Shown: piece by piece, positions 1 to 64,000 of the stretch
How positions within the stretch are numbered: the first letter of the stretch is position 1
How the letters are laid out: the number at the start of each line of letters is the position of its first letter
Assembly (NCBI GenBank): GCA_016223135.1
Contig: JACRPQ010000010.1
Span: 1-64,000, forward strand
Direction of reading: 5' to 3'
Source of the DNA: Chloroflexota bacterium
GTDB taxonomy: Bacteria > Chloroflexota > Anaerolineae > Anaerolineales > Villigracilaceae
DNA: 64,000 nt
Translations under genes and position numbers: made by a program
The notes under the pieces: model-generated
Database searches by the model: none
The model's input: only the letters and a program-made list of their open reading frames with translations
What the model was told of the DNA's origin: nothing

Positions 1-240
1 CATGAACTCTGACACCGCGTACTTCGGCGGTATCTCCACTACCAGATGCACATGGTCTGGCTGCACATTCAACTCCAACACAACTACCTGTTCCTTTTGT
101 TTGCACAACTGATACACCTGTTGCCTGACATATTCAACTATCGCATCTTTGAAGATCCGATACCGATACTTCGGACAAAATACAATATGGTACTTGCACT
201 CATACAACGAATGTGATAACTTCCTAAATCGTGAGGTCAT
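1..240 (-). CDS. tnpA: IS200/IS605-family TnpA transposase, 3' end cut by the window edge
   Basis: Eighty codons are visible, from ATG at 240 down to the left edge. The protein starts MTSRFRKLSHSLYECKYH and reads on to VFCPKYRYR, typical of Y1 (HUH) single-strand transposases. HVHLVV at about residues 64-69 is the HUH metal-binding motif. The catalytic tyrosine would lie beyond the edge. TnpA cuts and joins hairpin-marked single-stranded ends of the element. The hairpin-rich DNA upstream (241-350) is probably the element's left end. Family recognition is firm; whether tnpB follows cannot be seen. Confidence 0.9.
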   Translation of the reverse strand, partial: MTSRFRKLSHSLYECKYHIVFCPKYRYRIFKDAIVEYVRQQVYQLCKQKEQVVVLELNVQPDHVHLVVEIPPKYAVSEFM

Positions 241-350
241 GATGGGTCTCCTTTGGATTGTTGCACACCTTCCAGGGTGACCCATCATACCCACATCCAA
301 TTACCTTTCACGGTAGAACCTTTTCATGGGACTCACTGCCGTAGGCAGTG
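241..350. mobile_element. Probable left-end region of the IS200/IS605 element
   Basis: This non-coding stretch lies upstream of the partial tnpA. It holds a short palindrome, CACTGCCGTAGGCAGTG (334-350), followed by a run of T. IS200/IS605 ends are recognised as subterminal hairpins, so this hairpin may mark the end of the element. The exact boundary is not fixed, and the hairpin could equally be a terminator protecting tnpA from outside transcription. Confidence 0.45.
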
Positions 351-367
351 GTTTTTTTCTCTAATAA

Positions 368-400
368 ACAGAGACCGGCTAAAACCCGGTCTCTGTGTTT
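368..400. terminator. Bidirectional hairpin terminator
   Basis: ACAGAGACCGG (368-378) and CCGGTCTCTGT (386-396) are perfect 11-bp inverted arms around a short loop, followed by GTTTT on the plus strand and T-rich DNA on the minus strand. It lies downstream of the minus-strand PLP-enzyme gene and probably ends that transcript. Confidence 0.6.
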
Positions 401-432
401 TGGAGTTTTTCCATGTGTAGTTGACGTTCTTT

Positions 433-570
433 GATTACCTTACACTTTGATTCGGGACGCTGAAAAACGCAGACGAGCGCAGATTTTTAAGCGCAACCGC
501 CAAGAAAATCAAGAAGAATCAGCGTTTTCAGCGATCATCTGCGTCCAAATTTTGAAAGTGTAAGGTAATC
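433..570 (-). mobile_element. MITE-like element, family A, copy 1 (138 bp)
   Basis: It has perfect 16-bp terminal inverted repeats, GATTACCTTACACTTT at 433-448 and its reverse complement at 555-570. The interior has no plausible gene. The element is nearly identical, in opposite orientation, to the outer part of the element at 3331-3632. Flanking TAGTTGACGTT / AACGTCAACTA sequences extend the symmetry outward imperfectly. No transposase is encoded, so any movement would need one in trans. Confidence 0.75.
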
Positions 571-572
571 GG

Positions 573-590
573 TGACGTTCTCTAACGTCA
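573..590. repeat. Small palindrome TGACGTT-CTCT-AACGTCA
   Basis: A perfect 7-bp inverted repeat around CTCT lies just beyond MITE copy 1 and ends at the stop of the PLP-enzyme gene. The same GACGTTCTCTAACGTC core recurs at 4528-4543 between the Yip1 and ABC ATPase genes, so it is a dispersed small repeat. It may also work as a weak terminator. Confidence 0.5.
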
Positions 591-591
591 A

Positions 592-1731
592 CTACGCATC
601 CAATGCCTGGCGCAGGTCTTCGAGCAGGTCATCCTTGTGTTCGATGCCGACGGAGAGGCGAACCAGAGCGGGGTCAACATCAAGTTGCGAACCGGCGACG
701 GAGAGATGGGTCATGGCGGCGGGGACTTCGATGAGCGATTCGACGCCGCCCAGCGATTCGGCAAGGGTGAAGATTTTTGTGGCTTCAGCCACTCGAACGG
801 CGGCTTCGCGTCCACCTTTGACGAGAAAGGAAATCATCCCGCCGCCGTTTTTCATTTGCCGCCGGGCGATGTGATATTGCGGATGGCTCTCGTGGAAAGG
901 GTAGATGAGTTTTTCCACTTTGGGGTGCGATGCCAGGAAGTCGGCGATTGCGGCGGCGTTTTCGAAGTGACGGTCCATGCGCAGGGGGAGGGTTTTGATG
1001 CCGCGCAGGACGAGGAAGGAGTCCATCGGTCCAAGCACGGCGCCGACGGCGTTTTGCAGGAAATAAAGCCGCTCGGCGAGTCCCTTGTCTTTGACGATGA
1101 CCGCGCCGCCGACCACGTCGGAGTGACCGCCGAGGTATTTGGTCATGGAGTGGACGACGATGTCCGCGCCAAGTTCGAGCGGACGCTGAAGGTAAGGGGT
1201 GGCGAAGGTATTGTCCACGACGAGCAGGGGCTTGTTGGGGTGGGCGTGGACGACTTCCGCCGCGGCGCGGATGTCGGTGATGCGGAGCAGGGGGTTGGTG
1301 GGCGTCTCCAGCCAGACGAGGCGTGTGTGAGGGGTTAAGGCGTCAGCGACAGATTCAGGATCGGTGGTGTCCACAAAGTCGAAGTCCAAGCGGAAGCGGC
1401 GGAGGACTTTGTCGAAGAGGCGGAAGGTGCCGCCGTACACGTCGTTGCCTGCCAGGACGTGTGAGTCCGCATCCAGCAGACGCAGTACGGTATCGGTGGC
1501 GGCGAGACCCGAAGCGAAAGCCAAGCCATAAGCGCCGCCTTCGAGTGCGGCGAGACAGTTTTCGAGGGCGAAGCGGGTGGGATTTTTGGTGCGCGAGTAT
1601 TCGTATCCCTGGCGCGGTTTGCCGACGCCATCCTGTTTGTAGGTGGAGGTAAGATAGACGGGCGTCATCACCGCGCCGTTGTTGGGGTCGGGTTCCTGCC
1701 CGGCGTGAATGGCGAGGGTTTCAAATTTCAT
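592..1731 (-). CDS. PLP-dependent cystathionine gamma-synthase / lyase family enzyme
   Basis: A Cys/Met-metabolism PLP enzyme of 379 aa, the usual family length. YSRTKNPT (about residues 45-52) contacts the cofactor phosphate. The cofactor lysine is K198 in SMTKYLGGHSD. Motifs for synthase and lyase are shared, so cystathionine gamma-synthase, gamma-lyase, beta-lyase and homocysteine-forming activities cannot be separated by eye. ATG at 1731 is chosen because GGAGACTCA precedes it and it overlaps the stop of the upstream gene as ATGA. A longer reading from 1764 would overlap that gene further. It is probably cotranscribed with the DJ-1/PfpI gene. Confidence 0.9.
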   Translation of the reverse strand: MKFETLAIHAGQEPDPNNGAVMTPVYLTSTYKQDGVGKPRQGYEYSRTKNPTRFALENCLAALEGGAYGLAFASGLAATDTVLRLLDADSHVLAGNDVYGGTFRLFDKVLRRFRLDFDFVDTTDPESVADALTPHTRLVWLETPTNPLLRITDIRAAAEVVHAHPNKPLLVVDNTFATPYLQRPLELGADIVVHSMTKYLGGHSDVVGGAVIVKDKGLAERLYFLQNAVGAVLGPMDSFLVLRGIKTLPLRMDRHFENAAAIADFLASHPKVEKLIYPFHESHPQYHIARRQMKNGGGMISFLVKGGREAAVRVAEATKIFTLAESLGGVESLIEVPAAMTHLSVAGSQLDVDPALVRLSVGIEHKDDLLEDLRQALDA

Positions 1732-2342
1732 TGAGTCTCCTTGGAAAGGTGTTGGTTGTTCCAAACGTATTGCATTTGGCGGGCGGTGCGGAGGGCGAGT
1801 TCCTTGCCCGCCAGTTTTGCGACGAGATGCAGAGCCATTTCGATTCCCGCCGAGATGCCCGCCGAGGTGACGACGCGACCGTTGTCAACCCAGGGAACAT
1901 CTTCTTTTATATCGAGCGTGGGAAACATGGCGCGCAAGTCGGGAATGTCCTCCCAGTGTGTGGTGCAAGATTTATCTTGCAACATCCCCGCTTTTGCCAG
2001 CAGGAACGCGCCGGTACAGACGGATGCGGTGAGTTGAATGCTGTTTGCGGTTTTCCGAATCCATTCAATGACGGCGGGTTTTTCCAACTCGGCGGTATGA
2101 ACTCCGCCGGGGATAATCAGCACATCGAGGCGGGGATGATTTTGAATGGTATAGTGCGGCTGGACTTTGAAGTCTGCCCGGGCGTGGATCAAACCTTCTC
2201 GTTCGGCAATCAGGCTTACGTCGAAGAGTGAAGCGCCGGGCTTCTGCCGGGCGTGAACACGGCTGGCGGTGGTGAATACTTCAAAAGGACCGGCAAAGTC
2301 CAGCACTTCTGCATTGTCGTAAAGGTAAATTCCAATGTTCAT
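1728..2342 (-). CDS. DJ-1/PfpI family protein (class I glutamine-amidotransferase-like fold)
   Basis: A 204-aa protein with the alpha/beta fold of DJ-1/PfpI. The nucleophile elbow is ASVCTGAFLLAKAG with C109, and DFAGPFEVF near the N-terminus holds the partner glutamate (E21). LDVLIIPGG is the expected strand and turn before the active site. Related proteins include isonitrile hydratase and the N-terminal domain of GlxA-type regulators, but no helix-turn-helix domain follows here. The last bases overlap the start of the PLP enzyme (ATGA), which implies translational coupling. The substrate is unknown. Confidence 0.85.
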   Translation of the reverse strand: MNIGIYLYDNAEVLDFAGPFEVFTTASRVHARQKPGASLFDVSLIAEREGLIHARADFKVQPHYTIQNHPRLDVLIIPGGVHTAELEKPAVIEWIRKTANSIQLTASVCTGAFLLAKAGMLQDKSCTTHWEDIPDLRAMFPTLDIKEDVPWVDNGRVVTSAGISAGIEMALHLVAKLAGKELALRTARQMQYVWNNQHLSKETQ

Positions 2343-2397
2343 GAGGCGTCTCTATACCTTGAGATTTCGGACATTTGACTCTGTCCAAAAAAATTAT

Positions 2398-2455
2398 CCA
2401 CGAGACACACGAATTTTCACGAAAAAGAGAAAAGAATTCGTGCTTCTTCGTGGAG
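2398..2455. repeat. Imperfect palindromic repeat
   Basis: CCACGAGACACACGAATT and AATTCGTGCTTCTTCGTGG face each other across a short A-rich centre between the divergent DJ-1/PfpI and PIG-L genes. This wording is like the other CACGAA/CACAGA-type dispersed repeats in the window. It could form a strong RNA hairpin. No gene is present. Confidence 0.5.
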
Positions 2456-2489
2456 CAACGAGTAATTCAAGTTTATTATACGAGGAAAT

Positions 2490-3332
2490 ATGACCAAAAC
2501 CATTCTGGCTGTGCTTGCTCATCCCGATGACGAGTCGTTTGGCATGGGCGGAACGCTTGCCCTGTATGCCCGCAAGGGGTATGACGTGTACTATGTCTGC
2601 GCCACGCGCGGCGAGGCGGGGTCGGTGGATGAGGAGCATCTCAAGGGGTACAAAGATACCGCTGAACTGCGCACGGATGAACTGATGCGCGCCGCGAAAA
2701 TTTTGGGATTGAAGGATGTCTTCTTCCTGGGTTATCGGGATTCGGGGATGCCGGGCATGGAAGCGAACAAACATCCCGACGCGCAAATCAATCATCCGAT
2801 TGAGGAGGTGGCGGGGCGCGTCGTGCGCTTCATTCGGGACCTCAAACCGGACGTGGTATTGACCTTTGACCCAATTGGCGGCTACAAGCATCCCGACCAC
2901 ATTCACATTCAACGTGCGACGACGCTCGCCTTTGAAAGAGCGGACGACGCTTCGTTCCACCCCGAGGCTGGCGCTCCTTTCAAACCGCGCGCTCTCTACT
3001 ATCATGTCTTCCCGCGCTGGTTTCTCAAATGGATGACGCGCCTGATGCCGCTCCTGGGCAAGGACCCGCGCAAGTGGGGGCGCAACGGCGATATTGACCT
3101 GACCGAACTGGTGGTGGATTTTCCCGTCCATGCCAGCGTGGACATCCGTTCTGTGGCGGAGGTCAAGCGCAGGGCGGGGGAACAGCACGCCTCACAGGGC
3201 GGCATCCAAATGCGGCGCGGATTGATGGGTTTCATGGTGAAGGTCTTTGGCGAACATGAGGATTACATGCAAGTCTATCCGCCTGTAAACGGGAGTTTCA
3301 AACGGAAAAGCGATTTATTCGACGGTATTTGA
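2490..3332 (+). CDS. PIG-L / LmbE family zinc deacetylase
   Basis: A 280-aa protein with the PIG-L signature AHPDDESFGMGG (H11, D13, D14) and the second metal segment HPDHIHIQ (H134, H137). The family hydrolyses N-acetyl groups from sugars, as in MshB/BshB of mycothiol and bacillithiol synthesis and in GlcNAc-PI deacetylases. The GAGGAAAT sequence before ATG supports the start. No thiol-biosynthesis partner lies beside it, so the substrate is open. It lies alone between two repeat-rich spacers. Confidence 0.88.
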   Translation: MTKTILAVLAHPDDESFGMGGTLALYARKGYDVYYVCATRGEAGSVDEEHLKGYKDTAELRTDELMRAAKILGLKDVFFLGYRDSGMPGMEANKHPDAQINHPIEEVAGRVVRFIRDLKPDVVLTFDPIGGYKHPDHIHIQRATTLAFERADDASFHPEAGAPFKPRALYYHVFPRWFLKWMTRLMPLLGKDPRKWGRNGDIDLTELVVDFPVHASVDIRSVAEVKRRAGEQHASQGGIQMRRGLMGFMVKVFGEHEDYMQVYPPVNGSFKRKSDLFDGI

Positions 3333-3632
3333 TTGCCTTACACCTTCAAAATTTGGACGCAGATGAACGCTGAAAACGCTGATTCTTCTTGATTTTCTTG
3401 GCGGTTGCGCTTAAACATCTGCGTTCGTCTGCGTTTTTTATGGCTTTCTCATTATCGCTTGATGGAATCAATTTTTGTACACGGATCGCACGGATGATAC
3501 GGAATTCTCCGTGAAAAACGGAAAGAAATCCGTTCATTCCGCGAAATCCGTGTACAAAGAAGACTCGCATCCAGACTTTGAGAAAACCATATCTGCGTTT
3601 TTCAGTGTCCCGAATCAAGGTGTAAGGTAATC
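3331..3632 (+). mobile_element. MITE-like element, family A, copy 2, with a nested insertion
   Basis: The termini GATTGCCTTACACCTT and AAGGTGTAAGGTAATC match copy 1 at 433-570 except for a few bases, in the opposite orientation. Within the right part a 153-bp block (3439-3591) is flanked by direct repeats TCTGCGTTTTT (3428-3438 and 3592-3602). Removing the block and one repeat restores the continuous sequence seen in copy 1. It begins 2 bp before the stop of the PIG-L gene, so insertion was close to that stop. Confidence 0.75.
3439..3591. mobile_element. Second MITE-like element nested in family A copy 2
   Basis: The ends TATGGCTTTCTCA (3439-3451) and TGAGAAAACCATA (3579-3591) are 13-bp inverted repeats with one mismatch. 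An 11-bp direct repeat borders the block, as expected for a target duplication. Inside lies another perfect inverted pair, TTTGTACACGGAT (3474-3486) and ATCCGTGTACAAA (3546-3558), so three layers of palindromic DNA are stacked. No protein is encoded. Confidence 0.65.
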
Positions 3633-3670
3633 AACGATGCGTAATTTGCGGCGCGCCCTCTACATAGCCG

Positions 3671-3700
3671 GCGGCTGGGAACTATTCCAGCCGCTGTTTC
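3671..3700. terminator. Possible hairpin terminator before the Yip1 gene
   Basis: GGCGGCTGGGA and TTCCAGCCGCTG face each other around CTA, followed by TTTCG. The stem is GC-rich but the T-tract is short. The remainder of the 3333-3745 spacer is filled by the nested MITEs and a promoter-like sequence. Confidence 0.4.
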
Positions 3701-3726
3701 GTTAATGTGGGAAAGGTAAACCATGC

Positions 3727-3732
3727 TACAAT
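3727..3732 (+). promoter_or_regulatory. Extended -10 promoter TGC-TACAAT
   Basis: TACAAT preceded by TGC lies 13 nt upstream of ATG 3746. The same CATGCTACAAT string occurs before the cyclase gene at 14684. A transcript from here would have a leader of only about six bases. No convincing -35 is seen. Confidence 0.5.
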
Positions 3733-3745
3733 TTTTACAACGCCT

Positions 3746-4507
3746 ATGACCATTCCAAACTCATCCCCACCCCCTGTCCGTCGTTTTGACCTGCCGCGTG
3801 TGTTGGCAGTGCTGTTTCGTCCGCGTGCGGCGTTTTCCGAGATGGCTTCAGAAGCGCGCGCCGTCTGGTCCACGCCCATGATTCTTCTGACGATTACGGC
3901 GGCGCTGGTCGTCATTGTGCGCGGATATTTGCAAACCCGCGCCGCCATGATGGGCGCAATCGAACTTCCACTCGGCTGGGAAGGGTGGACACCGGATATG
4001 CAGAACAGTTACATGCAGGCGCAGCAAATCCAGCAGGGACCGGTCTATATGTATGTCATGCCGCTGTTTGGCTCTCTGACCGCTCTATGGCTGGGGTGGC
4101 TGGCGCTCGCCGCTCTTTTGCACCTCGGTTCCACGTTGTTTGGCGGGCGCGGCACCATGCAGAGCGCGTTGAATGTGGTTGGCTGGGCAAGCCTGCCCTT
4201 CGCCTTGCGCGACCTCCTGCGCGCCGCCTACATGCTCCTCGCCCAGCACACCATTACGAGCCCCAGCCTTTCCGGGTTTGCTTCCAGCGGCGGTCTGCTG
4301 TACCACCTCCTCGCGCGCACCGACCTGTTCTTTCTCTGGTACCTCATTTTGCTGATTCTCGGCTTTGCCATTGTAGATAGCCTCCCGCGCGGCAAAGCAT
4401 TTGCCAATACTTTTATTGTAGTTGCGCTGTCGCTGCTGGCGCAGGCGTGGCTGGCGGTGTTTGCTTCCAACATTGGCGGCGGCGGCATCCAGCGACCGTT
4501 CTTTTAG
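3746..4507 (+). CDS. Yip1-domain multi-spanning membrane protein
   Basis: The 253-aa product has a cytoplasmic N-terminus ending PRAAFSEMASEARAVWSTPM, then about five hydrophobic segments, the layout of bacterial Yip1-domain proteins. The ATG at 3746 is preferred over an upstream in-frame start at 3707, because the -10 hexamer at 3727 would lie inside the longer reading. It heads a row of four same-strand genes (Yip1 protein, ABC ATPase, exported CARDB-like protein, MacB-type permease) and is probably an accessory of that transporter. The exact role of bacterial Yip1 proteins is unknown. Confidence 0.75.
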   Translation: MTIPNSSPPPVRRFDLPRVLAVLFRPRAAFSEMASEARAVWSTPMILLTITAALVVIVRGYLQTRAAMMGAIELPLGWEGWTPDMQNSYMQAQQIQQGPVYMYVMPLFGSLTALWLGWLALAALLHLGSTLFGGRGTMQSALNVVGWASLPFALRDLLRAAYMLLAQHTITSPSLSGFASSGGLLYHLLARTDLFFLWYLILLILGFAIVDSLPRGKAFANTFIVVALSLLAQAWLAVFASNIGGGGIQRPFF

Positions 4508-4526
4508 GCAGAAAAAGCGCCAGCAA

Positions 4527-4544
4527 GGACGTTCTCTAACGTCC
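4527..4544. repeat. Small palindrome GGACGTT-CTCT-AACGTCC
   Basis: A perfect 7-bp inverted repeat around CTCT lies in the short gap between the Yip1 and ABC ATPase genes. It shares its core with 573-590. A hairpin here could adjust expression between the two genes. Confidence 0.5.
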
Positions 4545-4571
4545 TGCCAAAAGGGTATATCAATTCCATTC

Positions 4572-5291
4572 ATGAACCAGCCATTTATCCGTGTATCGGG
4601 TTTGAAAAAATATTACCAGATGGGCGGCACCACCGTCCGCGCGTTGGACGGCGTGGATTTGGAAATCGAGCCGCATTCCTTCACCGTCGTCATGGGTCCC
4701 TCCGGTTCGGGCAAAAGCACGCTGCTCTATCTGCTCGGCGGTCTGGACCGCCCCACCGCCGGCGAAATTTGGGTGGACGGTCAATCCCTGAACGATGTGG
4801 ACGAAAACTCCCTTGCCCTTTTTCGGCGGCGGACGATTGGCTTCGTCTTCCAGTCCTTCAATCTCATTCCCAGCATGACCGCCAGAGAAAACGTTGCCTT
4901 CCCCATGCAGTTTGCGGGGGCGAATCCGCGCAAGCGTGATGAACAGGCGGACTTTCTCTTGAAACAGGTGGGACTCGGCGACCGCGCCTCGCACCGCCCC
5001 ACCGAACTTTCCGGCGGACAACAGCAGCGCGTCGCCATTGCCCGGGCGCTGGTCAACGACCCCAAACTTATCCTCGCCGATGAACCGACCGGCAACCTCG
5101 ATACCGCCAGCGGCGCAGCGATTATGCAATTGCTCTCCGACTTGCACCGCTCCGGGCGGACTGTGCTGGTCGTCACCCACGACGCCCGCATGACGCGCTT
5201 TGCCACTCGTCAAATCTACCTGCTCGACGGGCGGGTGGTCAGTGAAGCGGAGTATCAGTCCGCCGTCTTGGAAGTCGCTTCCCCTGCATAG
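4572..5291 (+). CDS. MacB/LolD-type ABC transporter ATP-binding protein
   Basis: A 239-aa nucleotide-binding subunit. The Walker A motif GPSGSGKST is at residues 42-50, followed by the Q-loop FVFQSFNLIP, signature LSGGQQQR, Walker B LILADEPTGNLD and the switch histidine in VVTHD. The FQSFNLIP and DEPTGNLD wording is typical of the MacB/LolD/FtsE branch, which powers mechanotransmission rather than bulk import. ATG 4572 is chosen because conserved homology begins there; a longer reading would include non-homologous residues overlapping the Yip1 gene. It pairs with the FtsX-like permease at 7092. Confidence 0.92.
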   Translation: MNQPFIRVSGLKKYYQMGGTTVRALDGVDLEIEPHSFTVVMGPSGSGKSTLLYLLGGLDRPTAGEIWVDGQSLNDVDENSLALFRRRTIGFVFQSFNLIPSMTARENVAFPMQFAGANPRKRDEQADFLLKQVGLGDRASHRPTELSGGQQQRVAIARALVNDPKLILADEPTGNLDTASGAAIMQLLSDLHRSGRTVLVVTHDARMTRFATRQIYLLDGRVVSEAEYQSAVLEVASPA

Positions 5292-5370
5292 CCTTCGCAA
5301 ATTTGGAGAAATTGCGCTAGAGAGCGCAATCTACGCGAGTTTTTCGTGATCTGTTGAACTTTGGAGAAAT

Positions 5371-7089
5371 ATGAAACGTAAACTCTTTCGCCTCATTTCC
5401 TTGTTGTTGGGTGCCATTTTGGTTGCGGGATTGCTGCCTCATACCGCCTATGCGGCAGACCTGTTCTCGATTTCTCCCACCACCATCGTCAATAACGTGA
5501 GCAATACCATCACCGTGACCGGCGCCGGCTTCGATGCCACGGCTGTCGTTTTACTGGATGGGACGTCATTGAGCACAACCTTTGTGGACGCCAATACGCT
5601 ACAAGCGCTTGTGCCTGCCGGTGTTGCCGCCGGTTCTTATACAATTACTGTCAGTCTCTCGGGAGGACCTGCAAACGGATTTGCTGTATTGACCATCCTG
5701 GCTCCCACTCCTACTCCCACAACAGCCCCTCTGCCCTTTGCCCGCCCGCAGTTTGCGGTGTACACCTCGAAACTGACGGGCAATGTAAGAACCGGCGGCG
5801 ATGTCACCTTGAAGGTACATATGGAAAACGTGGGAAAGTCCACTGCTTATAACACGCAAGCCACGTTCACCTCCTCCGACCTGCTCGCTACGAAGACCGG
5901 CGGGATTGCGGTGGTTGGAACAGTTGATTTTGACCAGGAAGTGGAAGTCAGCCAAACCTTCTACGTCTCTGCTCAAATCAGCGGGCGAAGCGTCCTCGTG
6001 GTGGATATGACGCTCACTTACTACGACTCGCAGGGAACCAGTTACTCCGACAAATTTACGCTCTCCCTGCCGGTTAGCGGCGGAACGGTCTCCAGCGGAG
6101 GCGGCTCTGTCCTTCCCACCGCCACGCCAACAGGGGTGAAAACCTCCCAGTTGGTGATTACAGGCTACTCGTCCAGCGTGGATCCGCTTCAGCCGGGCGA
6201 GCAGTTTGCCCTGAAGATGACCGTTCAGAATGTTGGCAACGCCAACGCCCAGCGCATCACTATGATTGTGGGTGGTGGTTCGAGCGGCGGCGGAGGGACG
6301 GCTGTGCCGGGCGGTGTTTCAGGCGGCAGCGGCGATTTTTCGAATTTTGCGCCGGTGGGTGCGTCGAATGTGCAGTCGCTGGGCGATCTCAAAGCCGGGG
6401 AAAAGATAGATGCGGTGCAGAACCTGGTGGTGAATGTTTCGACGAATCCGGGCGCGTATCCTTTGCGCGTCACGTTTTCGTATCTAAACGACAAGAACGA
6501 AGTCATTTCCGATGAGCAGGTTATCACCCTGCTGGTGTATGGATTGCCAAATGTCAATGTAAGCTTCTACCGTCCGCCCGACCCATTCGTTGCCGGTCAG
6601 CCGGGAATGCTTCCGATTCAAATTGTCAATGTGGGCAGGCGCTTTGCCGTGTTGGGCGATGTGAAGGTGACCACCGAGGGCGGAATCATCGAGAACGGCA
6701 CCAGCCTCGTCGGTCCGCTGGATGCGGGCGGCTTCTTTACGCTGGATGCCATGCTAACGCCCGATCAGCCGGGAACGCTCACGCTCAACGTGACGATTGA
6801 CTACGTGGACGACTTCAACCAGCCGCGCACCCTCGAACGAACGCTCGAAGTGGAAGTGATGGAGGCGTTTGTTGACCCTTCGCTCGAACCGTCCTCGGGC
6901 GGCGGTGACGGGATGGACGGCGGGGAAGTCCTTGTGGAAGAGGAAACAACCTTGCATAAAATCTTCCGCTTCATCAAAGGTTTACTTGGCTTGGATAGCG
7001 CCTGGCCCGTCTGGCAGCCGCCCGGCGGAGGCGGCGGGGTGGAAGAAGTACCCGTCGAACCGCTTCCGCTTCCACCCGGAAAAGGATAG
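5371..7089 (+). CDS. Exported IPT/TIG and CARDB-like repeat protein
   Basis: This 572-aa protein begins with a clear signal peptide (MKRKLFRLISLLLG to AYAAD, about 29 residues). An IPT/TIG-like immunoglobulin fold follows (SISPTTIVNNVSNTITVTG), then three CARDB/COG1361-like beta domains separated by Thr/Pro- and Gly/Ser-rich linkers. The C-terminus is proline- and glycine-rich. It lies two bases before the permease gene. In this position it may replace the HlyD-like adaptor of MacAB systems and act on the outer face, which is inference. No catalytic motif is visible. Confidence 0.75.
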   Translation: MKRKLFRLISLLLGAILVAGLLPHTAYAADLFSISPTTIVNNVSNTITVTGAGFDATAVVLLDGTSLSTTFVDANTLQALVPAGVAAGSYTITVSLSGGPANGFAVLTILAPTPTPTTAPLPFARPQFAVYTSKLTGNVRTGGDVTLKVHMENVGKSTAYNTQATFTSSDLLATKTGGIAVVGTVDFDQEVEVSQTFYVSAQISGRSVLVVDMTLTYYDSQGTSYSDKFTLSLPVSGGTVSSGGGSVLPTATPTGVKTSQLVITGYSSSVDPLQPGEQFALKMTVQNVGNANAQRITMIVGGGSSGGGGTAVPGGVSGGSGDFSNFAPVGASNVQSLGDLKAGEKIDAVQNLVVNVSTNPGAYPLRVTFSYLNDKNEVISDEQVITLLVYGLPNVNVSFYRPPDPFVAGQPGMLPIQIVNVGRRFAVLGDVKVTTEGGIIENGTSLVGPLDAGGFFTLDAMLTPDQPGTLTLNVTIDYVDDFNQPRTLERTLEVEVMEAFVDPSLEPSSGGGDGMDGGEVLVEEETTLHKIFRFIKGLLGLDSAWPVWQPPGGGGGVEEVPVEPLPLPPGKG

Positions 7090-7091
7090 TC

Positions 7092-8420
7092 ATGCGGTTT
7101 CTTGACCTGCTTCGTCTCATCTTTGGGAATCTCAGCCGCCGCAAAGCGCGCGTGGCGTTGACCGCCATCGGCGTGGTCATCGGCACGGCGGCAGTGGTGA
7201 TTCTCGTTTCGCTGGCGATTGGCTTGCAAAGAAACGCCAACGAGCAGCTCTATGGCATCGGCGACCTGACGCAAATTCAGGTCATGCCGTCGTTTGGAGA
7301 AGGTCCCGTGATGGTCGGTCCAGGCGGAGGTGGCGATGGAGGCGGAGGCGGTTCGTCCCAAACCAGACTGCTCACCAATCAGGCGTTGGAAGAATTGCGC
7401 GCCATTCCTGGAGTCGAATGGGTGAGTCCGCGCGAGTTCTTAATGGCGGGCGGCATGGTGCGTTATCGAAAACTGGAAGGCTGGGTAACCATCATTGGTG
7501 TGGATGTGAAGGACCTTGCCAGCCTGGGCATGGAGGCAGCGCAGGGGGATACGGCGCTCGGACGCTCGATTATCGTCATTGGTCCGATGGTCGCCAATAA
7601 TTTCTACGATCCCCGCCTCCGCCCGGGACAGGAGCCGCCCCCTCCGCCCGATTTATACGACCAGCAGATTCAATTCATCGTCTCCAAATGGGATGCGCAG
7701 GGAAATGAAACGCGCAAGAACCTCAGCCTGCGCGTGACTGGCGTACTTAAGGAAACGCGCAGCGAATCGGATTGGACGATTTACATGCCGCTCGAACAGG
7801 TCAAGGCGTTGAACGAATGGGCGCAGAACCGTCGCATCAATTACAACAAAGAGGGGTACAGCCAGGTCATCGTCAAAGTCCGTGACGTAAATCAGGTGCT
7901 GGATATTGCCGACCAGATTACCGAGATGGGCTTTCAAGCATACACGCCCCAATCGTTCGTGCAGGGCATCAATAATTTCTATATCATCCTGCAGGTCATC
8001 TTTGGCGGCGTGGGCGCGATTGCCCTGCTGGTCGCCGCCATCGGCATTGCAAACACAATGGCAATGTCCATCCTGGAGCGGACGCGCGAAATTGGTCTGA
8101 TGAAAGCGGTGGGGGCAACCAACCGTAATGTGTTGGCAATTTTCCTCGGCGAGGCTTCGGGCATTGGTTTCCTCGGCGGGTTGGGCGGCGTTCTCATTGG
8201 CTGGCTGGCTGGGCAGGTCATTAATGTGATGGCGGTTGTGTATCTTTCCAATCAGGCGGGGCAGCAGGGCGGCATTCCGCCCAGCGTGGCGGTGTACACG
8301 CCTGTATGGCTGCCGGTCTTTGCCCTGATTTTTTCCACCCTGGTTGGCATGTTCTCTGGTCTTTATCCTGCTCTGCGCGCCGCCACCATGATCCCCGTCA
8401 TGGCGCTCAAATACGAGTAA
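7092..8420 (+). CDS. MacB/FtsX-type ABC transporter permease
   Basis: A 442-aa permease with one N-terminal membrane helix (LTAIGVVIGTAAVVILVSLAIG), a large extracytoplasmic MacB_PCD-like domain that includes a glycine-rich loop, and three C-terminal helices. The ERTREIGLMKAVGA segment of the FtsX domain is present. It starts two bases after the CARDB-like gene and is almost certainly translated with it. With the ATPase at 4572 it forms a MacB-like mechanotransmission transporter. The substrate is unknown. Confidence 0.9.
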   Translation: MRFLDLLRLIFGNLSRRKARVALTAIGVVIGTAAVVILVSLAIGLQRNANEQLYGIGDLTQIQVMPSFGEGPVMVGPGGGGDGGGGGSSQTRLLTNQALEELRAIPGVEWVSPREFLMAGGMVRYRKLEGWVTIIGVDVKDLASLGMEAAQGDTALGRSIIVIGPMVANNFYDPRLRPGQEPPPPPDLYDQQIQFIVSKWDAQGNETRKNLSLRVTGVLKETRSESDWTIYMPLEQVKALNEWAQNRRINYNKEGYSQVIVKVRDVNQVLDIADQITEMGFQAYTPQSFVQGINNFYIILQVIFGGVGAIALLVAAIGIANTMAMSILERTREIGLMKAVGATNRNVLAIFLGEASGIGFLGGLGGVLIGWLAGQVINVMAVVYLSNQAGQQGGIPPSVAVYTPVWLPVFALIFSTLVGMFSGLYPALRAATMIPVMALKYE

Positions 8421-8476
8421 CGTTTCGTTTTGCCTGTATCTTCCCCCTGCAAAATCAAACTTCCCACATCTGGCGC

Positions 8477-8505
8477 TTGACAGTTTAGAACATAAGTTCT
8501 AAACT
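8477..8505 (+). promoter_or_regulatory. Promoter with an embedded operator upstream of the VOC gene
   Basis: TTGACA (8477-8482) is followed after 17 bases by TAAACT (8500-8505). The spacer holds the perfect inverted repeat GTTTAGAAC-ATAA-GTTCTAAAC (8483-8504), which runs into the -10. A dimeric repressor bound here would block the promoter. The regulator is not identified; MarR- or HxlR-type proteins bind sites of this size. Confidence 0.65.
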
Positions 8506-8543
8506 ATGACTATCGTCAACTAATTTAACGAGAGGAGAATGCA

Positions 8544-8915
8544 ATGTCCAAGCATAACGTTGTTCATGTGGAGATCCCTGCCGCAGACTTGGAAGCGACG
8601 GGCAGGTTCTATCAGGCGTTGTTCGGCTGGAAGATTCAGCACGTGCCGGAGATGAACTACACCCTGTGGGAGGATGGCAGCGGTTCAGGCGGCGGGTTTC
8701 CGCAGGTTTCCGCTGAAAATCCCGCCGGACAAGTGTTGGTTTATATTGACAGTGACGACATCGAAGCCGACTTGAAAAAGGTCGTGCAGCTCGGCGGCAA
8801 GGTGCTTCATCCCAAGACGGAAATTCCGCAAACGGGCTGGTTTGGCGTTTTTCAGGACCCCACTGGCAACGTCCTGGCGCTTTACACCAGCATGAATCCC
8901 CAATTTAACAAATGA
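8544..8915 (+). CDS. VOC family (glyoxalase/bleomycin-resistance fold) protein
   Basis: A 123-aa single-domain protein. MSKHNVVHVEIPAADLE and FYQALFGWKI form the first beta-alpha-beta-beta-beta unit, and WFGVFQDPTGNVLALYTS the second. His8 and the acidic residues of the second half are in the usual metal-ligand region. AGAGGAGAATGCA before ATG is a good ribosome site. Transcription probably starts at the operator-bearing promoter 40 bases upstream. The substrate cannot be inferred; such stand-alone VOC proteins are often stress- or ligand-induced. Confidence 0.85.
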   Translation: MSKHNVVHVEIPAADLEATGRFYQALFGWKIQHVPEMNYTLWEDGSGSGGGFPQVSAENPAGQVLVYIDSDDIEADLKKVVQLGGKVLHPKTEIPQTGWFGVFQDPTGNVLALYTSMNPQFNK

Positions 8916-8919
8916 GTCC

Positions 8920-9021
8920 ACTGCAAAAGCTCACCGCGGAGACGCGGAGAGCGCAGAGTTTTTTTCATTTTGTATATCTCCGTGTGCTCTGCGGCTCGGC
9001 GGTAAACGACCTTTTTGCAGT
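8920..9021. repeat. Palindromic dispersed repeat (102 bp)
   Basis: ACTGCAAAAG at the left and CTTTTTGCAGT at the right form inverted ends. The inner arms, with ACCGCGGAGACGCGGAGAGC and its rough complement, are also mirrored. It has the look of a non-autonomous element and separates the VOC gene from the next gene. Confidence 0.5.
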
Positions 9022-9063
9022 AAAGCCACAAATAATCAAGCAGGCGCTCTTTAGCGCAAGGAC

Positions 9064-9354
9064 ATGAATAATATGGATACAAGGTTCCCTGCCTTTCATC
9101 CGAACCCCGGCAAGCAGGGTGTCAACATCGAAAAAGAGAAATACGACTTGATGAGGAGCGCCATCCTTGAAGTATTGAAGGCGCGCGGTCCCATGACCTT
9201 CATGAAGTTGAATATGGCGGTTGAGGAAAAACTCAAAGGCAGGTTCGAAGGTTCGATCCCTTGGTATTACGTCACCGTCAAACTCGATATGGAAGCGCGC
9301 GGCGAAATCCGCCGTGTTCCCAAGGCGAAGCCGCAAACCATTGAACTGGTGTGA
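9064..9354 (+). CDS. Conserved small protein, possible winged-helix fold
   Basis: This 96-aa protein reads as helix-rich with a TFMKLNMAVEEKL segment followed by WYYVTVKLDMEARGEI, resembling a winged helix. It may belong to the DUF6958 group of short conserved proteins, which I have not verified. There is no membrane segment or metal motif. No clear ribosome site precedes ATG 9064, and an alternative ATG lies at 9073. A strong hairpin terminator follows directly. Confidence 0.7.
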   Translation: MNNMDTRFPAFHPNPGKQGVNIEKEKYDLMRSAILEVLKARGPMTFMKLNMAVEEKLKGRFEGSIPWYYVTVKLDMEARGEIRRVPKAKPQTIELV

Positions 9355-9358
9355 GCAT

Positions 9359-9390
9359 AACGTCCCGAAGCAGCCTTCGGGACGTTATGT
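9359..9390 (+). terminator. Rho-independent terminator
   Basis: AACGTCCCGAAG (9359-9370) and CTTCGGGACGTT (9375-9386) are perfect 12-bp arms followed by ATGTTT. The same stem recurs at 12478-12512, so copies bracket the FAD/Fe-S oxidoreductase gene. Confidence 0.75.
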
Positions 9391-9398
9391 TTGCGGGG

Positions 9399-9404
9399 TA
9401 AAAT
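9399..9404 (+). promoter_or_regulatory. -10 element of a leaderless promoter
   Basis: TAAAAT ends six bases before ATG 9411, so transcription should begin at or next to the start codon. No Shine-Dalgarno sequence is present. Confidence 0.5.
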
Positions 9405-9410
9405 CGGCGC

Positions 9411-12389
9411 ATGTCTCTTCCTCCCGATTTTCTCAACGAACTCCGCAAGCACTTCACGGGCGATCTTCGTTTTGACGCCGCTTCCCGCATCCTCTACAGC
9501 ACCGATGCCTCACTGTACCAGATCGAGCCGCTCGGCGTTGCCCTTCCCAAAACCCAGGACGACTTGCATGCCGCCGTCGAACTCGCCGCAAAATACAAAG
9601 TTCCCATCCTGCCGCGCGGATCGGGTTCCTCCCTCGGCGGTCAGGCAATTGGACACGCCCTCATTCTGGATTTCTCCCGCTGGCTGGATGCCATCCTCGA
9701 AATTGACCCCGAATCCCGAACCGCCACCCTCGAACCGGGCGTCGTTCTCGCGGACCTGAATGCTGCCGCCGCCAAATTCGGCTTGACCTTCGGTCCCGAC
9801 CCTGCCTCCGCAGAACGCGCCACCATGGGCGGCGTAATCGGCAACAACGCCACCGGCGCACATTCCATCCTCTATGGCATGAGCGCGGATCACATCCTGT
9901 CCGCCGATGTCATCCTGAGCGATGGGAGCCTGGCGGTGTGGGGGGAGGTCAGGGAGCAGTTATCAGTAAACAGTGAGCAGTTGTCAGTAAGAGGGGTGCA
10001 GGCGGCGATACTTTCGGCGGTGGCAATGATACGGGGGAAATATGCCGATGCCATCAAACAGAATTTTCCCAAACCTTGGCGCAACTCGGCGGGCTATCGC
10101 TTGAATTATCTTTTGCCCTGGTCTCCATCTGCGCCTCCGCGCTGGAACGCCGATCACTGGTCGTTGACCACTTCCTATCCTCCCATAGAACCAAACACCA
10201 TCAATCTCGCTCCTCTGCTTGCCGGCTCCGAAGGTACCCTTGCTGTGATCCGCCGTATGAAAGTGAACCTTGTCCCCAAGCCGAAACATACGATTCTGGG
10301 CGTGTTGTCGTATCAAAGCATCGCCGAAGCCTGCGACGATGTTCCGCGCCTGTTGGGATTCAAACCGAGCGCCATCGAGTTGATTCCGCAAATGATTTTG
10401 CGGTTGGCGCGCAGCGTCCCGGCGTATGCGCGTCAGATGGGGTGGGTGGCGGGTGATCCGGCTGCGGTGTTGGTCGTTGAATTTGCCGGAGACAGGCTTG
10501 AGGTCCTGAAAGAAGCGGTTCGTGCTCTCGATGCGGGACGCGGGGCGTTGCTCACCATCGCCGAATCCAAAGAAGAACAGGCGCGCGTGTGGAACGTCCG
10601 CAAGGTGGGATTGGGCATCCTCGACTCGCGTCCGCAGGCGGCGAGACCTGCGGCGTTCATCGAAGACTGCGCCATCCCTGTGGAGAATTTGGGCGAGTTT
10701 GTGCGTGAGGTTGAGCGGATCATGGCGGCGCACGGCACAGAGGGCGGTATCTACGCTCACGCCTCGGCGGGATGTTTGCACATCCGCCCGGTGTTGAATC
10801 TGCTGACGGGTGAAGGCGTACGGGCGCTGCGAAGCATCGGCGAGCAGGTCTTTGCACTCACCATGCGGCTGGGCGGTTCGATGAGCAGTGAGCACGGCGA
10901 CGGGCTGGCGCGCGGCGAATATATCGAGCGCACTTACGGCAGCGAAGTGACCGACGCCATGCGCCTGCTCAAACGCGCTGCTGACCCCGATAACCTGCTC
11001 AACCCGGGCAAACTCTTCGACGCGCCGCCCATGGATACGAATCTGCGTTACGGCGATGGGTATCAGGTTCAGGTTTGGGAGCCGTCCTTGCACTTCAATC
11101 ACGAGCGCGGACTGGCGGGCGCCATTGAACAGTGCAACGGTCAGGGTGTGTGCCGCAAGGCGGCAGGCGTGATGTGTCCGTCGTTTCAGGCGACGCGGGA
11201 GGAGCAAAACTCCACGCGCGGCAGGGCGAATCTTCTGCGCGCGCTGATTACCAGTTACCAGTTACCAATTTTCCAAAAACCCGAACTCGAACAGGCAGTC
11301 TTCGCCGCCCTTGACCTTTGCCTCGCTTGCAAAGGCTGTAAAGCCGAATGTCCCAGCGGTGTGGATATGGCGAAGTTGAAATACGAGTTTGAAAGCGAAT
11401 ACTACAAATCGCACCGTCGCCCGCTGCGCGATTATCTCTTTGGGTATTTCGACCTCACGGCAAAGTTGGCTTCATCCATTGCGCCGCTGGCGAACGCGGT
11501 GACCAGTGTGCCGCTGTTCAGAAAGGCAATTGCGAAGGCGTTCGGAATCACGGCGCAGCGTCCGTTCCCGAAGTTCTCAGTGCAAAGGGCAAAAGTCAAA
11601 ACCACGGTGCCACAGAGAGACGGAGAAAAGGCAATTTTTTTGTCCGATCCGTTTGGGCGGTATGTGGAGCCTGAAGTGGAACAGGCGGCGTTCGATGTGC
11701 TGGCGGCGTGCGGATGCGACGTTCATGTTCTACCCATTGTGGGGGCAGGGGCGTCGCTGCTTTCGAAGGGCTTTGTCGAAGCGGCGAAGCGTCAGGCGCG
11801 GCGGGTGCTGGATGCGTTGAATCAAATTGATCCGCAGCATGAGGCGGTGATTGTCGGCATTGAGCCGCCCGATATTTATTGTCTGAAGAACGATTACTTT
11901 GACCTCTTGCCCGAACGGCGGGACGAAATCGCTTCGATCTCCGCTCGAACCTGGCTCCTCGACGAGTATCTGATTCGTTCTGACGGCTTTCATGAATTGC
12001 GTGTAGCCAATAAGATAAAAACAAATAATACCTCGATAGCAAAACAAAAAATCCACTTTCAACCACATTGCCACCAACGTGCAGAGGGGCTGGCAGACGA
12101 TGGTCTGCCCAGTGGAACGAGTGCAACGGTGGAACTGCTCCGTTTGTGCGGCTATGAGGTGGAGACACTGGACGCGGGCTGCTGCGGCATGGCAGGGACG
12201 TTTGGCTATGAAGCCGAGCATTACGAACTTTCGATGAAGGTAGGGGAGAAACTCTTCAATTCCAAATTTGGAATTCAGAATCCAGAAATTGTTTGCACGG
12301 GCGCGGCATGCCGAATGCAGGTTCGGCAGGGGATGGAGGCGGATGCGGTGCATCCAATTATGCTGGTCGCAAGGGCGTTGAGAGAGTAA
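9411..12389 (+). CDS. Fused FAD-linked oxidase and Fe-S (GlcD-GlcF / D-lactate dehydrogenase type) oxidoreductase
   Basis: A 992-aa fusion. Residues 1-540 are an FAD_binding_4 / FAD-oxidase C module (PRGSGSSLGGQ, GGVIGNNATGAHS, SSEHGDGLARGEY). The next part is a ferredoxin-like domain with CNGQGVCRK and CLACKGCKAECPSG clusters. The C-terminus is a CCG-type domain ending in GCCGMAGTFGYE. Family members oxidise 2-hydroxy acids such as D-lactate or glycolate and pass electrons to quinone or cytochromes. Four repeat-like stretches sit in frame (near 9954-9990, 11246-11275, 11600-11629 and 12256-12290), for example EQLSVNSEQLSV. They interrupt the family alignment where loops are expected. It appears to be transcribed alone. 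Confidence 0.88.
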   Translation: MSLPPDFLNELRKHFTGDLRFDAASRILYSTDASLYQIEPLGVALPKTQDDLHAAVELAAKYKVPILPRGSGSSLGGQAIGHALILDFSRWLDAILEIDPESRTATLEPGVVLADLNAAAAKFGLTFGPDPASAERATMGGVIGNNATGAHSILYGMSADHILSADVILSDGSLAVWGEVREQLSVNSEQLSVRGVQAAILSAVAMIRGKYADAIKQNFPKPWRNSAGYRLNYLLPWSPSAPPRWNADHWSLTTSYPPIEPNTINLAPLLAGSEGTLAVIRRMKVNLVPKPKHTILGVLSYQSIAEACDDVPRLLGFKPSAIELIPQMILRLARSVPAYARQMGWVAGDPAAVLVVEFAGDRLEVLKEAVRALDAGRGALLTIAESKEEQARVWNVRKVGLGILDSRPQAARPAAFIEDCAIPVENLGEFVREVERIMAAHGTEGGIYAHASAGCLHIRPVLNLLTGEGVRALRSIGEQVFALTMRLGGSMSSEHGDGLARGEYIERTYGSEVTDAMRLLKRAADPDNLLNPGKLFDAPPMDTNLRYGDGYQVQVWEPSLHFNHERGLAGAIEQCNGQGVCRKAAGVMCPSFQATREEQNSTRGRANLLRALITSYQLPIFQKPELEQAVFAALDLCLACKGCKAECPSGVDMAKLKYEFESEYYKSHRRPLRDYLFGYFDLTAKLASSIAPLANAVTSVPLFRKAIAKAFGITAQRPFPKFSVQRAKVKTTVPQRDGEKAIFLSDPFGRYVEPEVEQAAFDVLAACGCDVHVLPIVGAGASLLSKGFVEAAKRQARRVLDALNQIDPQHEAVIVGIEPPDIYCLKNDYFDLLPERRDEIASISARTWLLDEYLIRSDGFHELRVANKIKTNNTSIAKQKIHFQPHCHQRAEGLADDGLPSGTSATVELLRLCGYEVETLDAGCCGMAGTFGYEAEHYELSMKVGEKLFNSKFGIQNPEIVCTGAACRMQVRQGMEADAVHPIMLVARALRE

Positions 12390-12420
12390 AAAAACTAGCG
12401 ACCCGACTGTTCCAAACACA

Positions 12421-12447
12421 AAAACCCTAAAAGACCTTTAGGGTTTT
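12421..12447. terminator. Hairpin terminator after the oxidoreductase gene
   Basis: AAAACCCTAAA and TTTAGGGTTTT are 11-bp arms that end in a T run, suitable for either strand. The sequence to its right (to about 12476) is almost the same as 40460-40502. Confidence 0.6.
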
Positions 12448-12476
12448 TCACGAGAGAAATGTACGGTAGAGAGAAA
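12437..12476. repeat. Dispersed repeat shared with 40463-40502
   Basis: TTTAGGGTTTTTCACGAGAG and the following GTACGGTAGAGAGA are nearly identical to the sequence just upstream of the marR promoter. The shared block is about 40 bp, so this is a partial copy of a larger element at 40396-40502. Confidence 0.55.
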
Positions 12477-12477
12477 A

Positions 12478-12512
12478 AAACGTCCCGAAGACGTTCAACC
12501 TTCGGGACGTTT
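12478..12512. terminator. Bidirectional terminator between convergent genes
   Basis: AAACGTCCCGAAG and CTTCGGGACGTTT are 13-bp arms with T/A-rich ends, placed between the stops of two convergent genes. The stem matches the terminator at 9359. Confidence 0.7.
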
Positions 12513-12515
12513 GAC

Positions 12516-13211
12516 TCACTTGCTCACTTTCAGATATATCGTGCCTTCGAATTGCAAGGCGCACCATTTGCCCGGTTCGACCTCCACCCAAACACTGCGG
12601 GAACTTAGTTTTTTGCTCGTGAACACAGCGCCTTTGGCAATTTGTCCAATGATGGGATATTCGACCCCTGGTCCACTGCGGACATTAAGAGTCTCGAAGG
12701 TGACTTCAAATTTGAGGTCGGGCAGCGAGACGAAAGCAGCCTGTTCCGCACTTGTCGGGGTCTCAGGCGCGGTTGTCCCTGTCCCTCCGCTGGCGAAGTA
12801 GGGCATGGGATCCACGTAACCCTTGTAAGCAGGGTTTTCACCGTCAATCTTCAGACCAAAGTGCAGGTGCGGACCGGTGCTGGCGCCGGTGTTGTTGCTG
12901 TAGCCGATAAGTTGCCCTGCCTTTACCTTTTGCCCTGCCGCCACTGCCGCGCTGGCGAGATGGGCATAGTAGGTATAAAAAGTCTTTGAGCCATCCTGAT
13001 GGGCGAGTTTGACATAGTTGCCGTACCCGCCATTTTCGAATGACACCTGGCTGACGGTCCCTGCCGCGGCGGCGTTGACCGGCGTGCCGTTGGGGATGCC
13101 ATAGTCAATGCCATTGTGACCGGGAAAGCCCCATTTCTTATAAATATCGGGATTTTCGCCGAACAACTGGGTGATGGGTCCGTTGACCGGAACAATCAAT
13201 TTGATTGCCAT
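12516..13211 (-). CDS. M23 family metallopeptidase with C-terminal SH3-like domain
   Basis: A 231-aa LytM/M23 protein. GHNGIDYGIPNGTPV supplies the first metal ligands (H..D) and HLHFG the last, with YYAHLAS between. After a Thr/Pro linker, LNVRSGPGVEYPIIGQI is an SH3b-like domain. The family cuts peptidoglycan cross-bridges. ATG 13211 is favoured because GAGGAG lies seven bases upstream; a start two codons earlier is too close to it. No signal peptide is visible, which is unusual for an envelope hydrolase and more like phage-type lysins. Confidence 0.87.
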   Translation of the reverse strand: MAIKLIVPVNGPITQLFGENPDIYKKWGFPGHNGIDYGIPNGTPVNAAAAGTVSQVSFENGGYGNYVKLAHQDGSKTFYTYYAHLASAAVAAGQKVKAGQLIGYSNNTGASTGPHLHFGLKIDGENPAYKGYVDPMPYFASGGTGTTAPETPTSAEQAAFVSLPDLKFEVTFETLNVRSGPGVEYPIIGQIAKGAVFTSKKLSSRSVWVEVEPGKWCALQFEGTIYLKVSK

Positions 13212-13378
13212 GCTCATGCTCCTCTCTCTGGTGGAATGACGGCTATGATAACACTTTTGCTGACAGGCAGGTAGCAGGACAGGAGCGGATGCTCACCAAT
13301 TTCCAGTGTCGGGCGGCTGCCAACCCTTGCGTGGATGCTAGTACTTACGTCTTTATTCACCAAACCTGCAGAAGGGAT

Positions 13379-13384
13379 TAAAAT
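13379..13384 (+). promoter_or_regulatory. -10 element of a leaderless promoter
   Basis: TAAAAT ends six bases before ATG 13391, the same spacing as at 9411 and 14701. Confidence 0.45.
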
Positions 13385-13390
13385 CCAACC

Positions 13391-14023
13391 ATGACCACAC
13401 CGCCCACTTCAAAAAGCTATTTGCTCGTTGTCGAGGACGTTCCAGATATTTTGACCCTGCTGGTTGCCACGCTCAAATTCAAAGGCTACCGCGTGGAAAC
13501 CGCCACCAACGGCGTGGAGGCGCTGGAACTTGTCCAGCGGGAACGTCCGGCGCTTATCATTACCGACATCCTGATGCCCAAAATGGACGGCTTCAGCCTT
13601 GTCCATCGCCTGCGGCTGGACCCCGCCACGCGGAATATTCCGGTCATCTTTCTTTCCGCCACCTACGTTGCGCCGGAGGATAAGGAGTTTGCCCACACCA
13701 TCGGCGTCACCCGCTTCATCGAGAAGCCGGTGGATATGGAGCGCTTCTTCCCTGAAATTGACAGCCTGCTTGCCGGTAAAGCCGAGGAGACCAAACCGCT
13801 GGATGAACTCCAGTTTTATGAGGGGTATAAAAAACGCCTCGAGGCGAAACTGAAGCACAAAAACACCCAAATCGCCCGCGACCAGCACCTTTACGAAACG
13901 CTGGATGAGGCGCAGCGTCAGGCGTTCAAAACATCCATGCAGACCGCCATCCGCGAGCGGGATGAAATACAAGCGCTGCTCAATGAAATTCGAGAAAAAA
14001 TTGCCGCCCTTTCGCAGGGATGA
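13391..14023 (+). CDS. Response regulator, receiver domain with C-terminal coiled coil
   Basis: A 210-aa protein with a full receiver domain in residues 1-125: VVEDVPD acidic pocket, phospho-acceptor aspartate in IITDILMPKMDG, switch residue in FLSA and lysine in FIEKPVD. Residues 130-210 are charged and helical (KKRLEAKLKHKNTQIARDQ) and look like a coiled coil rather than a DNA-binding domain. It may act by protein contact. No kinase gene is adjacent. The -10 hexamer is six bases upstream, so the mRNA is probably leaderless. Confidence 0.88.
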   Translation: MTTPPTSKSYLLVVEDVPDILTLLVATLKFKGYRVETATNGVEALELVQRERPALIITDILMPKMDGFSLVHRLRLDPATRNIPVIFLSATYVAPEDKEFAHTIGVTRFIEKPVDMERFFPEIDSLLAGKAEETKPLDELQFYEGYKKRLEAKLKHKNTQIARDQHLYETLDEAQRQAFKTSMQTAIRERDEIQALLNEIREKIAALSQG

Positions 14024-14026
14024 CCG

Positions 14027-14671
14027 CTACCCAGCCAGCGCAAACGCCGCAATACCAAAGGCAATTGCGACATTGAAGGACTTTTTCATGCCGCGCATGG
14101 GAATGTAGAACACGGCATCGCATAGATCGAGCAGTTCGGGGTCCACGCCGGTCACTTCACTGCCGACAATCAAAACCATCCTCTCCGTTCCTTTTGCTTT
14201 TCGGAGAGGTGCGGCTCGTGGGTCTTCCTCCAGCGCGTACACTTTCCACCCCTCCCGCCTCAGACCTTTGACCAGTTTGACGGCGTCCTTGTGATGCGAC
14301 CATGTGACCGTATCCTCCGCTCCCAGCGAGGTCTTGGTCACCGCTTCGTTCTCCGGCGTGGGCGTGATGCCGCAGCAATAGGCATGGGCAAACCCGAATC
14401 CCTCCGCCGAGCGCAGAATCGAGCCAACGTTCCACGCCGAGCGGATGTTGTCGAGCAGCACAGCACGGACGGCGGTTTTGCTTCTTTTGAGCGGGGAGGG
14501 GGAGGCATCGGGGAGGGAAGGCTGGGGTTCGCGAATCAGTTGTCGGCGGAGGATGAGGCGGGTCTCTCCCATGCAGGCAGGACAACGTTCTCCAAAGGCA
14601 TTTCCCTGGGCGACAGGGTAGCGTAGTCCGCAAGCATTACAAGTTCGTATCTCGTAAAAGAGAGGCGTCAT
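14027..14671 (-). CDS. SpoU-family RNA 2'-O-methyltransferase with N-terminal zinc ribbon
   Basis: A 214-aa protein. Residues 10-35 hold CNACG and CPAC pairs, a zinc ribbon. The SPOUT domain follows, with the knot motifs NIRSAWNVGSILRSAEGFG, LIVGSEVTGV and IPMRGMKKSFNVAIAFGI. SpoU enzymes methylate ribose 2'-OH in tRNA or rRNA. ATG 14671 is used because the ribbon begins soon after; an alternative ATG lies at 14686. It is divergent from the cyclase gene, and the two promoter regions must overlap within about 30 bases. Confidence 0.85.
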   Translation of the reverse strand: MTPLFYEIRTCNACGLRYPVAQGNAFGERCPACMGETRLILRRQLIREPQPSLPDASPSPLKRSKTAVRAVLLDNIRSAWNVGSILRSAEGFGFAHAYCCGITPTPENEAVTKTSLGAEDTVTWSHHKDAVKLVKGLRREGWKVYALEEDPRAAPLRKAKGTERMVLIVGSEVTGVDPELLDLCDAVFYIPMRGMKKSFNVAIAFGIAAFALAG

Positions 14672-14685
14672 GCCGCGATTATACA

Positions 14686-14694
14686 TGCTACAAT
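14686..14694 (+). promoter_or_regulatory. Extended -10 TGC-TACAAT of a leaderless promoter
   Basis: The hexamer TACAAT (14689-14694) with an upstream TG ends six bases before ATG 14701. A two-codon longer reading from 14695 would start inside the predicted promoter, so 14701 is preferred. Confidence 0.6.
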
Positions 14695-14700
14695 TTGTTC

Positions 14701-17700
14701 ATGCACCGCGTCGTTCCTGAGCTGATTTTAGAGAATTTTCGGGCTGGGAAGTTTCAGGGGGAGTTTCCGGCTGTGGGAATGTTTTTGGACCTTTCGGGTT
14801 TTTCGAGAATGACCGATGCCCTCATGCAGCATGGACAACACGGGGCGGAGGTGCTGGCAGGGCTGATGCACAGCGTCTTTGACCCGCTGGTGAAGAGCGT
14901 CTTTGAGCATGGCGGGCGCATTGTCAGTTTTGCCGGCGACGGCATTATGGCGCTCTATCCCATCGACCGGAATGAACGTCAGACCGCTTTGCGCGCCCTG
15001 GCTTCTGCCTGGGAGGTTCAACAGGCGCTTTTGCAGAACCCCGACCGCAGCACCGTCTATGGGATGTTTTCGTTTTCGGTCAAAATTGGCGTTGCGCTTG
15101 GCGTGGTGAAGTGGCGGATTTTGCGTTCGCCCGACGGCAAGCAGGCGATGTACTACTTTCGCGGGTCGGCGGTGAATGAGGCGGCGGCGGCTGAGCATTA
15201 TGCTGCGGCGCGTGAGATTCTCATCAGTGAGGCGTTGAAGAATTTGCTTGGCGATGCCATCACTGCTCAGCCTCATGGTCCTTTCTACCGCTTCACCGGC
15301 TTTCACGCAGTGCCTCCACCGTCCGAGCTGTACCTTCTTCCGTCGGTGGATGTGGAGACTTCCCGCCTGTTCGTGCCGGAAGAGGTCATCGTTCATGATA
15401 TTCGCGGGGAGTTCCGACAGATCGTCAATCTCTTCATGCGCCTGCCCGACCTGCCCGATGAAAAGCTGGAAGAATTTGCCGGGGCGCTTTTTGACTTGCG
15501 CGCGAAATATGGCGGATTGCTTTCGCGGCTCGACTTCGGCGACAAAGGCTGTAACATGCTCCTGTTGTGGGGCGCGCCGGTCGCCTACGAGAACGATATT
15601 GGGCGCGCTCTCAACTTTGTTCTCGATTTGCAAGCGCGTGTGGATTTTCCCATCACTGCCGGAGTCACCTATTACATTGCTCATGCCGGCTATCTCGGCA
15701 GCGAGATGTGCGAGGATTACACCTGTTACGGCTGGGGCATCAACCTCGCTTCCCGCTTCATGGTGGGGGCGCCCGATGGAGCAGTGTGGGTGGATGAACG
15801 TGTTGCCCGCAGAGTTTCCCAGCGCTTTGAAATTGAGTATCTCGGTTCGCAATCCTTCAAGGGTTTTGCCTCCGAGCAAAAAGTGTATCTTTTGCGGCGG
15901 CGCAAACAGGAAATAACGACCATGTATCAAGGGGAAATGGTCGGACGCGAGGACGAGTTAAACCGTCTTCATCGGTTTGTCGAGCCGCTATGGGCGGGCA
16001 GGTTTGCAGGGTTTTTGGGGGTGGCGGGAGAAGCAGGGATTGGCAAGAGCCGTCTGCTTCAGGAGTTTTATGTTTCCAACCCCTTCAACCAACGAAATGT
16101 ACGGTGGGGATTTGGCGCGGCAGACCAGGTACTGCGGCGTTCCTTCAGTTCTCTGCGAGGCTGGCTCATGCGTTACTTCGGCATTTTGCAGGATCAATCG
16201 CCGCAGGAACGACGCCTCGCCTTCCATTCCCGGCTGGATGAACTGCTCGCATCTCTCCCCGACCCCAGCCTGGCACAAGAACTCAAGCGGACACACTCTT
16301 TTCTCGCCGCTCTGGTGGATGTTTATGAAGAAAATTCCCTCTACAACCAATTGGATGCCGAGGGACGCTACAATAACACTTTCGTTGCGCTGACTACGCT
16401 CATCAAAGCGGAAAGTCTGCGCCAGCCGTTCATTTTCATTGTGGACGACTTGCATTTTGCCGACCAGGATACGCTGGAATTTCTCATCCGCCTGAAGCGC
16501 TCACTCACTGCCGAAGCGGACATTTATCCGGTGGCAGTGATTTTATCCTATCGTCAGCAGGGCATAGACCTTTCTGTTGTCGGTAATCTTGTGGATGATG
16601 AAATCAGCCTGACCAGCATTTCCGCTGAAGAGACTGCCCGCCTTGTGGAGATCCTGCTGGGCGGCGCGGCTGCGCCTGACCTGATTGCGCTGGTCATGGA
16701 TCGTTCCGAGGGAAATCCCTATTTTGCCGAGCAAATTGTCCGTTATTTGCAGGAGGAAAATTTACTCGAAGTGGGTCCCGAAGGCTGGCGGCAGGTGCGG
16801 CATAGACGTTTTTCTGAATTGCCCGGCGACATCCGCGCCTTGTTGGTCGCGCGCATTGACCAGCTTCCGCGTGAGATTCGGGATGCTGTGCAAGCCGCTT
16901 CGATTCTGGGGCGCGAATTCGATGTCCGTGTTTTGGCAAACATGCTTGGGGCGCAAACCGATGTGTTTCGATATGTTGCCGAGGCGGAAAAAGCCGCCAT
17001 TTGGATTTCTCTCCCGGAATCACGCTACCTGTTTTATCACGGTCTCCTGCGTGATGCGGCATACTCGATGCAGATTCGCGCCCGGCGGCAGGAACTTCAC
17101 GCCGCCGCTCTACGCGCACTGGAAGCGATCTTTGCCGAGAACCTGGCAAGTCATTATCCTGAACTTGCTTATCATGCCGAACAGGGCGATCTCACCTCGG
17201 AAGCCCAAAAATACTATACGCTGGCGGGCAGGATTGCCGCGGCTTCTTACCAGAATACGCAGGCTGTCGAATACTTTACCCGCGCCCTGGCTTATACACC
17301 CTTCAACGACTTCCTTGCCCGTTTTGATTTGACCGCCGAGCGCGTCGAGTTGTATTCCCGTCTCGGCAAACGCGATTTGCAATTAAAAGACCTGAATGTG
17401 CTTGAGCAATGGGCTGTCCAAATGCAGGATAACCTCCGCCTTGTAAAGGTGGCAATGCTTCGCGCGGCATATCATTACTTTGGAGGCAATTATCTCGAAG
17501 CAGTGGAATTTGCCAAACGTGCTCAGGATGCCCCCGCGGAACTCGCCAACTCCAGTCTGGGAATTTACACCAACACGGTCTGGGCAACTGCATTGCTGCG
17601 GTTGGGAAGGCTGGAAGAAGCCATGCAGGCTGCAAAGTCCACATTGGAGCGGATTCAAATTTTTGAGAATCATAGGGAAGAATGCCGCATCCTCAATATC

Positions 17701-18618
17701 ATGGGCTGGATTGCCATGGAACAGCGTATCTTGCCTGAGGCAAGAAAGTATCTCACAGCTGCACTGGAGATTGCCCACGCTTATAAAAACCTGGAAGTCG
17801 AATCCAACGCACTAAGCAATTTAGCCATGTTGGAAGGTTTCTTGAGTGGAAATTATGCGCTCGCCCGCCAATACTACGAACAAACCCTGAAAGTGGCGCG
17901 CGACATTGGCAATCAGGTCTCCATCGTTTCCGCTTTAGCGAATTTAGGTTATGTGGCTGGCATTCAGGGCGATTTTGATTCTGCACGCTCATACTATCAC
18001 AAAACCCTCGCCATGGCGCAGAAAGACGGCAACCTATATCAGGAAATCTATACCCTGATCAATCTGAGCGCATTGGACGGCATCCAACAAAACGCTGAAT
18101 CCGCCCGCCGCAATGCAGAACGGGCGGCAGAATTGGCGCGAAAATCATCCGAGCGTTCCGGAGAAGCCTGGGCAATGCTTTACCTTGGTCATGCCTGTCT
18201 GCTGCAACGGGAATTTGAGTCAGCGCGCAAGGCATACCAGACTTCGATACAAATCCGCGAGGAAATGAAGCAGACCGCTCTCGCCATGGAGCCGCTGGCA
18301 GGGCTGCTGGAAATTTGCCTGGAAGAAAACGACCTTGCCGCTGCTGCCGAGCATGCCGAGGTCATTCTGAACTTTCTCGCGCAAGGCAATACCCTTGAAG
18401 GCGTTGAAGAGCCTGTGCGCATTTTTTACACCTGCTACCGCTACCTCCAGTGCAAAAACGATCCGCGCGCAAAACAAATCCTCCAACAGGGCTGCCGCCT
18501 GCTGGAGGACCGGGCTTCGAACTTCACAAATGAAGACGAACGCAGGAGTTACATTGAAAACATCCCCTGGCGCCGTGCAGTTTGGGAAGCGGCTCACACC
18601 AAGCAAAAGCAGGGTTAA
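14701..18618 (+). CDS. Tandem class III cyclase domains + AAA ATPase + TPR (soluble-adenylyl-cyclase-like)
   Basis: A 1305-aa protein with the layout of soluble adenylyl cyclase. The first cyclase domain keeps both metal aspartates (FLDLSGFS, D30; FAGDGIMALY) but its AVNEAAAAEH motif lacks the usual arginine. The second keeps GINLASRF (Asn and Arg) but has a poor metal site. One composite active site is therefore likely. An AAA/STAND ATPase follows, with Walker A GEAGIGKS and Walker B FIFIVDDLHFAD, then at least eight TPR-like repeats to the end. Ligand or partner binding by the TPRs would gate cAMP production. The start overlaps a divergent promoter, and the mRNA is probably leaderless. Confidence 0.87.
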   Translation: MHRVVPELILENFRAGKFQGEFPAVGMFLDLSGFSRMTDALMQHGQHGAEVLAGLMHSVFDPLVKSVFEHGGRIVSFAGDGIMALYPIDRNERQTALRALASAWEVQQALLQNPDRSTVYGMFSFSVKIGVALGVVKWRILRSPDGKQAMYYFRGSAVNEAAAAEHYAAAREILISEALKNLLGDAITAQPHGPFYRFTGFHAVPPPSELYLLPSVDVETSRLFVPEEVIVHDIRGEFRQIVNLFMRLPDLPDEKLEEFAGALFDLRAKYGGLLSRLDFGDKGCNMLLLWGAPVAYENDIGRALNFVLDLQARVDFPITAGVTYYIAHAGYLGSEMCEDYTCYGWGINLASRFMVGAPDGAVWVDERVARRVSQRFEIEYLGSQSFKGFASEQKVYLLRRRKQEITTMYQGEMVGREDELNRLHRFVEPLWAGRFAGFLGVAGEAGIGKSRLLQEFYVSNPFNQRNVRWGFGAADQVLRRSFSSLRGWLMRYFGILQDQSPQERRLAFHSRLDELLASLPDPSLAQELKRTHSFLAALVDVYEENSLYNQLDAEGRYNNTFVALTTLIKAESLRQPFIFIVDDLHFADQDTLEFLIRLKRSLTAEADIYPVAVILSYRQQGIDLSVVGNLVDDEISLTSISAEETARLVEILLGGAAAPDLIALVMDRSEGNPYFAEQIVRYLQEENLLEVGPEGWRQVRHRRFSELPGDIRALLVARIDQLPREIRDAVQAASILGREFDVRVLANMLGAQTDVFRYVAEAEKAAIWISLPESRYLFYHGLLRDAAYSMQIRARRQELHAAALRALEAIFAENLASHYPELAYHAEQGDLTSEAQKYYTLAGRIAAASYQNTQAVEYFTRALAYTPFNDFLARFDLTAERVELYSRLGKRDLQLKDLNVLEQWAVQMQDNLRLVKVAMLRAAYHYFGGNYLEAVEFAKRAQDAPAELANSSLGIYTNTVWATALLRLGRLEEAMQAAKSTLERIQIFENHREECRILNIMGWIAMEQRILPEARKYLTAALEIAHAYKNLEVESNALSNLAMLEGFLSGNYALARQYYEQTLKVARDIGNQVSIVSALANLGYVAGIQGDFDSARSYYHKTLAMAQKDGNLYQEIYTLINLSALDGIQQNAESARRNAERAAELARKSSERSGEAWAMLYLGHACLLQREFESARKAYQTSIQIREEMKQTALAMEPLAGLLEICLEENDLAAAAEHAEVILNFLAQGNTLEGVEEPVRIFYTCYRYLQCKNDPRAKQILQQGCRLLEDRASNFTNEDERRSYIENIPWRRAVWEAAHTKQKQG

Positions 18619-18968
18619 GGTCCACCTCCGATGGGCGGATCACCCACATTCAAAGTAAATTTGATATTGCCATTGCCGGCGTCTTCTGTGGTCAGCTCGT
18701 GCACCTCGCCGCCATAAAGGGCAAAAAGCCGTTTCCCTTTGGGCAGTTTCTTGAGTTTGACCGTGTAGGTAACATTGGCGTCTTTGCGGCTGGTTTTCTC
18801 GCGCACACCGTAGCTGTTGAACCAGGTAATGATAAAGCCCTGATAGGGTGTCGGCTCCGGTATCTCCTTGCTGTATGCTTCATATTGATCATCGACCTCG
18901 ACTTCAATCTCCGAATCGTATCCCGGAATTTTATTGTTCCCCTTGATTTTATACTTCACATTTGCCAT
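18615..18968 (-). CDS. Hypothetical protein, beta-rich
   Basis: A 117-aa protein starting MANVKYKIKGNNKIPG, placed by AAGGAGGCAGAG just before ATG 18968. It alternates short charged strands (SEIEVEVDD, VTYTVKLKKLPKG, KFTLNVGDPP) and ends in a proline/glycine tail. It has no signal peptide, membrane helix or known motif. Its stop overlaps the stop of the convergent cyclase gene by four bases. I do not recognise the family. Confidence 0.7.
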   Translation of the reverse strand: MANVKYKIKGNNKIPGYDSEIEVEVDDQYEAYSKEIPEPTPYQGFIITWFNSYGVREKTSRKDANVTYTVKLKKLPKGKRLFALYGGEVHELTTEDAGNGNIKFTLNVGDPPIGGGP

Positions 18969-19063
18969 CTCTGCCTCCTTGAGCCTTGGGTCTTTCAACA
19001 GTATTATACGGCTCGTTGATTGACATCCTGAAACTTGCAATTCATCGGCAATTTATTCGGCGT

Positions 19064-19630
19064 ATGCGATATATCATTTTCAACAAACCCTACGGCGTCC
19101 TTTCCCAATTTACTGACGAAGGCACCGGTCACCCCACACTAAAACAATATGTTGACATTCCCGGCGTTTATCCTGCCGGGCGGCTTGACCGGGACAGTGA
19201 AGGCTTGCTGTTCCTCACCGATGACGGTTCCCTCATCCATCGCCTGACAGATCCAAAGCGCCATGTAGAAAAGACATATTATGTCTTGGTGGAAGGACAG
19301 CCTGCCCCGGAACAGCTGGCAAATCTTCGAAAAGGAATCCAAATCAAAGACTACCGAACGCTCCCAGCCAAAGTCCGCCTCATCCCTGACCCGAACCTGC
19401 CGGCTCGACCCAAGCCTGTCACCCCGCACGGACCGACCACCTGGCTCGAAATCAAACTGCGCGAAGGCAGGAAACGTCAAATCCGCCACATGACCGCCGC
19501 TGTGGGGCTACCCACCTTGCGCCTCGTCCGCGTTGCCATTGGCAGCCTCGAACTGGGAAATTTGCCGCCTGGCGCATGGCGTGACCTAACGCCGCAGGAA
19601 GTCAGCCGGCTAAAAAGCGCTCGTCGTTGA
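19064..19630 (+). CDS. 23S rRNA pseudouridine synthase, RluE-like
   Basis: A 188-aa RsuA/RluB/E/F-family enzyme without an S4 domain, as in RluE. MRYIIFNKPYGVLSQF begins the catalytic domain, GRLDRDSEGLL carries the catalytic aspartate, and LREGRKRQIRHMTAAVG is the conserved C-terminal motif. The enzyme isomerises one uridine in 23S rRNA. The start at 19064 is set by where homology begins; upstream residues in the same frame are unrelated. Assignment to RluE rather than another subfamily rests on size and the missing S4. Confidence 0.88.
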   Translation: MRYIIFNKPYGVLSQFTDEGTGHPTLKQYVDIPGVYPAGRLDRDSEGLLFLTDDGSLIHRLTDPKRHVEKTYYVLVEGQPAPEQLANLRKGIQIKDYRTLPAKVRLIPDPNLPARPKPVTPHGPTTWLEIKLREGRKRQIRHMTAAVGLPTLRLVRVAIGSLELGNLPPGAWRDLTPQEVSRLKSARR

Positions 19631-19696
19631 TGATGCAGAAGAATATCACTGTTATCTGATTACAATTGCTTATCCGCCGAATCGACAATCTTCCGT

Positions 19697-19720
19697 TATA
19701 CTTATGTGAAGAATTTCACA
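19697..19720 (+). promoter_or_regulatory. Promoter -10 with CRP/FNR-type operator
   Basis: TATACT (19697-19702) is followed immediately by TGTGA-AGAATT-TCACA (19705-19720), a perfect match to the CRP half-sites with six bases between. The site lies at or just after the expected transcription start, a position suited to repression. It lies 24 bases before the formate/nitrite transporter gene. No CRP/FNR regulator is in the window. Confidence 0.55.
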
Positions 19721-19744
19721 ATATAACAAACAAAAGAGGTGCTT

Positions 19745-20632
19745 ATGAGCGAAATCCGCATTGACGCATTACTGCCCCAGGAAATGGCAACCCGCGCCGA
19801 ATACCTCGGAGTGCGCAAAGCCGAAATGCCCTTCCTGAAAATGTTCATGCTGGCGATTCTGGCGGGCGCGTTTATTTCCTTGGGTGCGATATTTGCCACC
19901 ACCGTCAGCGCCGGCAGCATGGCAATCACCACAGCCGAGGGGGAGGCGGCATTTACCACAGGCTTTCCTTACGGCTTTAATCGCCTGTTGGTGGGCTTGG
20001 TTTTTTGTCTGGGGCTTATCCTTGTGGTGGTAGGCGGCGCAGAATTGTTCACGGGCAACAACCTGATTGTCATGGCTTGGGCAAGCGGAAAAGTCAAAGG
20101 GCGCGCCATGCTGCGCAATTGGCTGATTGTGTATCTGGGCAATTTTGTCGGCGCCATCGGCACGGTCATCCTGATGTTTTTCTCAAAGCAATACACATTT
20201 GGCGCAAACTCGGTGGGCATTGCAGCGTTGAGAATTGGCGTAAGCAAAGTGGAATTGACCTTCCTGCAGGCAGTGGCGTTGGGCATTCTGTGCAATGCTC
20301 TCGTCTGTCTGGCGGTCTGGATGACGTTCAGCGCGCGCAGCACCATAGACAAGATTGCCGCCATCATTTTCCCGATTACGGCATTCGTCGCTGCCGGGTT
20401 TGAGCATAGCATCGCCAATATGTATTTCATCCCCTACGCTTTGTTTATCAAGTATTTCGACCCCGCCTATATTTCAGAAGTGAGCGGCAAAGTGGCTAAC
20501 CTCAATCAATTGACCTGGCAGGCATTTCTGGTCAACAATCTGATCCCGGTGACCATCGGGAACGTCATCGGCGGCGCGCTGCTGGTTGCGGCGGTGTACT
20601 GGGCAATCTTCCTGCGCCCGTCGAATGCGTAA
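19745..20632 (+). CDS. Formate/nitrite transporter (FNT) family channel
   Basis: A 295-aa protein with six membrane helices typical of FocA/NirC/HSC pentamers. GAELFTGNN is the conserved turn of helix 3. LVCLAVWM and FEHSIANMYFIP in the second half carry the pore histidine region. The ATG at 19745 follows AGAGG at proper distance. Members move formate, nitrite or hydrosulfide. The FocA-like EHSIANM motif suggests formate or nitrite, but the substrate is not certain. The gene just downstream is probably in the same operon. Confidence 0.9.
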   Translation: MSEIRIDALLPQEMATRAEYLGVRKAEMPFLKMFMLAILAGAFISLGAIFATTVSAGSMAITTAEGEAAFTTGFPYGFNRLLVGLVFCLGLILVVVGGAELFTGNNLIVMAWASGKVKGRAMLRNWLIVYLGNFVGAIGTVILMFFSKQYTFGANSVGIAALRIGVSKVELTFLQAVALGILCNALVCLAVWMTFSARSTIDKIAAIIFPITAFVAAGFEHSIANMYFIPYALFIKYFDPAYISEVSGKVANLNQLTWQAFLVNNLIPVTIGNVIGGALLVAAVYWAIFLRPSNA

Positions 20633-20667
20633 CTCACCATACAGAATATCCAGCAAAGGAGTTCAAC

Positions 20668-20898
20668 ATGAAAGCATACGTTTTGATCAAAATTCGGGCA
20701 GGGGAAGTCAAAGAAGTGGTTCGGCAGTTGATGAAATTGGATAACGTCGCCGAAGCGCACATGACGTTCGGTCCGTATGATGCGGTGGCGGTGATTACGG
20801 CGCAGGACATCAGCGGCTTGGGCGCTCTGATTGCTTCGTCCATTCAGCCCATCCCCGGCATCGAGCAGACCTTGACCTGCATCGCTGTGGATGTGTAA
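20668..20898 (+). CDS. Stand-alone Lrp/AsnC ligand-binding (RAM) domain protein
   Basis: A 76-aa protein consisting of one ACT-like RAM domain: AYVLIKIRAGEVKEVVRQL, then AEAHMTFGPYDAVAVI and a last strand LTCIAVDV. It lacks the DNA-binding domain of Lrp. Such proteins assemble into dimers or rings that bind small ligands. AAAGGAG precedes ATG. It lies 35 bases after the FNT gene and before a terminator, so the pair is likely one unit and it may sense a metabolite related to the transported anion, which is inference. Confidence 0.85.
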   Translation: MKAYVLIKIRAGEVKEVVRQLMKLDNVAEAHMTFGPYDAVAVITAQDISGLGALIASSIQPIPGIEQTLTCIAVDV

Positions 20899-20912
20899 AA
20901 ACCAACGATAAG

Positions 20913-20946
20913 GACAGCCGCCATCGAGGCGGCTGTCTTTGTTTGT
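20913..20946 (+). terminator. Rho-independent terminator
   Basis: GACAGCCGCC and GGCGGCTGTC are perfect 10-bp arms around ATCGA, followed by TTTGTTTGTTT. It ends the FNT operon. Confidence 0.88.
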
Positions 20947-20952
20947 TTCGTA

Positions 20953-23900
20953 TCAAGGCAGGCGGTATTTGAGGATGCGGTTGTTGCCGGCATCCGTCAC
21001 CCAGACGAAGCCGTTCTGATCCACCGTGACGCCTGCTGCGAGACCTATTTCATCCGGTCCGTTTCCAAAGTCTCCCCAGGTTCGCACAAACTGCCCGTCT
21101 GCCGTGAACTCAATCACGCGGTAGCCTTCGGGGTCAGTGATAAAGACATTGCCGCTGCCGCCCACTGCAATGAACGGCTTGTTATCCAGCGATTGACCGA
21201 ACCAGCCGTTGACGTCCCATTGCAGGGTGGGGAAGTAGAACTTTCCATCTTCGGAGGGGGTAAACGCCTGCACCCGTTGATTCCAGGTATCGGTCACATA
21301 GACCGTGCCGTTTGGAGCAATGGCAACGCCCACCGGCTCGTCGAATTGACCCGGTGCAAGCCCCGCTGTTCCAAACTCCGTAAGATAGTTCCCGTCTTTG
21401 TCGAAGACAACGATACGCTTGTTGCCGGTATCCGCCACAAGGACGTTTCCGTTGGCATCCACAGCGATACCGCGCGGACCCCAGAACGAACTGAGAGAAT
21501 TCGGATCACCCAGCTGCGGCTGACCGTATTGTCCCCACATTGTCACCGGCTGACCATCCCGCGTAAACTTTTGCACACGGTGATTCCAAGTGTCGGTGAC
21601 ATAGACCGAGCCATCGGGTCCGACTGCCACCCCCCAAGGCTCGTTGAACGTGCCAATGGGTGCGTTACCCGTGACGGCATCGCCGAACGTGCCCCATTCG
21701 TGCAAAAGGCTTCCATCGGATGCAATGTGCAGGATGCGATGGTTGCGCGAGTCGGCTATGTACAAGTCGCCGCTTTCGCTGTGCGCAATCGCACGGGGCG
21801 CGTTCAATCCGCGCGGATATTGCTCACTGCCGAAAATTTGCTCGGCGGGCAGCATGATGGTGCCTGCCTCGTAAGGATCGGTGACCACTGCGGTTTCGGC
21901 GGGTCCCACACCGTAATTCCAGATTTTGGAGACGATTTCCTTCCTTACAAAAAGTTTCATCTGGTCTGAAGGCTGCCAGGTGGTGAGAGTGAGGGAGCCG
22001 TTGCCGGTTGCCTGCGCGTATTTGGTGTAATCGCGGTTGAACCAAATGTCAAAAATTCCTTCGCGGATGTCGGGATTGGTGATGGCGTTCAACACGCGCT
22101 CGCGGTTGAGGTTGAAGTAATCCTGATTGGGCCACCACATGCGGATATAGTTGAACTCGTAAAACTCGTTCCCCAAAGCGGGATAAATCTTGTCGAAGTT
22201 TTTCTGGTCCACGATGACTGCCGCCGCCTCCCGCAGCGAACGGGTCGGCTGGTCGAAGGCGCGCAAGGCGGTGAAATCGCGCAGGTACCACACGAAGGGC
22301 CAGGAGACGCCGGTATCGGGGGCGCTGGCATCATAGGCAATGATGGCATTCAAGCCGCCGGTGGTGCGCTCGGAAATTTCCGTCACCTGCGCCATCACAT
22401 CCTTGACCCCGGTCGCGCCGTGAGCATAGACAAGATACTCTGTGGCGTCGTCGTAGAAAATGTAAGAGGCGCGGAAAGCCGTGCGCCCGGTTTGTACGGC
22501 GAGCAAGATAAAGAACACCAATGCTGCCCAGCCGGTAAACGCGCTGGGACGCGGCTGGCGTGAAAGATAAACCGCTCCGAAGATGCTGGCAATCAATGCC
22601 AGAAGCACTGCCGAAAAACGTAAAATCTGCGGCGCGAGCAGCGCTCCGGCTTCGGGAATGGACAACAGGTTCAGCAGCGCAGCGCCGTTGATAATGCTGG
22701 CAATCGCCGCAACGACGGCGAAGACGGTGAAGCCCACAATCGCCAGGCTGACGAAGTCGTTCTTCATCAAATAAACCAACAGCGCGGCGGCAATCACCGC
22801 CACCGCAAGCGGCAGGAGAAAGGCGGAGGTCGCTTCCAACTGCGCCAGGTCGGAGCCTTGGAAGGGGGGCGTTGCGCCAAACCAACTGCGAACGGCGCGA
22901 AATACCGCCGTCAGGAACACAATCAGCAGCGACAGCGAAAGCAGCGTGCGCCATGGGGAAGCCTCTTCCAGTTTTTCGCCAACGCCCTCGATGATTTGCC
23001 CAAGCCCCCAGCCGGTCAACAGCACCATGGGCCACGCCATGTGATACGTCAGCCAGGGCATGCGCTCGCCGGCAATCGTGAACGCCAAAATGCTCGTCGC
23101 CACCCAAAAGACCATCAGACTGAAGAAGTTTTTAAACTTGGTTTCTTCGGATACGACGGAGAGCGTTGGCTCAGAAAGTCCATTCGCTGCCGCCTCAGGG
23201 AATGTGCCTGCTTCTTCTGTGGATGGAAGTGATGGAACGTCTGGCGTGACGGCTGACATATCAGAAAGTTCATCCGCCGCCACCTCGGAGAATGTGCTTG
23301 CTTCTTCTGTGGATGGAAGTGATGAAACGTCTGGCGTGACGGCTGATACATCGGAAAGTTTGTCCGCTTCTTCCTCAGGGACGGCTGGACGCCGCCCAAA
23401 GAGTTTTTTCACGCCCAAGCCGATTGCCACCCAACTGCCGATGGCGGGCAGGAACTCATACATGGGAATTTGCACGAGGAGATAGTAATACTCCGGCTGA
23501 CTGCCGCGCTCCACGCCCTGCTGCTCGACCCAATATGCCAGCGAACCGACCAGACCGGTGAAGAAGCCGGGCGCGTTGGTGAAAATGGTGGTGTATAAGA
23601 TGATGAAAGGCAGCCAGAACGTCAGCGCGTATTTCCACCAATCGCGGCTCCACAGCAAGCCCACAATGATGGCGATGACAAAAAAGACCGCCGTAAAGCC
23701 GCCGATGATTGCCATCGAACGGACATCGAGCGCCGCCACCGCCGCCGCGCTGGTTGGAACGACCACATTCAGCCGTCCCTTCAGCCATTCGAGCGGGAAG
23801 GCGACCAGCATGGGCAGGACGAAACTCATCAACAGGATAATCAAGTCGAAGGAACGTTCCCTGCATAAATTTTCCCAGCCATAGCCAATCAGCAGAACGA

Positions 23901-24777
23901 CCGCCGCGCCGATCAGGATCAATGCCGCAGCGATGAAAAGGACGGTTGAAACAGAAACAGGCATCGGGGCGGCGGGAAGCGTTGGTCCCGTGATGGGGTT
24001 TGCCGGCGCAGCCGTCTCGGCGCTGCTGAGGGGACCGCCCTGCCGGTTCACATATCCAACTCCCGCGCCGATGCCTGCCAACAGCACCGCCCCCGCCAGC
24101 AGGATGACGAAGAGGTTATAGAGGTTCTCTCCCTTTTGCCACCTTTGCCCCGTCACGCGGACGATCAGATAGACGCCCAAAAATATCAATGCCTGCGCGG
24201 TGTAGATGAAGGCGGTTTCTTTGGATGTGAAATGCAGGACGGTTGCCGCCGTGACGAAATACAAATACCGTTTTTCGCCGCCTTCGAGATACCGCAGAAT
24301 CGCATATAACAGGACGATACCCGAAAAGCCGACATAGGATTCGTTGCGCACGTACCGCCCATAGTAAAGCATGTAGGGCGAGATGACCATCAACAGCCCG
24401 GCAGCCAGCGCTCCCCATTTGCCGAGATAGGCGCGCCAATACCAGACCATCCAGACGGTGGCGATGCTGAATAACACTGCCGGAATGCGGGCGGTGAAAT
24501 CGGAAACGCCAAAGAGAAAGTAGGTGAGGGCGATGACATGGAACTGGAACGGTCCGTGCATCATGGGCGTGTGCTGGTAGCCTTGCCCGCGATAGAGCAG
24601 CCAGGAGAAGTAGGTGTGCAGGCTTTCGTCGTGGCTCATGACGCGCGTGCCGAGGTCGTAGAAGCGCGTGAAGACCGCCAGGAGCAGGATGCCCGCGAAC
24701 ACTGCGATTTCGTTGGTAATGGCAGGCAGGGCAGGGTGGATGGGTCGTTGAAGCCAGGTGTTCGATTTGTTGTTCAT
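20953..24777 (-). CDS. Agl23-like membrane glycosyltransferase (GT39/PMT type) fused to NHL beta-propeller
   Basis: A 1274-aa fusion. The N-terminal part has about a dozen helices and the early motifs MSHDESLHTYFSWLLYRG and HTPMMHGP of the flippase-associated Agl23 / GT39 group, in which the first acidic residues are catalytic. A low-complexity loop holds two copies of a 30-residue repeat (DNA 23181-23360). The last 330 residues are six NHL repeats (ADSRNHRI, TDTWNHRV, ADTGNKRI, TDTWNQRV and so on). The transferase probably uses a lipid-linked sugar on the outer membrane face, with the propeller binding protein or glycan. ATG 24777 is used; upstream in-frame codons begin with TTG and lack homology. 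Confidence 0.85.
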   Translation of the reverse strand: MNNKSNTWLQRPIHPALPAITNEIAVFAGILLLAVFTRFYDLGTRVMSHDESLHTYFSWLLYRGQGYQHTPMMHGPFQFHVIALTYFLFGVSDFTARIPAVLFSIATVWMVWYWRAYLGKWGALAAGLLMVISPYMLYYGRYVRNESYVGFSGIVLLYAILRYLEGGEKRYLYFVTAATVLHFTSKETAFIYTAQALIFLGVYLIVRVTGQRWQKGENLYNLFVILLAGAVLLAGIGAGVGYVNRQGGPLSSAETAAPANPITGPTLPAAPMPVSVSTVLFIAAALILIGAAVVLLIGYGWENLCRERSFDLIILLMSFVLPMLVAFPLEWLKGRLNVVVPTSAAAVAALDVRSMAIIGGFTAVFFVIAIIVGLLWSRDWWKYALTFWLPFIILYTTIFTNAPGFFTGLVGSLAYWVEQQGVERGSQPEYYYLLVQIPMYEFLPAIGSWVAIGLGVKKLFGRRPAVPEEEADKLSDVSAVTPDVSSLPSTEEASTFSEVAADELSDMSAVTPDVPSLPSTEEAGTFPEAAANGLSEPTLSVVSEETKFKNFFSLMVFWVATSILAFTIAGERMPWLTYHMAWPMVLLTGWGLGQIIEGVGEKLEEASPWRTLLSLSLLIVFLTAVFRAVRSWFGATPPFQGSDLAQLEATSAFLLPLAVAVIAAALLVYLMKNDFVSLAIVGFTVFAVVAAIASIINGAALLNLLSIPEAGALLAPQILRFSAVLLALIASIFGAVYLSRQPRPSAFTGWAALVFFILLAVQTGRTAFRASYIFYDDATEYLVYAHGATGVKDVMAQVTEISERTTGGLNAIIAYDASAPDTGVSWPFVWYLRDFTALRAFDQPTRSLREAAAVIVDQKNFDKIYPALGNEFYEFNYIRMWWPNQDYFNLNRERVLNAITNPDIREGIFDIWFNRDYTKYAQATGNGSLTLTTWQPSDQMKLFVRKEIVSKIWNYGVGPAETAVVTDPYEAGTIMLPAEQIFGSEQYPRGLNAPRAIAHSESGDLYIADSRNHRILHIASDGSLLHEWGTFGDAVTGNAPIGTFNEPWGVAVGPDGSVYVTDTWNHRVQKFTRDGQPVTMWGQYGQPQLGDPNSLSSFWGPRGIAVDANGNVLVADTGNKRIVVFDKDGNYLTEFGTAGLAPGQFDEPVGVAIAPNGTVYVTDTWNQRVQAFTPSEDGKFYFPTLQWDVNGWFGQSLDNKPFIAVGGSGNVFITDPEGYRVIEFTADGQFVRTWGDFGNGPDEIGLAAGVTVDQNGFVWVTDAGNNRILKYRLP
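23181..23360 (-). repeat. Tandem 90-bp repeat inside the Agl23-like gene
   Basis: Two units with a 90-base period encode LSD(M/V)SAVTPDV-type 30-residue repeats. The third position differs little between units, which points to recent duplication. The region is a cytoplasmic or extracytoplasmic loop between membrane helices. Confidence 0.7.
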
Positions 24778-24860
24778 TCGTTGTCTCTGAAGCGTGGTTT
24801 TGGGTTGGTTGACTATACTGTATTCCGAATCATCTTGCAAGCGGCGCTCATTTGATATTT

Positions 24861-25068
24861 AACTCATGTTACGCGGTAGCGCGAGATTTATCTCGCGTTT
24901 TGGGACGCAGATGAACGCTGATTTACGCGGTATCTGCCATGCCCGCACGGACGTGAACGTCCGTGCTATTCATACAAAGCCCCGCCAAGGCGGGACTAGT
25001 CCGCTTGAGCGGACTTGGTAGGAATAGCACGGGGATTAATCCCCGTGCGGCGCCAAGGGCAGGGGATT
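24861..25068. repeat. Repeat-filled spacer with family B fragment and nested palindromes
   Basis: The 378-bp gap between the Agl23-like gene and rlmN holds no gene. AACTCATGTTACGCGGTAG (24861 onwards) with the palindrome CGCGAGATTTATCTCGCG is a family B copy related to 37421-37487 and 39744-39830. Further right, GCACGGACGTGAACGTCCGTGC and CACGGGGATTAATCCCCGTG are two strong palindromes that also face each other as outer arms, with GTCCGCTTGAGCGGAC between. Confidence 0.6.
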
Positions 25069-25155
25069 GTCAGGTTAAATTGTTAATCTGCAAAATGTCG
25101 CGCTGCGAAGAAACTGCGTAGGGCGCGCCGCACTGTCTTTACACGAGAAGGTACC

Positions 25156-26265
<1,110 letters not shown>

Positions 26266-26339
26266 GGGAGGGAAGGGTGAATTATGAATTATGAAGGATG
26301 AATTATGAAGGATGAAATGGCGGGCAATTCATTTGCGCC

Positions 26340-28922
26340 TCATTCGTGGAGGGTCTTGTCCTCCAACGAATCCAAATTCCCTTGCACAATTTTGATATTC
26401 GGATGATCGGGCGGCAGGAATTTCTTGAAAATCGCCAGGGCGCGCTCGCAGGCGGCGCGCGCCCCCGCCAAGTCGCCTAAGGCTTTCAACACCGAGCCCA
26501 GGTTGTTGACGAGTGTGGCTACGTTCGGATGATCCTCTCCAAGCTGCTTTTCGAAGATTTTCAGGGCGCGCTCGAAGGCGGCGCGCGCCCCCGCCAGATC
26601 GCCCAAGTCTTTCAACACTAAGCCCAAGTTGTTGACCCCCGTTGCTACTTGCGGGTGTTCCGTGCCGAGATTGGCTTCCCAAATCTTGATAGCGCGCTCG
26701 AAGGCGGCGCGCGCCCCCGCCAGGTCGCCCAAGTCTTGCAGCACGGAGCCCAAGTTGTTGACGTCTGTGGCGACACTGGGATGGTCAGGTCCATAAGCCG
26801 CCTCGTCAATTTTCAGGGCGCGCTCGAAGGCGGCGCGCGCCCCCGCCAGGTCGCCCAGGTCTTGCAACACCGAGCCTAGGTTGTTGACGCGGATGGCGAC
26901 ACTGGGATGGTCGGGTCCATAGGTCGCCTCGTCAATTTTCAGGGCGCGCTCAAAGGCGGTGCGCGCCCCCGCCAGGTCGCCCAAGTCTTGCAGTACCGAG
27001 CCCAGGCTGTTGACGTCGCTAGCAATAGTGGGATGGTCGGGTCCATGGGTCGCCTCGTCAATTTTCAATGCGCGCTCGAAGGCGGCACGCGCTCCCACCA
27101 GGTCGCCCAGGTCTTTCAACACTAAGCCCAGGTTGTTGACGCTCGCTGCTACGTGAGGATGATCTGGTCCAAGATTGGCTTCCCAAATCTTGATGGCGCG
27201 CTCGTAGGCGGCGCGCGCCCCCGCGTAATCGGCAATCATATTCAAGTGGTAGCCATAGTTGTTCCACAAGGCGCCTGCATCCTGCAAGCCGCTTTCTTCT
27301 GCGCGGGAAGCGGTTATCGGCATGTGAGAACGGAAGGGAACAAAGCGGGCGGGCAAGCCAGTATCATTGGCTTGATTTGATAAAACGGCGAGCGCATCGG
27401 CGAGTTTTTCCAGAATCTCCGGCGCTTCCTTCGCCAAGCCGCGGGCGTAGTCTGCGAGTAAGGGGTGAATCGCGGGCAGATCGGCTTCGCCCAGTTTCAA
27501 CAAGCCCAAGCCGTACAGGGTTGAGAGCGCTTCGTCACAGGTTTCGGTCGAGATTTCCAGCGCGTTTTCGAAGAGCTCAAGCGGAATCGGGGTGTTCGGG
27601 GCGAGGTAGCCCGTCATGAGGAATATCTTTTGGGCGGTTTCGTCCTTCACCTGCAGCCAGGAAACCGCAAAGGTACGCTGCAGGTCGAGGTCATGTTCGG
27701 TGGGGGCGGGCAGGTCGGCGCGCCAGCCGTGCATGGAGGGGTGGTCCAGCGCCTCTCGGGACTGGGTCAGGTAGTCGTCGAGGGCGAGGCGCGGGTGTCC
27801 GTTCAGGTAGCGGCTCGCCAGTTCGAGCGCCAGCGGCAGGTGACCGAGCCGTTCGGCGAGGTTGGCGAGGTCCTTATCGGCGTCTTTGCGTTTGGTCAGT
27901 GTCCGCTTGAGGAAATCGAGGCTTTCCGCTGGGGTGAAGACCTCCAGCGGCAGGGCTTTCAGTCCGCTCGTGGCGAGCCAGTCCGTGCGGCGGGAGGTGA
28001 TGAGCAGGCGCAGGCTGGAATGCCCAAACAGCCGCAGGACGTCGTTTGTCCGCGCCGGTTCCTCGAAGTTGTCGAGGATCAGCAGGCGCGGACCGTCGCT
28101 CTTCCAGGCGTCCAAGGTGCGGGTCACCTGCGTGGGTTGGTCTTCGGGGAAGTCCGGCAGGCGCATTTCGCGCCCGCAGCGGGCGATCTCCGCTTCGAGT
28201 TGGGACGGGTCGGCAAGGTTCAGCCAGTGCACGCCGCGAAAGTAGCGTCCGTAGCGGTAGGCGAACTCCACCGCCAGTTGGGTCTTGCCGATGCCGCCCA
28301 TACCCGTGACGGTCTGGTTGATGACCGTCCCGACGCCCGTGTGGTTGAGCAGAGAGTCAGCCAGCGCGCGTAACTGCGGGACACGCCCTTCAAAGAGCGG
28401 ATTGGGAGGAAAGGGGAGGTAGGAGCCGAGCGGCAGGTCGGCGGGGAGGGGGATCGCTTCGTTTGCCGACGGGACGGCTGGTCCCGTTTTCTGAAGCGGT
28501 TTCGGCGCGATACCTCTGATCCCACATTCCAGGCGGTACAAAGCATTTTCATCGTTCAACCCGCCGCGAAAATCCACCCACGTCAGGCGGGAGAGAAAGC
28601 GAGGCAGTTTCAGGTCTGTACTGTCTGATGCACCGGGCAGCAGCACGGGAATCACACGGCGCTTTTTGTCTTTTACGCGTTCCTCGATGGCGGCGCGCAT
28701 CTCTTCGTTTTCCCACGGTCCAATGCCCGAGGGTCCCAAAAAGACGGCGTAGGTCTGACATTCGTCGAGCGCTTCTTCGAGTCCCTCCTGCCACGGTTCG
28801 CCGGGGATCAAATTCCACTTGTCGAGCCAGACTTTCAGCCCTTTTTCCTCCAATTTGCGGGCAAGTTGTTCGACGGCGGGCTTATCTTTTCCGTTGTGGC
28901 TGAGGAAGACATCGAATTTCAT
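26340..28922 (-). CDS. TIR-NB-ARC-TPR protein (bacterial NLR-like STAND ATPase)
   Basis: An 860-aa protein with three parts. Residues 1-135 are a TIR domain (MKFDVFLSHNGKDKP; WQEGLEEALDE carries the catalytic-type glutamate, E49 or E50). Residues 165-450 are an NB-ARC NTPase with Walker A GMGGIGKTQ and Walker B LLILDNFEEP. The C-terminal 300 residues are seven 42-residue TPRs (GDLAGARAAFERALKI units). TIR domains of this type cleave NAD or make signalling nucleotides after oligomerisation. In NLR-like proteins the repeats sense a trigger. An anti-phage role is plausible but inferred. It appears monocistronic. Confidence 0.9.
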   Translation of the reverse strand: MKFDVFLSHNGKDKPAVEQLARKLEEKGLKVWLDKWNLIPGEPWQEGLEEALDECQTYAVFLGPSGIGPWENEEMRAAIEERVKDKKRRVIPVLLPGASDSTDLKLPRFLSRLTWVDFRGGLNDENALYRLECGIRGIAPKPLQKTGPAVPSANEAIPLPADLPLGSYLPFPPNPLFEGRVPQLRALADSLLNHTGVGTVINQTVTGMGGIGKTQLAVEFAYRYGRYFRGVHWLNLADPSQLEAEIARCGREMRLPDFPEDQPTQVTRTLDAWKSDGPRLLILDNFEEPARTNDVLRLFGHSSLRLLITSRRTDWLATSGLKALPLEVFTPAESLDFLKRTLTKRKDADKDLANLAERLGHLPLALELASRYLNGHPRLALDDYLTQSREALDHPSMHGWRADLPAPTEHDLDLQRTFAVSWLQVKDETAQKIFLMTGYLAPNTPIPLELFENALEISTETCDEALSTLYGLGLLKLGEADLPAIHPLLADYARGLAKEAPEILEKLADALAVLSNQANDTGLPARFVPFRSHMPITASRAEESGLQDAGALWNNYGYHLNMIADYAGARAAYERAIKIWEANLGPDHPHVAASVNNLGLVLKDLGDLVGARAAFERALKIDEATHGPDHPTIASDVNSLGSVLQDLGDLAGARTAFERALKIDEATYGPDHPSVAIRVNNLGSVLQDLGDLAGARAAFERALKIDEAAYGPDHPSVATDVNNLGSVLQDLGDLAGARAAFERAIKIWEANLGTEHPQVATGVNNLGLVLKDLGDLAGARAAFERALKIFEKQLGEDHPNVATLVNNLGSVLKALGDLAGARAACERALAIFKKFLPPDHPNIKIVQGNLDSLEDKTLHE
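26365..27246 (-). repeat. Seven near-identical 126-bp tandem repeats coding TPRs
   Basis: Units of 42 codons repeat from about 26365 to 27246. Inner units differ by only a few bases and share strings such as GGCGCGCGCCCCCGCCAGGTC. Such identity favours copy-number change or gene conversion and makes the array prone to assembly error. Confidence 0.75.
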
Positions 28923-28946
28923 CGTGAAGGTCCCTTCGGGCTGATT

Positions 28947-29732
28947 TTACCCCACCAATTCGCTCAAATCCTCGGCAATGACGTCAATCCGCTTCTCCCA
29001 CGCTTCCGCCTGCTCCAGCGTGCTGACCCCGCTCAACACGAGGGCGCAGGGCATGTCCGCCGCCTGAGCGGCGGCGATGTCGGTTTCGAGGCGGTCGCCA
29101 ACGACCAGCGTTTCTTCCTTCTTTGTCCCAAGCCGCTCGAGCGCCAGTTCCATCAGGTAAGGAAAAGGCTTTCCCACCGAGATGGGTTCAACGCCGGTGG
29201 CGGTTGTAATGACCGAGAGCCATGCCCCCGAGCCGGGAATCTCTCCGCGCGGGGTGGGGAAGGTCTTGTCGGTGTTGGTGGTGTAGAAGGGCACGCCGCG
29301 CCGCACGAGCAGGGTTGCTTCTGCCACTTTTTGGAAGTTAATTTCGCGGTCAATGCCCATCACAAAGACCTGTGCTTGTGCCGCGTTTTCAAGGGAAAGA
29401 ATCTCGAAGCCTTTTTCTTCCAGCGCTTTGCGTATTCCGTTTCCGCCAATCATGAAGACCTTTGTCCCCGGCGGGTATTTCTGCGAAAGGACGAACGCCG
29501 CAGCCAGCGCAGAGGTCACCACTTGCGAGGCGTCCACCTCCACGCCGAGGGCGCGCAACTTTTGCTGATATTCTTCGGGAGTCTTCGTGCCATTGTTGGT
29601 GGCAAAGGCAAACTTCAGTCCGCGCGCACGGATGCGGCGAAAGACGTCCGGCAGGTCGCCGATGGGAGCGTCGCCTTTCCAGAGGACGCCGTCCATATCG
29701 AGGATGAGGGCTTTGATGTGGGAGGGAAGCAT
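28947..29732 (-). CDS. HAD-IIA family phosphatase (NagD-like)
   Basis: A 261-aa haloacid dehalogenase enzyme. Motif I is LILDMDGVLWKG (nucleophile Asp and acid/base Asp), motif II is FATNNGTKT, motif III includes SVGKPFPYL and motif IV is VVGDRLETDI. The long insertion between motifs II and III is the C2 cap of NagD/4-nitrophenylphosphatase types. These remove phosphate from small metabolites such as nucleoside monophosphates or phosphoglycolate. The substrate is not determined. It is followed closely by the TIR-NB-ARC gene on the same strand but shows no functional link to it. Confidence 0.88.
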   Translation of the reverse strand: MLPSHIKALILDMDGVLWKGDAPIGDLPDVFRRIRARGLKFAFATNNGTKTPEEYQQKLRALGVEVDASQVVTSALAAAFVLSQKYPPGTKVFMIGGNGIRKALEEKGFEILSLENAAQAQVFVMGIDREINFQKVAEATLLVRRGVPFYTTNTDKTFPTPRGEIPGSGAWLSVITTATGVEPISVGKPFPYLMELALERLGTKKEETLVVGDRLETDIAAAQAADMPCALVLSGVSTLEQAEAWEKRIDVIAEDLSELVG

Positions 29733-29796
29733 GGGGATTTACGATTTACGATTTTAGATTTTAGATTTTTGATTTGCGATTGAAGGGGATTATATC

Positions 29797-29933
29797 TTAG
29801 AGCGTGTTCGAGCTTCGCCACAGATAGACGAACGCTGACTTTGATGAACAAAGCGATGAAGTCCCCTTTATCAAATTTATCTGTGTTCATCTGTGTTCAT
29901 CTGTGTTTATCTGTGGTTGGAAACACTCTCTTA
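29797..29933. repeat. MITE-like repeat with CACAGATAAAC arms
   Basis: Inverted ends TTAGAGCGTGTT (left) and AACACTCTCTTA (right) enclose CCACAGATAGACGAACG and its rough complement ending ATCTGTGGTTGG. A related right end (TTCAAAACACTTTCTTA) is at 51549-51565. The 272-bp gap between the HAD and clpP genes holds this element and a terminator, and no gene. Confidence 0.55.
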
Positions 29934-29943
29934 CACAGAACAA

Positions 29944-29976
29944 ACCGCCCCGAAGGGTGAGCGCCTCCGGGACGGT
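29944..29976 (-). terminator. Terminator of clpP
   Basis: On the minus strand CCGTCCCGGAGG pairs with CCTTCGGGGCGG and is followed by TTTGTTCT, 30 bases after the clpP stop. Confidence 0.7.
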
Positions 29977-30004
29977 ATCTTGTCAAAACGCGCAAAACGC
30001 TGCC

Positions 30005-30616
30005 TTACTTGATGATCTTATCTGAGGCTTCCAGCACCTGGTCCACCAGACCATATTCAACCGCTTGTTTTGCTTCGAGATAGTAATCGCGGTCGCTGTC
30101 GCGCTCGATGACCTCCAGCGGCTGACCGGTATGTTTTGCAAGAATGCCCAGCAGCAGGCTCTTCAACCGCAGGATCTGCCTTGCTTGAATCTCGATGTCG
30201 GTCGCCTGTCCCTGCGCGCCGCCCAGCGGCTGGTGCATGTGGATGGTGGCGTTGGGCAGGGCGTAGCGTCTGCCTTTTGTGCCGGCGGCAAGCAAAACGG
30301 TCCCGAACGAAGCGGTCACGCCGACCGCCACCGTGCTGATGGGATTGGAAATCATCTGCATCGTATCGTAAATCGCCAAGCCGGCATAAATCTGCCCGCC
30401 GGGCGAATTGATATACATGTAGATTTCCTTTTCGGGGTCTTCATGGTTGAGGTACAGCAGCTGCGCCACGATGACGTTTGCCACCTGGTCGTCAATGGCG
30501 GTGCCGAGGAAGATGATGCGCTCCTTGATGAGGCGTGTAAAGACATCAATGGATCGCTCGCCGTAATTGGTCGTTTCGATGACGTAGGGGGTCACACTTT
30601 TGAAATTGGGAATCAT
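30005..30616 (-). CDS. clpP: ATP-dependent Clp protease proteolytic subunit
   Basis: A 203-aa ClpP, normal length without a long propeptide. The catalytic serine is S103 in [13 protein letters not shown] and histidine H128 in IHMHQPLGG; the acidic partner lies in the DSDRDYYL segment near 173-177. [17 protein letters not shown] is the oxyanion-hole region. It forms a tetradecameric chamber used by ClpX/ClpA/ClpC. AAGGAGATAAATC precedes ATG. The tig gene lies just upstream in the same direction, a common tig-clpP order, although clpX does not follow. Confidence 0.95.
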
Positions 30617-30668
30617 GATTTATCTCCTTGAATGCCGGCGATGATACCTGCACCGCGTAGGAAATTCG

Positions 30669-32117
30669 TTAACTCTTTGCCTGCTCTTCGGATGAACCCT
30701 CGCTGACGCTCGGCGCTTCATTCATCGGGACGGCTGCTTCTGTTTCTTCAGCCTGCGCCTCCGCTGACGTTTCTTCCGCCGCCTGCGCCGCGCGCTCCTC
30801 CGGCGACTTGTACTCGCCGATTGCAATGGACTTGAGCAGATCGAGCGCCTGGCGGGTCAACACACGGTTGGCAGATTCCATCGCCACCGCCTGGGCGAAT
30901 TCCTGCTGTCCCTTTTTGCCGCCTTGAATCTTCCGCATATCCAGTCCCTGCATGATCAGCGAGCCTATCGTGCTGTTGAATTCGGCATCCAGCGCTTCAT
31001 TGCTTACTTCCAATTTTTCGCGGCGGACGATTTCATCGAGGATGAGCGAACGCTCGAGGCGCTTCTTCGCCACCGGCTTGACTTCCTCCTCGATGAACTT
31101 CTCGCGGGTGGTGTTGCGGAATTTGAAATACGTATCGAGGTCCATGCCCTGTTGGGCGAGGCGGTTGCTCAAGTCTTGCAGCACATGCTCGCTTTCATGG
31201 TCGAGAGAGTGTTGATGATATTTGAATGTGGCGCCTTCCTTGATTTTTTCGATGAGTTCCACGAAGTACTTGTCGTCGTACTCGGCTTTGGAGCGGGCTT
31301 CCACGTCTTTCTTGACGGCTTCTTTCAGTTCATCGAGCGTTTCGCCGGCGCCAACGGTCTTGGCAAATTCGTCATCGAGTTCGGGCAGGGTCACTCCGCG
31401 CACCACCTTGACCGTGACCTGCATTTCCGCTTCCTTGCCCTTCAACTCTTCCACATCCCAATCTTCGGGAAAGGTGTGCTTGACGGTTTTGACGTCGCCT
31501 GCCTTCATGCCAATCAATTCTTTGGCGAAGCCGGCATAGGGCCATTCGGCATCCTGCTCTTCGGCGCGGATCAGGGTGGCGAAGCCTTCGCGGTTCAATT
31601 CGGGAAGTTCGGATTTGACATCCACAAGGACGAAATCGCCTTCCCGCGCCTCACGCTCGACGTTTTCAGTGGTGGCATACATTTGGCGGAGGTCTGCCAG
31701 GGCTTTGTCCACTTCTTCCTGAGAGGGGGCAGTCCATTCGTAGGGCATGCGAAGCGAGTGATAGTCACCCAGGTCCACTTCGGGCGCGAGGGGAACGCGG
31801 AAGGTCAGTTTGACGGGGTCGAGCGAGTCGATGGCTTCGAGCGTCCCCGCTGCGCCGGGTTCCACTCCCGCTTCTTTGAGGATGTTGGCGTATTCGTCAT
31901 CCACGAACATGTCAATTGCCTGTTCCAGGACCGCCTGCTCGCCATAGTTGAGGACGACCATGTGGTAAGGCGCTTTGCCCGGGCGGAAACCGGGGATTTT
32001 AGCGCGCTCGGCGATCTTGCGCGCGGCGCGGCGTTTGTACTGTTCTATTTTTTCCGCTTCCACTTCCACCACCAGTTTGGCTTCGTGGTTTTCTTCGATT
32101 GTTTTTTGGATGTTCAA
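30669..32117 (-). CDS. tig: Trigger factor, ribosome-associated chaperone and prolyl isomerase
   Basis: A 482-aa trigger factor. The ribosome-binding signature is GFRPGKAP at residues 43-50. A PPIase FKBP-like domain occupies roughly 155-240 (EGDFVLVDV; FAKELIGMKAGDVK), and the helical substrate-binding C-domain follows. The start is TTG at 32117, set by AGAGAGG five bases upstream and by MNIQKTIEENHEAKLVVEV matching the family N-terminus; a longer reading would run into the tRNA gene. The last 45 residues are acidic (EETSAEAQAEETEAA) and contain a repeat-like GCGCCGAGCGTCAGCGAGG stretch. It is followed by clpP. Confidence 0.93.
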   Translation of the reverse strand: MNIQKTIEENHEAKLVVEVEAEKIEQYKRRAARKIAERAKIPGFRPGKAPYHMVVLNYGEQAVLEQAIDMFVDDEYANILKEAGVEPGAAGTLEAIDSLDPVKLTFRVPLAPEVDLGDYHSLRMPYEWTAPSQEEVDKALADLRQMYATTENVEREAREGDFVLVDVKSELPELNREGFATLIRAEEQDAEWPYAGFAKELIGMKAGDVKTVKHTFPEDWDVEELKGKEAEMQVTVKVVRGVTLPELDDEFAKTVGAGETLDELKEAVKKDVEARSKAEYDDKYFVELIEKIKEGATFKYHQHSLDHESEHVLQDLSNRLAQQGMDLDTYFKFRNTTREKFIEEEVKPVAKKRLERSLILDEIVRREKLEVSNEALDAEFNSTIGSLIMQGLDMRKIQGGKKGQQEFAQAVAMESANRVLTRQALDLLKSIAIGEYKSPEERAAQAAEETSAEAQAEETEAAVPMNEAPSVSEGSSEEQAKS

Positions 32118-32156
32118 GTTTGCCTCTCTACGTGTGAAATTGCTGAAAGTTCTCAG

Positions 32157-32238
32157 TGGGGACGGTGGGGGTCGAACCCACAAGCCTTGCGGCACAGCAT
32201 CCTAAGTGCTGCGTGTCTGCCAGTTCCACCACGTCCCC
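32157..32238 (-). tRNA. tRNA-Leu (TAG anticodon)
   Basis: The 82-nt gene folds as a class II tRNA: acceptor GGGGACG pairs with CGTCCCC, the anticodon stem CAGCA/TGCTG holds loop CTTAGGA with anticodon TAG, a long variable arm (TGCCGCAAGGC) follows, and the T loop is GTTCGAC. The discriminator is A and CCA is not encoded. It lies 39 bases upstream of tig on the same strand. Confidence 0.95.
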
Positions 32239-32306
32239 ACGTGACTGTGGTATGTTCTTGCTGCCGTTGGGCGGCGAAATTATAACGTGAATTTGCCGAT
32301 TTGCGA

Positions 32307-32334
32307 TTGACGATTTACGATTGGTGGGTATAAT
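32307..32334 (+). promoter_or_regulatory. Sigma-70-type promoter
   Basis: TTGACG (32307-32312), a 16-base spacer and TATAAT (32329-32334) lie about 50 bases upstream of the TTG start at 32384. Confidence 0.7.
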
Positions 32335-32383
32335 CCCGCACTTGTATGCCGCTTGCAGGCAGACTTGCCTTGAGGAGAATCCA

Positions 32384-32809
32384 TTGAGCCGACTGATAAA
32401 AACCGATACTGTTGGAAAAGACCGCACACGCCTGACCAAATCCGTTGTGCTGGCAGTGCGCGAACTTGCCAGGCAAACCGAAGTGACTGCCGAAGCCCGC
32501 GACCTGGCTGCTTTCATCGCTTTTGCTTTGCAAGCCATTGCCGAGGGCATTGACGAATCGGTGGCGGCGTGGGAAAAACGCGGTTACTGGGTCAAAGCGG
32601 ACCGCTTCCGCATGGAATGGCTTTGGACGGGGCAGTATGCAAAAAAGATGAAGGAAGCTGTGCTGGCGGACGATTGGGCGGCAATCGCCATGCTCCTGCC
32701 GCAGATTGCGCAGAAACTGGGCAAGGTTCAGATTGCGCAAAATCACCGCCTGGGAACACCCTGGAGGGGGGCATACAAAAGGTTGAAAGAGGAAGGCTCA
32801 ATAAAATAA
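32384..32809 (+). CDS. Hypothetical helical protein
   Basis: A 141-aa basic, helix-rich protein beginning MSRLIKTDTVGKDRTRLTK. TTG 32384 is chosen because GAGGAG lies seven bases upstream and the good promoter at 32307-32334 is close. It contains VVLAVRELARQ and FIAFALQAIAEGID helices and a Trp-rich segment (WEKRGYWVKADRFRMEWLW). It has no membrane segment or catalytic motif. I do not recognise the family. It stands alone between tRNA-Leu and the IPP isomerase. Confidence 0.72.
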   Translation: MSRLIKTDTVGKDRTRLTKSVVLAVRELARQTEVTAEARDLAAFIAFALQAIAEGIDESVAAWEKRGYWVKADRFRMEWLWTGQYAKKMKEAVLADDWAAIAMLLPQIAQKLGKVQIAQNHRLGTPWRGAYKRLKEEGSIK

Positions 32810-32866
32810 ACGGTGAAAAAGTCGTTCGTTCGAACTGACATTATTTTTTTCGCCTTGCCCTTGGGG

Positions 32867-33910
32867 CTAATGTGTGGCATCAGTTAATTCAATCAATTTT
32901 CCCATCTTCAACTGTTCCAGCCTTTCGGCGCCACATGCAAACATTACCACTTCAATCTGCCGTTTCGTGAGTTTAATCATCTCAATGACCGCCTCCGTCG
33001 AAAGCGCCGCAGTTTTGAGGAATTGTCCTGCCATGCCGCCAAGCGTTGCACCGAGTGCGAGGCACTTGGCGATATCGAGACCATCTTTGAGCCCGCCGCT
33101 GGCGAAGATCGTCATGTGGGGAACGGCTTTTTTGACGTTCAAGATCGAGTCCGCTGTGGGGATGCCCCAGCCAATGAACGTCGCGGCGAGTTGACGGGTG
33201 AATTCGTCTGGCGCGCGGTGCATTTCGACCTGCGACCAACTTGTGCCGCCCGCGCCCGCCACGTCTATGGCTTGGACGCCGCAATCGGCGAGCAGTTTGG
33301 CTGTCCGCGCCGAGATGCCCCAGCCAACTTCTTTGGCGATGACAGGGACTTCGAGTTTCCTGCAGACTTCTTCGATCTTTTTGGCGAGACCGGCAAAGTT
33401 CACATCACCGCCGTCTTGTACTGCCTCTTGCAGCGGGTTGAGATGGAGAATGAGCGCGTCTGCCTGGATCATTTCGACGGCGCGGCGGCAGTGGTCAATG
33501 GTGTAACCGTAGTTGAGCTGCACAGCGCCCAGATTGGCGAAGAGCAAAATATCGGGCGCAGTGCGGCGTACTTGAAAAGTCTTTGCTTGTTCGGGGTGTT
33601 CGATGGCGGCGCGCTGACTGCCCACGCCCATGGCAATGCCCATCTCTTGCGCGGCTTCGGCAAGGCGCAGGTTGACGGTCCCGGCTTCGGCTGTCCCGCC
33701 GGTCATGGAAGAGATGAGGAGTGGAGCGGCTAATCGTTTGCCGAACAGGCTGAGGGTCGTATCGAGGCGGTTGAGGTCCAGTTCGGGGAGGGCTTCGTGC
33801 GTGAAATGATAGTTTTCGAGCCCGGTCGTCAGCGCGGAGCGGACATCCTGTTCCAGGTTGATTTTGATATGGTCGGCTTTTCGCTGGTCAATGGGCGCAA
33901 CTTTTGTCAT
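32867..33910 (-). CDS. fni: Type 2 isopentenyl-diphosphate delta-isomerase
   Basis: A 347-aa FMN-dependent TIM-barrel enzyme that interconverts IPP and [13 protein letters not shown] at the N-terminus, ISSMTGGT (FMN contact), [26 protein letters not shown] and AGAGGTSW are hallmarks of the Idi-2 family. It needs FMN, NADPH and Mg. No other isoprenoid gene is adjacent. The upstream region lacks a strong ribosome site, so the ATG choice rests on homology with the N-terminus. Confidence 0.93.
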
Positions 33911-33945
33911 GGGGGGGTGTTCCTGTGTTTGTAATTATCTCTGGC

Positions 33946-33973
33946 TTGACACGGCTTTTAGACCGTGTACAAT
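33946..33973 (+). promoter_or_regulatory. Strong sigma-70 promoter of acpP
   Basis: TTGACA (33946-33951), 16 bases, TACAAT (33968-33973) lie 27 bases before the acpP ATG. Confidence 0.8.
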
Positions 33974-34000
33974 TGCCGCGAAACTCTAAAGGAGGTTGTC

Positions 34001-34234
34001 ATGTCTGACACATATAATGAAGTAAAGGCGATCATCAAGGATTTGCTTGGCGCGGATGAGGAGAAAATCACCATGGATGCCCGCTTCCGCGAAGACCTTG
34101 AGGCTGATTCTCTCGACCTGGTTGAACTCATCATGGCGTTTGAAGATAAGTTCGGGGCGGAGATTTCAGATGAGGACGCCCAGAAGATTACGACGGTGGG
34201 CGAGGCAGTCAGGTACATCGACTCGCACAAGTAG
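34001..34234 (+). CDS. acpP: Acyl carrier protein
   Basis: A 77-aa acidic four-helix carrier. The phosphopantetheine serine lies in [12 protein letters not shown], the universal DSL motif. AAAGGAGGTTGTC before ATG is an excellent ribosome site, and a near-consensus promoter precedes it, in line with a highly expressed housekeeping ACP. It carries fatty acyl chains during synthesis. No fab genes are adjacent. The ATG at 34001 is chosen over an upstream in-frame start that lies inside the promoter. Confidence 0.95.
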
Positions 34235-34256
34235 TCTGCTCGATGGGATTATAACC

Positions 34257-34292
34257 GTAGAGCCGTCCAAAGCGGACGGCTCTACGCGTTTA
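34257..34292. terminator. Terminator between convergent acpP and sucD
   Basis: GTAGAGCCGTCC (34257-34268) and GGACGGCTCTAC (34274-34285) are perfect 12-bp arms, followed by GCGTTTAAT. It can serve both strands. Confidence 0.75.
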
Positions 34293-34311
34293 ATGACCTG
34301 TGGCAATTGGA

Positions 34312-35175
34312 CTATTTGAGGAGGGACGGGATTTCTTCCGGGTGTTTGGCGACCTTCACACCGGCGGCTTCGAGCGCGCGGATTTTATCTGCCGCGCTGC
34401 CGGCGCTGCCTTCGATGATGGCGCCAGCGTGTCCCATGCGTTTGCCGGGCGGGGCGGTCTGACCGGCGATGAAGGAGACAACCGGTTTGGTCATGTGGGC
34501 GGCGATGTATTCGGCGGCTTTGTCTTCATCGGTTCCGCCGATTTCGCCAATCAACACCACTTTTTCGGTCTGCGGGTCATGCTCGAACATTTCCAGCACG
34601 TCAATGAAGTTGGTGCCGTTGATGGGATCGCCGCCGATGCCCACGCAGGTGGATGCGCCCATGCCCACGAGTTTCAGAGCATACAGCACTTCGTAGGTTA
34701 GCGTGCCGGAGCGGGAGACAACGCCCACGTTGCCGGGGATGGCGATATTGCCGGGGATGATGCCGACCTTGGCTTCGCCGGGCGTCAGCAAGCCGGGGCA
34801 GTTGGGACCGATGAGGCGCACGCCCTTTTGGTCAATGTAGTTGCGGACGCGCATCATGTCCTGTACGGGGACGCCTTCGGTGATGCAGACGATGAGGGGG
34901 ATGCCGGCGTCGGCGGCTTCGAACATCGCGTCGGGCGCGAAGCGCGCCGGGACGAAAATGACCGAGCAGTTGGCGCCGGTTGCTTCGACCGCCAATTTGA
35001 CCGAGTCGAACACGGGGATTTTGCCATCCAGCACCCATTCGCCGCCTTTACCGGGCGTCACGCCGGCGACGACGTTAGTGCCATAAGCGACCATTTGTGT
35101 GGTATGGAAGAGACCTTCGTTTCCTGTAATGCCCTGCACGAGCAGGCGTGTGTCTTTGTTGATGAGTATGCTCAT
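34312..35175 (-). CDS. sucD: Succinate-CoA ligase (ADP/GDP-forming) alpha subunit
   Basis: A 287-aa alpha subunit. [14 protein letters not shown] is the CoA-binding Rossmann motif and [10 protein letters not shown] holds the phosphorylated active-site histidine. [10 protein letters not shown] and GIGGDP are also conserved. With SucC it makes ATP or GTP from succinyl-CoA in the citric-acid cycle. It starts three bases after the sucC stop, so the two are translated together. Confidence 0.96.
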
Positions 35176-35178
35176 GTG

Positions 35179-36312
35179 TTAACCCTTTGCCGCGGCAACC
35201 GCTTTGCGGGCGGCGTCTGCCAGCGTTTCGGCTGTAATCATGTTTGCGTTTTCGAGGAGTTTGCGTCCTTCTTCGGCGTTGGTTCCCACCAGGCGGACGA
35301 CCATTGGGACTTTGGGTTTGACCTCTTCCATGGCGGTCAAGATTCCGCGCGCCACTTCATCGCAGCGGGTGATGCCGCCGAAGATGTTGAACAGCACGGC
35401 TTTGACGTTCGGGTCGGCGAGGATGATGCGCATCGCCGCCGCCACCTTTTCCGCTCCTGCGCCGCCGCCGATGTCCAAAAAGTTGGCGGGTTCGCCGCCG
35501 AATAGTTTGACAATGTCCATGCTGGTCATCGCCAGTCCTGCGCCGTTGACCATGCAGCCGATGTTGCCGTCCAGTTTAATGAAGGACAAGCCGTGCCGCC
35601 GCGCCTCGGTTTCGGCGGGCGCTTCCTCGTCCACATCGCGGATTTCCGCCAGGTCGGGGTGACGAAACAGGGCGTTGTCGTCAATCAACATCTTGCCGTC
35701 GAGGGCAACCAGTTTGTTGTCTTTCGTAATCACCAGCGGATTGATTTCCGCCAGTTCGGCGTCGTTGTCCTTGTATGCCTGCCACAGTCCGGCGGCAATG
35801 CGGCTGAAGTCGCGCCACAGTTCACGCGGCAGGTCAATGGATGCGGCGATGTCGCGCGCCTGGTAATCGCGCAGACCAAGCAGTGGGTCAATGTGAATTT
35901 TGACGATCTTTTCCGGCGTCTTTGCCGCGACTTCTTCGATGTCCACGCCGCCGGCGGCGGAGGCGATCATGACCGGTTTCTTCGCGGCGCGATCGTTCGT
36001 AATCGAAAAGTAAATCTCATGCGCGATGGCGGCGGCTTCATCCACCAACACCTTGCGGACGGGCAAGCCCTTGATGGTCATCGTCAGTATCTGCCCCGCA
36101 AGTTCGGCGGCTTCGTCGGCGTCTTTGGCGACTTTCACGCCGCCTGCTTTCCCGCGTCCGCCCACCAGCACCTGCGCTTTAATAACAACGCGGCCACCCA
36201 GTTCTTCGGCGATCTGCTTCGCCTCGTCTGCGGTAGCCGCCACCCGTCCCTTGGGGATGGGAATTCCATACTTGGCAAAGATGGCTTTGGATTGATATTC
36301 GTGAAGTTTCAT
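35179..36312 (-). CDS. sucC: Succinate-CoA ligase beta subunit
   Basis: A 377-aa beta subunit beginning [18 protein letters not shown], with an ATP-grasp domain ([16 protein letters not shown]) and a CoA-ligase domain ([12 protein letters not shown] near the C-terminus). [16 protein letters not shown] is the conserved central motif. GGGAAGATC precedes ATG. It is the first gene of a sucCD operon. Confidence 0.96.
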
Positions 36313-36357
36313 GATCTTCCCTTAGGTTGATTTCAAAACACGCGCATTATACCACCC

Positions 36358-36657
36358 TCATTTTTCGGTCAATGACACATCCCGATAGATGATGCGCCGC
36401 CGTTCCTCGACCATCAGCGGAACCGCCTCCTCGAGCCATTTTTTGAAGTGAGGCGTTTCGCGGTGGGTGAGTGCATCCGCTTCGGATTTGAACATTTCGA
36501 TGAACGTGAACCTCGTCGGATCGTCCATCTGTTGAAGGACATCGAAACGGACGCATCCCGCCTCGCCGCGGCTTGCTTCTGCATTTTGAAGCGTGATCTC
36601 CCTGAAGCGTTCTACATGCTCCGGATAGACGTGACTGTGAACAAGGATGATGTACAT
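36358..36657 (-). CDS. Antibiotic-biosynthesis-monooxygenase (ABM) fold protein
   Basis: A 99-aa ferredoxin-like dimeric alpha/beta protein. MYIILVHSHVYPEHVERFREIT, GCVRFDVLQQMDDPTRF and HRETPHFKKWLEEA follow the YgiN/LsrG/quinol-monooxygenase pattern, which acts on quinols or related small molecules. The catalytic role is unproven. A -10 element lies upstream, overlapping the preceding gene's end. Confidence 0.87.
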   Translation of the reverse strand: MYIILVHSHVYPEHVERFREITLQNAEASRGEAGCVRFDVLQQMDDPTRFTFIEMFKSEADALTHRETPHFKKWLEEAVPLMVEERRRIIYRDVSLTEK

Positions 36658-36684
36658 GTTTTACCTATTATTTTGCGTGTAGCC

Positions 36685-36693
36685 ATTATAGCA
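36685..36693 (-). promoter_or_regulatory. Extended -10 (TGC-TATAAT) for the ABM gene
   Basis: On the minus strand TGCTATAAT sits at the end of the metallophosphoesterase gene, 28 bases before the ABM start. No clear -35 is needed with the extended TG. This gives the ABM gene its own promoter. Confidence 0.55.
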
Positions 36694-37339
36694 CAACAAA
36701 ACTACGACACCCACTACAATTTTCACCTTCAAAAACCACCGGGCGCCGCATCGGAATATAGAACAAATTGCAGATGCTGACGTTTGCAAATACGGTTCGT
36801 CCATTTGTGCTTTGTCCAAATGCTTCGTGAATGTGCCCGAAGATATGCAGGGCAGGTTGGATGTGTCCCACCGCTTCGAGCAACTCACGACAGCCCACCC
36901 GGCTTCCAAAGAAGGTACGGTCATGGTGTCCATACGGAGGGGTGTGGGTGATTAGGACATCCGTCTCCGGCGGGATGTGCTCCCATTTTACGCGGAGCGA
37001 TTCGCGCGGCAGGTTGAATGCCATATCCCGAAATATAGGCTGCCAGGGTGTGCCATAGAACTTGACCCCCTGAATTGTTACGCTCTCATCCTGCAGATAG
37101 ATGGCGTTGGACAACCGCGCGCGGCTTTCATCAGGCTGGGCTTCAAAGCACATGTCGTGATTTCCCGCGATGACAAGTTTATGGGTGTGGGGCAGGCTTC
37201 CCAAAAACTCGTTGAATTTCACGACCTCGTCGAGGCGGCCGTGCAAGGTCATGTCGCCTGCAAATACCAGCACATCCCCATCCGGTATGTTGAACCATGG
37301 GCGGCGACCATGCGTATCGCTGAAGGCAACGATTTTCAA
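36686..37339 (-). CDS. Calcineurin-like metallophosphoesterase, MPPED type
   Basis: A 217-aa phosphoesterase. FSDTHGR, FAGDMT, VIAGNHDM, ITHTPPYGHHD and FGHIHEAFG supply the full set of metal ligands (Asp, His, Asn). KFNEFLGSLPHTHK and the overall order resemble eukaryotic MPPED1/2 and bacterial Class III cyclic-nucleotide phosphodiesterase-like proteins. It may hydrolyse cyclic nucleotides or phosphodiesters. The start is TTG 37339; no strong ribosome site is seen. The stop overlaps the promoter of the ABM gene. Confidence 0.88.
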   Translation of the reverse strand: MKIVAFSDTHGRRPWFNIPDGDVLVFAGDMTLHGRLDEVVKFNEFLGSLPHTHKLVIAGNHDMCFEAQPDESRARLSNAIYLQDESVTIQGVKFYGTPWQPIFRDMAFNLPRESLRVKWEHIPPETDVLITHTPPYGHHDRTFFGSRVGCRELLEAVGHIQPALHIFGHIHEAFGQSTNGRTVFANVSICNLFYIPMRRPVVFEGENCSGCRSFVVL

Positions 37340-37420
37340 TTCTTCAACCTGTAATTCGCGTACTTACTGATGGTACGCAGAGCGTGCGTCGCACCTTCGC
37401 TGCCTATGGCGCGACGCACT

Positions 37421-37487
37421 GCGTAGCGCGACATTCATGTCGCCCGAAAACGCGAGATAAATCTCGCGCTACCGCGTAACATGAGTT
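37421..37487 (+). repeat. Family B palindromic repeat at the stop codon of the PanB-neighbour gene
   Basis: GCGACATTCATGTCGC and CGCGAGATAAATCTCGCG are two hairpins ending in ACCGCGTAACATGAGTT, almost identical to 39764-39830. The stop codon of the minus-strand gene (37486-37488) is formed by the end of this element. The left half to 37360 is less clear, with GCGTCGCACC/GGCGCGACGC pairing. Confidence 0.6.
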
Positions 37488-38748
37488 ACTTATGCAAATT
37501 CTTCGCCGCGACAAAACTCAAGCCATGCGCGGTCAACTCCCAAGCGGTGCGGTTGGCGGCTTCCACTTTGAGCAGGAAGTTCTTTTGCAGGTTGTCCCAG
37601 TCGCCGCTTTCGATGACTTCCTTTTTCTCACGGAAGTAGTCGAGAATGTCGGAGGGGTGGGCGAGGGTTTGTTCCACTTCAGGGTCGGCGCCTTCGTGTT
37701 TGGCGGCGATGTTCGCCACATGGTCGGCGATTTCGATGAGTTCGGCGCGGCGGTTGTAGGGCTGGACGACGATGCTCTTCCACGTCTCGGTGATGTGATG
37801 CTCGAAGCGGATGACCTTCTCGAAGCCGAGCGCCTTGCGGAATTGGGCGGTCAGTTCCATGGTCTGATTGTTGATCGAGTTCGACCAGTTGAATCCGATG
37901 AGCGGACTGGTGCCGTCTTCGCGGCTGAAGAGTTTCGCCATGGTCATAATCCACAGCGCGTGGTAGGGATTATCGGAACCGAAGAAGACGCTGATTTTGA
38001 AGTTGATGTTCACGCCCAGTTTGTAGAGCAGGAAACCGAGCAGAATCGTCCCCGCGTTGAAGTTGAGGACGTGCTGCACGCCGTAGTTGGTGTAGTAGTA
38101 GAGGAACTCGTCCAGCCATTGCAGCGCGTGTTCGTTGGGTTGACCGATTCCGCCGAAGTAGCCGGTGATGGTGGCGGGACCGCCCAAATGCGGGTTCGAG
38201 CCATCCGTGCCTTTGGTATCGAGCGTCTCGACGAAGGACGCGCCGATGATGTCCAACGCGGCGACAATGGCGGGCAGGTCGCCATCTGCCTCGGATTCTT
38301 TCATCTTGCGGACGGCGATGAAGCGCCCGGGGACGAGCGTTCGGTTTGCGATTGCCTGCTCTGCCATGACGCGGATCCAGGGGAAGTATTGCAGCGCGGA
38401 GACTTCGAGAGTCACAGCGTAGCGGTCTTTGAATTTGGTCGAATCGGCTTGAGGTCCGAGCACGCGGCGGCGGTAATCCTTGACCGAGACGAACGCGCCG
38501 CAGTCGCGCTGTTCGATCAGCCAGTTCAAATCCTTGATTGCCTCCGGCTGGCGTTCCTGCACAATCTTGAACAGGTTCTCCAATTTACGCGCCTGCCTGT
38601 GCTTGCGGTTGATTTCTTCCGGCGTGCCATATTTTGCGACAACGGCGAGGAAGTCTTTCATCACTTGCGAATCGGGGTCGAGGAAGACGGCGTTGACGGC
38701 TTTGAGTTTGTCGGGGGAGATTTTGAGGGATTTTTGGAGGTTGTTCAT
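37486..38748 (-). CDS. Unrecognised conserved-looking protein next to panB
   Basis: A 420-aa soluble protein I cannot name. The N-terminal 120 residues are charged helices (RKHRQARKLENLFKIV). The middle and C-terminal parts read like a TIM-barrel: VAALDIIGASFVETLD, a Gly/Pro-rich loop GGPATITGYFGGIGQP, GVQHVLNFNAGTILLGF, ISVFFGSDNPYHALW, SPLIGFNWSNS, then VIRFEHHITET with paired histidines. The Asn and His residues could bind substrate or metal. GGAGCCAAA precedes ATG. It lies 110 bases after panB on the same strand. An enzyme role is inferred only. Confidence 0.72.
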   Translation of the reverse strand: MNNLQKSLKISPDKLKAVNAVFLDPDSQVMKDFLAVVAKYGTPEEINRKHRQARKLENLFKIVQERQPEAIKDLNWLIEQRDCGAFVSVKDYRRRVLGPQADSTKFKDRYAVTLEVSALQYFPWIRVMAEQAIANRTLVPGRFIAVRKMKESEADGDLPAIVAALDIIGASFVETLDTKGTDGSNPHLGGPATITGYFGGIGQPNEHALQWLDEFLYYYTNYGVQHVLNFNAGTILLGFLLYKLGVNINFKISVFFGSDNPYHALWIMTMAKLFSREDGTSPLIGFNWSNSINNQTMELTAQFRKALGFEKVIRFEHHITETWKSIVVQPYNRRAELIEIADHVANIAAKHEGADPEVEQTLAHPSDILDYFREKKEVIESGDWDNLQKNFLLKVEAANRTAWELTAHGLSFVAAKNLHK

Positions 38749-38764
38749 TTTGGCTCCTGGGGAG

Positions 38765-38855
38765 AGGTACAGGTATATAGGTACACAGGTAGACAGGTAG
38801 ACAGGTACACAAGTACACAGGTAACGTGTGTACGTGTGTACCTGTCTACGTGTTT
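38765..38855. repeat. Short tandem repeats GGTA(C/G)ACA and inverted partner
   Basis: The gap between panB and the unknown gene is built of GGTACACAGGTAGACA-like units (38765-38822) followed by the mirror-image GTGTACGTGTGTACCTGTC series (38824-38855). The two halves could fold into a long imperfect hairpin. No gene is present. Confidence 0.6.
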
Positions 38856-38858
38856 ACA

Positions 38859-39716
38859 TTACTTCACCATCTTCTTCAATTCCTCATACTCCTCATCCGG
38901 CATTCCAAACCAATTCTCCGGCTGAGGGAATTGACGGTTGACCACCTCGTCACGATAGGCTTTGAGTCCGTTGAGGATGACTTCGCCTGCGTTGCCATAG
39001 ACCTTCGCCATCTTCGGCTTGAACTTGGGGTAGAGACCGAACATATCGTGATAGATGAGCAACTGCCCGTGCGCGTGCGGACCGGAGCCAAGGCTCATGA
39101 TGATGCAGTTCTCGGCGCGTTCGGTGATGAGTTGGCACAGCCGGTCGGGGACGAGTTCGAGCAGGATAGCAAAGGCGCCGGCTTTTTCGAGGGCTTTGGC
39201 GTCGTCTAGGATTTTCTTCGCCAGCGCAGCGGACTTGCCCTGCAGGCGAAAGCCGCCCAGCGCAGAGACCGATTGCGGCGTAAGTCCCAAATGACCGATG
39301 GCGGGGATGCCCGCGTCCACGATGCCTTTGATGCGGTCCGCCATGGCGGCGCCGCCTTCGAGTTTGATGGCGTCGCAGCCGGCTTCCGCCATGAAGCGCC
39401 CGGCGTTGCGGATCGCTGTTTCGACGCTCGGCTGGTAACTCATATAGGGCATATCCCCAACGACAAAAGCAGTCGGCGCGCCGCGCCTCACGGCTTGCGT
39501 GTGGCGGATCATGTCGTCCATTGTGACCGGCAGGGTGCTGTCGTAGCCGAGCATGGTCATGCCGAGGCTGTCGCCGACGAGGATCATTTCGATGCCCGCC
39601 TGCTCCTGCAAATACGCGGTGGGATAGTCGTAGCAGGTCAGCCAGGTGATGGGCTCGCCTTTCTTCACTTTGTCGAAGAGATAGGGCAGGGTGATTTTTT
39701 TGCGGGGTTCGGACAT
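38859..39716 (-). CDS. panB: 3-methyl-2-oxobutanoate hydroxymethyltransferase
   Basis: A 285-aa ketopantoate hydroxymethyltransferase, first step of pantothenate synthesis (adds a hydroxymethyl group from methylene-THF). ITWLTCYDYPTA, ILVGDSLGMTMLGYDSTLPV (metal aspartate), KLEGG and IGHLGLTPQ are diagnostic. Length is normal. AAGGAG precedes ATG. No panC or panD is adjacent. Confidence 0.95.
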   Translation of the reverse strand: MSEPRKKITLPYLFDKVKKGEPITWLTCYDYPTAYLQEQAGIEMILVGDSLGMTMLGYDSTLPVTMDDMIRHTQAVRRGAPTAFVVGDMPYMSYQPSVETAIRNAGRFMAEAGCDAIKLEGGAAMADRIKGIVDAGIPAIGHLGLTPQSVSALGGFRLQGKSAALAKKILDDAKALEKAGAFAILLELVPDRLCQLITERAENCIIMSLGSGPHAHGQLLIYHDMFGLYPKFKPKMAKVYGNAGEVILNGLKAYRDEVVNRQFPQPENWFGMPDEEYEELKKMVK

Positions 39717-39740
39717 GGGGTACTCCTTTTGTTAGACTTA

Positions 39741-40265
39741 TTAGCTCACCTTACGCAGTTCCTTCGTAGGGCGACATTTATGTCGCCCGAAAACGCGAGA
39801 TAAATCTCGCGCTACCGCGTAAGGTGAGTTATTAGGCTTCCGAAGTTTGAGAGACTTCGGAAGCCTGTAAATCACTTCAACATTTTCATAGCCGCCCACT
39901 TCGTAATAATGCCCCCATTGAATCCCGCGCAGAGAGAAGGGCATCTCGCACGCTTCCACCTGCAGCGGGATGAAGAAAATCGTCCCTTCGGGTTTTTCTT
40001 TTTGGATGTCCTGCGCGTACTTGATTTCCTTTTGAACATACCCCTCTTTGCTTACCGAAACGCTCGAAAAGCAGACGATGACCGCGTCGCTGGCGCGCAT
40101 GGCTTTCTGAATTTCCAGGTCCCAATCCATGCCGGGCAGCAGGGCGTCGCTGTCGAGCCAGGGGGCAAAGCCATCCGCCTTGAGGCGCTCGAACAGTTCG
40201 CGGACAAGCGGCTTGTCCTCGCTGGCGTGGCAGAGGAAGACTTTGAGGGGAAGGGAGGCAGCCAT
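39741..40265 (-). CDS. TIR-domain protein with a repeat-encoded C-terminus
   Basis: A 174-aa protein. Residues 6-130 are a TIR domain (LKVFLCHASEDKPLVREL, PWLDSDALLPGMDWDLEI with the glutamate, VIVCFSSVSVSKEGYVQKE). After GGYENVEVIYRLP the family's last helix is missing. Instead the sequence reads through a small palindrome (39837-39869) and then through MITE family B (39744-39830), which encodes the last 29 residues and ends at a TAA made by the flanking ATTA. The gene is therefore a truncated or remodelled TIR protein. NADase activity is possible but unproven. Confidence 0.8.
   Translation of the reverse strand: MAASLPLKVFLCHASEDKPLVRELFERLKADGFAPWLDSDALLPGMDWDLEIQKAMRASDAVIVCFSSVSVSKEGYVQKEIKYAQDIQKEKPEGTIFFIPLQVEACEMPFSLRGIQWGHYYEVGGYENVEVIYRLPKSLKLRKPNNSPYAVARDLSRVFGRHKCRPTKELRKVS
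39744..39830. mobile_element. MITE-like element, family B (87 bp)
   Basis: Inverted ends CTCACCTTACGC (left) and GCGTAAGGTGAG (right), two inner hairpins (GCGACATTTATGTCGC; CGCGAGATAAATCTCGCG), and direct ATTA repeats on both sides (39740-39743, 39831-39834). Partial relatives lie at 24861 and 37421. It overlaps the 3' end of the TIR gene. Confidence 0.75.
39837..39869. repeat. Palindrome AGGCTTCCGAAGT-N7-ACTTCGGAAGCCT
   Basis: Perfect 13-bp arms inside the 3' end of the TIR gene. The CTTCCGAAG core is shared with the palindrome at 40368-40388 on the other side of the gene, so related repeats bracket it. Confidence 0.65.
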
Positions 40266-40502
40266 GTCGCTCTCGCTTGTTTCAACTATAGCATGGAAAC
40301 GTCCTTGCCGCTTCTGTTGAATATCCTCGTTTCAGCGACGGATGTCCAAATTGTACTACCGCCAGACCTTAGACTTCCGAAGTCTAAGTGTTATTTCTTT
40401 ACCGTACACAGAAACCCTAAAGGTCTGCTTTCCCTTCGTGAATTTGAGAATTTCCAAAAGGACCTTTAGGGTTTTTCACGAGAGAAAGGTACGGTAGAGA
40501 GA
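40266..40502. repeat. Repeat-rich spacer upstream of marR
   Basis: No gene is seen. CTTAGACTTCCGAAGTCTAAG (40368-40388) is near-palindromic. From 40396 to 40502 a MITE-like unit has ends TCTTTACCGTAC and GTACGGTAGAGA, with inner AACCCTAAAGGTC and GACCTTTAGGG arms. The right third matches 12437-12476. Confidence 0.6.
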
Positions 40503-40506
40503 GTGT

Positions 40507-40534
40507 TATAATAATAGTTGCAAAATGCAACTAT
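40507..40534 (+). promoter_or_regulatory. marR promoter -10 and MarR-type operator
   Basis: TATAAT (40507-40512) is followed by ATAGTTGCA-AAA-TGCAACTAT (40514-40534), a perfect 9-bp inverted repeat containing TTGCA/TGCAA, the usual MarR operator form. It covers the transcription start, so the downstream MarR protein probably represses its own operon. Confidence 0.8.
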
Positions 40535-40542
40535 TTTGAGCC

Positions 40543-40986
40543 ATGACCATCCCCGACCTGATAGATACCTTTTGGGAGACCCTCCCTCCCGTCTGGCGGC
40601 AGACGCGGGCAAAGATTCGCGCCGTGGCTGCCGAGCGCTTCGGGCTGACCGTCGAACAATTCCAGGCGCTGCGCCGCATCCGCAAAGGATACAACTCGGT
40701 CAGCGCCTTGGCAGAGGAGGGGCGGCTTAGCCGTTCGCAAGCCAGCCGCGCCGTGGAAGCGCTGGTGCGCCGGAAACTGGTGGCGCGTCTCACCGACAGC
40801 GGCGACCGCCGCCGCGCTCATCTCTCCCTCACCGCAAAGGGCGAGGGAGTCCTTTCCGCCATCTATGCCGAGACCGAAACATGGCTCTCGGAGCGCTTCC
40901 AAGCCATCACACCTGCGCAGACGCAAGAGATCATCCGCGCCTTGCGCTTGCTGCGCGAAGCCTTCTTCCCCAAACCCCCTCCCTAA
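40543..40986 (+). CDS. MarR family transcriptional regulator
   Basis: A 147-aa winged-helix regulator. The DNA-binding part reads SVSALAEEGRLSRSQASRAVEALVRRKLVARLTDSGDRRRAHLSLTAKG (about residues 51-100, with wing DSGDRRRAHL), flanked by N- and C-terminal dimer helices. The operator at 40514-40534 overlaps its own start of transcription. It lies upstream of a two-subunit ABC exporter, a standard arrangement in which binding of a drug or phenolic ligand frees the promoter. Confidence 0.9.
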   Translation: MTIPDLIDTFWETLPPVWRQTRAKIRAVAAERFGLTVEQFQALRRIRKGYNSVSALAEEGRLSRSQASRAVEALVRRKLVARLTDSGDRRRAHLSLTAKGEGVLSAIYAETETWLSERFQAITPAQTQEIIRALRLLREAFFPKPPP

Positions 40987-41064
40987 ACCAGTCACCATTT
41001 GCCGCTCACTTACCACTTACCAATTACCAACCTCCCTCTCCTCCATCCATATTGACCACCCGCC

Positions 41065-41134
41065 TCCAGACTATCAGACTATCCGACTCCAGACTATCAG
41101 ACTCTAAACTATCTGACTCCCGACTATTAGACTC
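41065..41134. repeat. GACTATC(A/C)GACT short tandem repeats
   Basis: The 148-bp gap between marR and the exporter gene ends with five or six degenerate copies of CAGACTATCAGACT. They run up to the start codon, so the exporter gene has no clear ribosome site. Confidence 0.5.
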
Positions 41135-42931
41135 ATGACCCACCTCCTCAAACTCCGCTCCTTCCTCAAACCCTACTTCGGAAAGATCCTGCTCAACCTG
41201 TTCATCCTGCTGGGCATTACCGGACTTTCGCTCATCGTCCCGCGCATCATCCGCTCGGTGATAGACGACGGGCTGACGCGCGGCGAGACGGGCTACCTCG
41301 TCCGCGCGGCGCTTCTTCTGCTCGGACTTGGACTCCTCTCTGCCGCCCTGAATTTGGGCAACCGCTATCTTTCGGAGTGGATCGCCGCCCGGGTCGGCTA
41401 CGACCTGCGCAACCGCATGTACGACCACATTCAGCGTTTGCCGTTCACCTATCACGACCACGTCCAAAGCGGACAGTTAATCTCGCGCTGCATCGAGGAT
41501 GTGCGCTCCATCGAACGCTTTGCCGGCGGCTCGGTCGCCGAATTGCTGCGCTTCGTCATCCTGACCGTCGGCATCCTTGCCATCATGCTGGCGGATAATG
41601 CCCGCCTTGCCATCATTGCTCTGCTGCCGATGGTTCCGCTCATCCTCATGACTTCCAGTTTCGGCACAAAGATTGGGAAACTCTTCTTCGCGGTGGATCA
41701 AGCAATCGGCGAAGTCTCGAACCGTTTGCAGGAGAACGTCGTCGGCGTGCAGGTCGTCCGTGCGTTTGCCCGCGAGCGGTACGAAATCGAACGCTTCGAT
41801 GCCGCCAACCGGGATGTGTTCAAGACTTGGGTGCATGTCATTGACGAGTGGTCGAAAATCATGCCCACCACCAACTGGCTGATTGCGCTCAGCACCATGC
41901 TCATCTTGTGGTTCGGCGGGCAGATGGTCATTGAAGGCACGCTGACCGTCGGCGCGATTGTGGCGTTCAACGCTTACGTGCTGATGATGGCGGAGCCAGC
42001 CCAATCGCTGACCGGGCTGGTCAATGCGGGCGGCGAAGCGGCGGCGGGCGCGCAGCGCGTCTTCGAAGTGCTGGAGACCGAGCCCGAAATCCAATCCCCG
42101 CCCGATGCCGTCAAACTCGAAACCCTGCGCGGCGAAGTGGAATTTCGGAACGTGGGGCTGAAATATCAGAATGAACACACCGCCTCGCTGGAAGATGTGA
42201 GCGTGCATGTTCAGCCGAACCAACTCATCGCCCTGATTGGACCGACAGGTTCGGGCAAGACCTCCTTCGTCAACCTCATCCCGCGCTTTTACGATGTCAC
42301 CTCAGGCGCGGTACTGGTGGATGGCTGGGATGTGCGCCGCCTGGATTTGGTATCTCTGCGCAGGCAGATTGGCATCGTCCTTCAGACCTCGCTCCTGTTC
42401 TCCGACACCATCAAAGCCAACATCGCCTACGGCCGCCCCGATGCAACGATGGATGAAATCATCGCCGCCGCCCAAGCCGCGCAGGCGCACGACTTCATCA
42501 TAGGCTTTCCCAACGGCTACGACACCATCGTCGGCGAGCGCGGCGTGACCCTCAGCGGCGGACAGCGTCAGCGCGTTGCCATTGCCCGCGCCTTGTTGAT
42601 GAATCCGCGCATCCTCATCCTCGACGACTCGACCTCCTCGGTGGATACCCAAACCGAAAAACTCATCCAAGCCGCGCTGGATAAACTCATGGAAGGACGG
42701 ACGACCTTCGTGATCGCCCATCGCCTTTCCACCGTGCGCCGCGCCGACCTCATTCTGGTCATGGACAAAGGGCGCATCGTCGAACGCGGCACACATGAGG
42801 AACTGCTTCAGCGCGGCGGCTTGTACAAGGAAATCCACGATTTGCAATTGGTGGATCACGCCAAATTCGCCGAAGAGATGGAAGAAGTCAAAATCCCATC
42901 CGCGTTGAACCGCGCCGACGAAACCTTCTAA
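41135..42931 (+). CDS. ABC exporter half-transporter with degenerate Walker B (DD), heterodimer subunit 1
   Basis: A 598-aa type IV exporter: six membrane helices (1-320) and a nucleotide-binding domain with Walker A GPTGSGKT (about 369), signature LSGGQRQR and Walker B ILILDDSTSS. The catalytic glutamate is replaced by Asp. The partner gene has the glutamate but a weak signature (LSVGQ). This reciprocal pattern marks heterodimers such as TM287/288 and BmrCD, where one ATP site is degenerate. It follows marR, and drug or lipid export is likely. Confidence 0.92.
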   Translation: MTHLLKLRSFLKPYFGKILLNLFILLGITGLSLIVPRIIRSVIDDGLTRGETGYLVRAALLLLGLGLLSAALNLGNRYLSEWIAARVGYDLRNRMYDHIQRLPFTYHDHVQSGQLISRCIEDVRSIERFAGGSVAELLRFVILTVGILAIMLADNARLAIIALLPMVPLILMTSSFGTKIGKLFFAVDQAIGEVSNRLQENVVGVQVVRAFARERYEIERFDAANRDVFKTWVHVIDEWSKIMPTTNWLIALSTMLILWFGGQMVIEGTLTVGAIVAFNAYVLMMAEPAQSLTGLVNAGGEAAAGAQRVFEVLETEPEIQSPPDAVKLETLRGEVEFRNVGLKYQNEHTASLEDVSVHVQPNQLIALIGPTGSGKTSFVNLIPRFYDVTSGAVLVDGWDVRRLDLVSLRRQIGIVLQTSLLFSDTIKANIAYGRPDATMDEIIAAAQAAQAHDFIIGFPNGYDTIVGERGVTLSGGQRQRVAIARALLMNPRILILDDSTSSVDTQTEKLIQAALDKLMEGRTTFVIAHRLSTVRRADLILVMDKGRIVERGTHEELLQRGGLYKEIHDLQLVDHAKFAEEMEEVKIPSALNRADETF

Positions 42932-42999
42932 CCCTCCAACTTTTCAACTTTCGAACGTTCCAATCTGGAACTTGGAACTTGACGCCTGAAACTCAAACC

Positions 43000-44793
43000 A
43001 TGACACGTATCACCCCTCCCGCATTCATCATCCAGTCTGAAGACGCCTACGACAAAGGCTACGACCCCAAAGTGGCGCGCGGACTGATTCAATTTGTCAA
43101 GTCATACACGAGGCAGATGGTGATTTCGCTGATCTTCATGATCATCGTCACCGCCGCATCCGTCTCGGGACCGTACTTTGTCAAACTGGCAATTGACGAG
43201 GGCATCGGAAAAAGCGACATCCCCGCGCTGCGTAGCATCGTCATTGCCTATTTCATTGTGGCGGGTGTGCAGTTGCTGACCAACTTCTACCGCGTGCGCA
43301 TCATGTCCAGAGTGGGACAACACGTTTTGTACGATGTCCGCACGGCGATGTTCGAGCATTTGCAAAAACTTTCGCTGAGTTTCTACAACCGTTACAGCGT
43401 GGGACGCGTCATCACGCGCGTCATCAACGACGTGGGCACTCTGCGCGAGTTCATCACCTGGGCGGTGCTGGCGATTGTGCGCAACCTGCTGGCGATTATC
43501 GGCACGCTCATTGCCATGCTTTCGCTCAATCTGCGGCTGTCCCTCATCACCTTTGCCGTCGTGCCGCTCATGGCATTGGCGACAATTTTCTACCGCAACC
43601 TTGCGCGGCGCAATTACCGCAAAGTGCGCGCCGCCATTTCGTGGACCAACTCGGTGCTGGCGGAGAACGTCAACGGCGTGAGAGTCGTGCAGGCGTTTTC
43701 GCGGCAGGCGCACAACTTCTCGAACTTCAAGGATTACGTCAACCGCTATTTCCTCGAGACCAGTCTCGATGCGGCGAAGGTAGCCTCGGCGTTCACGCCG
43801 GTTGTGGATGTGTTGGGCGCAATGGCGACCGCTCTGGTTGTGTACGCCGGCGGAACGGCGGTACTGGGAGACACCATCACGCCCGGCGTATTGATTGCCT
43901 TCGTCCTCTACATTGACCGCCTCTTCGACCCCATCCGCGATCTGAGCCGCCGCTTCGACACGCTTCAATCCACGATGGCGGGCGGTGAGCGCATTCTCGA
44001 ACTGCTCCATACCCCGATTGAGGTTCAGGATGCGGAAAACGCCGTCGAGATGCCGCCCATTATCGGCGAGGTCCGATTCGAGAACGTCTCTTTCCATTAT
44101 TCCGATGACCCAACCCTCGTCCTCGACGGAATCAACCTTCACGTGGATGCCGGGCAGACGGTGGCGCTGGTCGGCGAGACGGGCGCCGGCAAGACCACCC
44201 TCGTCAAACTGCTCGCGCGCTTCCACGACCCGACCTTAGGCTGCGTGCGCGTGGACGGCGTGGACTTGCGGACGGTGACTCAGCAAAGCCTGCGGCGGCA
44301 GATGGGCATGGTGCTGCAAGACCCGTTCCTGTTCAACGGCACGGTGAAGGAAAATATTCTGTTCGGGCGGCTGGACGCCTCGGACGAGGAAGTCGTTGCC
44401 GCGGCGCAGGCGGTCGGCGCGCATGACTTCATCATGGCTTTGAAGAACGGATACGAGACTTCGGTGGAAGAGGGCGGCGCGACGTTGAGCGTGGGTCAGC
44501 GCCAGTTGATTTCGTTTGCGCGCGCCCTGCTTGCCGATCCACGCATTTTGATTTTGGACGAAGCGACATCCTCTGTGGATACTCAAACCGAACAGATTAT
44601 TCAACGCGCGCTGGCAACCCTCTTGAAGGGACGCACGTCCTTTGTCATTGCGCACCGCCTCTCGACGATTACGAACGCCGACAAGATTGTGGTCATCCAC
44701 AATGGAAAAATCGTCGAACAGGGAACCCATGCGGAATTGCTGGCAAAGCAGGGCATGTATTACGAATTGTACAAGACGGGGTTTCAAGAATAA
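43000..44793 (+). CDS. ABC exporter half-transporter with canonical Glu, heterodimer subunit 2
   Basis: A 597-aa partner of the preceding subunit. Six helices are followed by Walker A GETGAGKTT (about 392), signature LSVGQRQL and Walker B ILILDEATSS with the catalytic glutamate, then the switch histidine in VIAHRLS. In the pair, its glutamate and subunit 1's LSGGQ form the active site. ATG 43000 is used; TTG 42979 is an alternative in the same frame. The 68-bp gap contains AACTTTCGAACGTTCC-like short repeats. Confidence 0.92.
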   Translation: MTRITPPAFIIQSEDAYDKGYDPKVARGLIQFVKSYTRQMVISLIFMIIVTAASVSGPYFVKLAIDEGIGKSDIPALRSIVIAYFIVAGVQLLTNFYRVRIMSRVGQHVLYDVRTAMFEHLQKLSLSFYNRYSVGRVITRVINDVGTLREFITWAVLAIVRNLLAIIGTLIAMLSLNLRLSLITFAVVPLMALATIFYRNLARRNYRKVRAAISWTNSVLAENVNGVRVVQAFSRQAHNFSNFKDYVNRYFLETSLDAAKVASAFTPVVDVLGAMATALVVYAGGTAVLGDTITPGVLIAFVLYIDRLFDPIRDLSRRFDTLQSTMAGGERILELLHTPIEVQDAENAVEMPPIIGEVRFENVSFHYSDDPTLVLDGINLHVDAGQTVALVGETGAGKTTLVKLLARFHDPTLGCVRVDGVDLRTVTQQSLRRQMGMVLQDPFLFNGTVKENILFGRLDASDEEVVAAAQAVGAHDFIMALKNGYETSVEEGGATLSVGQRQLISFARALLADPRILILDEATSSVDTQTEQIIQRALATLLKGRTSFVIAHRLSTITNADKIVVIHNGKIVEQGTHAELLAKQGMYYELYKTGFQE

Positions 44794-44852
44794 CCAATCA
44801 TGTCGTCTGCGTTCTATCACCGCGATCGTCACGAACCGATGAAGTAAGAAGG

Positions 44853-44858
44853 TATAAT
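44853..44858 (+). promoter_or_regulatory. -10 element upstream of the SIR2 gene
   Basis: TATAAT lies 47 bases before ATG 44906. The -35 region is weak. It gives the SIR2 gene a promoter separate from the ABC pair. Confidence 0.5.
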
Positions 44859-44905
44859 CTCATCGAGTTGTGTTATCTACCGGCGCTCTCAAAAGGAGGA
44901 CAGCA

Positions 44906-46228
44906 ATGTTTTGTAATGTTCAGGAGATTGTGGAAACCCTCAAGAATGCGAAAGAGCATGGTAAGAAATGTTCCGTGCTTATCGGCGCTGGCTGTTCTGT
45001 TACTGCCGGTATTCCCACTGCCCAAGGGTTTGTAGAAATCATCAGGGAACGGTTTCCGAACAAGTATGAAAAAGCGGAAGAGAAAACGTACGCCAAATGC
45101 ATGGCGCAGCTTGCCGATTCGGAACAGCATGACCTGATTGCTGAGTTTGTGGACAATTCAAAGATAAACTGGGCGCACATTGCTTTGACTCAATTGATGA
45201 AAAACGGTTACGTGGATCGGGTGCTGACCACGAATTTCGACCAACTTGTCCTGCGCGCTTGTACGCTGTCGCGTATCTATCCTGCCATCTACGACGTGGC
45301 GGCATCACAACTTTTCAAGCGTGGAAAAGTGCCCGATCATGCAGTATTTCATTTGCACGGGCAGCGGACGGGTTTTGTTCTCATCAACACGGAGGAAGCA
45401 TTTCAAAGACACTCAAAGTTGTTGAAGCCGATTTTTGAGGATGCAGGCGTGGAACGCGTCTGGATCGTTGTCGGGTACAGCGGGCAAAATGACCCGGTCT
45501 TTGACCATCTTGCCCGTGTCAAACGGTTTGATAATAATCTTTATTGGGTCGGCTACAAGGATAACGACCCTCCTGCACATTTGCGGGATACATTGTTGAC
45601 GGGCGGAAAATACGCCTTCTATCTGAAAGGTTTTGATGCCGACAGTTTTTTTGTTACTCTGGCTCAGGAATTGAAGTGTTTCCCGCCGGACTACATTAGA
45701 AAACCGTTTTCATATCTGGAAGACCTCTATGACGTACTAACTCCTTATGTTTTCCCAAGGACAGATGTGCCTGTGGACAACCTGAAATTTGCGCGCACGT
45801 TCGTCCGTGATGCCATTGACAAAATGGAAGGCATACACTCTGCTGTTCTACAAGCCTGGTATGACTTGATGGCTGGCAGGCATGAGGAAGTTATTGCCTT
45901 GCGTTCAAAATATGCCGGTGCCATGCATCCTGAGATGATTGACGTGATCTCCTGGGCTTATGTTGACCAGGGAAATCAGTCCTATCTTAATGGTTTGGAG
46001 AAGGCAGGCGGGGAAGCGGACGGGTTGTACAAGGAAGCCTGCGAGAAGTATGCCGAGGCGGTCAAGATCAAACCCGAAGATCATGAGGCGTTCAACAACT
46101 GGGGCAATGCGCTTTATTCGTGGGCGCAGGGCAGGGCAGGCGGGGAAGCGGACGGGTTGTACAAGGAAGCCTGCGAGAAGTATGCCGAGGCGGGCCGAGG
46201 CGGTGAAGATCAGACCCGATATGCATGA
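44906..46228 (+). CDS. SIR2-family protein with TPR-like C-terminus, ended early by a frameshift
   Basis: A 440-aa product. SVLIGAGCSVTAGIP (23-37) is the NAD-binding motif, TTNFDQL (108-114) the TxNxD segment, and FHLHG (148-152) holds the catalytic-type histidine H151. WIVVGYSGQND also fits. SIR2 domains with C-terminal repeats occur in anti-phage NADases such as ThsA and DSR-type proteins. AAAGGAGGACAG precedes ATG. Two 44-residue repeats begin at 46004 and 46136. In the second one a 10-bp tandem duplication (46184-46203) shifts the frame and ends the protein at 46228. Confidence 0.82.
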   Translation: MFCNVQEIVETLKNAKEHGKKCSVLIGAGCSVTAGIPTAQGFVEIIRERFPNKYEKAEEKTYAKCMAQLADSEQHDLIAEFVDNSKINWAHIALTQLMKNGYVDRVLTTNFDQLVLRACTLSRIYPAIYDVAASQLFKRGKVPDHAVFHLHGQRTGFVLINTEEAFQRHSKLLKPIFEDAGVERVWIVVGYSGQNDPVFDHLARVKRFDNNLYWVGYKDNDPPAHLRDTLLTGGKYAFYLKGFDADSFFVTLAQELKCFPPDYIRKPFSYLEDLYDVLTPYVFPRTDVPVDNLKFARTFVRDAIDKMEGIHSAVLQAWYDLMAGRHEEVIALRSKYAGAMHPEMIDVISWAYVDQGNQSYLNGLEKAGGEADGLYKEACEKYAEAVKIKPEDHEAFNNWGNALYSWAQGRAGGEADGLYKEACEKYAEAGRGGEDQTRYA

Positions 46229-46263
46229 GGCGTTCAACAACTGGGGCAATGCGCTATTGTGGT
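46004..46263 (+). repeat. 132-bp direct repeat in the SIR2 gene
   Basis: GCAGGCGGGGAAGCGGACGG at 46004 recurs at 46136 and the two copies match almost fully for over 50 bases, then through GGCGTTCAACAACTGGGGCA. The period is 44 codons. It codes TPR-like helices. Confidence 0.75.
46184..46203 (+). repeat. 10-bp tandem duplication causing a frameshift
   Basis: GCCGAGGCGG occurs twice in direct succession. One copy is present at the matching place of the preceding 132-bp repeat. Removal of one copy would rejoin the two frames into a single 540-aa protein. Confidence 0.85.
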
Positions 46264-46538
46264 GGTACCGTATCGTTTCTGAGGAAAGAAAGGCGGAGAT
46301 ATTAAAACAAGCCAGGGACGTGCTGTTGGAGACAGAGAAAATTCTTGAGGGAAGAGGCTCTTACGGTCTGGCTTGTGTGTATGCCTTAAGCGGCAATGAA
46401 GAGGAATGCCGCAGGTGGCTGATAAAGAGCAAGGATAAAGGAGAATTACCGACGCTGGAGCATTTGCAGGAGGATTCGGACCTGGATTCAGTCCGTGAAA
46501 CACAATGGTTCAAGGAGTTTCTCGATGATGTTTCATAG
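46204..46538 (+). pseudogene. Out-of-frame 3' part of the SIR2-TPR gene
   Basis: In the other frame the sequence continues with KIRPDMHEAFNNWGNAL, matching the preceding repeat. It then reads through a helical end (EERKAEILKQARDVLLETEKI, LEGRGSYGLACVYALSGNEEEC) to a stop at 46538. The high quality of this frame shows that the shift is recent or that the gene can switch. Confidence 0.75.
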
Positions 46539-46595
46539 ATGTCATGCTGAGCGAGTGGATTTTGAGAAAGCCATGCTCCACCAAACTTTTCACCT

Positions 46596-46623
46596 TTCAC
46601 CGTCCCGAAAATCAAAGTAAAAT
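46596..46623 (+). promoter_or_regulatory. Promoter-like sequence before the peptide transporter operon
   Basis: TTCACC (46596-46601), 16 bases, TAAAAT (46618-46623). A short ORF begins eight bases after the -10. Confidence 0.4.
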
Positions 46624-46631
46624 CATACACG

Positions 46632-46703
46632 ATGAATCCCCTGCTTCCCTCAGAGGCGCGTGTACAACCGCCGGCTTCGGCTGTATCTGCATCGCAGCGA
46701 TAA
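46632..46703 (+). CDS. Possible 23-codon leader ORF
   Basis: ATG 46632 opens a 23-residue frame (MNPLLPSEARVQPP...) that ends with TAA at 46701-46703. It has no ribosome site but follows a -10 element closely, so it could be read as a leaderless message. The stop lies in the loop of the hairpin at 46687-46716. A chance ORF is equally possible. Confidence 0.25.
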   Translation: MNPLLPSEARVQPPASAVSASQR

Positions 46704-46724
46704 CCTGCCGATGCAGTTTGTTTT
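46687..46724 (+). terminator. Hairpin with T-rich tail upstream of the peptide transporter operon
   Basis: CTGCATCG (46687-46694) and CGATGCAG (46709-46716) pair across a 14-base loop and are followed by TTTGTTTT. It lies 40 bases before the binding-protein gene and could be an attenuator or end upstream transcription. Confidence 0.45.
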
Positions 46725-46764
46725 AAGCGGACAACCGCTCATTCAACCTTCAAGGAGGAGGAAG

Positions 46765-48402
46765 ATGAAACTCACAGTTAAATTCGTTGTGCTGCTGACC
46801 ATTGCGGCGTTGGCGCTCTCCGCCTGCGGCGCGTTGGGGCAGTCGCAGCCTGTCGTCATGCGAATCGGGTGGGCAGGCAGTCCGGATACGTTGAACCCGG
46901 GCGCGGCTGTGCTTACTGAAGCGTACACCATCTTCGCGCTGGTGTACGACGCCATGTACCAACTCCAATTGGACGGCACGTTCAAGCTGAACCTTGCGGA
47001 AAGCGTCAGCGTTTCCGATGACGGGCTGGTCTATACCTACAAAATCCGTGATGGAGTGAAATTCCACGACGGACAGCCGCTCACCGCCGAGGATGTGGTC
47101 TTCTCCTATTTGCTCTATCAAAACACGGAAGGCTACCCCTGGATGGGCAACTACACCACCTACTTCGAAAAGATCGAAGCCACCCCCAACAACGAAGTGG
47201 TGATTACCCTCTCGGAACCCATCCCGAACATTGACGCCCAACTGGTCTTCCTTTACGTTCTCCCCAAGCATATTTGGGAAAACGAAGACCCGCTGGAATT
47301 TGAAAACGTCGCCGCCGTTGGCAGCGGACCGTTCAAAATGGTGGAATACAAGCCGAACGAATTCGTCCACCTCGCAAAGAATCCGGACTATTTCGGCGGC
47401 GCGCCCAAAGTGGACGAGGTCATCTTCCAGACCTTTGAAAGTCAGGACGCCCTCGTGCAGGCAATCAAAACCGGGCAGGTGGACATGATTACCGAAATGC
47501 CCGCCACCGCTGTGGAAACCCTCAAACAGGACCCGAACATCGAAGTCGTCACCGGCGCGCCGTTTGCCCCCAGCGTCACCGATGTAATCATCAACCAGGT
47601 GCTGCCGGAAAACTGTCCGCCCGAGGACGGCTTATGCACCGGACACCCCGCCCTGCTCGACCGCAACGTTCGTCTTGCGCTGGCTCACGCCACCGACAAA
47701 CAAAAAATCATTGATGTCGTCCTGCTTGGCTATGGAACGCCCGGCACCACTCTCATCCCCGATGGGCTGGGCATCTGGTACAACTCCAGCATCAAGGATT
47801 ACCCTTATGATGTCGCCAAGGCAAATCAGATTCTGGATGACGCCGGCTACAAGGACGTCAACGGCGACGGCATCCGCGAAACCCCCGACGGCTCGCGTTC
47901 GCTGACCTTCCGCATCAACTGGCCCAGCGACAGCATTGACTCGCCGCGCCTTGCCGAACTGCTCAGCGAAATGTGGGGACAGGTCGGCGTCAAACTCGAA
48001 GCGCAGGCGCTCGACCCCGATACGCTGACCTCCGTGTGCTGTCCCGCCTTCGACTTCGACATCATCATCTGGGGCTGGGGTTCCGATCCCGACCCGAATC
48101 TGCTGCTCAGCGTGATGACCACCGACGAAATCCCCACCGGCAGCAGCGAGACCGGCTATTCCAACCCCGAGTACGACGACCTCTATCGCCAGCAGGCTTC
48201 GGAGTTGAACCTCGAAAAACGCCGCGCGCTTGTTTGGAAAATGCAGGAAATCGTCTTCAACGACGTGGTGTACATCATCCCCTACTACGAACAAAACGTG
48301 CAGGCATTCCGCAAAGACCGCTTCACCGGCTTCATCCTCGATCAGCCCAAAGTGGAACTTTCGGATGTCACCTCGCTGATTCGAGTCGAACCCGTGCGCT
48401 GA
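46765..48402 (+). CDS. Peptide/nickel ABC transporter substrate-binding lipoprotein (SBP family 5)
   Basis: A 545-aa DppA/OppA-type binding protein. The signal MKLTVKFVVLLTIAALALSAC ends in a lipobox (LSAC). GWAGSPDTLNPG, LAESVSVSDDGLVYTYKIRDGVKFHDG and LTAEDVVFSYLL are family hallmarks. AAGGAGGAGG before ATG 46765 is very strong. It feeds oligopeptides or another cargo to the permeases encoded just downstream. A 10-bp hairpin (48418-48441) between this gene and the first permease may keep the binding protein in excess. Confidence 0.93.
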   Translation: MKLTVKFVVLLTIAALALSACGALGQSQPVVMRIGWAGSPDTLNPGAAVLTEAYTIFALVYDAMYQLQLDGTFKLNLAESVSVSDDGLVYTYKIRDGVKFHDGQPLTAEDVVFSYLLYQNTEGYPWMGNYTTYFEKIEATPNNEVVITLSEPIPNIDAQLVFLYVLPKHIWENEDPLEFENVAAVGSGPFKMVEYKPNEFVHLAKNPDYFGGAPKVDEVIFQTFESQDALVQAIKTGQVDMITEMPATAVETLKQDPNIEVVTGAPFAPSVTDVIINQVLPENCPPEDGLCTGHPALLDRNVRLALAHATDKQKIIDVVLLGYGTPGTTLIPDGLGIWYNSSIKDYPYDVAKANQILDDAGYKDVNGDGIRETPDGSRSLTFRINWPSDSIDSPRLAELLSEMWGQVGVKLEAQALDPDTLTSVCCPAFDFDIIIWGWGSDPDPNLLLSVMTTDEIPTGSSETGYSNPEYDDLYRQQASELNLEKRRALVWKMQEIVFNDVVYIIPYYEQNVQAFRKDRFTGFILDQPKVELSDVTSLIRVEPVR

Positions 48403-48417
48403 GGATTCGGATACCGG

Positions 48418-48444
48418 GAGGGCGGTTCTTTCCGCCCTCCCGCC
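48418..48444 (+). promoter_or_regulatory. Intercistronic hairpin
   Basis: GGGAGGGCGG and CCGCCCTCCC are near-perfect arms around TTCTTT, without a T-tract. This kind of hairpin can stabilise the binding-protein mRNA or partly stop transcription. Confidence 0.6.
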
Positions 48445-48463
48445 TGACTCTGCCCGAAAGGCA

Positions 48464-49498
48464 TTGGCATTGAACCGATACCGTTACCTGCTCCAAAAGA
48501 CCGGCTGGGCGCTGCTGACGATTCTGTTCGTACTCGTCCTGAACTTTTTCCTCTTCCGCATCCTGCCCGGCGACCCCGCCCGCGCCCTCACCCGCGACCC
48601 GCGCATGAAAGCGGAAGCGCGTGAGATTCTGCGCGTCCGCTTTGGGCTGGATAAGCCGGTCATCAACTGCTTCGAAACGCTCACGCCCCTCAAACTGGGC
48701 GACTGCCGCGTCAACCCGCTCGATACGCAGTTCTTCATCTACATCAAAAATCTGCTGCAGGGCGAGTTGGGCATCAGTTACAAAACGAATCGTCCCGTTG
48801 CCGATATTCTGGCGGAACGACTTTGGAATACCGTCCTCCTCATCGGCGCGGGGCAAATCCTTTCCATTGTGGTCGGCGTTGCCTTTGGCGTTTTTGCCGC
48901 GTGGAAAGCCCGCACCGCCATTGACTACGGCGCGCTCATCACGGGATTGGTGGCGTGGAGCCTGCCTACCTTCTGGCTGGGCATCATTCTGCTTTTCTGG
49001 GGAAGCACACAAGGCTTTCCCATTGGCGGCAAGGCAACGCCCGGCACCGGCGCCTACCCGCTCTTGTACCAAATCGGCGATGTCGCCAATCACATGATAC
49101 TGCCCACGCTGACCTACATCATCGTGTATATGGGCGAGTACATGCTGGTCATGCGCTCCAGCCTGCTGGATGTGCTGGCGGAAGATTACATCCTGACCGC
49201 CAAGGCAAAAGGCTTGAGCGCGTTTCAAATCCTCAAAGACCATGCCATGAAAAACGCCATGCTCCCCATCGTCACGCTGATTGCCATCAACCTGGGCTTC
49301 ACAGTGGCGGGCGCGGTTCAAATCGAGGCGGTCTTCTCCTGGCCGGGGCTGGGAGGCGCCATCTTCGAGGCAGTGGAAAGCCGCGATTATCCGCTCCTGC
49401 AAGGCACCTTCCTGCTGATTGCGGTCAGCGTGATTCTCGCCAACCTCATCGCCGACCTGACCTATTCCTACCTGGACCCGCGCGTCCAAACGGAGTGA
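48464..49498 (+). CDS. Peptide ABC transporter permease, DppB type
   Basis: A 344-aa permease with six helices. The N-terminus RYLLQKTGWALLTILFVLVLNFFLFRILPGDPAR is the DppB/OppB signature, and YMLVMRSSLLDVLAEDYILTAKAKGL contains the EAA loop that docks the ATPase. It begins at a TTG (48464 or 48470); no ATG is available. The stop is four bases before the next gene. Confidence 0.93.
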   Translation: MALNRYRYLLQKTGWALLTILFVLVLNFFLFRILPGDPARALTRDPRMKAEAREILRVRFGLDKPVINCFETLTPLKLGDCRVNPLDTQFFIYIKNLLQGELGISYKTNRPVADILAERLWNTVLLIGAGQILSIVVGVAFGVFAAWKARTAIDYGALITGLVAWSLPTFWLGIILLFWGSTQGFPIGGKATPGTGAYPLLYQIGDVANHMILPTLTYIIVYMGEYMLVMRSSLLDVLAEDYILTAKAKGLSAFQILKDHAMKNAMLPIVTLIAINLGFTVAGAVQIEAVFSWPGLGGAIFEAVESRDYPLLQGTFLLIAVSVILANLIADLTYSYLDPRVQTE

Positions 49499-49502
49499 CC
49501 GC

Positions 49503-51437
49503 ATGGCGATTCAGGAACTGGAACTCAAACCCGCCGTCCCCGCCTCGCCGTTGAGCGGTTTCTGGAATGTTTTCCGCAAGAACCGTTTGGCGATTGCCGG
49601 GCTGGCGATGTTGGTGGTCATCGTCATCGCTGCCATCTTTGCCGATGTCATTGCCCCTTATGACCCGCGTTCCTACGCCGGCATAGGCGCCGGCGACATT
49701 TACCAGCCGCCCAGCGCGCAGCACTGGTTCGGCACCGACGACGCCGGCAAGGACGTGTTCTCCGGTTTCATCTACGGCGCGCGCAATTCGCTCATTGTAG
49801 GCTTCTTCGCCGCGTTCATTTCCATTTTTATTGGCGGCACGTTCGGCATCATTGCCGGCTTCTACGGCGGACGCATCGAAACCTTCCTCATGCGCTTCAC
49901 CGACACCATGCTCGTCATCCCCGACCTGCCGTTGATTGTCATCTTCGTGGCATTGACCGAGCCCAGCCTGTGGAACATCATCCTCGTCATCGGTCTGCTC
50001 GGCTGGACGACCACCGCCCGCATCGTCCGCTCGCAGACTTTGGCGGTTAAATCGCGCAAGTTCGTTTTGCGGGCGCGCGCCATCGGCGCGGGGAACCGGC
50101 ACATCATCGTCCATCACATCCTGCCGTTGGTCATGCCCATTTTGGTAGTCAACGCCATTCTGGTCATTTCGCTCGCCATTCTCAGCGAGTCCACGCTGGC
50201 GTTCCTCGGCTTGAGCGACCCGCTCGCCATCTCGTGGGGGCAGATGCTCAACTTTGCCTTCGGGCGCGGCGCGATGAGCGTGGGCGCATGGTGGGCGCTG
50301 GTCGCGCCGGGCTTTGGGATTGTGTGGGTCGTCCTCGCGTTGACTCTGCTGGGGAACGGGCTCGAGCAGGTACTTAACCCGAGGCTGGAGGCGCATCATT
50401 TAATGCCCGGTCAGCCCACGGTCCAGAAAGAAGCGGGAGAGGTCCCCGCGCGGGGCGCGTTCGTCAAGACGCCCGTCATCCTCGATGTGCAGAATCTTTC
50501 CGTCGAATATATCAATGAAGGGAAACCGCCGGCGCGGGCGGTGCAAAACGTCAGTTTTCAGTTGCACGAAGGCGAGATGATGGGGCTGGTGGGGGAGAGC
50601 GGCTGCGGCAAGACCACGCTGATGCTGGCAGTCAACCGCCTGCTGCCCGCCGCCGGACAGATTGTGGGCGGCAAGGCGCTGTTCAACGGCATTGACCTGA
50701 CAACCGCCAGCGATGAAGAACTGGCAGACCTCCGCTGGAGCGGCATTTCCATCATCTTTCAAGGCGCGATGAACGCCCTCAACCCGGTGCGCACGGTGGG
50801 CGACCAAATTGCCGAGGCAATTCGGAAACACATGCCCATTGAAAACGAAGCAGCGCTGGATTCCCGCGTGACCGAACTGTTGGAACTGGTGGGCATTTCT
50901 GCCGAGCATAAAAATCATTACCCGCATCAATACTCCGGCGGAATGCGTCAGCGCGCCATGATTGCCATGGCGCTCTCCTGCTCGCCGCAAGTGGTGATTG
51001 CCGACGAACCCACCACCGCGCTGGATGTGATGATTCAAGCGCAGATTTTGGAACTGCTCGATGACCTGCGCCGCAAACTGGGACTTGCCGTCATCTTTGT
51101 GACGCACGACCTCGGCGTGGTGGCGGAGATGTGCGATACGGTGCTGGTGATGTACGGCGGCATGACGGCTGAATACGCCGACGTGGATACCATCTACAAT
51201 CAGCCGCGTCATCCCTACACCCAGGAACTGCTCAAGGCATTCCCCGACCTTTCCAACCCCGAAAAGCGGCTCTCCTCCATCCCCGGCTACCCGCCCAAAC
51301 TGGACGCGCTGCCGCCCGGCTGTCGCTTTGCGCCGCGCTGCCCGCTGGCGTTCGACCGCTGTAAGACCGAACTGCCGCGCCTGCACGAACTGGGCAGCGG
51401 TCACGTCGTCGGCTGCCATTTGTTGGAGAGACCCTAA
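49503..51437 (+). CDS. Fused peptide ABC transporter permease (DppC) and ATPase (DppD)
   Basis: A 644-aa fusion. Residues 1-300 are a DppC permease (FRKNRLAIAGLAMLVVI; HWFGTDDAGKDVFS; LRARAIGAGNRHIIVHHILP). A linker of about 25 residues (MPGQPTVQKEAGEVPARG) leads to a DppD ATPase with Walker A GESGCGKTT, signature YSGGMRQR, Walker B VVIADEPTTALD and the C-terminal oligopeptide segment CRFAPRCPLAFDRC, a Cys-rich region that binds Fe-S in some DppD proteins. In most bacteria these are separate genes. Confidence 0.92.
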   Translation: MAIQELELKPAVPASPLSGFWNVFRKNRLAIAGLAMLVVIVIAAIFADVIAPYDPRSYAGIGAGDIYQPPSAQHWFGTDDAGKDVFSGFIYGARNSLIVGFFAAFISIFIGGTFGIIAGFYGGRIETFLMRFTDTMLVIPDLPLIVIFVALTEPSLWNIILVIGLLGWTTTARIVRSQTLAVKSRKFVLRARAIGAGNRHIIVHHILPLVMPILVVNAILVISLAILSESTLAFLGLSDPLAISWGQMLNFAFGRGAMSVGAWWALVAPGFGIVWVVLALTLLGNGLEQVLNPRLEAHHLMPGQPTVQKEAGEVPARGAFVKTPVILDVQNLSVEYINEGKPPARAVQNVSFQLHEGEMMGLVGESGCGKTTLMLAVNRLLPAAGQIVGGKALFNGIDLTTASDEELADLRWSGISIIFQGAMNALNPVRTVGDQIAEAIRKHMPIENEAALDSRVTELLELVGISAEHKNHYPHQYSGGMRQRAMIAMALSCSPQVVIADEPTTALDVMIQAQILELLDDLRRKLGLAVIFVTHDLGVVAEMCDTVLVMYGGMTAEYADVDTIYNQPRHPYTQELLKAFPDLSNPEKRLSSIPGYPPKLDALPPGCRFAPRCPLAFDRCKTELPRLHELGSGHVVGCHLLERP

Positions 51438-51577
51438 AGGTCTGCTTTCCCTAGAGAGTTTTGGATAAACGCTGATACTCGGAAAATACTGCCGCTACAA
51501 TGTTCCCCCATCCTTTTTATCTGTGTTTATCGGTGGTTAAAAATGAACTTCAAAACACTTTCTTAGCTTTGTGAAAA
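51438..51577. repeat. Repeat remnants between the two ATPase genes
   Basis: The 140-bp gap opens with CCTAAAGGTCTGCTTTCCC, also found at 40408-40432. Then AGAGAGTTTTGGATAAACGC and TTCAAAACACTTTCTTA form the ends of a repeat like that at 29797-29933. No gene. The insertion separates dppF from its operon, so cotranscription across it is uncertain. Confidence 0.5.
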
Positions 51578-52564
51578 ATGTCAAACGAAATCATCCTCGA
51601 AATCCGCAGCCTCAAAAAATACTTCACAGCGGGCAAGGCTGGCTGGTTCTCACGGCGGCAGCGCTTCGTCCACGCAGTGGATGGGGTGGACTTGCAGCTG
51701 CACCGCGGCGAGGTCATTGCGCTGGTGGGCGAAAGCGGATGCGGCAAATCCACCCTCGCGCTCACCCTCATGCTGCTCGAAGAAGCCACCGAAGGCAGCA
51801 TCCTCTTCGAAGGCAAGGACATCACCCACGCCGCGCCGCAGGAACGCAAGGCAATCCGCCAGCGCATTCAGATGGTCTTCCAGGACCCCTACGAATCGCT
51901 CAACCCCACCCAGACCATCGAAGAAATCGTCTCCGAGCCGCTGACGGTGCATGGATTGACGCCGAACGCGAATGAACGCAGAGAGCGGGTCATCCGTGCG
52001 CTCGAAGACGCCGGCTTGAAACCCGCCGCCGACTACCTCCACCGTTTTCCGCATCAACTCTCCGGCGGACAGCGCCAGCGCGTCGTCATTGCCGGCGCGC
52101 TTGTCCTCGAACCGCACATCCTGTTGGCGGACGAACCCGTCTCCATGCTCGATGTCTCCATCCGCGCCGAAATCATCAACCTGCTCGCCGACCTGCGCCG
52201 GGCGCGCGGCATCTCGGTCATCTTCATCACGCACGACCTCGGCACCGTCGGCTACTTCGCCGACCGCGTGGCGGTCATGTACCTGGGGCGCATCGTCGAA
52301 ATTGGCGCCACGCGCGAGGTCCTGCAAGCCCCACAGCACCCCTACACACAAGCCCTGCTCTCGGTCATCCCCGTCCCCAACCCGCGCCTGCGCCGAAAGC
52401 GCATCATCCTGCAGGGCGAAACTCCCAACCCCATCGAACTGCCCAGCGGCTGCCGCTTTCATCCGCGCTGTCCGCTGGCAGTGGAAGCCTGCCGCCGCAC
52501 CGACCCCTCGCTCATCAACGTTTCGGAAACCCATCAGGCGGCGTGCATTCTGCTCCGACAATGA
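51578..52564 (+). CDS. Peptide ABC transporter ATPase, DppF type
   Basis: A 328-aa ATPase: LKKYFTAGKAGWFSRRQRFVHAVDGV opening, Walker A GESGCGKST, Q-loop MVFQDPYESLNP, signature LSGGQRQR, Walker B ILLADEPVSMLD, switch His in FITHDLG, and the C-terminal CRFHPRCPLAVEAC segment. It pairs with the DppD half of the fusion to power import. The stop overlaps the start of the next gene (ATGA). Confidence 0.93.
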   Translation: MSNEIILEIRSLKKYFTAGKAGWFSRRQRFVHAVDGVDLQLHRGEVIALVGESGCGKSTLALTLMLLEEATEGSILFEGKDITHAAPQERKAIRQRIQMVFQDPYESLNPTQTIEEIVSEPLTVHGLTPNANERRERVIRALEDAGLKPAADYLHRFPHQLSGGQRQRVVIAGALVLEPHILLADEPVSMLDVSIRAEIINLLADLRRARGISVIFITHDLGTVGYFADRVAVMYLGRIVEIGATREVLQAPQHPYTQALLSVIPVPNPRLRRKRIILQGETPNPIELPSGCRFHPRCPLAVEACRRTDPSLINVSETHQAACILLRQ

Positions 52565-53355
52565 CCGACATCACCAGCCCTCAAAACCCGCGCGTCAAAC
52601 ACATCGTCAAACTGCGCGAGGACAAACGCCAGCGACAAAAAGACGGCTTGCTCCTCGTGGAAGGCTGGGACGAGATTCAACTTGCCGTCTCCGCCGGGCA
52701 CGTTCCGCAGACGCTTCTGACCACGCCGGAACTTGCCAGCCGTCCCCTGACCTTTCCCTCCGCTGAAACGGAGGTCGAGCCTGTCGAGACCCTGACCGTC
52801 TCCCGCGCCGCCTTCGAGAAAATGTCCTACCGCGACAATCCCGACGGCTGGCTGGCGGTCTTTCCCATCCCGCGGATCACACTCGCCGACTTGAAAATAA
52901 CCGATGTCCCGCTCGTCATCATCGCCGAGTCCATCGAAAAACCCGGCAACCTCGGCGCCATCCTGCGCACCGCCGACGCCGCCGGCGTGGATGCCCTCCT
53001 GCTCTGCGATCCGCGCGTGGACCCTTGGAATCCGAACGTCGTCCGCGCCAGCCGCGGGACGGTGTTCAGCGTGCCGGTGGTCGAATGCGATAACGACTCG
53101 GCATTGGCATGGCTGCGCGCGCATCGCATTCAAACGCTCGCCGCCACTCCCTCGGCTGAAACCGTCTATTCCGCTGTGGACATGCGTCTGCCCACCGCCA
53201 TCGCTGTCGGCACAGAGGACGAAGGGCTGACTGACTTCTGGATGAAGAACGCCGACGTGAAGGTGAAGATACCGATGATGGGGAAGGTCAATTCGCTCAA
53301 TGTCTCGGTCTCGACCGCCTTGATTGTGTACGAGGCGGTTCGTCAGCGGGGATAG
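52561..53355 (+). CDS. SpoU-family 23S rRNA 2'-O-methyltransferase (RlmB/TsnR type)
   Basis: A 264-aa protein. MTDITSPQNPRVKHIVKLRE begins the substrate-binding domain. The SPOUT part has IAESIEKPGNLGAILRTADAAG, NPNVVRASRGTVF, AVGTEDEGL and IPMMGKVNSLNVSVSTALIVYE. It methylates a ribose in 23S rRNA, and some relatives give thiostrepton-type resistance. The segment ETEVEPVETLT is encoded by a short palindrome (GGTCGAGCC/TGTCGAGACC). ATG overlaps the dppF stop, so it is translationally coupled, although the functions are unrelated. Confidence 0.88.
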   Translation: MTDITSPQNPRVKHIVKLREDKRQRQKDGLLLVEGWDEIQLAVSAGHVPQTLLTTPELASRPLTFPSAETEVEPVETLTVSRAAFEKMSYRDNPDGWLAVFPIPRITLADLKITDVPLVIIAESIEKPGNLGAILRTADAAGVDALLLCDPRVDPWNPNVVRASRGTVFSVPVVECDNDSALAWLRAHRIQTLAATPSAETVYSAVDMRLPTAIAVGTEDEGLTDFWMKNADVKVKIPMMGKVNSLNVSVSTALIVYEAVRQRG

Positions 53356-53457
53356 GGAAGCGCGTCCCGTCATTGTCAGGGTTTTGCAAGGCGTGTTTGT
53401 TGTCTTTTTCCTTGATTCTCCGTCATGTCTGCAAATCTCACGCCAACGGAGTTGACC

Positions 53458-53586
53458 ATGTTTACCCTCATCAAATGGCTCTTTGCCGCCCTCGCTGCCG
53501 CCTTTTTGTGGCTGGTGGGCAAATACACCGCCGAATATTTCTCCTTCAGTCCCTATAAAAAATATCCCCTCCGCAAACGTGAGTGA
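53458..53586 (+). CDS. Small single-span membrane protein
   Basis: A 42-aa product starting MFTLIKWLFAALAAAFLWLV, with one hydrophobic helix and a basic, tyrosine-rich tail (FSPYKKYPLRKRE). GGAG lies six bases before ATG and a perfect terminator follows the stop, which supports a real gene. I cannot assign a family. Its size suits a regulator of a neighbouring membrane complex. Confidence 0.6.
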   Translation: MFTLIKWLFAALAAAFLWLVGKYTAEYFSFSPYKKYPLRKRE

Positions 53587-53620
53587 GTGTAGAGCAAGTC
53601 TATAGACTTGCTCTACACTT
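53587..53620 (+). terminator. Terminator with perfect 14-bp stem
   Basis: GTGTAGAGCAAGTC-TATA-GACTTGCTCTACAC followed by TT. It directly follows the stop of the small membrane protein. Confidence 0.7.
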
Positions 53621-53681
53621 ATCCATGCGGGGGTACAATACGCAAAAGCCGTTTCCGCCGACCTCCACAGGAGGGACATTC

Positions 53682-54044
53682 ATGCCGAAAGCGGCAAAAC
53701 CGAAAGAAGGAGAGGCTATGAACAGAAAAATCGTTTCCATCGTTCTTATCATCTTTGGAGCGGCGTTACTGCTTGGTTCGGTGTTCTTCATTCTCGACGG
53801 CATGACAGCGGAAAAAGCGCCGGGGCTGGGCGAACAAATTTTGAAAGTTCTTGGCGCGCTGGTCGGCGTGGGCACGGGACTCAAAGGATGGCTGGATTTT
53901 CGAAAACCGCAGTCACAGAGAAGCGAAGAACGAATCCAGGAAGTCATTGATTCCCCCGACAGCGAGCAGACCATGAAGGGCAAGGGAGGAAGACAAAAAC
54001 AGAAAAGCGTGCGTTCGGCGCGAAGCAAGCAGAATATGGAATAA
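53682..54044 (+). CDS. Small membrane protein upstream of the STAND-TPR gene
   Basis: A 120-aa protein with two hydrophobic segments (KIVSIVLIIFGAALLLGSVFFIL; QILKVLGALVGVGTGLKGWL) and a basic, Ser/Lys-rich cytoplasmic tail (GKGGRQKQKSVRSARSK). AGGAGG lies seven bases before ATG 53682; a second candidate ATG at 53718 also has AAGGAG. It lies 16 bases before the STAND-TPR gene, so they are likely cotranscribed and may form a sensor-effector pair, in which the membrane protein could be the effector. Confidence 0.7.
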   Translation: MPKAAKPKEGEAMNRKIVSIVLIIFGAALLLGSVFFILDGMTAEKAPGLGEQILKVLGALVGVGTGLKGWLDFRKPQSQRSEERIQEVIDSPDSEQTMKGKGGRQKQKSVRSARSKQNME

Positions 54045-54060
54045 CCCAAGTAAAAAAAAC

Positions 54061-56196
54061 ATGTCACGAGATCTCAGTCACTTTCAAGACCGGCAGGAGG
54101 CGATTCAAGCCTTCGATAATTTGTGGACGCAAGACACACCGTGGATACTTGCTTTCAACGGCGTTTCAGGGCAAGGGAAAAGCACATTGCTGGATTGGCT
54201 GGAAGTCAATCGCTGCATTCCCAATTCCATGAAATACGCGAGCCTTTCGATAGGCGACCACATTTCCGACTTTGATACGTTTTTGGCGCGTATCGCGGAG
54301 GCGAGGACAACTGCGCTTTCGACAAATGCAGTCAAGGAATTTTCCGAAGCAAGGATCAAGATCCTCGATGATTTAAATCAGAGAAAATTTCATCTTCAGC
54401 AAAGTCAGGTGAGCGAGCATTCGCCCGACAGCCGCCAAACCATGAGCGCGAACGTGGCGGAAGCGATCCGCGCGATGGAGAGTCAGGCATTGGCTGTTAT
54501 CATCGAGCGCTGGCTGCACTGCGTTCGAACAATCCCACAGCAAGAGAAATTCGTTCTTTTGCTGGATAATTACGATGTGTATCAGGATTTGGTTTCGCTC
54601 GACGAAATCCGTTTGTTTTGGGCGACGATGGAGCGCGCACGGCAATTCCTTCCAAACTTCCGCGTCGTTCTTGCCAGTCGTGAAGTCGTCCTTCACAGGG
54701 AACATGTGGAAGCCTTGCGGCGCGGATTGAGCGGCGAAGACTTGGGAGACCTTTCCAGGGAAGATAGCCGGGCGCTGCTGGATGCATTGGGCGTCACCGA
54801 CGCGCATTTTTGCGATGCCGTCTATCGCTTTGCGAACGGACACCCGCTTATGACGCGCATGGCGGCGGAAGTATGGAAAGAGTCCGCTGGAGAAATCGCG
54901 GCAAGCGATGTGCCGAATTTCTCAGGACGCGAAGAGGCAGTCGGCTGGCTTCAAACGTTCATCCTGAACAGACTGAAGGAACCCCTCCGTTCCGCCGCGC
55001 AGTGGATGGCAGTGCTGCGATGGTTTTCGTTCGAGGCGCTGAACGCCATTCTCGATGCGCCGATTACCGAAGAGGAATACCGCAAACTGACTGCTTATTC
55101 CTTCGTTGTGCCATCCAAACTCAGGGAAGGATACAAGGCGGCGCACGACCTTGTGCGCAAAGTGCAGATTGCCCACCTGCGGCGTGAACAACCGTCGAAA
55201 TTTGTCGAAGTCAACCGGCGGGCGATGCGGTATTCTGCCGCAATGGATGCCGCAGGATTGGAAACGCTGTACCATCAGTTTTTCATCGCGCCAGACGAAG
55301 CCTTCAAAATATGGCAGGAGATCGAATCGCAGGCGGCATTTCACTTCGACCATCAACGGTGGGGATTACTGTTCGAACTTGCCCTGCGGGATGAGCTTTC
55401 CCTCCCACCAGCCATGCTCGCCGAAATTCAATACCGCGCCGGCAGGCGGCATTACTACCGTGCGGAATGGTTTTTGGCGATGGATTATTACAACGAAGCC
55501 CTGAAACTCTTCGAGGAAATTGGCGCAAAATTGGGCGAAGCCAACGTGCTGCAAGCCATCGGCGACGTGCAGCAGTTCCGCGATGAACGCGACGCCGCGC
55601 TCGAAAGTTACCAAAAGGCGCTGGGGCTGTTTCGCGAAATTGGCGACCGTTTGGGCGAAGCCAACGTGCTGAAAGCCATCGGCGACGTGCAGCAGTTCCG
55701 CGATGAACGCGACGCCGCGCTCGAAAGTTACCAAAAGGCGCTGGGGCTGTATAGCGAAATTGGCGCAAAATTGGGCGAAGCCAACGTGCTGCAAGCCATC
55801 GGCGACGTGCAGCAGTTCCGTAAGCAAGTAGACGCCGCGCTCGAAAGTTACCAAAAGGCGCGGGGGCTGTATAGCGAAATTGGCGCAAAATTGGGCGAAG
55901 CCAACGTGCTGAAAGCCATCGGCGACGTGCAGCAGTTCCGTAAGCAAGTAGACGCCGCGCTCGAAAGTTACCTAAAGGCGCTGGGGCTGTATAGCGAAAT
56001 TGGCGCAAAATTGGGCGAAGCCAACGTGCTGCAAGCCATCGGCGACAAGTTTTACCCATGCTGGTTGAAGTGGCAGGGGAAAACCACCCTGTTACTGAAG
56101 CGTTTCGAGGGTTTATTGCGCAATTGTAAAAGTGAAAACCGCCCACGAATGGAGCCGCGAAATACGTCAATTCAAATATCGGAAGTATGCCAATAA
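54061..56196 (+). CDS. STAND ATPase with near-identical C-terminal TPRs, frame-shifted tail
   Basis: A 711-aa protein. The ATPase has Walker A NGVSGQGKST (about residues 34-43) and Walker B FVLLLDNYDVY, with a winged-helix-like part near 300-370. The C-terminus has four and a half 40-residue TPRs (IGAKLGEANVLQAIGDVQQF) that are almost identical at DNA level. After the last unit the tail FYPCWLKWQGK does not look like a protein end. One extra base near 56057 would restore MLVEVAGENHPVTEAFRGF ending at 56129, the expected tail. No nuclease or TIR domain is attached. Confidence 0.8.
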   Translation: MSRDLSHFQDRQEAIQAFDNLWTQDTPWILAFNGVSGQGKSTLLDWLEVNRCIPNSMKYASLSIGDHISDFDTFLARIAEARTTALSTNAVKEFSEARIKILDDLNQRKFHLQQSQVSEHSPDSRQTMSANVAEAIRAMESQALAVIIERWLHCVRTIPQQEKFVLLLDNYDVYQDLVSLDEIRLFWATMERARQFLPNFRVVLASREVVLHREHVEALRRGLSGEDLGDLSREDSRALLDALGVTDAHFCDAVYRFANGHPLMTRMAAEVWKESAGEIAASDVPNFSGREEAVGWLQTFILNRLKEPLRSAAQWMAVLRWFSFEALNAILDAPITEEEYRKLTAYSFVVPSKLREGYKAAHDLVRKVQIAHLRREQPSKFVEVNRRAMRYSAAMDAAGLETLYHQFFIAPDEAFKIWQEIESQAAFHFDHQRWGLLFELALRDELSLPPAMLAEIQYRAGRRHYYRAEWFLAMDYYNEALKLFEEIGAKLGEANVLQAIGDVQQFRDERDAALESYQKALGLFREIGDRLGEANVLKAIGDVQQFRDERDAALESYQKALGLYSEIGAKLGEANVLQAIGDVQQFRKQVDAALESYQKARGLYSEIGAKLGEANVLKAIGDVQQFRKQVDAALESYLKALGLYSEIGAKLGEANVLQAIGDKFYPCWLKWQGKTTLLLKRFEGLLRNCKSENRPRMEPRNTSIQISEVCQ
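55520..56045 (+). repeat. Near-identical 120-bp tandem repeats
   Basis: Four and a half units with a 120-base period (TTGGCGCAAAATTGGGCGAA... units). Copies differ mainly by GATGAACGC versus AAGCAAGTA and TTTCGC versus TATAGC. The alternation suggests recent gene conversion or unequal exchange. Confidence 0.85.
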
Positions 56197-56200
56197 ATTT

Positions 56201-56230
56201 GTACCGCGAGATAAATCTCGCGGTACTTTT
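56201..56230. terminator. Perfect palindromic terminator
   Basis: GTACCGCGAGAT-AA-ATCTCGCGGTAC followed by TTTT. The core CGCGAGATAAATCTCGCG is that of family B repeats, so a repeat may have been taken over as a terminator. Confidence 0.65.
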
Positions 56231-56275
56231 CACTGCTCACTGCTCACTGATTACTGATCACTGATCACTACCTCA
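56230..56275. repeat. CACTGATCACTGAT-type repeat at the ABC gene end
   Basis: ACTGCTCACTGCTCACTGAT and further copies run into the 3' end of the ABC exporter gene and encode its last residues (SSEVVISDQ). Similar strings occur at 9954-9990 and 62752-62860. Confidence 0.55.
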
Positions 56276-58107
56276 CTGCTCACTTCCTCCGCCTCCTCCT
56301 CCCGCTCCGCGACTCCATACGCCACTTCCAACTGATGGCGGAACTGCTGGGTGTAAAGGCGGTAATAATGTCCGCGCAGTTTCAGCAGTTCGGCGTGCGT
56401 CCCCTGCTCGGTGATGCGCCCGTTCTCGATGACCAGGATTCGGTCGGCGCGGCGGATCGTGCTCAGGCGGTGGGCGATGACGAAGGACGTGCGTCCCTGC
56501 ATCAGCGCTTCCATGCCGCGCTGGATGAGCGCTTCGGTCAGCGTGTCCACGCTGGAGGTCGCCTCGTCCATGATGAAGAGTTCGGGCTTTGCCAGCACGG
56601 CGCGCGCCAGTGAAATCAACTGCTTCTGTCCCACCGAGAGCAGATTGCCGCCCTCGCCCACATTGTGGTCATAGCCTTTCTCCAGCGTCACAATAAAATC
56701 GTGCGCGCCGGCGATTTTGGCGGCTTCTTCCACCTCGGCGTCCGTCGCCTCCAGCCGCCCGTAGCGGATGTTGTCGCGCACGCTGCCGGAGAAGAGATGC
56801 GGCGTCTGCAGTACGATGCCGATGCGGCTGTGAATCGAAGCGAGGGTGTACTCCCTGTAATCGCGTCCGTTGATGCGGATGACGCCGCCGCGCGGTTCAT
56901 AGAAGCGGCACAGCAGATTCACAATCGTGGACTTGCCGCCGCCGGTCGGTCCGACCAGCGCAATCATTTCGCCGGGCTTGACCTTGAGCGTGAAATCCTG
57001 CAGGACGGGCTTGCGGTCTTCGTAGTAGAAGTCCACGTGGTCGAATTCGATTTCGCCCATCAGCGTTTGCGCGTCAACCGCGCCGGGTCTATCGTGGACC
57101 TCGGGCGGGGTGTCTGCCAATTTGAAGATTCTCTCCGCCGAAGCGATGGAGTGCTGCATCTCGGCATAGACGCGCGCCAGGTCCTGGATGGGCCACATCA
57201 TGAAGGTCAGGTACGAGACGAACGCCTGGATGCCGCCGATGGTCATCAACCCGATTGTGATTTGTTGACCGCCATAGCCGACGATGACTCCCAGCGCCAG
57301 CGCCGCGATGATTTGCACGGTGGGGAGGAAGAGCGCCGAGAGCCACGCCGCGCGGTACGAGGCGTTGTACATCTGCGTGGTCAATCCCTGAAACTCGCGG
57401 GTGTTTTCGTCCTCGCGCAGCAGGGCTTTCACCACGCGCACGCCCTGAAAGTTCTCGTTAAACGCGCCGGTGATTTTCGAGTTCGTGCGCCGCGCCGTGC
57501 GATATTCCACCAGAATGCGCTTGCGGAACTGCACGGCAATGAAAAGCATGATGGGGATGACCGTGAACACGATGAGCGCCAGTTTCCAGTTGATGAGCGC
57601 CATGAACGTGATCGAGGTGATGATGTTCATGATTGCCCAGGTCGTGTCCACCACGCCCCAGGTGAGCAGGTCGGCGACGCGCCCGGTATCCGAGGTCACG
57701 CGCGCAATCAGGCGCCCGACGGCGTTCTGTGCGTAGTACGAAAGCGACAGGTCTTGCAGGTGGTTGAAGAGCATCTTGCGCAGGTCGTATTGCACGCGCT
57801 CGCCCAGCACGCCGGCAAGGTAAATGAACGTGAACACAAACCCCGCCTGCAGCAGTTGAAACACACCGTAAAGGACGGCAAGTTCCATCACCCGCGCTTT
57901 GTCGCCCGGCACAATGCCCGTGTCCACAATCTGTTTGTTCAAGTATGTAAACCAGGCGTCCAGCATGGAGGTCAGCGCAATGGTGATGAGAAAACCCACC
58001 ACCCACTTCCAATGAGGTTTGAGCAGGGTCAAAATGCGCCGAAAGACCGGTGCGGTCAGTTGGCTTGTGTGTTCTTCTTCTTCGAGTTCGGTGATGACTT
58101 CTGACAT
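56251..58107 (-). CDS. ABC exporter half-transporter with canonical Glu (second pair, subunit 2)
   Basis: A 618-aa exporter: six helices, Walker A GPTGGGKST, signature LSVGQKQL and Walker B LFIMDEATSS with the catalytic glutamate. The weak signature and intact glutamate complement the DD subunit at 58655, as in BmrCD/TM287-288 heterodimers. The last residues are encoded by a dispersed repeat. It is separated from its partner by the four-helix-bundle gene. Confidence 0.92.
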   Translation of the reverse strand: MSEVITELEEEEHTSQLTAPVFRRILTLLKPHWKWVVGFLITIALTSMLDAWFTYLNKQIVDTGIVPGDKARVMELAVLYGVFQLLQAGFVFTFIYLAGVLGERVQYDLRKMLFNHLQDLSLSYYAQNAVGRLIARVTSDTGRVADLLTWGVVDTTWAIMNIITSITFMALINWKLALIVFTVIPIMLFIAVQFRKRILVEYRTARRTNSKITGAFNENFQGVRVVKALLREDENTREFQGLTTQMYNASYRAAWLSALFLPTVQIIAALALGVIVGYGGQQITIGLMTIGGIQAFVSYLTFMMWPIQDLARVYAEMQHSIASAERIFKLADTPPEVHDRPGAVDAQTLMGEIEFDHVDFYYEDRKPVLQDFTLKVKPGEMIALVGPTGGGKSTIVNLLCRFYEPRGGVIRINGRDYREYTLASIHSRIGIVLQTPHLFSGSVRDNIRYGRLEATDAEVEEAAKIAGAHDFIVTLEKGYDHNVGEGGNLLSVGQKQLISLARAVLAKPELFIMDEATSSVDTLTEALIQRGMEALMQGRTSFVIAHRLSTIRRADRILVIENGRITEQGTHAELLKLRGHYYRLYTQQFRHQLEVAYGVAEREEEAEEVSSEVVISDQ

Positions 58108-58211
58108 GGGTAATTCTCCACAATAAAGATGAAAGATGAGAGATGAAAGATAAAAGTCCGTGCGGCTTTATTCTTCATCCCTTTGCCTTCGCTCAGGATA
58201 GGTTTTCTCTC

Positions 58212-58586
58212 TCATCTTTGGTTATTCTTCCGTTTCTTGATCTTCGTCACGATAGTCACGAAGATAGCAATGAGTTCATTCGTTTCCCTGATGAGGGATT
58301 CCAAATTTTTAGCAGGGACGAATCCGCCTTTCACGAGCAGTCCGAGCCAATAGTCGGTTTCATCCAACTCCTGCAAAACGCCTTCGAACTTGCTAATTAC
58401 GTCGGCGTCAGATTTTGCCCGATGACCTTCCCGATATTGCGCTCCAACGGATGTGCCAGAGCGCAAAACCTGTTTTCCAATCACCTGCACTTCGGTCTTT
58501 TTCGAGAGGCTGGAATACAGGCGAATGATTCGCAGTGCATACTCGCTTGTCCGTTCTCCCAAGTCCTGCAGATTTTCGTTTGTCAT
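58212..58586 (-). CDS. Four-helix-bundle protein (23S rRNA intervening-sequence-protein family)
   Basis: A 124-aa helical protein of the S23/IVP family. LRSGTSVGAQYREGHRAKSDADVISKFEGVLQELDETDYWLGLL is its hallmark. The function is unknown; relatives form pentamers and are often encoded in rRNA intervening sequences or near mobile DNA. The start at 58586 is set by GGAG upstream; a start at 58637 would add a basic stretch. It lies between two ABC exporter genes, probably after insertion. Confidence 0.85.
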   Translation of the reverse strand: MTNENLQDLGERTSEYALRIIRLYSSLSKKTEVQVIGKQVLRSGTSVGAQYREGHRAKSDADVISKFEGVLQELDETDYWLGLLVKGGFVPAKNLESLIRETNELIAIFVTIVTKIKKRKNNQR

Positions 58587-58654
58587 TTTGGCATTCTCCA
58601 TTTGATTTTGATTTCGCCGCTTCAGGCGTTCATTCATATCTCATCTTTCATCTT

Positions 58655-60505
58655 TCATCTTTCAACTCTCGAAATTTCCATCTCCAACTCCTCGTCAATC
58701 CTCGTCTGAATGTCATAAATCCGGCGATACATGCCAGCCGAGTCCGCGAGCAATTCATCGTGCGTGCCCATCTGCACCACTTCGCCCTTGTCCATCACGA
58801 GGATGAGGTCGGCGTTCATTACGGACTGGATGCGGTGGGCGATGATGAAGGTGGTGCGGTTTTCCATCAGTCGATTCAACGCCGCGCGGATTTCGGCTTC
58901 AGTTTCGGTGTCCACCGAGGAGGTCGAGTCGTCGAGGATGAGGATGCGCGGATTCTTGAGCAGGGTGCGGGCAATGGTCACGCGCTGCTTTTGTCCGCCG
59001 GAGAGTGTCACGCCTTTTTCGCCGACCAGCGTGTTGTAACCGTCGGGAAAGCCGAGGATGACATCGTGGATGGCGGCGGCTTTGGCGGCGCGCTCCACTT
59101 CCTCTTGCGGCACATCCCGCCCCACGCCGTAGGTGATATTCTCGCGGATGGAGCGGCTGAACAGAAACGGCTCCTGCTCCACGATGCCTATCTGCCGGCG
59201 CAGATAGGCGCGCGGGTAATCCTTCAATTCCACGCCGTCGAGCAGAATGCGCCCGCCGGTGTATTCGTGGAAACGGGGCAGCAGGTTGACCAGCGAGGTC
59301 TTGCCTGAACCGGTCGAGCCGAGCAGCGCCACAGCCTGCCCCGGCTGGACGCGGAACGAGATGTTCTTCAGCGCATCCGACTTGCCGTCCGAGTACATGA
59401 ACGAGACATTCTCAAAGACAATCTCGCCTCGCACCGGACCTGTGGGCTGGTACTTCCCATCGTGGAGCGGCTCCCGCGCCTGCTTCACCACTTCCATCAG
59501 ACGCCCATACGACACCATGCCCGTCGAGGCAGAGACGATGATGCGTCCCAGGTTGCGGATGGGCCAAATCAGCCACACCACCAGCCCCACATAGGCAACG
59601 TACATGCCGACCGTAATCTCGCCGTTGATTGCCATGTTGGCGGCATAGACAAAGCCGAACAGCATTTGCAAACCCAGCACGATGTCGGAGAGGGGCCAGA
59701 ACATCGAGTGCATGAAGAGCAGAATCTTCCCTTTCAGGAACTTGCCCCAGTTATCCTTCTCGAACTTGCTCTTTTCGTATTCCTGCCGCGCAAATGCCTT
59801 GACCACGCGCACGCCGGTCAGGTTTTCCTGCAGGGTGGTGGAAAGCACCGCTTCCTGCGCCTGATATTCCTCGTATGCCTTCGTCACCTTTTTGAAAAAC
59901 CACAGCGACACCCACAGCATGAACGGGATGACGACGACCGAAACAAGCCCCAACTCCACGTTCAGGTTCAGGATGGCGGCGAAGTTGATGACGAACAACA
60001 AGATGATGCGTCCCATGCCGATGCCCTGTTCGCTGAAAAAACGGCGCAGGGCGTCCACATCGGAGGTGACGCGTTCGATCAAGTCACCGGTGGAGGTGCT
60101 GGCATGATACGAGAAACTCAACCGCTGAATGTGGTCGAAGAGAAAATCGCGCAGGCGGCGCGTAATGCCCTCGGCGGTGTAGGCGGCTAAACGTCCCGAA
60201 AGAAACGAGAATCCGCCCTCCACGATGGCAAGTCCCACAAAGCCGGCGCCAATCCAAAGCGATGTCGTCCCAAGGCTTCCGCCGATGAATTTCCCTTGCG
60301 AGAGAACATCATCGGCAAAGAAGCGCAGGAGCAGGTAGGTGAAGGTCTTTGCCAGCGCCGAAACAGCCAGCGCCAGCGTCGCGCCGATGTAGGGCAGGCG
60401 GTAATCCACCATCATCTTCCACAAACCCTTCAGGCGGTTTTCGTCGAGGGCGCGGCGGAAGTCGAAGGTGATCGCGGGTTCGTAAACGGGTTGTGTTGCA
60501 GTCAT
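58655..60505 (-). CDS. ABC exporter half-transporter with degenerate Walker B (DD) (second pair, subunit 1)
   Basis: A 616-aa exporter: six helices, Walker A GSTGSGKTS, signature LSGGQKQR and Walker B ILILDDSTSS. The catalytic glutamate is replaced by Asp, so this subunit supplies the degenerate ATP site. GGAGAAACATC before ATG 60505 fixes the start. The mRNA leader of about 200 bases carries a 27-codon ORF and a strong terminator, so expression is probably controlled by attenuation as for BmrCD. Confidence 0.92.
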   Translation of the reverse strand: MTATQPVYEPAITFDFRRALDENRLKGLWKMMVDYRLPYIGATLALAVSALAKTFTYLLLRFFADDVLSQGKFIGGSLGTTSLWIGAGFVGLAIVEGGFSFLSGRLAAYTAEGITRRLRDFLFDHIQRLSFSYHASTSTGDLIERVTSDVDALRRFFSEQGIGMGRIILLFVINFAAILNLNVELGLVSVVVIPFMLWVSLWFFKKVTKAYEEYQAQEAVLSTTLQENLTGVRVVKAFARQEYEKSKFEKDNWGKFLKGKILLFMHSMFWPLSDIVLGLQMLFGFVYAANMAINGEITVGMYVAYVGLVVWLIWPIRNLGRIIVSASTGMVSYGRLMEVVKQAREPLHDGKYQPTGPVRGEIVFENVSFMYSDGKSDALKNISFRVQPGQAVALLGSTGSGKTSLVNLLPRFHEYTGGRILLDGVELKDYPRAYLRRQIGIVEQEPFLFSRSIRENITYGVGRDVPQEEVERAAKAAAIHDVILGFPDGYNTLVGEKGVTLSGGQKQRVTIARTLLKNPRILILDDSTSSVDTETEAEIRAALNRLMENRTTFIIAHRIQSVMNADLILVMDKGEVVQMGTHDELLADSAGMYRRIYDIQTRIDEELEMEISRVER

Positions 60506-60555
60506 GATGTTTCTCCAAACTATTGTTGGCGCAAGTGAGCGCCATACGCACAAAA

Positions 60556-60591
60556 TTAAACAAAAAGGCTGTGGCGGGTGCGCCACAGCCT
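60556..60591 (-). terminator. Intrinsic terminator in the leader of the ABC exporter operon
   Basis: On the minus strand AGGCTGTGGCG-CACC-CGCCACAGCCT is a perfect 11-bp stem followed by TTTTTGTTTAATTTT. It lies after the leader ORF and before the exporter start, so most transcripts should stop here. CCTGTCGTTACAGG just upstream overlaps the first bases of the stem and may compete with it. Confidence 0.9.
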
Positions 60592-60612
60592 GTAACGACA
60601 GGAAAGGTCGAC

Positions 60613-60696
60613 CTAACGGTCTATAGGCGCACTACGAGAAGGCAATGTCCCGGCAACGACGGGAGAAATGAAGGGGGTAAAGATGATGATGTTCAT
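60613..60696 (-). CDS. 27-residue leader peptide of the ABC exporter
   Basis: ATG 60696 has AAAGGAG eight bases upstream, a better ribosome site than many real genes here. The peptide starts MNIIIFTPFISPVVAG and ends PIDR, rich in Ile, Pro and Val, with the stop TAG at 60613. The ribosome-site/start region (60697-60705) is complementary over nine bases to the ORF's 3' part (60627-60635). A ribosome stalled by an antibiotic would change this pairing and the downstream terminator. The length and position resemble B. subtilis bmrB; no sequence match is claimed. Confidence 0.75.
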   Translation of the reverse strand: MNIIIFTPFISPVVAGTLPSRSAPIDR

Positions 60697-60705
60697 GTAG
60701 TGCGC
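60627..60705 (-). promoter_or_regulatory. Long-range pairing elements of the leader
   Basis: GCGCACTAC next to the leader start and GTAGTGCGC near its 3' end are exact reverse complements. The pairing would enclose most of the ORF and hide its start codon. Confidence 0.7.
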
Positions 60706-60794
60706 TCCTTTCTTTAGAATTTACTTAATGCCCGCCCAGTGTACTCTGCCGGCGGGGATATTGTCAAGGCTCGATTCGATATAACTCGGTATTA

Positions 60795-60800
60795 TATAAT
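60795..60800 (+). promoter_or_regulatory. -10 element of a leaderless promoter
   Basis: TATAAT ends seven bases before ATG 60808. The -35 is weak. Confidence 0.55.
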
Positions 60801-60807
60801 CGCGCCT

Positions 60808-61602
60808 ATGATACGAACCTGGCAAATCACCGCTCGCGGAACAAGGGAAATTCATCTCTCCAACGCCTCCTCACTGGACGAGGTCACGCGCCAACTGCCC
60901 GAAGGATATTACACCACCTTCCGCACCTACGACTCCTGCACGCGCGTCATCGGACTCAAAGCCCACTTCAACCGTCTGCCAAATGCGGACGCTTCGCTTC
61001 TGCGCCGGAGCCTGCGCCTGCTTCTCGAGCCGTATCGCCCCGGTGAGGCGCGCGTCCGCCTCATGGAGACCAAACAGGGCAGGTTCTATATTTCCATCGA
61101 GCCGCTCAAACTCCCGCCGCCCGAAGTGTACGAAAGGGGTGTCTGCGTGGAGACCGTAACGCTCCAGCGGACGAACCCGCGCGAGAAATCCACGGCGTTC
61201 ATCGGCGCAAGCGAGGAAGAGCGAAGAAAGCTTGTTCAGCGGGGCATTTTCGAGGCGCTGTTGGTGAGAAACGGGCGGATCTTGGAAGGGATGACGAGCA
61301 ATTTCTTCTATGTGTTGGATGGCGTTTTGCACACCGCCCGGCGCGGGATTCTGCTCGGCGTTACGCGGACGATGGTCATTCGCGCGGCGAGAGGGGCAGG
61401 GGTGGAGGTGAGGTACAAGCCTCTGAAATTGGATCAACTGCCGGCGGTGAAAGAAGCGTTCATCACGTCCAGTTCGCGCGGGGTTGTGCCGGTCATTCAG
61501 ATTGACGAGGTAACGGTGGGGGAGGGGAGGGTGGGGGCGTTGACGAAACAGTTGTCGGCGGCGTATGAGGCGTATGTCCGAAAGAAGGCAGAGACGATTT
61601 AG
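60808..61602 (+). CDS. Class IV aminotransferase / aminodeoxychorismate-lyase family
   Basis: A 264-aa PLP enzyme of fold type IV (BCAT, D-amino-acid aminotransferase and PabC family). NGRILEGMTSNFFYV is the E..T.SN signature and GILLGVTRTMVIRAA follows as usual. The cofactor lysine is probably in the PREKSTAF segment. The N-terminus SLDEVTRQLPEGYYTTFRTYD is unusual. The substrate cannot be fixed. The ATG at 60808 is set by the -10 element seven bases upstream. It is divergent from the ABC exporter leader. Confidence 0.85.
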   Translation: MIRTWQITARGTREIHLSNASSLDEVTRQLPEGYYTTFRTYDSCTRVIGLKAHFNRLPNADASLLRRSLRLLLEPYRPGEARVRLMETKQGRFYISIEPLKLPPPEVYERGVCVETVTLQRTNPREKSTAFIGASEEERRKLVQRGIFEALLVRNGRILEGMTSNFFYVLDGVLHTARRGILLGVTRTMVIRAARGAGVEVRYKPLKLDQLPAVKEAFITSSSRGVVPVIQIDEVTVGEGRVGALTKQLSAAYEAYVRKKAETI

Positions 61603-61614
61603 ACGCGAGGGCGG

Positions 61615-62631
61615 CTATTTGCCTTTCTCGAAAATCTCGTAGTAGCCCTTGTCGAGTTCGTCGTCGCTGAGGTGGGCGTATCGCTGGGTGACCTGGATGT
61701 TGGCGTGGCGCGCCAGTTCCTGGGCGAGTTTCAGGTTGCCCGAGCCGCGCAGGACGGTCGTAACAAAATAATGACGGAACGAGTGCGGCGTGATTTTGCC
61801 AACCATTTCTTTGCCTAGTAATTGTTCCACGCGTTCTTTGACAATGTTGCGTCCCGTTGTCGGCGTGATGGGCTTGACCTTTTTACCGGCGCCCTTGTCG
61901 TGGCGGGCAAAGAGGGGCAGGGAGGTGAGTTGCCTTCCTGAATTTCCATCCAGGGCGGCGCGCTGCGTCAGATAGTCCTTGATTGCCCGAATGGCGCGCG
62001 TGGTAAATCGAACGACCGCCTGCTTGTTGCCCTTGCCAATGATGATGGCGCGCCCCTCGTTCCAGTCCATATCGCCGCGGCGCAAAGCGCAGGCTTCGTG
62101 AACGCGCAGTCCCGTATCCGCCAGGGTGAGCAGGAACGCCCGGTCACGCATTGCGCGTAGATGAACAATGGCAGGGGAATCACCGTCATCGGGCAGGGAA
62201 ACAAGGTTCGGCAGTTGCTCCACTTTTTCTAAAATCCGCTCGATTTCGTAAGTGGGGAACTGGGGGAAGGTGACGCCGGGGCGGCGCGAACGCTGGCGTA
62301 TAAGCACACGCACGCGCGACTGGTTGACTTCCGCCAGTCGCTCCGAGTCAATGAAGAGGTAGAAACCTTTCACAGCCTGCAGGTAGAGTTGTTCGGTGGC
62401 GGTCGAGTAGGCGTGCAGGTATTCGATGAACGGCGAGAGGAAATCTTCGGAGAGTTTGGTAATGGGAGCGGTATCAGGGTCCAGCCATTTTTCGGTCAGC
62501 ACGCTGCGGAAGATTTGCATCGCATTTTTATACGCAAGCCAGGTGTGCTTGCTGCGGGAGGTCTTGATCATGTCCAGATAGCGGCTGATGGTCTGGGAAA
62601 TGGTCGGAGGATTTGCCTCGATGGCTGTCAT
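61615..62631 (-). CDS. Tyrosine recombinase / integrase (XerC/D-like)
   Basis: A 338-aa recombinase. An N-terminal SAM-like core-binding domain (TISRYLDMIKTSRSKHTWLAYKNAM) precedes the catalytic domain: Arg in DTGLRVHEAC, HSFRHYFVT (H-x-x-R), LARHANIQVTQRYAHLS with the second His and the nucleophilic Tyr. Size and wording fit chromosomal Xer proteins or element-borne integrases. The start at 62631 follows the -10 element by seven bases. It is convergent with the aminotransferase gene. No attachment site was recognised. Confidence 0.9.
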   Translation of the reverse strand: MTAIEANPPTISQTISRYLDMIKTSRSKHTWLAYKNAMQIFRSVLTEKWLDPDTAPITKLSEDFLSPFIEYLHAYSTATEQLYLQAVKGFYLFIDSERLAEVNQSRVRVLIRQRSRRPGVTFPQFPTYEIERILEKVEQLPNLVSLPDDGDSPAIVHLRAMRDRAFLLTLADTGLRVHEACALRRGDMDWNEGRAIIIGKGNKQAVVRFTTRAIRAIKDYLTQRAALDGNSGRQLTSLPLFARHDKGAGKKVKPITPTTGRNIVKERVEQLLGKEMVGKITPHSFRHYFVTTVLRGSGNLKLAQELARHANIQVTQRYAHLSDDELDKGYYEIFEKGK

Positions 62632-62638
62632 GATGGTC

Positions 62639-62666
62639 ATTATACGAATTTTGGCGCTCTTGTCAA
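62639..62666 (-). promoter_or_regulatory. Near-consensus promoter of the recombinase gene
   Basis: On the minus strand TTGACA (62666-62661), 16 bases, TATAAT (62644-62639). The start codon at 62631 is about where transcription begins, so the mRNA is leaderless. Confidence 0.8.
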
Positions 62667-62751
62667 TGTTTTTGATAATAATACTTATCGAAAACATAAT
62701 CAAATTACGATTGCTTGCCGCACTTGGTCAAAAGCAAACCGCTCCCCTGCT

Positions 62752-62860
62752 CGGCAGTTATCAGTAATCAGTTATCAGTGGACAGTAATCAGTCGTTGAC
62801 GTGAGAGAGAACGATGCTTGGATGACAGACTGAAAACTGATGACGGATCACTGATCACTG
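62752..62860. repeat. CAGTTATCAGTAATCAG repeat cluster
   Basis: Copies of CAGTTATCAGT / CAGTAATCAGT (62752-62795) face ACTGATGACGGATCACTGAT (62837-62860). The 356-bp spacer between the recombinase and the zinc-ribbon gene holds this cluster, a promoter and no gene. Confidence 0.6.
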
Positions 62861-62894
62861 GAAGCCCCCCTGCCCCACTGCGGCTTTCTCCAAA

Positions 62895-62939
62895 AAGTGC
62901 GTATCAGCACTTGTCTGTTCCACGTCTTGCATCTATACT
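62895..62939 (+). promoter_or_regulatory. Promoter with operator of the zinc-ribbon/TM/CHAT operon
   Basis: TTGTCT (62911-62916), 17 bases, TATACT (62934-62939). The inverted repeat AAGTGC-GTATCA-GCACTT (62895-62912) abuts the -35 and could bind an activator or repressor. Confidence 0.6.
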
Positions 62940-62987
62940 CGGTTCAACTTGGTCATCTCTGTTGTCTGTTGCATGAAGGGAGTTTCT

Positions 62988-63209
62988 ATGCCGAAATTTT
63001 TGTTCTCAAAATGCCCAAACTGCAAGAAGGAAAATCGAGACAACTGGCTCGATCTGACCTCATCCAAACCCGGCGCCAAGGTCTTCCGCTCTGTGAACCT
63101 GCCCGCTGACCGGGAACAGCGCAGTTTCGTGGTGACCTGTAAATATTGCCACGCTCGCTACAAAGTGACGTTGCCTCAAAGCCAGGGAGAAGACCATGCC
63201 AACGCCTAA
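62988..63209 (+). CDS. Small zinc-ribbon protein
   Basis: A 73-aa protein. CPNCKKEN near the N-terminus and CKYCHARY near residue 52 form a four-cysteine zinc ribbon separated by a basic loop. ATG 62988 has GGGAG nearby. Its end overlaps the next gene by 14 bases, so the two are translationally coupled. The role is unknown; a nucleic-acid or protein-binding accessory is likely in this operon. Confidence 0.75.
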   Translation: MPKFLFSKCPNCKKENRDNWLDLTSSKPGAKVFRSVNLPADREQRSFVVTCKYCHARYKVTLPQSQGEDHANA

Positions 63210-63642
63210 AATTTACACGGAATCAGAACCACTGAGCAAAGCGGACGAAGACTTGCTCGATTATTTCAAGAACATCGAAAAGAATTCTCTGGACACGCTC
63301 GAAAGCGCCGCCCGACAGATCATCAGCCTGGTAACCACCCTGCTGGGGTTGTTCTTCGGCGTATTGGCATTCAAAGACAATCCCGCCTACCTTGGCATGG
63401 ATGCAATTCGACTTGCCGGAGCGCTCTCTGCCGGCATGTACATTGCCGCGCTGTTCTTCGCCCTGGATGTGGTCATGCCGCGGCGATTGGACATTCCTTC
63501 CGCCGACCTGGATGCGATGAAACAGCTGCTCATCACCCTCTTCGACCGCAAGAACCGCTCCCTGCTGTGGGCGCAAATTGCCTTTGGCATCGGGACGGTC
63601 TGGCTGTTCATTCTCATTCTGATCCTGCTCTTTCGGGGGTAG
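63196..63642 (+). CDS. Three-helix membrane protein
   Basis: A 148-aa protein. A charged N-terminus (SKADEDLLDYFKNIEKNSLDTLESAARQI) is followed by three hydrophobic segments: ISLVTTLLGLFFGVLAF, LAGALSAGMYIAALFFAL and IAFGIGTVWLFILILILLF. GGGAGAAGACC precedes ATG. It lies between the zinc-ribbon and CHAT genes with overlap or two-base spacing. In CHAT-linked conflict systems the protease often cuts or activates a membrane partner, so this is a candidate effector, which is inference. Confidence 0.75.
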   Translation: MPTPKIYTESEPLSKADEDLLDYFKNIEKNSLDTLESAARQIISLVTTLLGLFFGVLAFKDNPAYLGMDAIRLAGALSAGMYIAALFFALDVVMPRRLDIPSADLDAMKQLLITLFDRKNRSLLWAQIAFGIGTVWLFILILILLFRG

Positions 63643-63644
63643 CC

Positions 63645-64000
63645 GTGCTGGAACTTACACTGCAACTCAATTCATCGAATGGACAGGTGACCGTCGCCGC
63701 CAACGGGACGCAAAGTCATGTTTTCTCCATAAGCGACTTGGCGTTCTCCAAAGAGGATGTGGCGGAGTTCTTTGTCTCACCAAGAGAATATGGTTCGCGG
63801 TTGTATCGCGCCCTGTTTGCTGAAAATTCCGAGGCAGGACGCGCGCTCGGGGCGCTGCCGCGCACCCTGACCGAGGCGGGACGCGTTGCCCTGCGCCTCG
63901 AACACAACTTGCTCAACCAACTCCCTTGGGAGTATCTGCATGACGGCAGCGATTATCTTGCCGTGCAGCGTCCCTTTGTGCGGGTGGTGAGGGGCGAGGC
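63645..64000 (+). CDS. CHAT-domain (caspase-like) protein, N-terminal part cut by the window edge
   Basis: 118 codons are visible from GTG 63645, two bases after the preceding stop. RVALRLEHNLLNQLPWEYLHDGSDYLAVQ and the following VRVV match the conserved N-terminal part of CHAT domains. The catalytic His and Cys lie beyond the edge. CHAT peptidases are caspase relatives used in bacterial cell-death and immune systems, such as craspase and TPR-CHAT. The operon gives it a zinc-ribbon and a membrane partner. Confidence 0.78.
   Translation, partial: MLELTLQLNSSNGQVTVAANGTQSHVFSISDLAFSKEDVAEFFVSPREYGSRLYRALFAENSEAGRALGALPRTLTEAGRVALRLEHNLLNQLPWEYLHDGSDYLAVQRPFVRVVRGE

What the first reader, a model, noticed from the sequence alone, without database searches (positions are those of the whole stretch)
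60556..60705. Leader peptide and terminator predicted to attenuate a heterodimeric ABC exporter
Seen: a 27-codon ORF with a strong ribosome site, a 9-bp exact complement between its start region and its 3' part, then an 11-bp perfect stem with a long T-tract, all before an ABC exporter pair with one degenerate ATP site. Known: B. subtilis bmrCD, also a heterodimeric exporter, is controlled by leader peptide BmrB and ribosome-mediated attenuation. Inferred: antibiotics that stall the ribosome on the leader would allow read-through. I know of no such device described in Chloroflexota.
Basis: partly seen in the sequence, partly recalled or inferred. Interest (0 to 1): 0.85.

Follow-up and report, generated by a model that had tools for sequence, protein, structure and literature searches.

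The report
Ribosome-sensing RNA switch before drug pumps
A short leader gene and three competing RNA hairpins in front of a drug-pump operon form a conserved switch that should turn the operon on when ribosomes stall, and the same switch precedes other ribosome-care and resistance-type genes in one class of Chloroflexota bacteria.

Summary
On the minus strand, before a heterodimeric ABC exporter, lie a sigma-70-like promoter, a 27-codon leader with a good ribosome site, a 9-bp helix joining the leader's start region (strand 1) to codons near its end (strand 2), and an 11-bp terminator. This is the layout of B. subtilis vmlR: uORF inside an anti-antiterminator, antiterminator, terminator.

It is conserved: all 80 exporter loci examined (the best 80 of 117) carry it. 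Leader frame and stop position are kept, peptide sequence hardly. Substitutions in strand 2 are matched in strands 1 and 3. A covariance model found copies across the window's class and none outside it in a phylum sample, before a second exporter, GNAT acetyltransferases, ABC ATPases, RsgA, RIO1 kinases and ABC-F proteins.

Best reading: an attenuator family not in Rfam that switches on a translation-stress regulon when ribosomes stall early in the leader. Drug induction is inferred, not shown.

The parts
60738..60767 (-). sigma-70-like promoter TTGACA - 18 nt - TACACT; transcription start inferred near 60731
   Evidence: 73 of 80 orthologue loci have a site with at least 10/12 matches upstream
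60705..60712 (-). ribosome binding site GAAAGGAG of the leader
   Evidence: sequence; mostly invariant or near-invariant columns in 20 aligned loci
60697..60705 (-). strand 1 (GCGCACTAC), next to the ribosome site and up to the start codon; 5' half of the anti-antiterminator
   Evidence: pair counts; found unprompted by RNAalifold
60613..60696 (-). 27-codon leader ORF MNIIIFTPFISPVVAGTLPSRSAPIDR, stop TAG
   Evidence: in-frame counterpart in 78 of 80 orthologue loci
60649..60663 (-). small hairpin CCCG-TCGTTGC-CGGG inside the leader (weakly supported)
   Evidence: 63% of cells paired as aligned
60626..60635 (-). strand 2 (GTAGTGCGCC), within codons 21-24 (R-S-A-P); pairs with strand 1 (OFF) or strand 3 (ON)
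60610..60621 (-). GACC-GTTA-GGTC mini-hairpin holding the leader stop codon
   Evidence: three counted pairs invariant in 20 of 20; lost in some distant copies
60589..60602 (-). CCTG...CAGG pairing that would cover the base of the terminator 5' arm
   Evidence: 97.5% of cells paired, 20 loci
60578..60584 (-). strand 3 (GGCGCAC), inner terminator arm plus loop; complementary to strand 2: antiterminator
60566..60591 (-). intrinsic terminator hairpin, 11 bp, followed by a T-rich tail to about 60551
   Evidence: -21.0 kcal/mol; 99.5% of cells paired in 20 loci
58655..60505 (-). first exporter subunit (ABC-A), degenerate Walker B (Asp)
56251..58107 (-). second exporter subunit (ABC-B), canonical Walker B Glu, LSVGQ signature

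Best explanation
A ribosome-mediated transcription attenuator of the anti-antiterminator / antiterminator / terminator kind. Default: strand 1 pairs with strand 2, or a ribosome that has reached the leader's stop codon covers strand 2; strand 3 is then free to join strand 4, the terminator forms, and RNA polymerase stops before the exporter. Trigger: a ribosome held at the start codon or on the first codons sits on strand 1 and leaves strand 2 open; strand 2 pairs with strand 3 before strand 4 is made, blocks the terminator arm, and the operon is transcribed. What is sensed is ribosome position rather than a particular nascent peptide. Most likely signals are antibiotics or stresses that hold ribosomes at or near start codons. 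Shown here: anatomy, conservation, matched substitutions, conserved frame and stop position, promoter-like site, target genes. Inferred: direction of switching, kinetic trapping of the antiterminator, and the inducers.
For: Element in all 80 orthologue loci examined. On 20 MAFFT-aligned loci the OFF structure pairs 90.9% of cells (29-48% when slid), with 9 pairs changed on both sides (shuffles 3.2, 0/500); the ON structure pairs 96.7% (29-43% slid), 7 double-changed cells (shuffles 1.3, 0/500). On 80 loci aligned by a model that held no strand 2:3 pairs, 92.1% of 629 cells pair, 8 double-changed cells (1.9, 0/500). At two columns of strand 2 six of 20 loci changed, each with matching changes in strands 1 and 3. 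RNAalifold finds strand 1:2 and the terminator unprompted. Leader ORF reads strand 2 in one frame in 78 of 80, stop 18 or 21 nt after the start of strand 2 in 72 of 80. Folding with an early ribosome masked, before strand 4 exists, gives strand 2:3 at 0.86 for the window; masking a ribosome at the stop removes it. Of 60 further copies, 58 could be assigned to transporter, acetyltransferase or ribosome-related genes.
Against: No expression data. At equilibrium the full-length RNA favours the terminator in every state (0.86-0.98), so the antiterminator must act kinetically. Without any ribosome, relatives on average form strand 2:3 about as often as 1:2 before strand 4 appears (0.58 against 0.33 in 20 loci; 0.39 against 0.45 in 78), although the window strongly prefers 1:2 (0.87). 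Strand 2 is nearly invariant (core exact in 69 of 80), so double changes rest on few lineages; at the level of pairs, not cells, the excess for 2:3 is weak (24/500 and 75/500 shuffles), and in the third set 110/500. 8 of 61 rows of the A5 set lack a clean in-frame leader, one of them a partial antisense match.
Confidence: 0.85

Rival explanations
1. Amino-acid-starvation attenuator of the trp/ilv type: the ribosome stalls at scarce codons in the leader.
For: Same helix logic; many leaders are rich in Ile, Phe, Thr and Val (read by eye).
Against: By eye, no run of one amino acid is shared by the 79 leaders listed; pN/pS is 0.87 in the largest group, with out-of-frame controls at 0.71-0.81; none of the classified downstream genes is an amino-acid biosynthesis gene.
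Confidence: 0.05
2. Peptide-specific drug arrest (erm-like): a nascent leader motif with a bound drug stalls the ribosome at one codon.
For: A hydrophobic stretch with Pro near codons 9-12 and a C-terminal R-S-A-P recur (by eye). In three small groups (2-7 pairs each) pN/pS is 0.54-0.58, below most out-of-frame controls, so weak peptide constraint is not excluded.
Against: S-A-P lies on strand 2, whose 8-nt core AGTGCGCC is exact in 69 of 80 loci, so RNA pairing accounts for it; in the largest group (34 leaders, 295 pairs) the peptide is hardly constrained.
Confidence: 0.12
3. A riboswitch or protein-binding RNA in which the short ORF is incidental.
For: Strong conserved RNA structure with a terminator.
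Against: 79 of 80 loci have an ORF from a start near the ribosome site through strand 2 (chosen for being open), while the other two frames are open that far in 22 and 44 of them; 78 read strand 2 in one frame and the stop position is nearly fixed.
Confidence: 0.05
4. A plain terminator that insulates the divergent aminotransferase gene and the exporter, with a chance ORF.
For: The terminator is strong and some read-through could feed the exporter constitutively.
Against: Loop and arm of the terminator keep complementarity to strand 2 across 80 loci; the element precedes unrelated genes elsewhere; frame conservation.
Confidence: 0.02

Closest known systems
B. subtilis vmlR leader (PMC9226507; only passages found by search read, one of them in the abstract)
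   Same: uORF inside an anti-antiterminator, overlapping antiterminator, intrinsic terminator; drug-stalled ribosome on the uORF prevents the anti-antiterminator
   Different: Controls an ABC-F gene and has further hairpins (a pause hairpin, one over the vmlR ribosome site); here one RNA family precedes many different genes. Sequence relation was not tested.
B. subtilis bmrB-bmrCD (PMC4191407; found passages and part 1 of 2 of the discussion read)
   Same: Leader peptide, transcription terminator and antiterminator before a multidrug ABC exporter; induced by lincomycin, erythromycin and chloramphenicol
   Different: [quoted passage not shown] here the terminator follows the leader stop and strand 1:2 is conserved. 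That BmrCD is heterodimeric is recalled and from the finding.
E. coli toiL uORF (PMC12121999; abstract, outline and one discussion section read)
   Same: uORF that reports ribosome stalls, including at its start codon, for several drug classes
   Different: Acts on translation and Rho-dependent termination, not on an intrinsic terminator
WblC/WhiB7 regulon of actinobacteria (PMC7157823; found passages read)
   Same: Comparable gene set: ABC exporters, ABC ATPases, Eis-type GNATs, an RsgA paralogue; uORF-mediated attenuation of the regulator gene
   Different: There one DNA-binding protein spreads the signal; here an attenuator copy sits in cis at each target

Membership tests
uORF-controlled AAT/AT/terminator attenuators (vmlR kind) | Short ORF with ribosome site upstream of the gene | tested here: met
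   translation itself not shown
uORF-controlled AAT/AT/terminator attenuators (vmlR kind) | Intrinsic terminator between leader and gene | tested here: met
   (predicted hairpin and T-tract)
uORF-controlled AAT/AT/terminator attenuators (vmlR kind) | Antiterminator overlapping the terminator arm | tested here: met
uORF-controlled AAT/AT/terminator attenuators (vmlR kind) | Anti-antiterminator that overlaps the antiterminator and encloses the uORF | tested here: met
uORF-controlled AAT/AT/terminator attenuators (vmlR kind) | Drug-induced read-through that depends on uORF translation | not testable with these tools
   needs a reporter or RNA mapping
Amino-acid biosynthesis attenuators (trp, ilv) | Conserved run of regulatory codons in the leader | tested here: not met
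   leaders listed, judged by eye
Amino-acid biosynthesis attenuators (trp, ilv) | Biosynthetic operon downstream | tested here: not met
Rfam 15 families | Match at the curated threshold | tested here: not met
   (only a tRNA elsewhere in the window); one match at E<=10, Sr006, 26.1 bits against a threshold of 100
WhiB7-type regulon | Overlapping set of resistance and ribosome-care genes | tested here: met
   against the gene table and passages of PMC7157823; compared by eye, no statistic
WhiB7-type regulon | WhiB-family activator acting in trans | not tested
   no search for WhiB proteins was made
Heterodimeric ABC exporters (TM287/288, TmrAB, BmrCD kind) | Two half-transporters with one degenerate ATP site | tested here: met
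   that these motifs mark a degenerate site is recalled; dimer formation not tested

The most novel reading that the evidence does not exclude
The class that holds the window (Anaerolineae, judged from record titles) runs a distributed, RNA-only translation-stress regulon. One homologous attenuator, about 160 nt with a near-invariant core, has been copied in front of efflux pumps, DrrA-like ATPases, Eis-like and tandem GNAT acetyltransferases, RsgA, RIO1 kinases and ABC-F proteins, so that every target senses early ribosome stalls by itself. It does the work that WhiB7 does through one activator in actinobacteria, and it reads ribosome position rather than peptide sequence.
Probability: 0.6. 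Interest if true: 0.87.

Novelty: new variant of a known kind. Interest (0 to 1): 0.76.

Why it matters
The uORF attenuators of resistance genes that I read about are described one gene at a time. Here a single homologous element recurs across a bacterial class; at 77 of 79 places that I classified it precedes a transporter, acetyltransferase or ribosome-related gene. If it works as inferred, it gives a ready-made list of genes that a poorly studied, mostly uncultured group uses against translation stress, ties RIO1 kinases and RsgA to that response in these bacteria, and offers a compact ribosome-stall sensor for reporters. It also bears on bmrB, where the role of a predicted anti-anti-terminator was left open, by showing such a helix kept in evolution.

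Tried and rejected
Chance matches: of the 30 loci fetched with the leader peptide, 10 (L019, L022, L024-L031; E 0.2 to 1.1) had no exporter beside them and were dropped. Strong peptide-level selection: looked for, not found in the largest group; weak hints in small groups. Small hairpin inside the leader: only 63% of cells paired as aligned, so I give it no role. Weak further matches in the own genome, two with R1 (E 0.47 and 1.8) and one with R2 (E 2.9), were not pursued. Viral contigs: the strand 1/strand 2 pattern gave 104 stretches; R2 on 80 of them scored at most 20.9 bits (E 0.04) and on the other 24 nothing at E<=1, so I treat them as chance. Rfam Sr006 at 26 bits rejected. Paper searches aimed at an attenuator of this kind in Chloroflexi/Anaerolineae showed 15 of 19, 15 of 147, 12 of 1,912 and 10 of 45 papers; none looked like it by title or start of abstract, and many journals are not held. 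PMC2864571 (two passages) names other Chloroflexi RNA motifs (Chloroflexi-1, pan) with Rfam numbers; no Rfam family reached its threshold here. PMC2965389 (found passages) has no mention of Chloroflexi. No structure prediction was run.

Limits of the counts: the 20 loci of alignment A1 and the 80 of A3 overlap (same genomes by two routes), and at least three of the ten exporter loci in the A5 set have the same leaders as rows of A3, so these sets are not independent. The 79 places classified by downstream gene were chosen by me from the printed match lists, not drawn at random. In one search the leader frame was picked for being open, so only the contrast with the other frames, the common frame through strand 2 and the stop position carry weight.

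Full report
What is there. All features are on the minus strand of the window. A promoter-like site TTGACA-18-TACACT spans 60767-60738. It is followed by GAAAGGAG, an ATG at 60696 and a 27-codon ORF ending in TAG at 60613. Nine bases from the end of the ribosome site to the start codon (strand 1, 60705-60697) are the exact complement of nine bases in codons 21-24 (strand 2, 60635-60627). An 11-bp hairpin with a T-rich tail lies at 60591-60566. The exporter genes follow: ABC-A 60505-58655, a small four-helix-bundle gene 58637-58212, and ABC-B 58107-56251. The leader region folds 4.0 SD better than shuffles. The new point is that strand 2 (GTGCGCC, 60632-60626) is also the exact complement of GGCGCAC (strand 3, 60584-60578), which makes up the inner terminator arm and most of its loop. 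Strands 1:2 and 2:3 exclude each other, and 2:3 competes with the terminator.

Conservation in close relatives. A search of 61 genomes with the leader peptide (E up to 10) gave hits in 16 of the 17 other genomes of the genus and in some of the family. Of 30 loci fetched, 20 had the exporter orthologue beside the hit (72-100% identity), and the other 10 were dropped. In the MAFFT alignment of these 20 the OFF structure pairs 90.9% of cells, against 29-48% when slid, with 9 pairs and 17 cells changed on both sides (shuffle means 3.2 and 4.4; 0 of 500 reach them). The ON structure pairs 96.7%, against 29-43% when slid, with 7 double-changed cells (mean 1.3, 0 of 500) and 3 double-changed pairs (mean 1.1, 24 of 500). 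Two columns of strand 2 carry the clearest signal. At one, L013, L014, L017 and, in another genus, L020 read G-C-G in strands 1, 2 and 3 where the window reads A-U-A; at the other, L008 and L009 read U-A-U for C-G-C. In three loci strand 1 changes alone, to a G-U pair. The terminator loop, whose letters the terminator itself does not need, is held to strand 2. RNAalifold finds strand 1:2 and the terminator without being told.

Wider conservation. A scan of species genomes with ABC-A protein confirmed 117 relatives and kept the best 80. Their titles name Anaerolineae or groups and genera within it (Anaerolineales, Anaerolineaceae, Villigracilaceae, Anaerolinea, Brevefilum, Desulfolinea), or just Chloroflexi/Chloroflexota; one is labelled Herpetosiphon. 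The covariance model R1, built from the 20 loci, matched in all 80, E 1e-36 to 1.4e-4, and each match ends 6-183 nt before the exporter match. On that alignment, whose model held no 2:3 pairs, 2:3 pairs 92.1% of 629 cells, against 17-67% when slid, with 8 double-changed cells (mean 1.9, 0 of 500) and 3 pairs (75 of 500). A script that looks for an ORF after the ribosome site finds one through strand 2 in 79 of 80 loci, and 78 read strand 2 in the same frame as Ser-Ala-Pro or a close variant; L152 differs, and L142 was missed because its strand 2 was mis-picked (a narrower script finds 79 in-frame ORFs). The stop lies 18 or 21 nt after the start of strand 2 in 72 of 80, so a terminating ribosome would cover at least part of strand 2. 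The chosen frame is open by construction; the other two are open that far in 22 and 44 of the 79. The peptide is hardly constrained: pN/pS is 0.87 for the largest group (34 leaders, 295 pairs), with 0.81 and 0.71 in the wrong frames; five smaller groups give 0.54-0.99, three of them (2-7 pairs) at 0.54-0.58 and mostly below their wrong-frame values, so weak constraint remains possible. A TTGACA-type promoter with at least 10 of 12 matches lies upstream in 73 of 80 loci, against 0.9% of shuffles, and in the A5 set a site with at least 10 of 12 matches to TTGACA/TAAACT in 46 of 61 rows, against 0.7%.

Range. With R1, 138 of 152 genomes of the family (E up to 0.1) and 224 of 400 of the order (E up to 0.01) have a match. 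The broader model R2 matched 81 of 298 genomes in a class sample and 22 of 301 in a phylum sample (E up to 0.001), every one of the 22 inside the window's class. Of the 301, the listing shows 38 genomes of the class and 4 outside it; 259 more without a match are not listed, and I take them to be outside the class because the list is ordered by kinship. Large searches used stricter filters that lose weak matches. On 104 viral loci preselected for the strand 1/strand 2 pattern R2 scored at most 20.9 bits. Rfam has no match at its threshold. Whole genomes of other phyla were not searched.

What the copies control. The window's own genome has a second strong copy before tandem GNAT acetyltransferases (G000:C5:43280-43460). 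I classified 79 copies by downstream genes, 19 and 60. ABC-A exporter: 16 (in L229 it starts about 0.9 kb downstream, with no clear gene between). A second exporter pair, about 25-30% identical to ABC-A or ABC-B in the set: 14 (one scanned). Tandem GNATs: 13 (own-genome pair by Pfam; nine by similarity to it; three by eye). Other GNATs: 10, four of them with the PF13527 domain that I recall from Eis. Stand-alone ABC ATPases: 9, of which the two scanned with NCBIfam are closest to DrrA, below its cut-off, and one (L194) is disrupted and followed by RtcB. An ABC-2 permease: 1. RsgA: 6 (Pfam). RIO1 kinases: 6 (Pfam). ABC-F: 2, both above the NF000355 cut-off, but one (L236) behind the weakest element, which lacks a leader ORF. 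Unresolved: 2 (L200 at a contig end; L210, whose first ORF looks like an ABC ATPase by eye). Among these 60, 53 loci keep an in-frame leader through strand 2, and 2:3 pairs 86.0% of cells, against 12-54% when slid, with 7 double-changed cells (mean 2.0, 2 of 500) and 3 pairs (110 of 500). In four of ten genomes checked, the only RsgA hit lies behind the element; in G006 one of two and in G454 one of three do (with places).

How it most likely works. Folding was done with ViennaRNA on RNA that ends before strand 4, as it would during transcription. With an early ribosome masked, strand 2 pairs with strand 3 at 0.86 in the window and 0.89 (20 loci) and 0.85 (78 of 80) on average; with a ribosome at the stop masked, 2:3 falls to 0.00-0.02. 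With the early ribosome, the outer four bases of the terminator arm are paired upstream at 0.79, 0.76 and 0.62 on average in sets A1, A3 and A5 (20 of 20, 78 of 80, 52 of 61 rows). So an early-stalled ribosome favours read-through and a ribosome that finishes the leader favours termination. At equilibrium the terminator wins in all states, so the antiterminator must act because it forms first; the vmlR paper gives this argument and the bmrCD paper also calls its antiterminator the less stable one. In the free RNA the window prefers 1:2 (0.87), but relatives are mixed, so in some species the ribosome at the stop may matter more than strand 1:2. The likely signals are drugs or stresses that hold ribosomes at start codons; the uORFs of vmlR, cplR and vga(A) are said to sense lincosamides and pleuromutilins in this way (PMC12121999, section read). 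That the peptide is not strongly conserved fits this better than a peptide-specific arrest.

Comparison with what is known. Mechanistically this is the vmlR kind, with bmrCD as the nearest exporter case: the architectural features are met and drug induction could not be tested. It differs in being one homologous RNA family spread over a class and over many gene families. The gene set resembles that of actinobacterial WblC/WhiB7 (ABC exporters, Eis GNATs, an RsgA paralogue), but here the sensor is copied in cis. Paper searches listed no report that I recognised as such an element in Chloroflexota; the listings were capped and the library lacks many journals. I therefore call it a new variant of a known kind.

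Noticed in passing
60738-60767 (-) and the upstream regions of L087-L166: The promoter is unusually uniform across orthologues: TTGACA, mostly 18 nt, TAAACT (consensus of 65 loci CCTTGACA...GTGTAAACT), and similar sites precede many GNAT, RsgA and second-exporter copies. It may point to a shared trans-acting factor.
   Followed up: partly
58212-58637 (-): A 23S-rRNA-intervening-sequence-type four-helix-bundle gene sits between the two exporter subunits (PF05635); similar-looking genes lie downstream of ABC-A in L082 and L086 (by eye).
   Followed up: no
L067:665-710 (own genome, C5): The copy before the tandem GNAT genes is followed at once by a second terminator-like hairpin with a T-rich tail (by eye).
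   Followed up: no
L112:2732-2919 (same locus as L009): A 24-nt in-frame insert sits between strand 2 and the stop hairpin of the leader, lengthening the peptide to 36 residues while keeping the frame.
   Followed up: no
62639-62666 (-): A perfect sigma-70 consensus (TTGACA-16-TATAAT) near the 5' end of a phage-integrase-type ORF 61615-62703 (-).
   Followed up: no
L197, L204, L216, L219, L224, L231: RIO1-type kinases behind the element in six genomes from other orders of the class, suggesting a role in translation stress.
   Followed up: partly
L260:4218-4338, L275:1075-1230, L283:5391-5511, L286:3962-4082: Four viral loci give weak R2 scores (16-21 bits) with low G+C; probably chance, possibly related to each other.
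   Followed up: no
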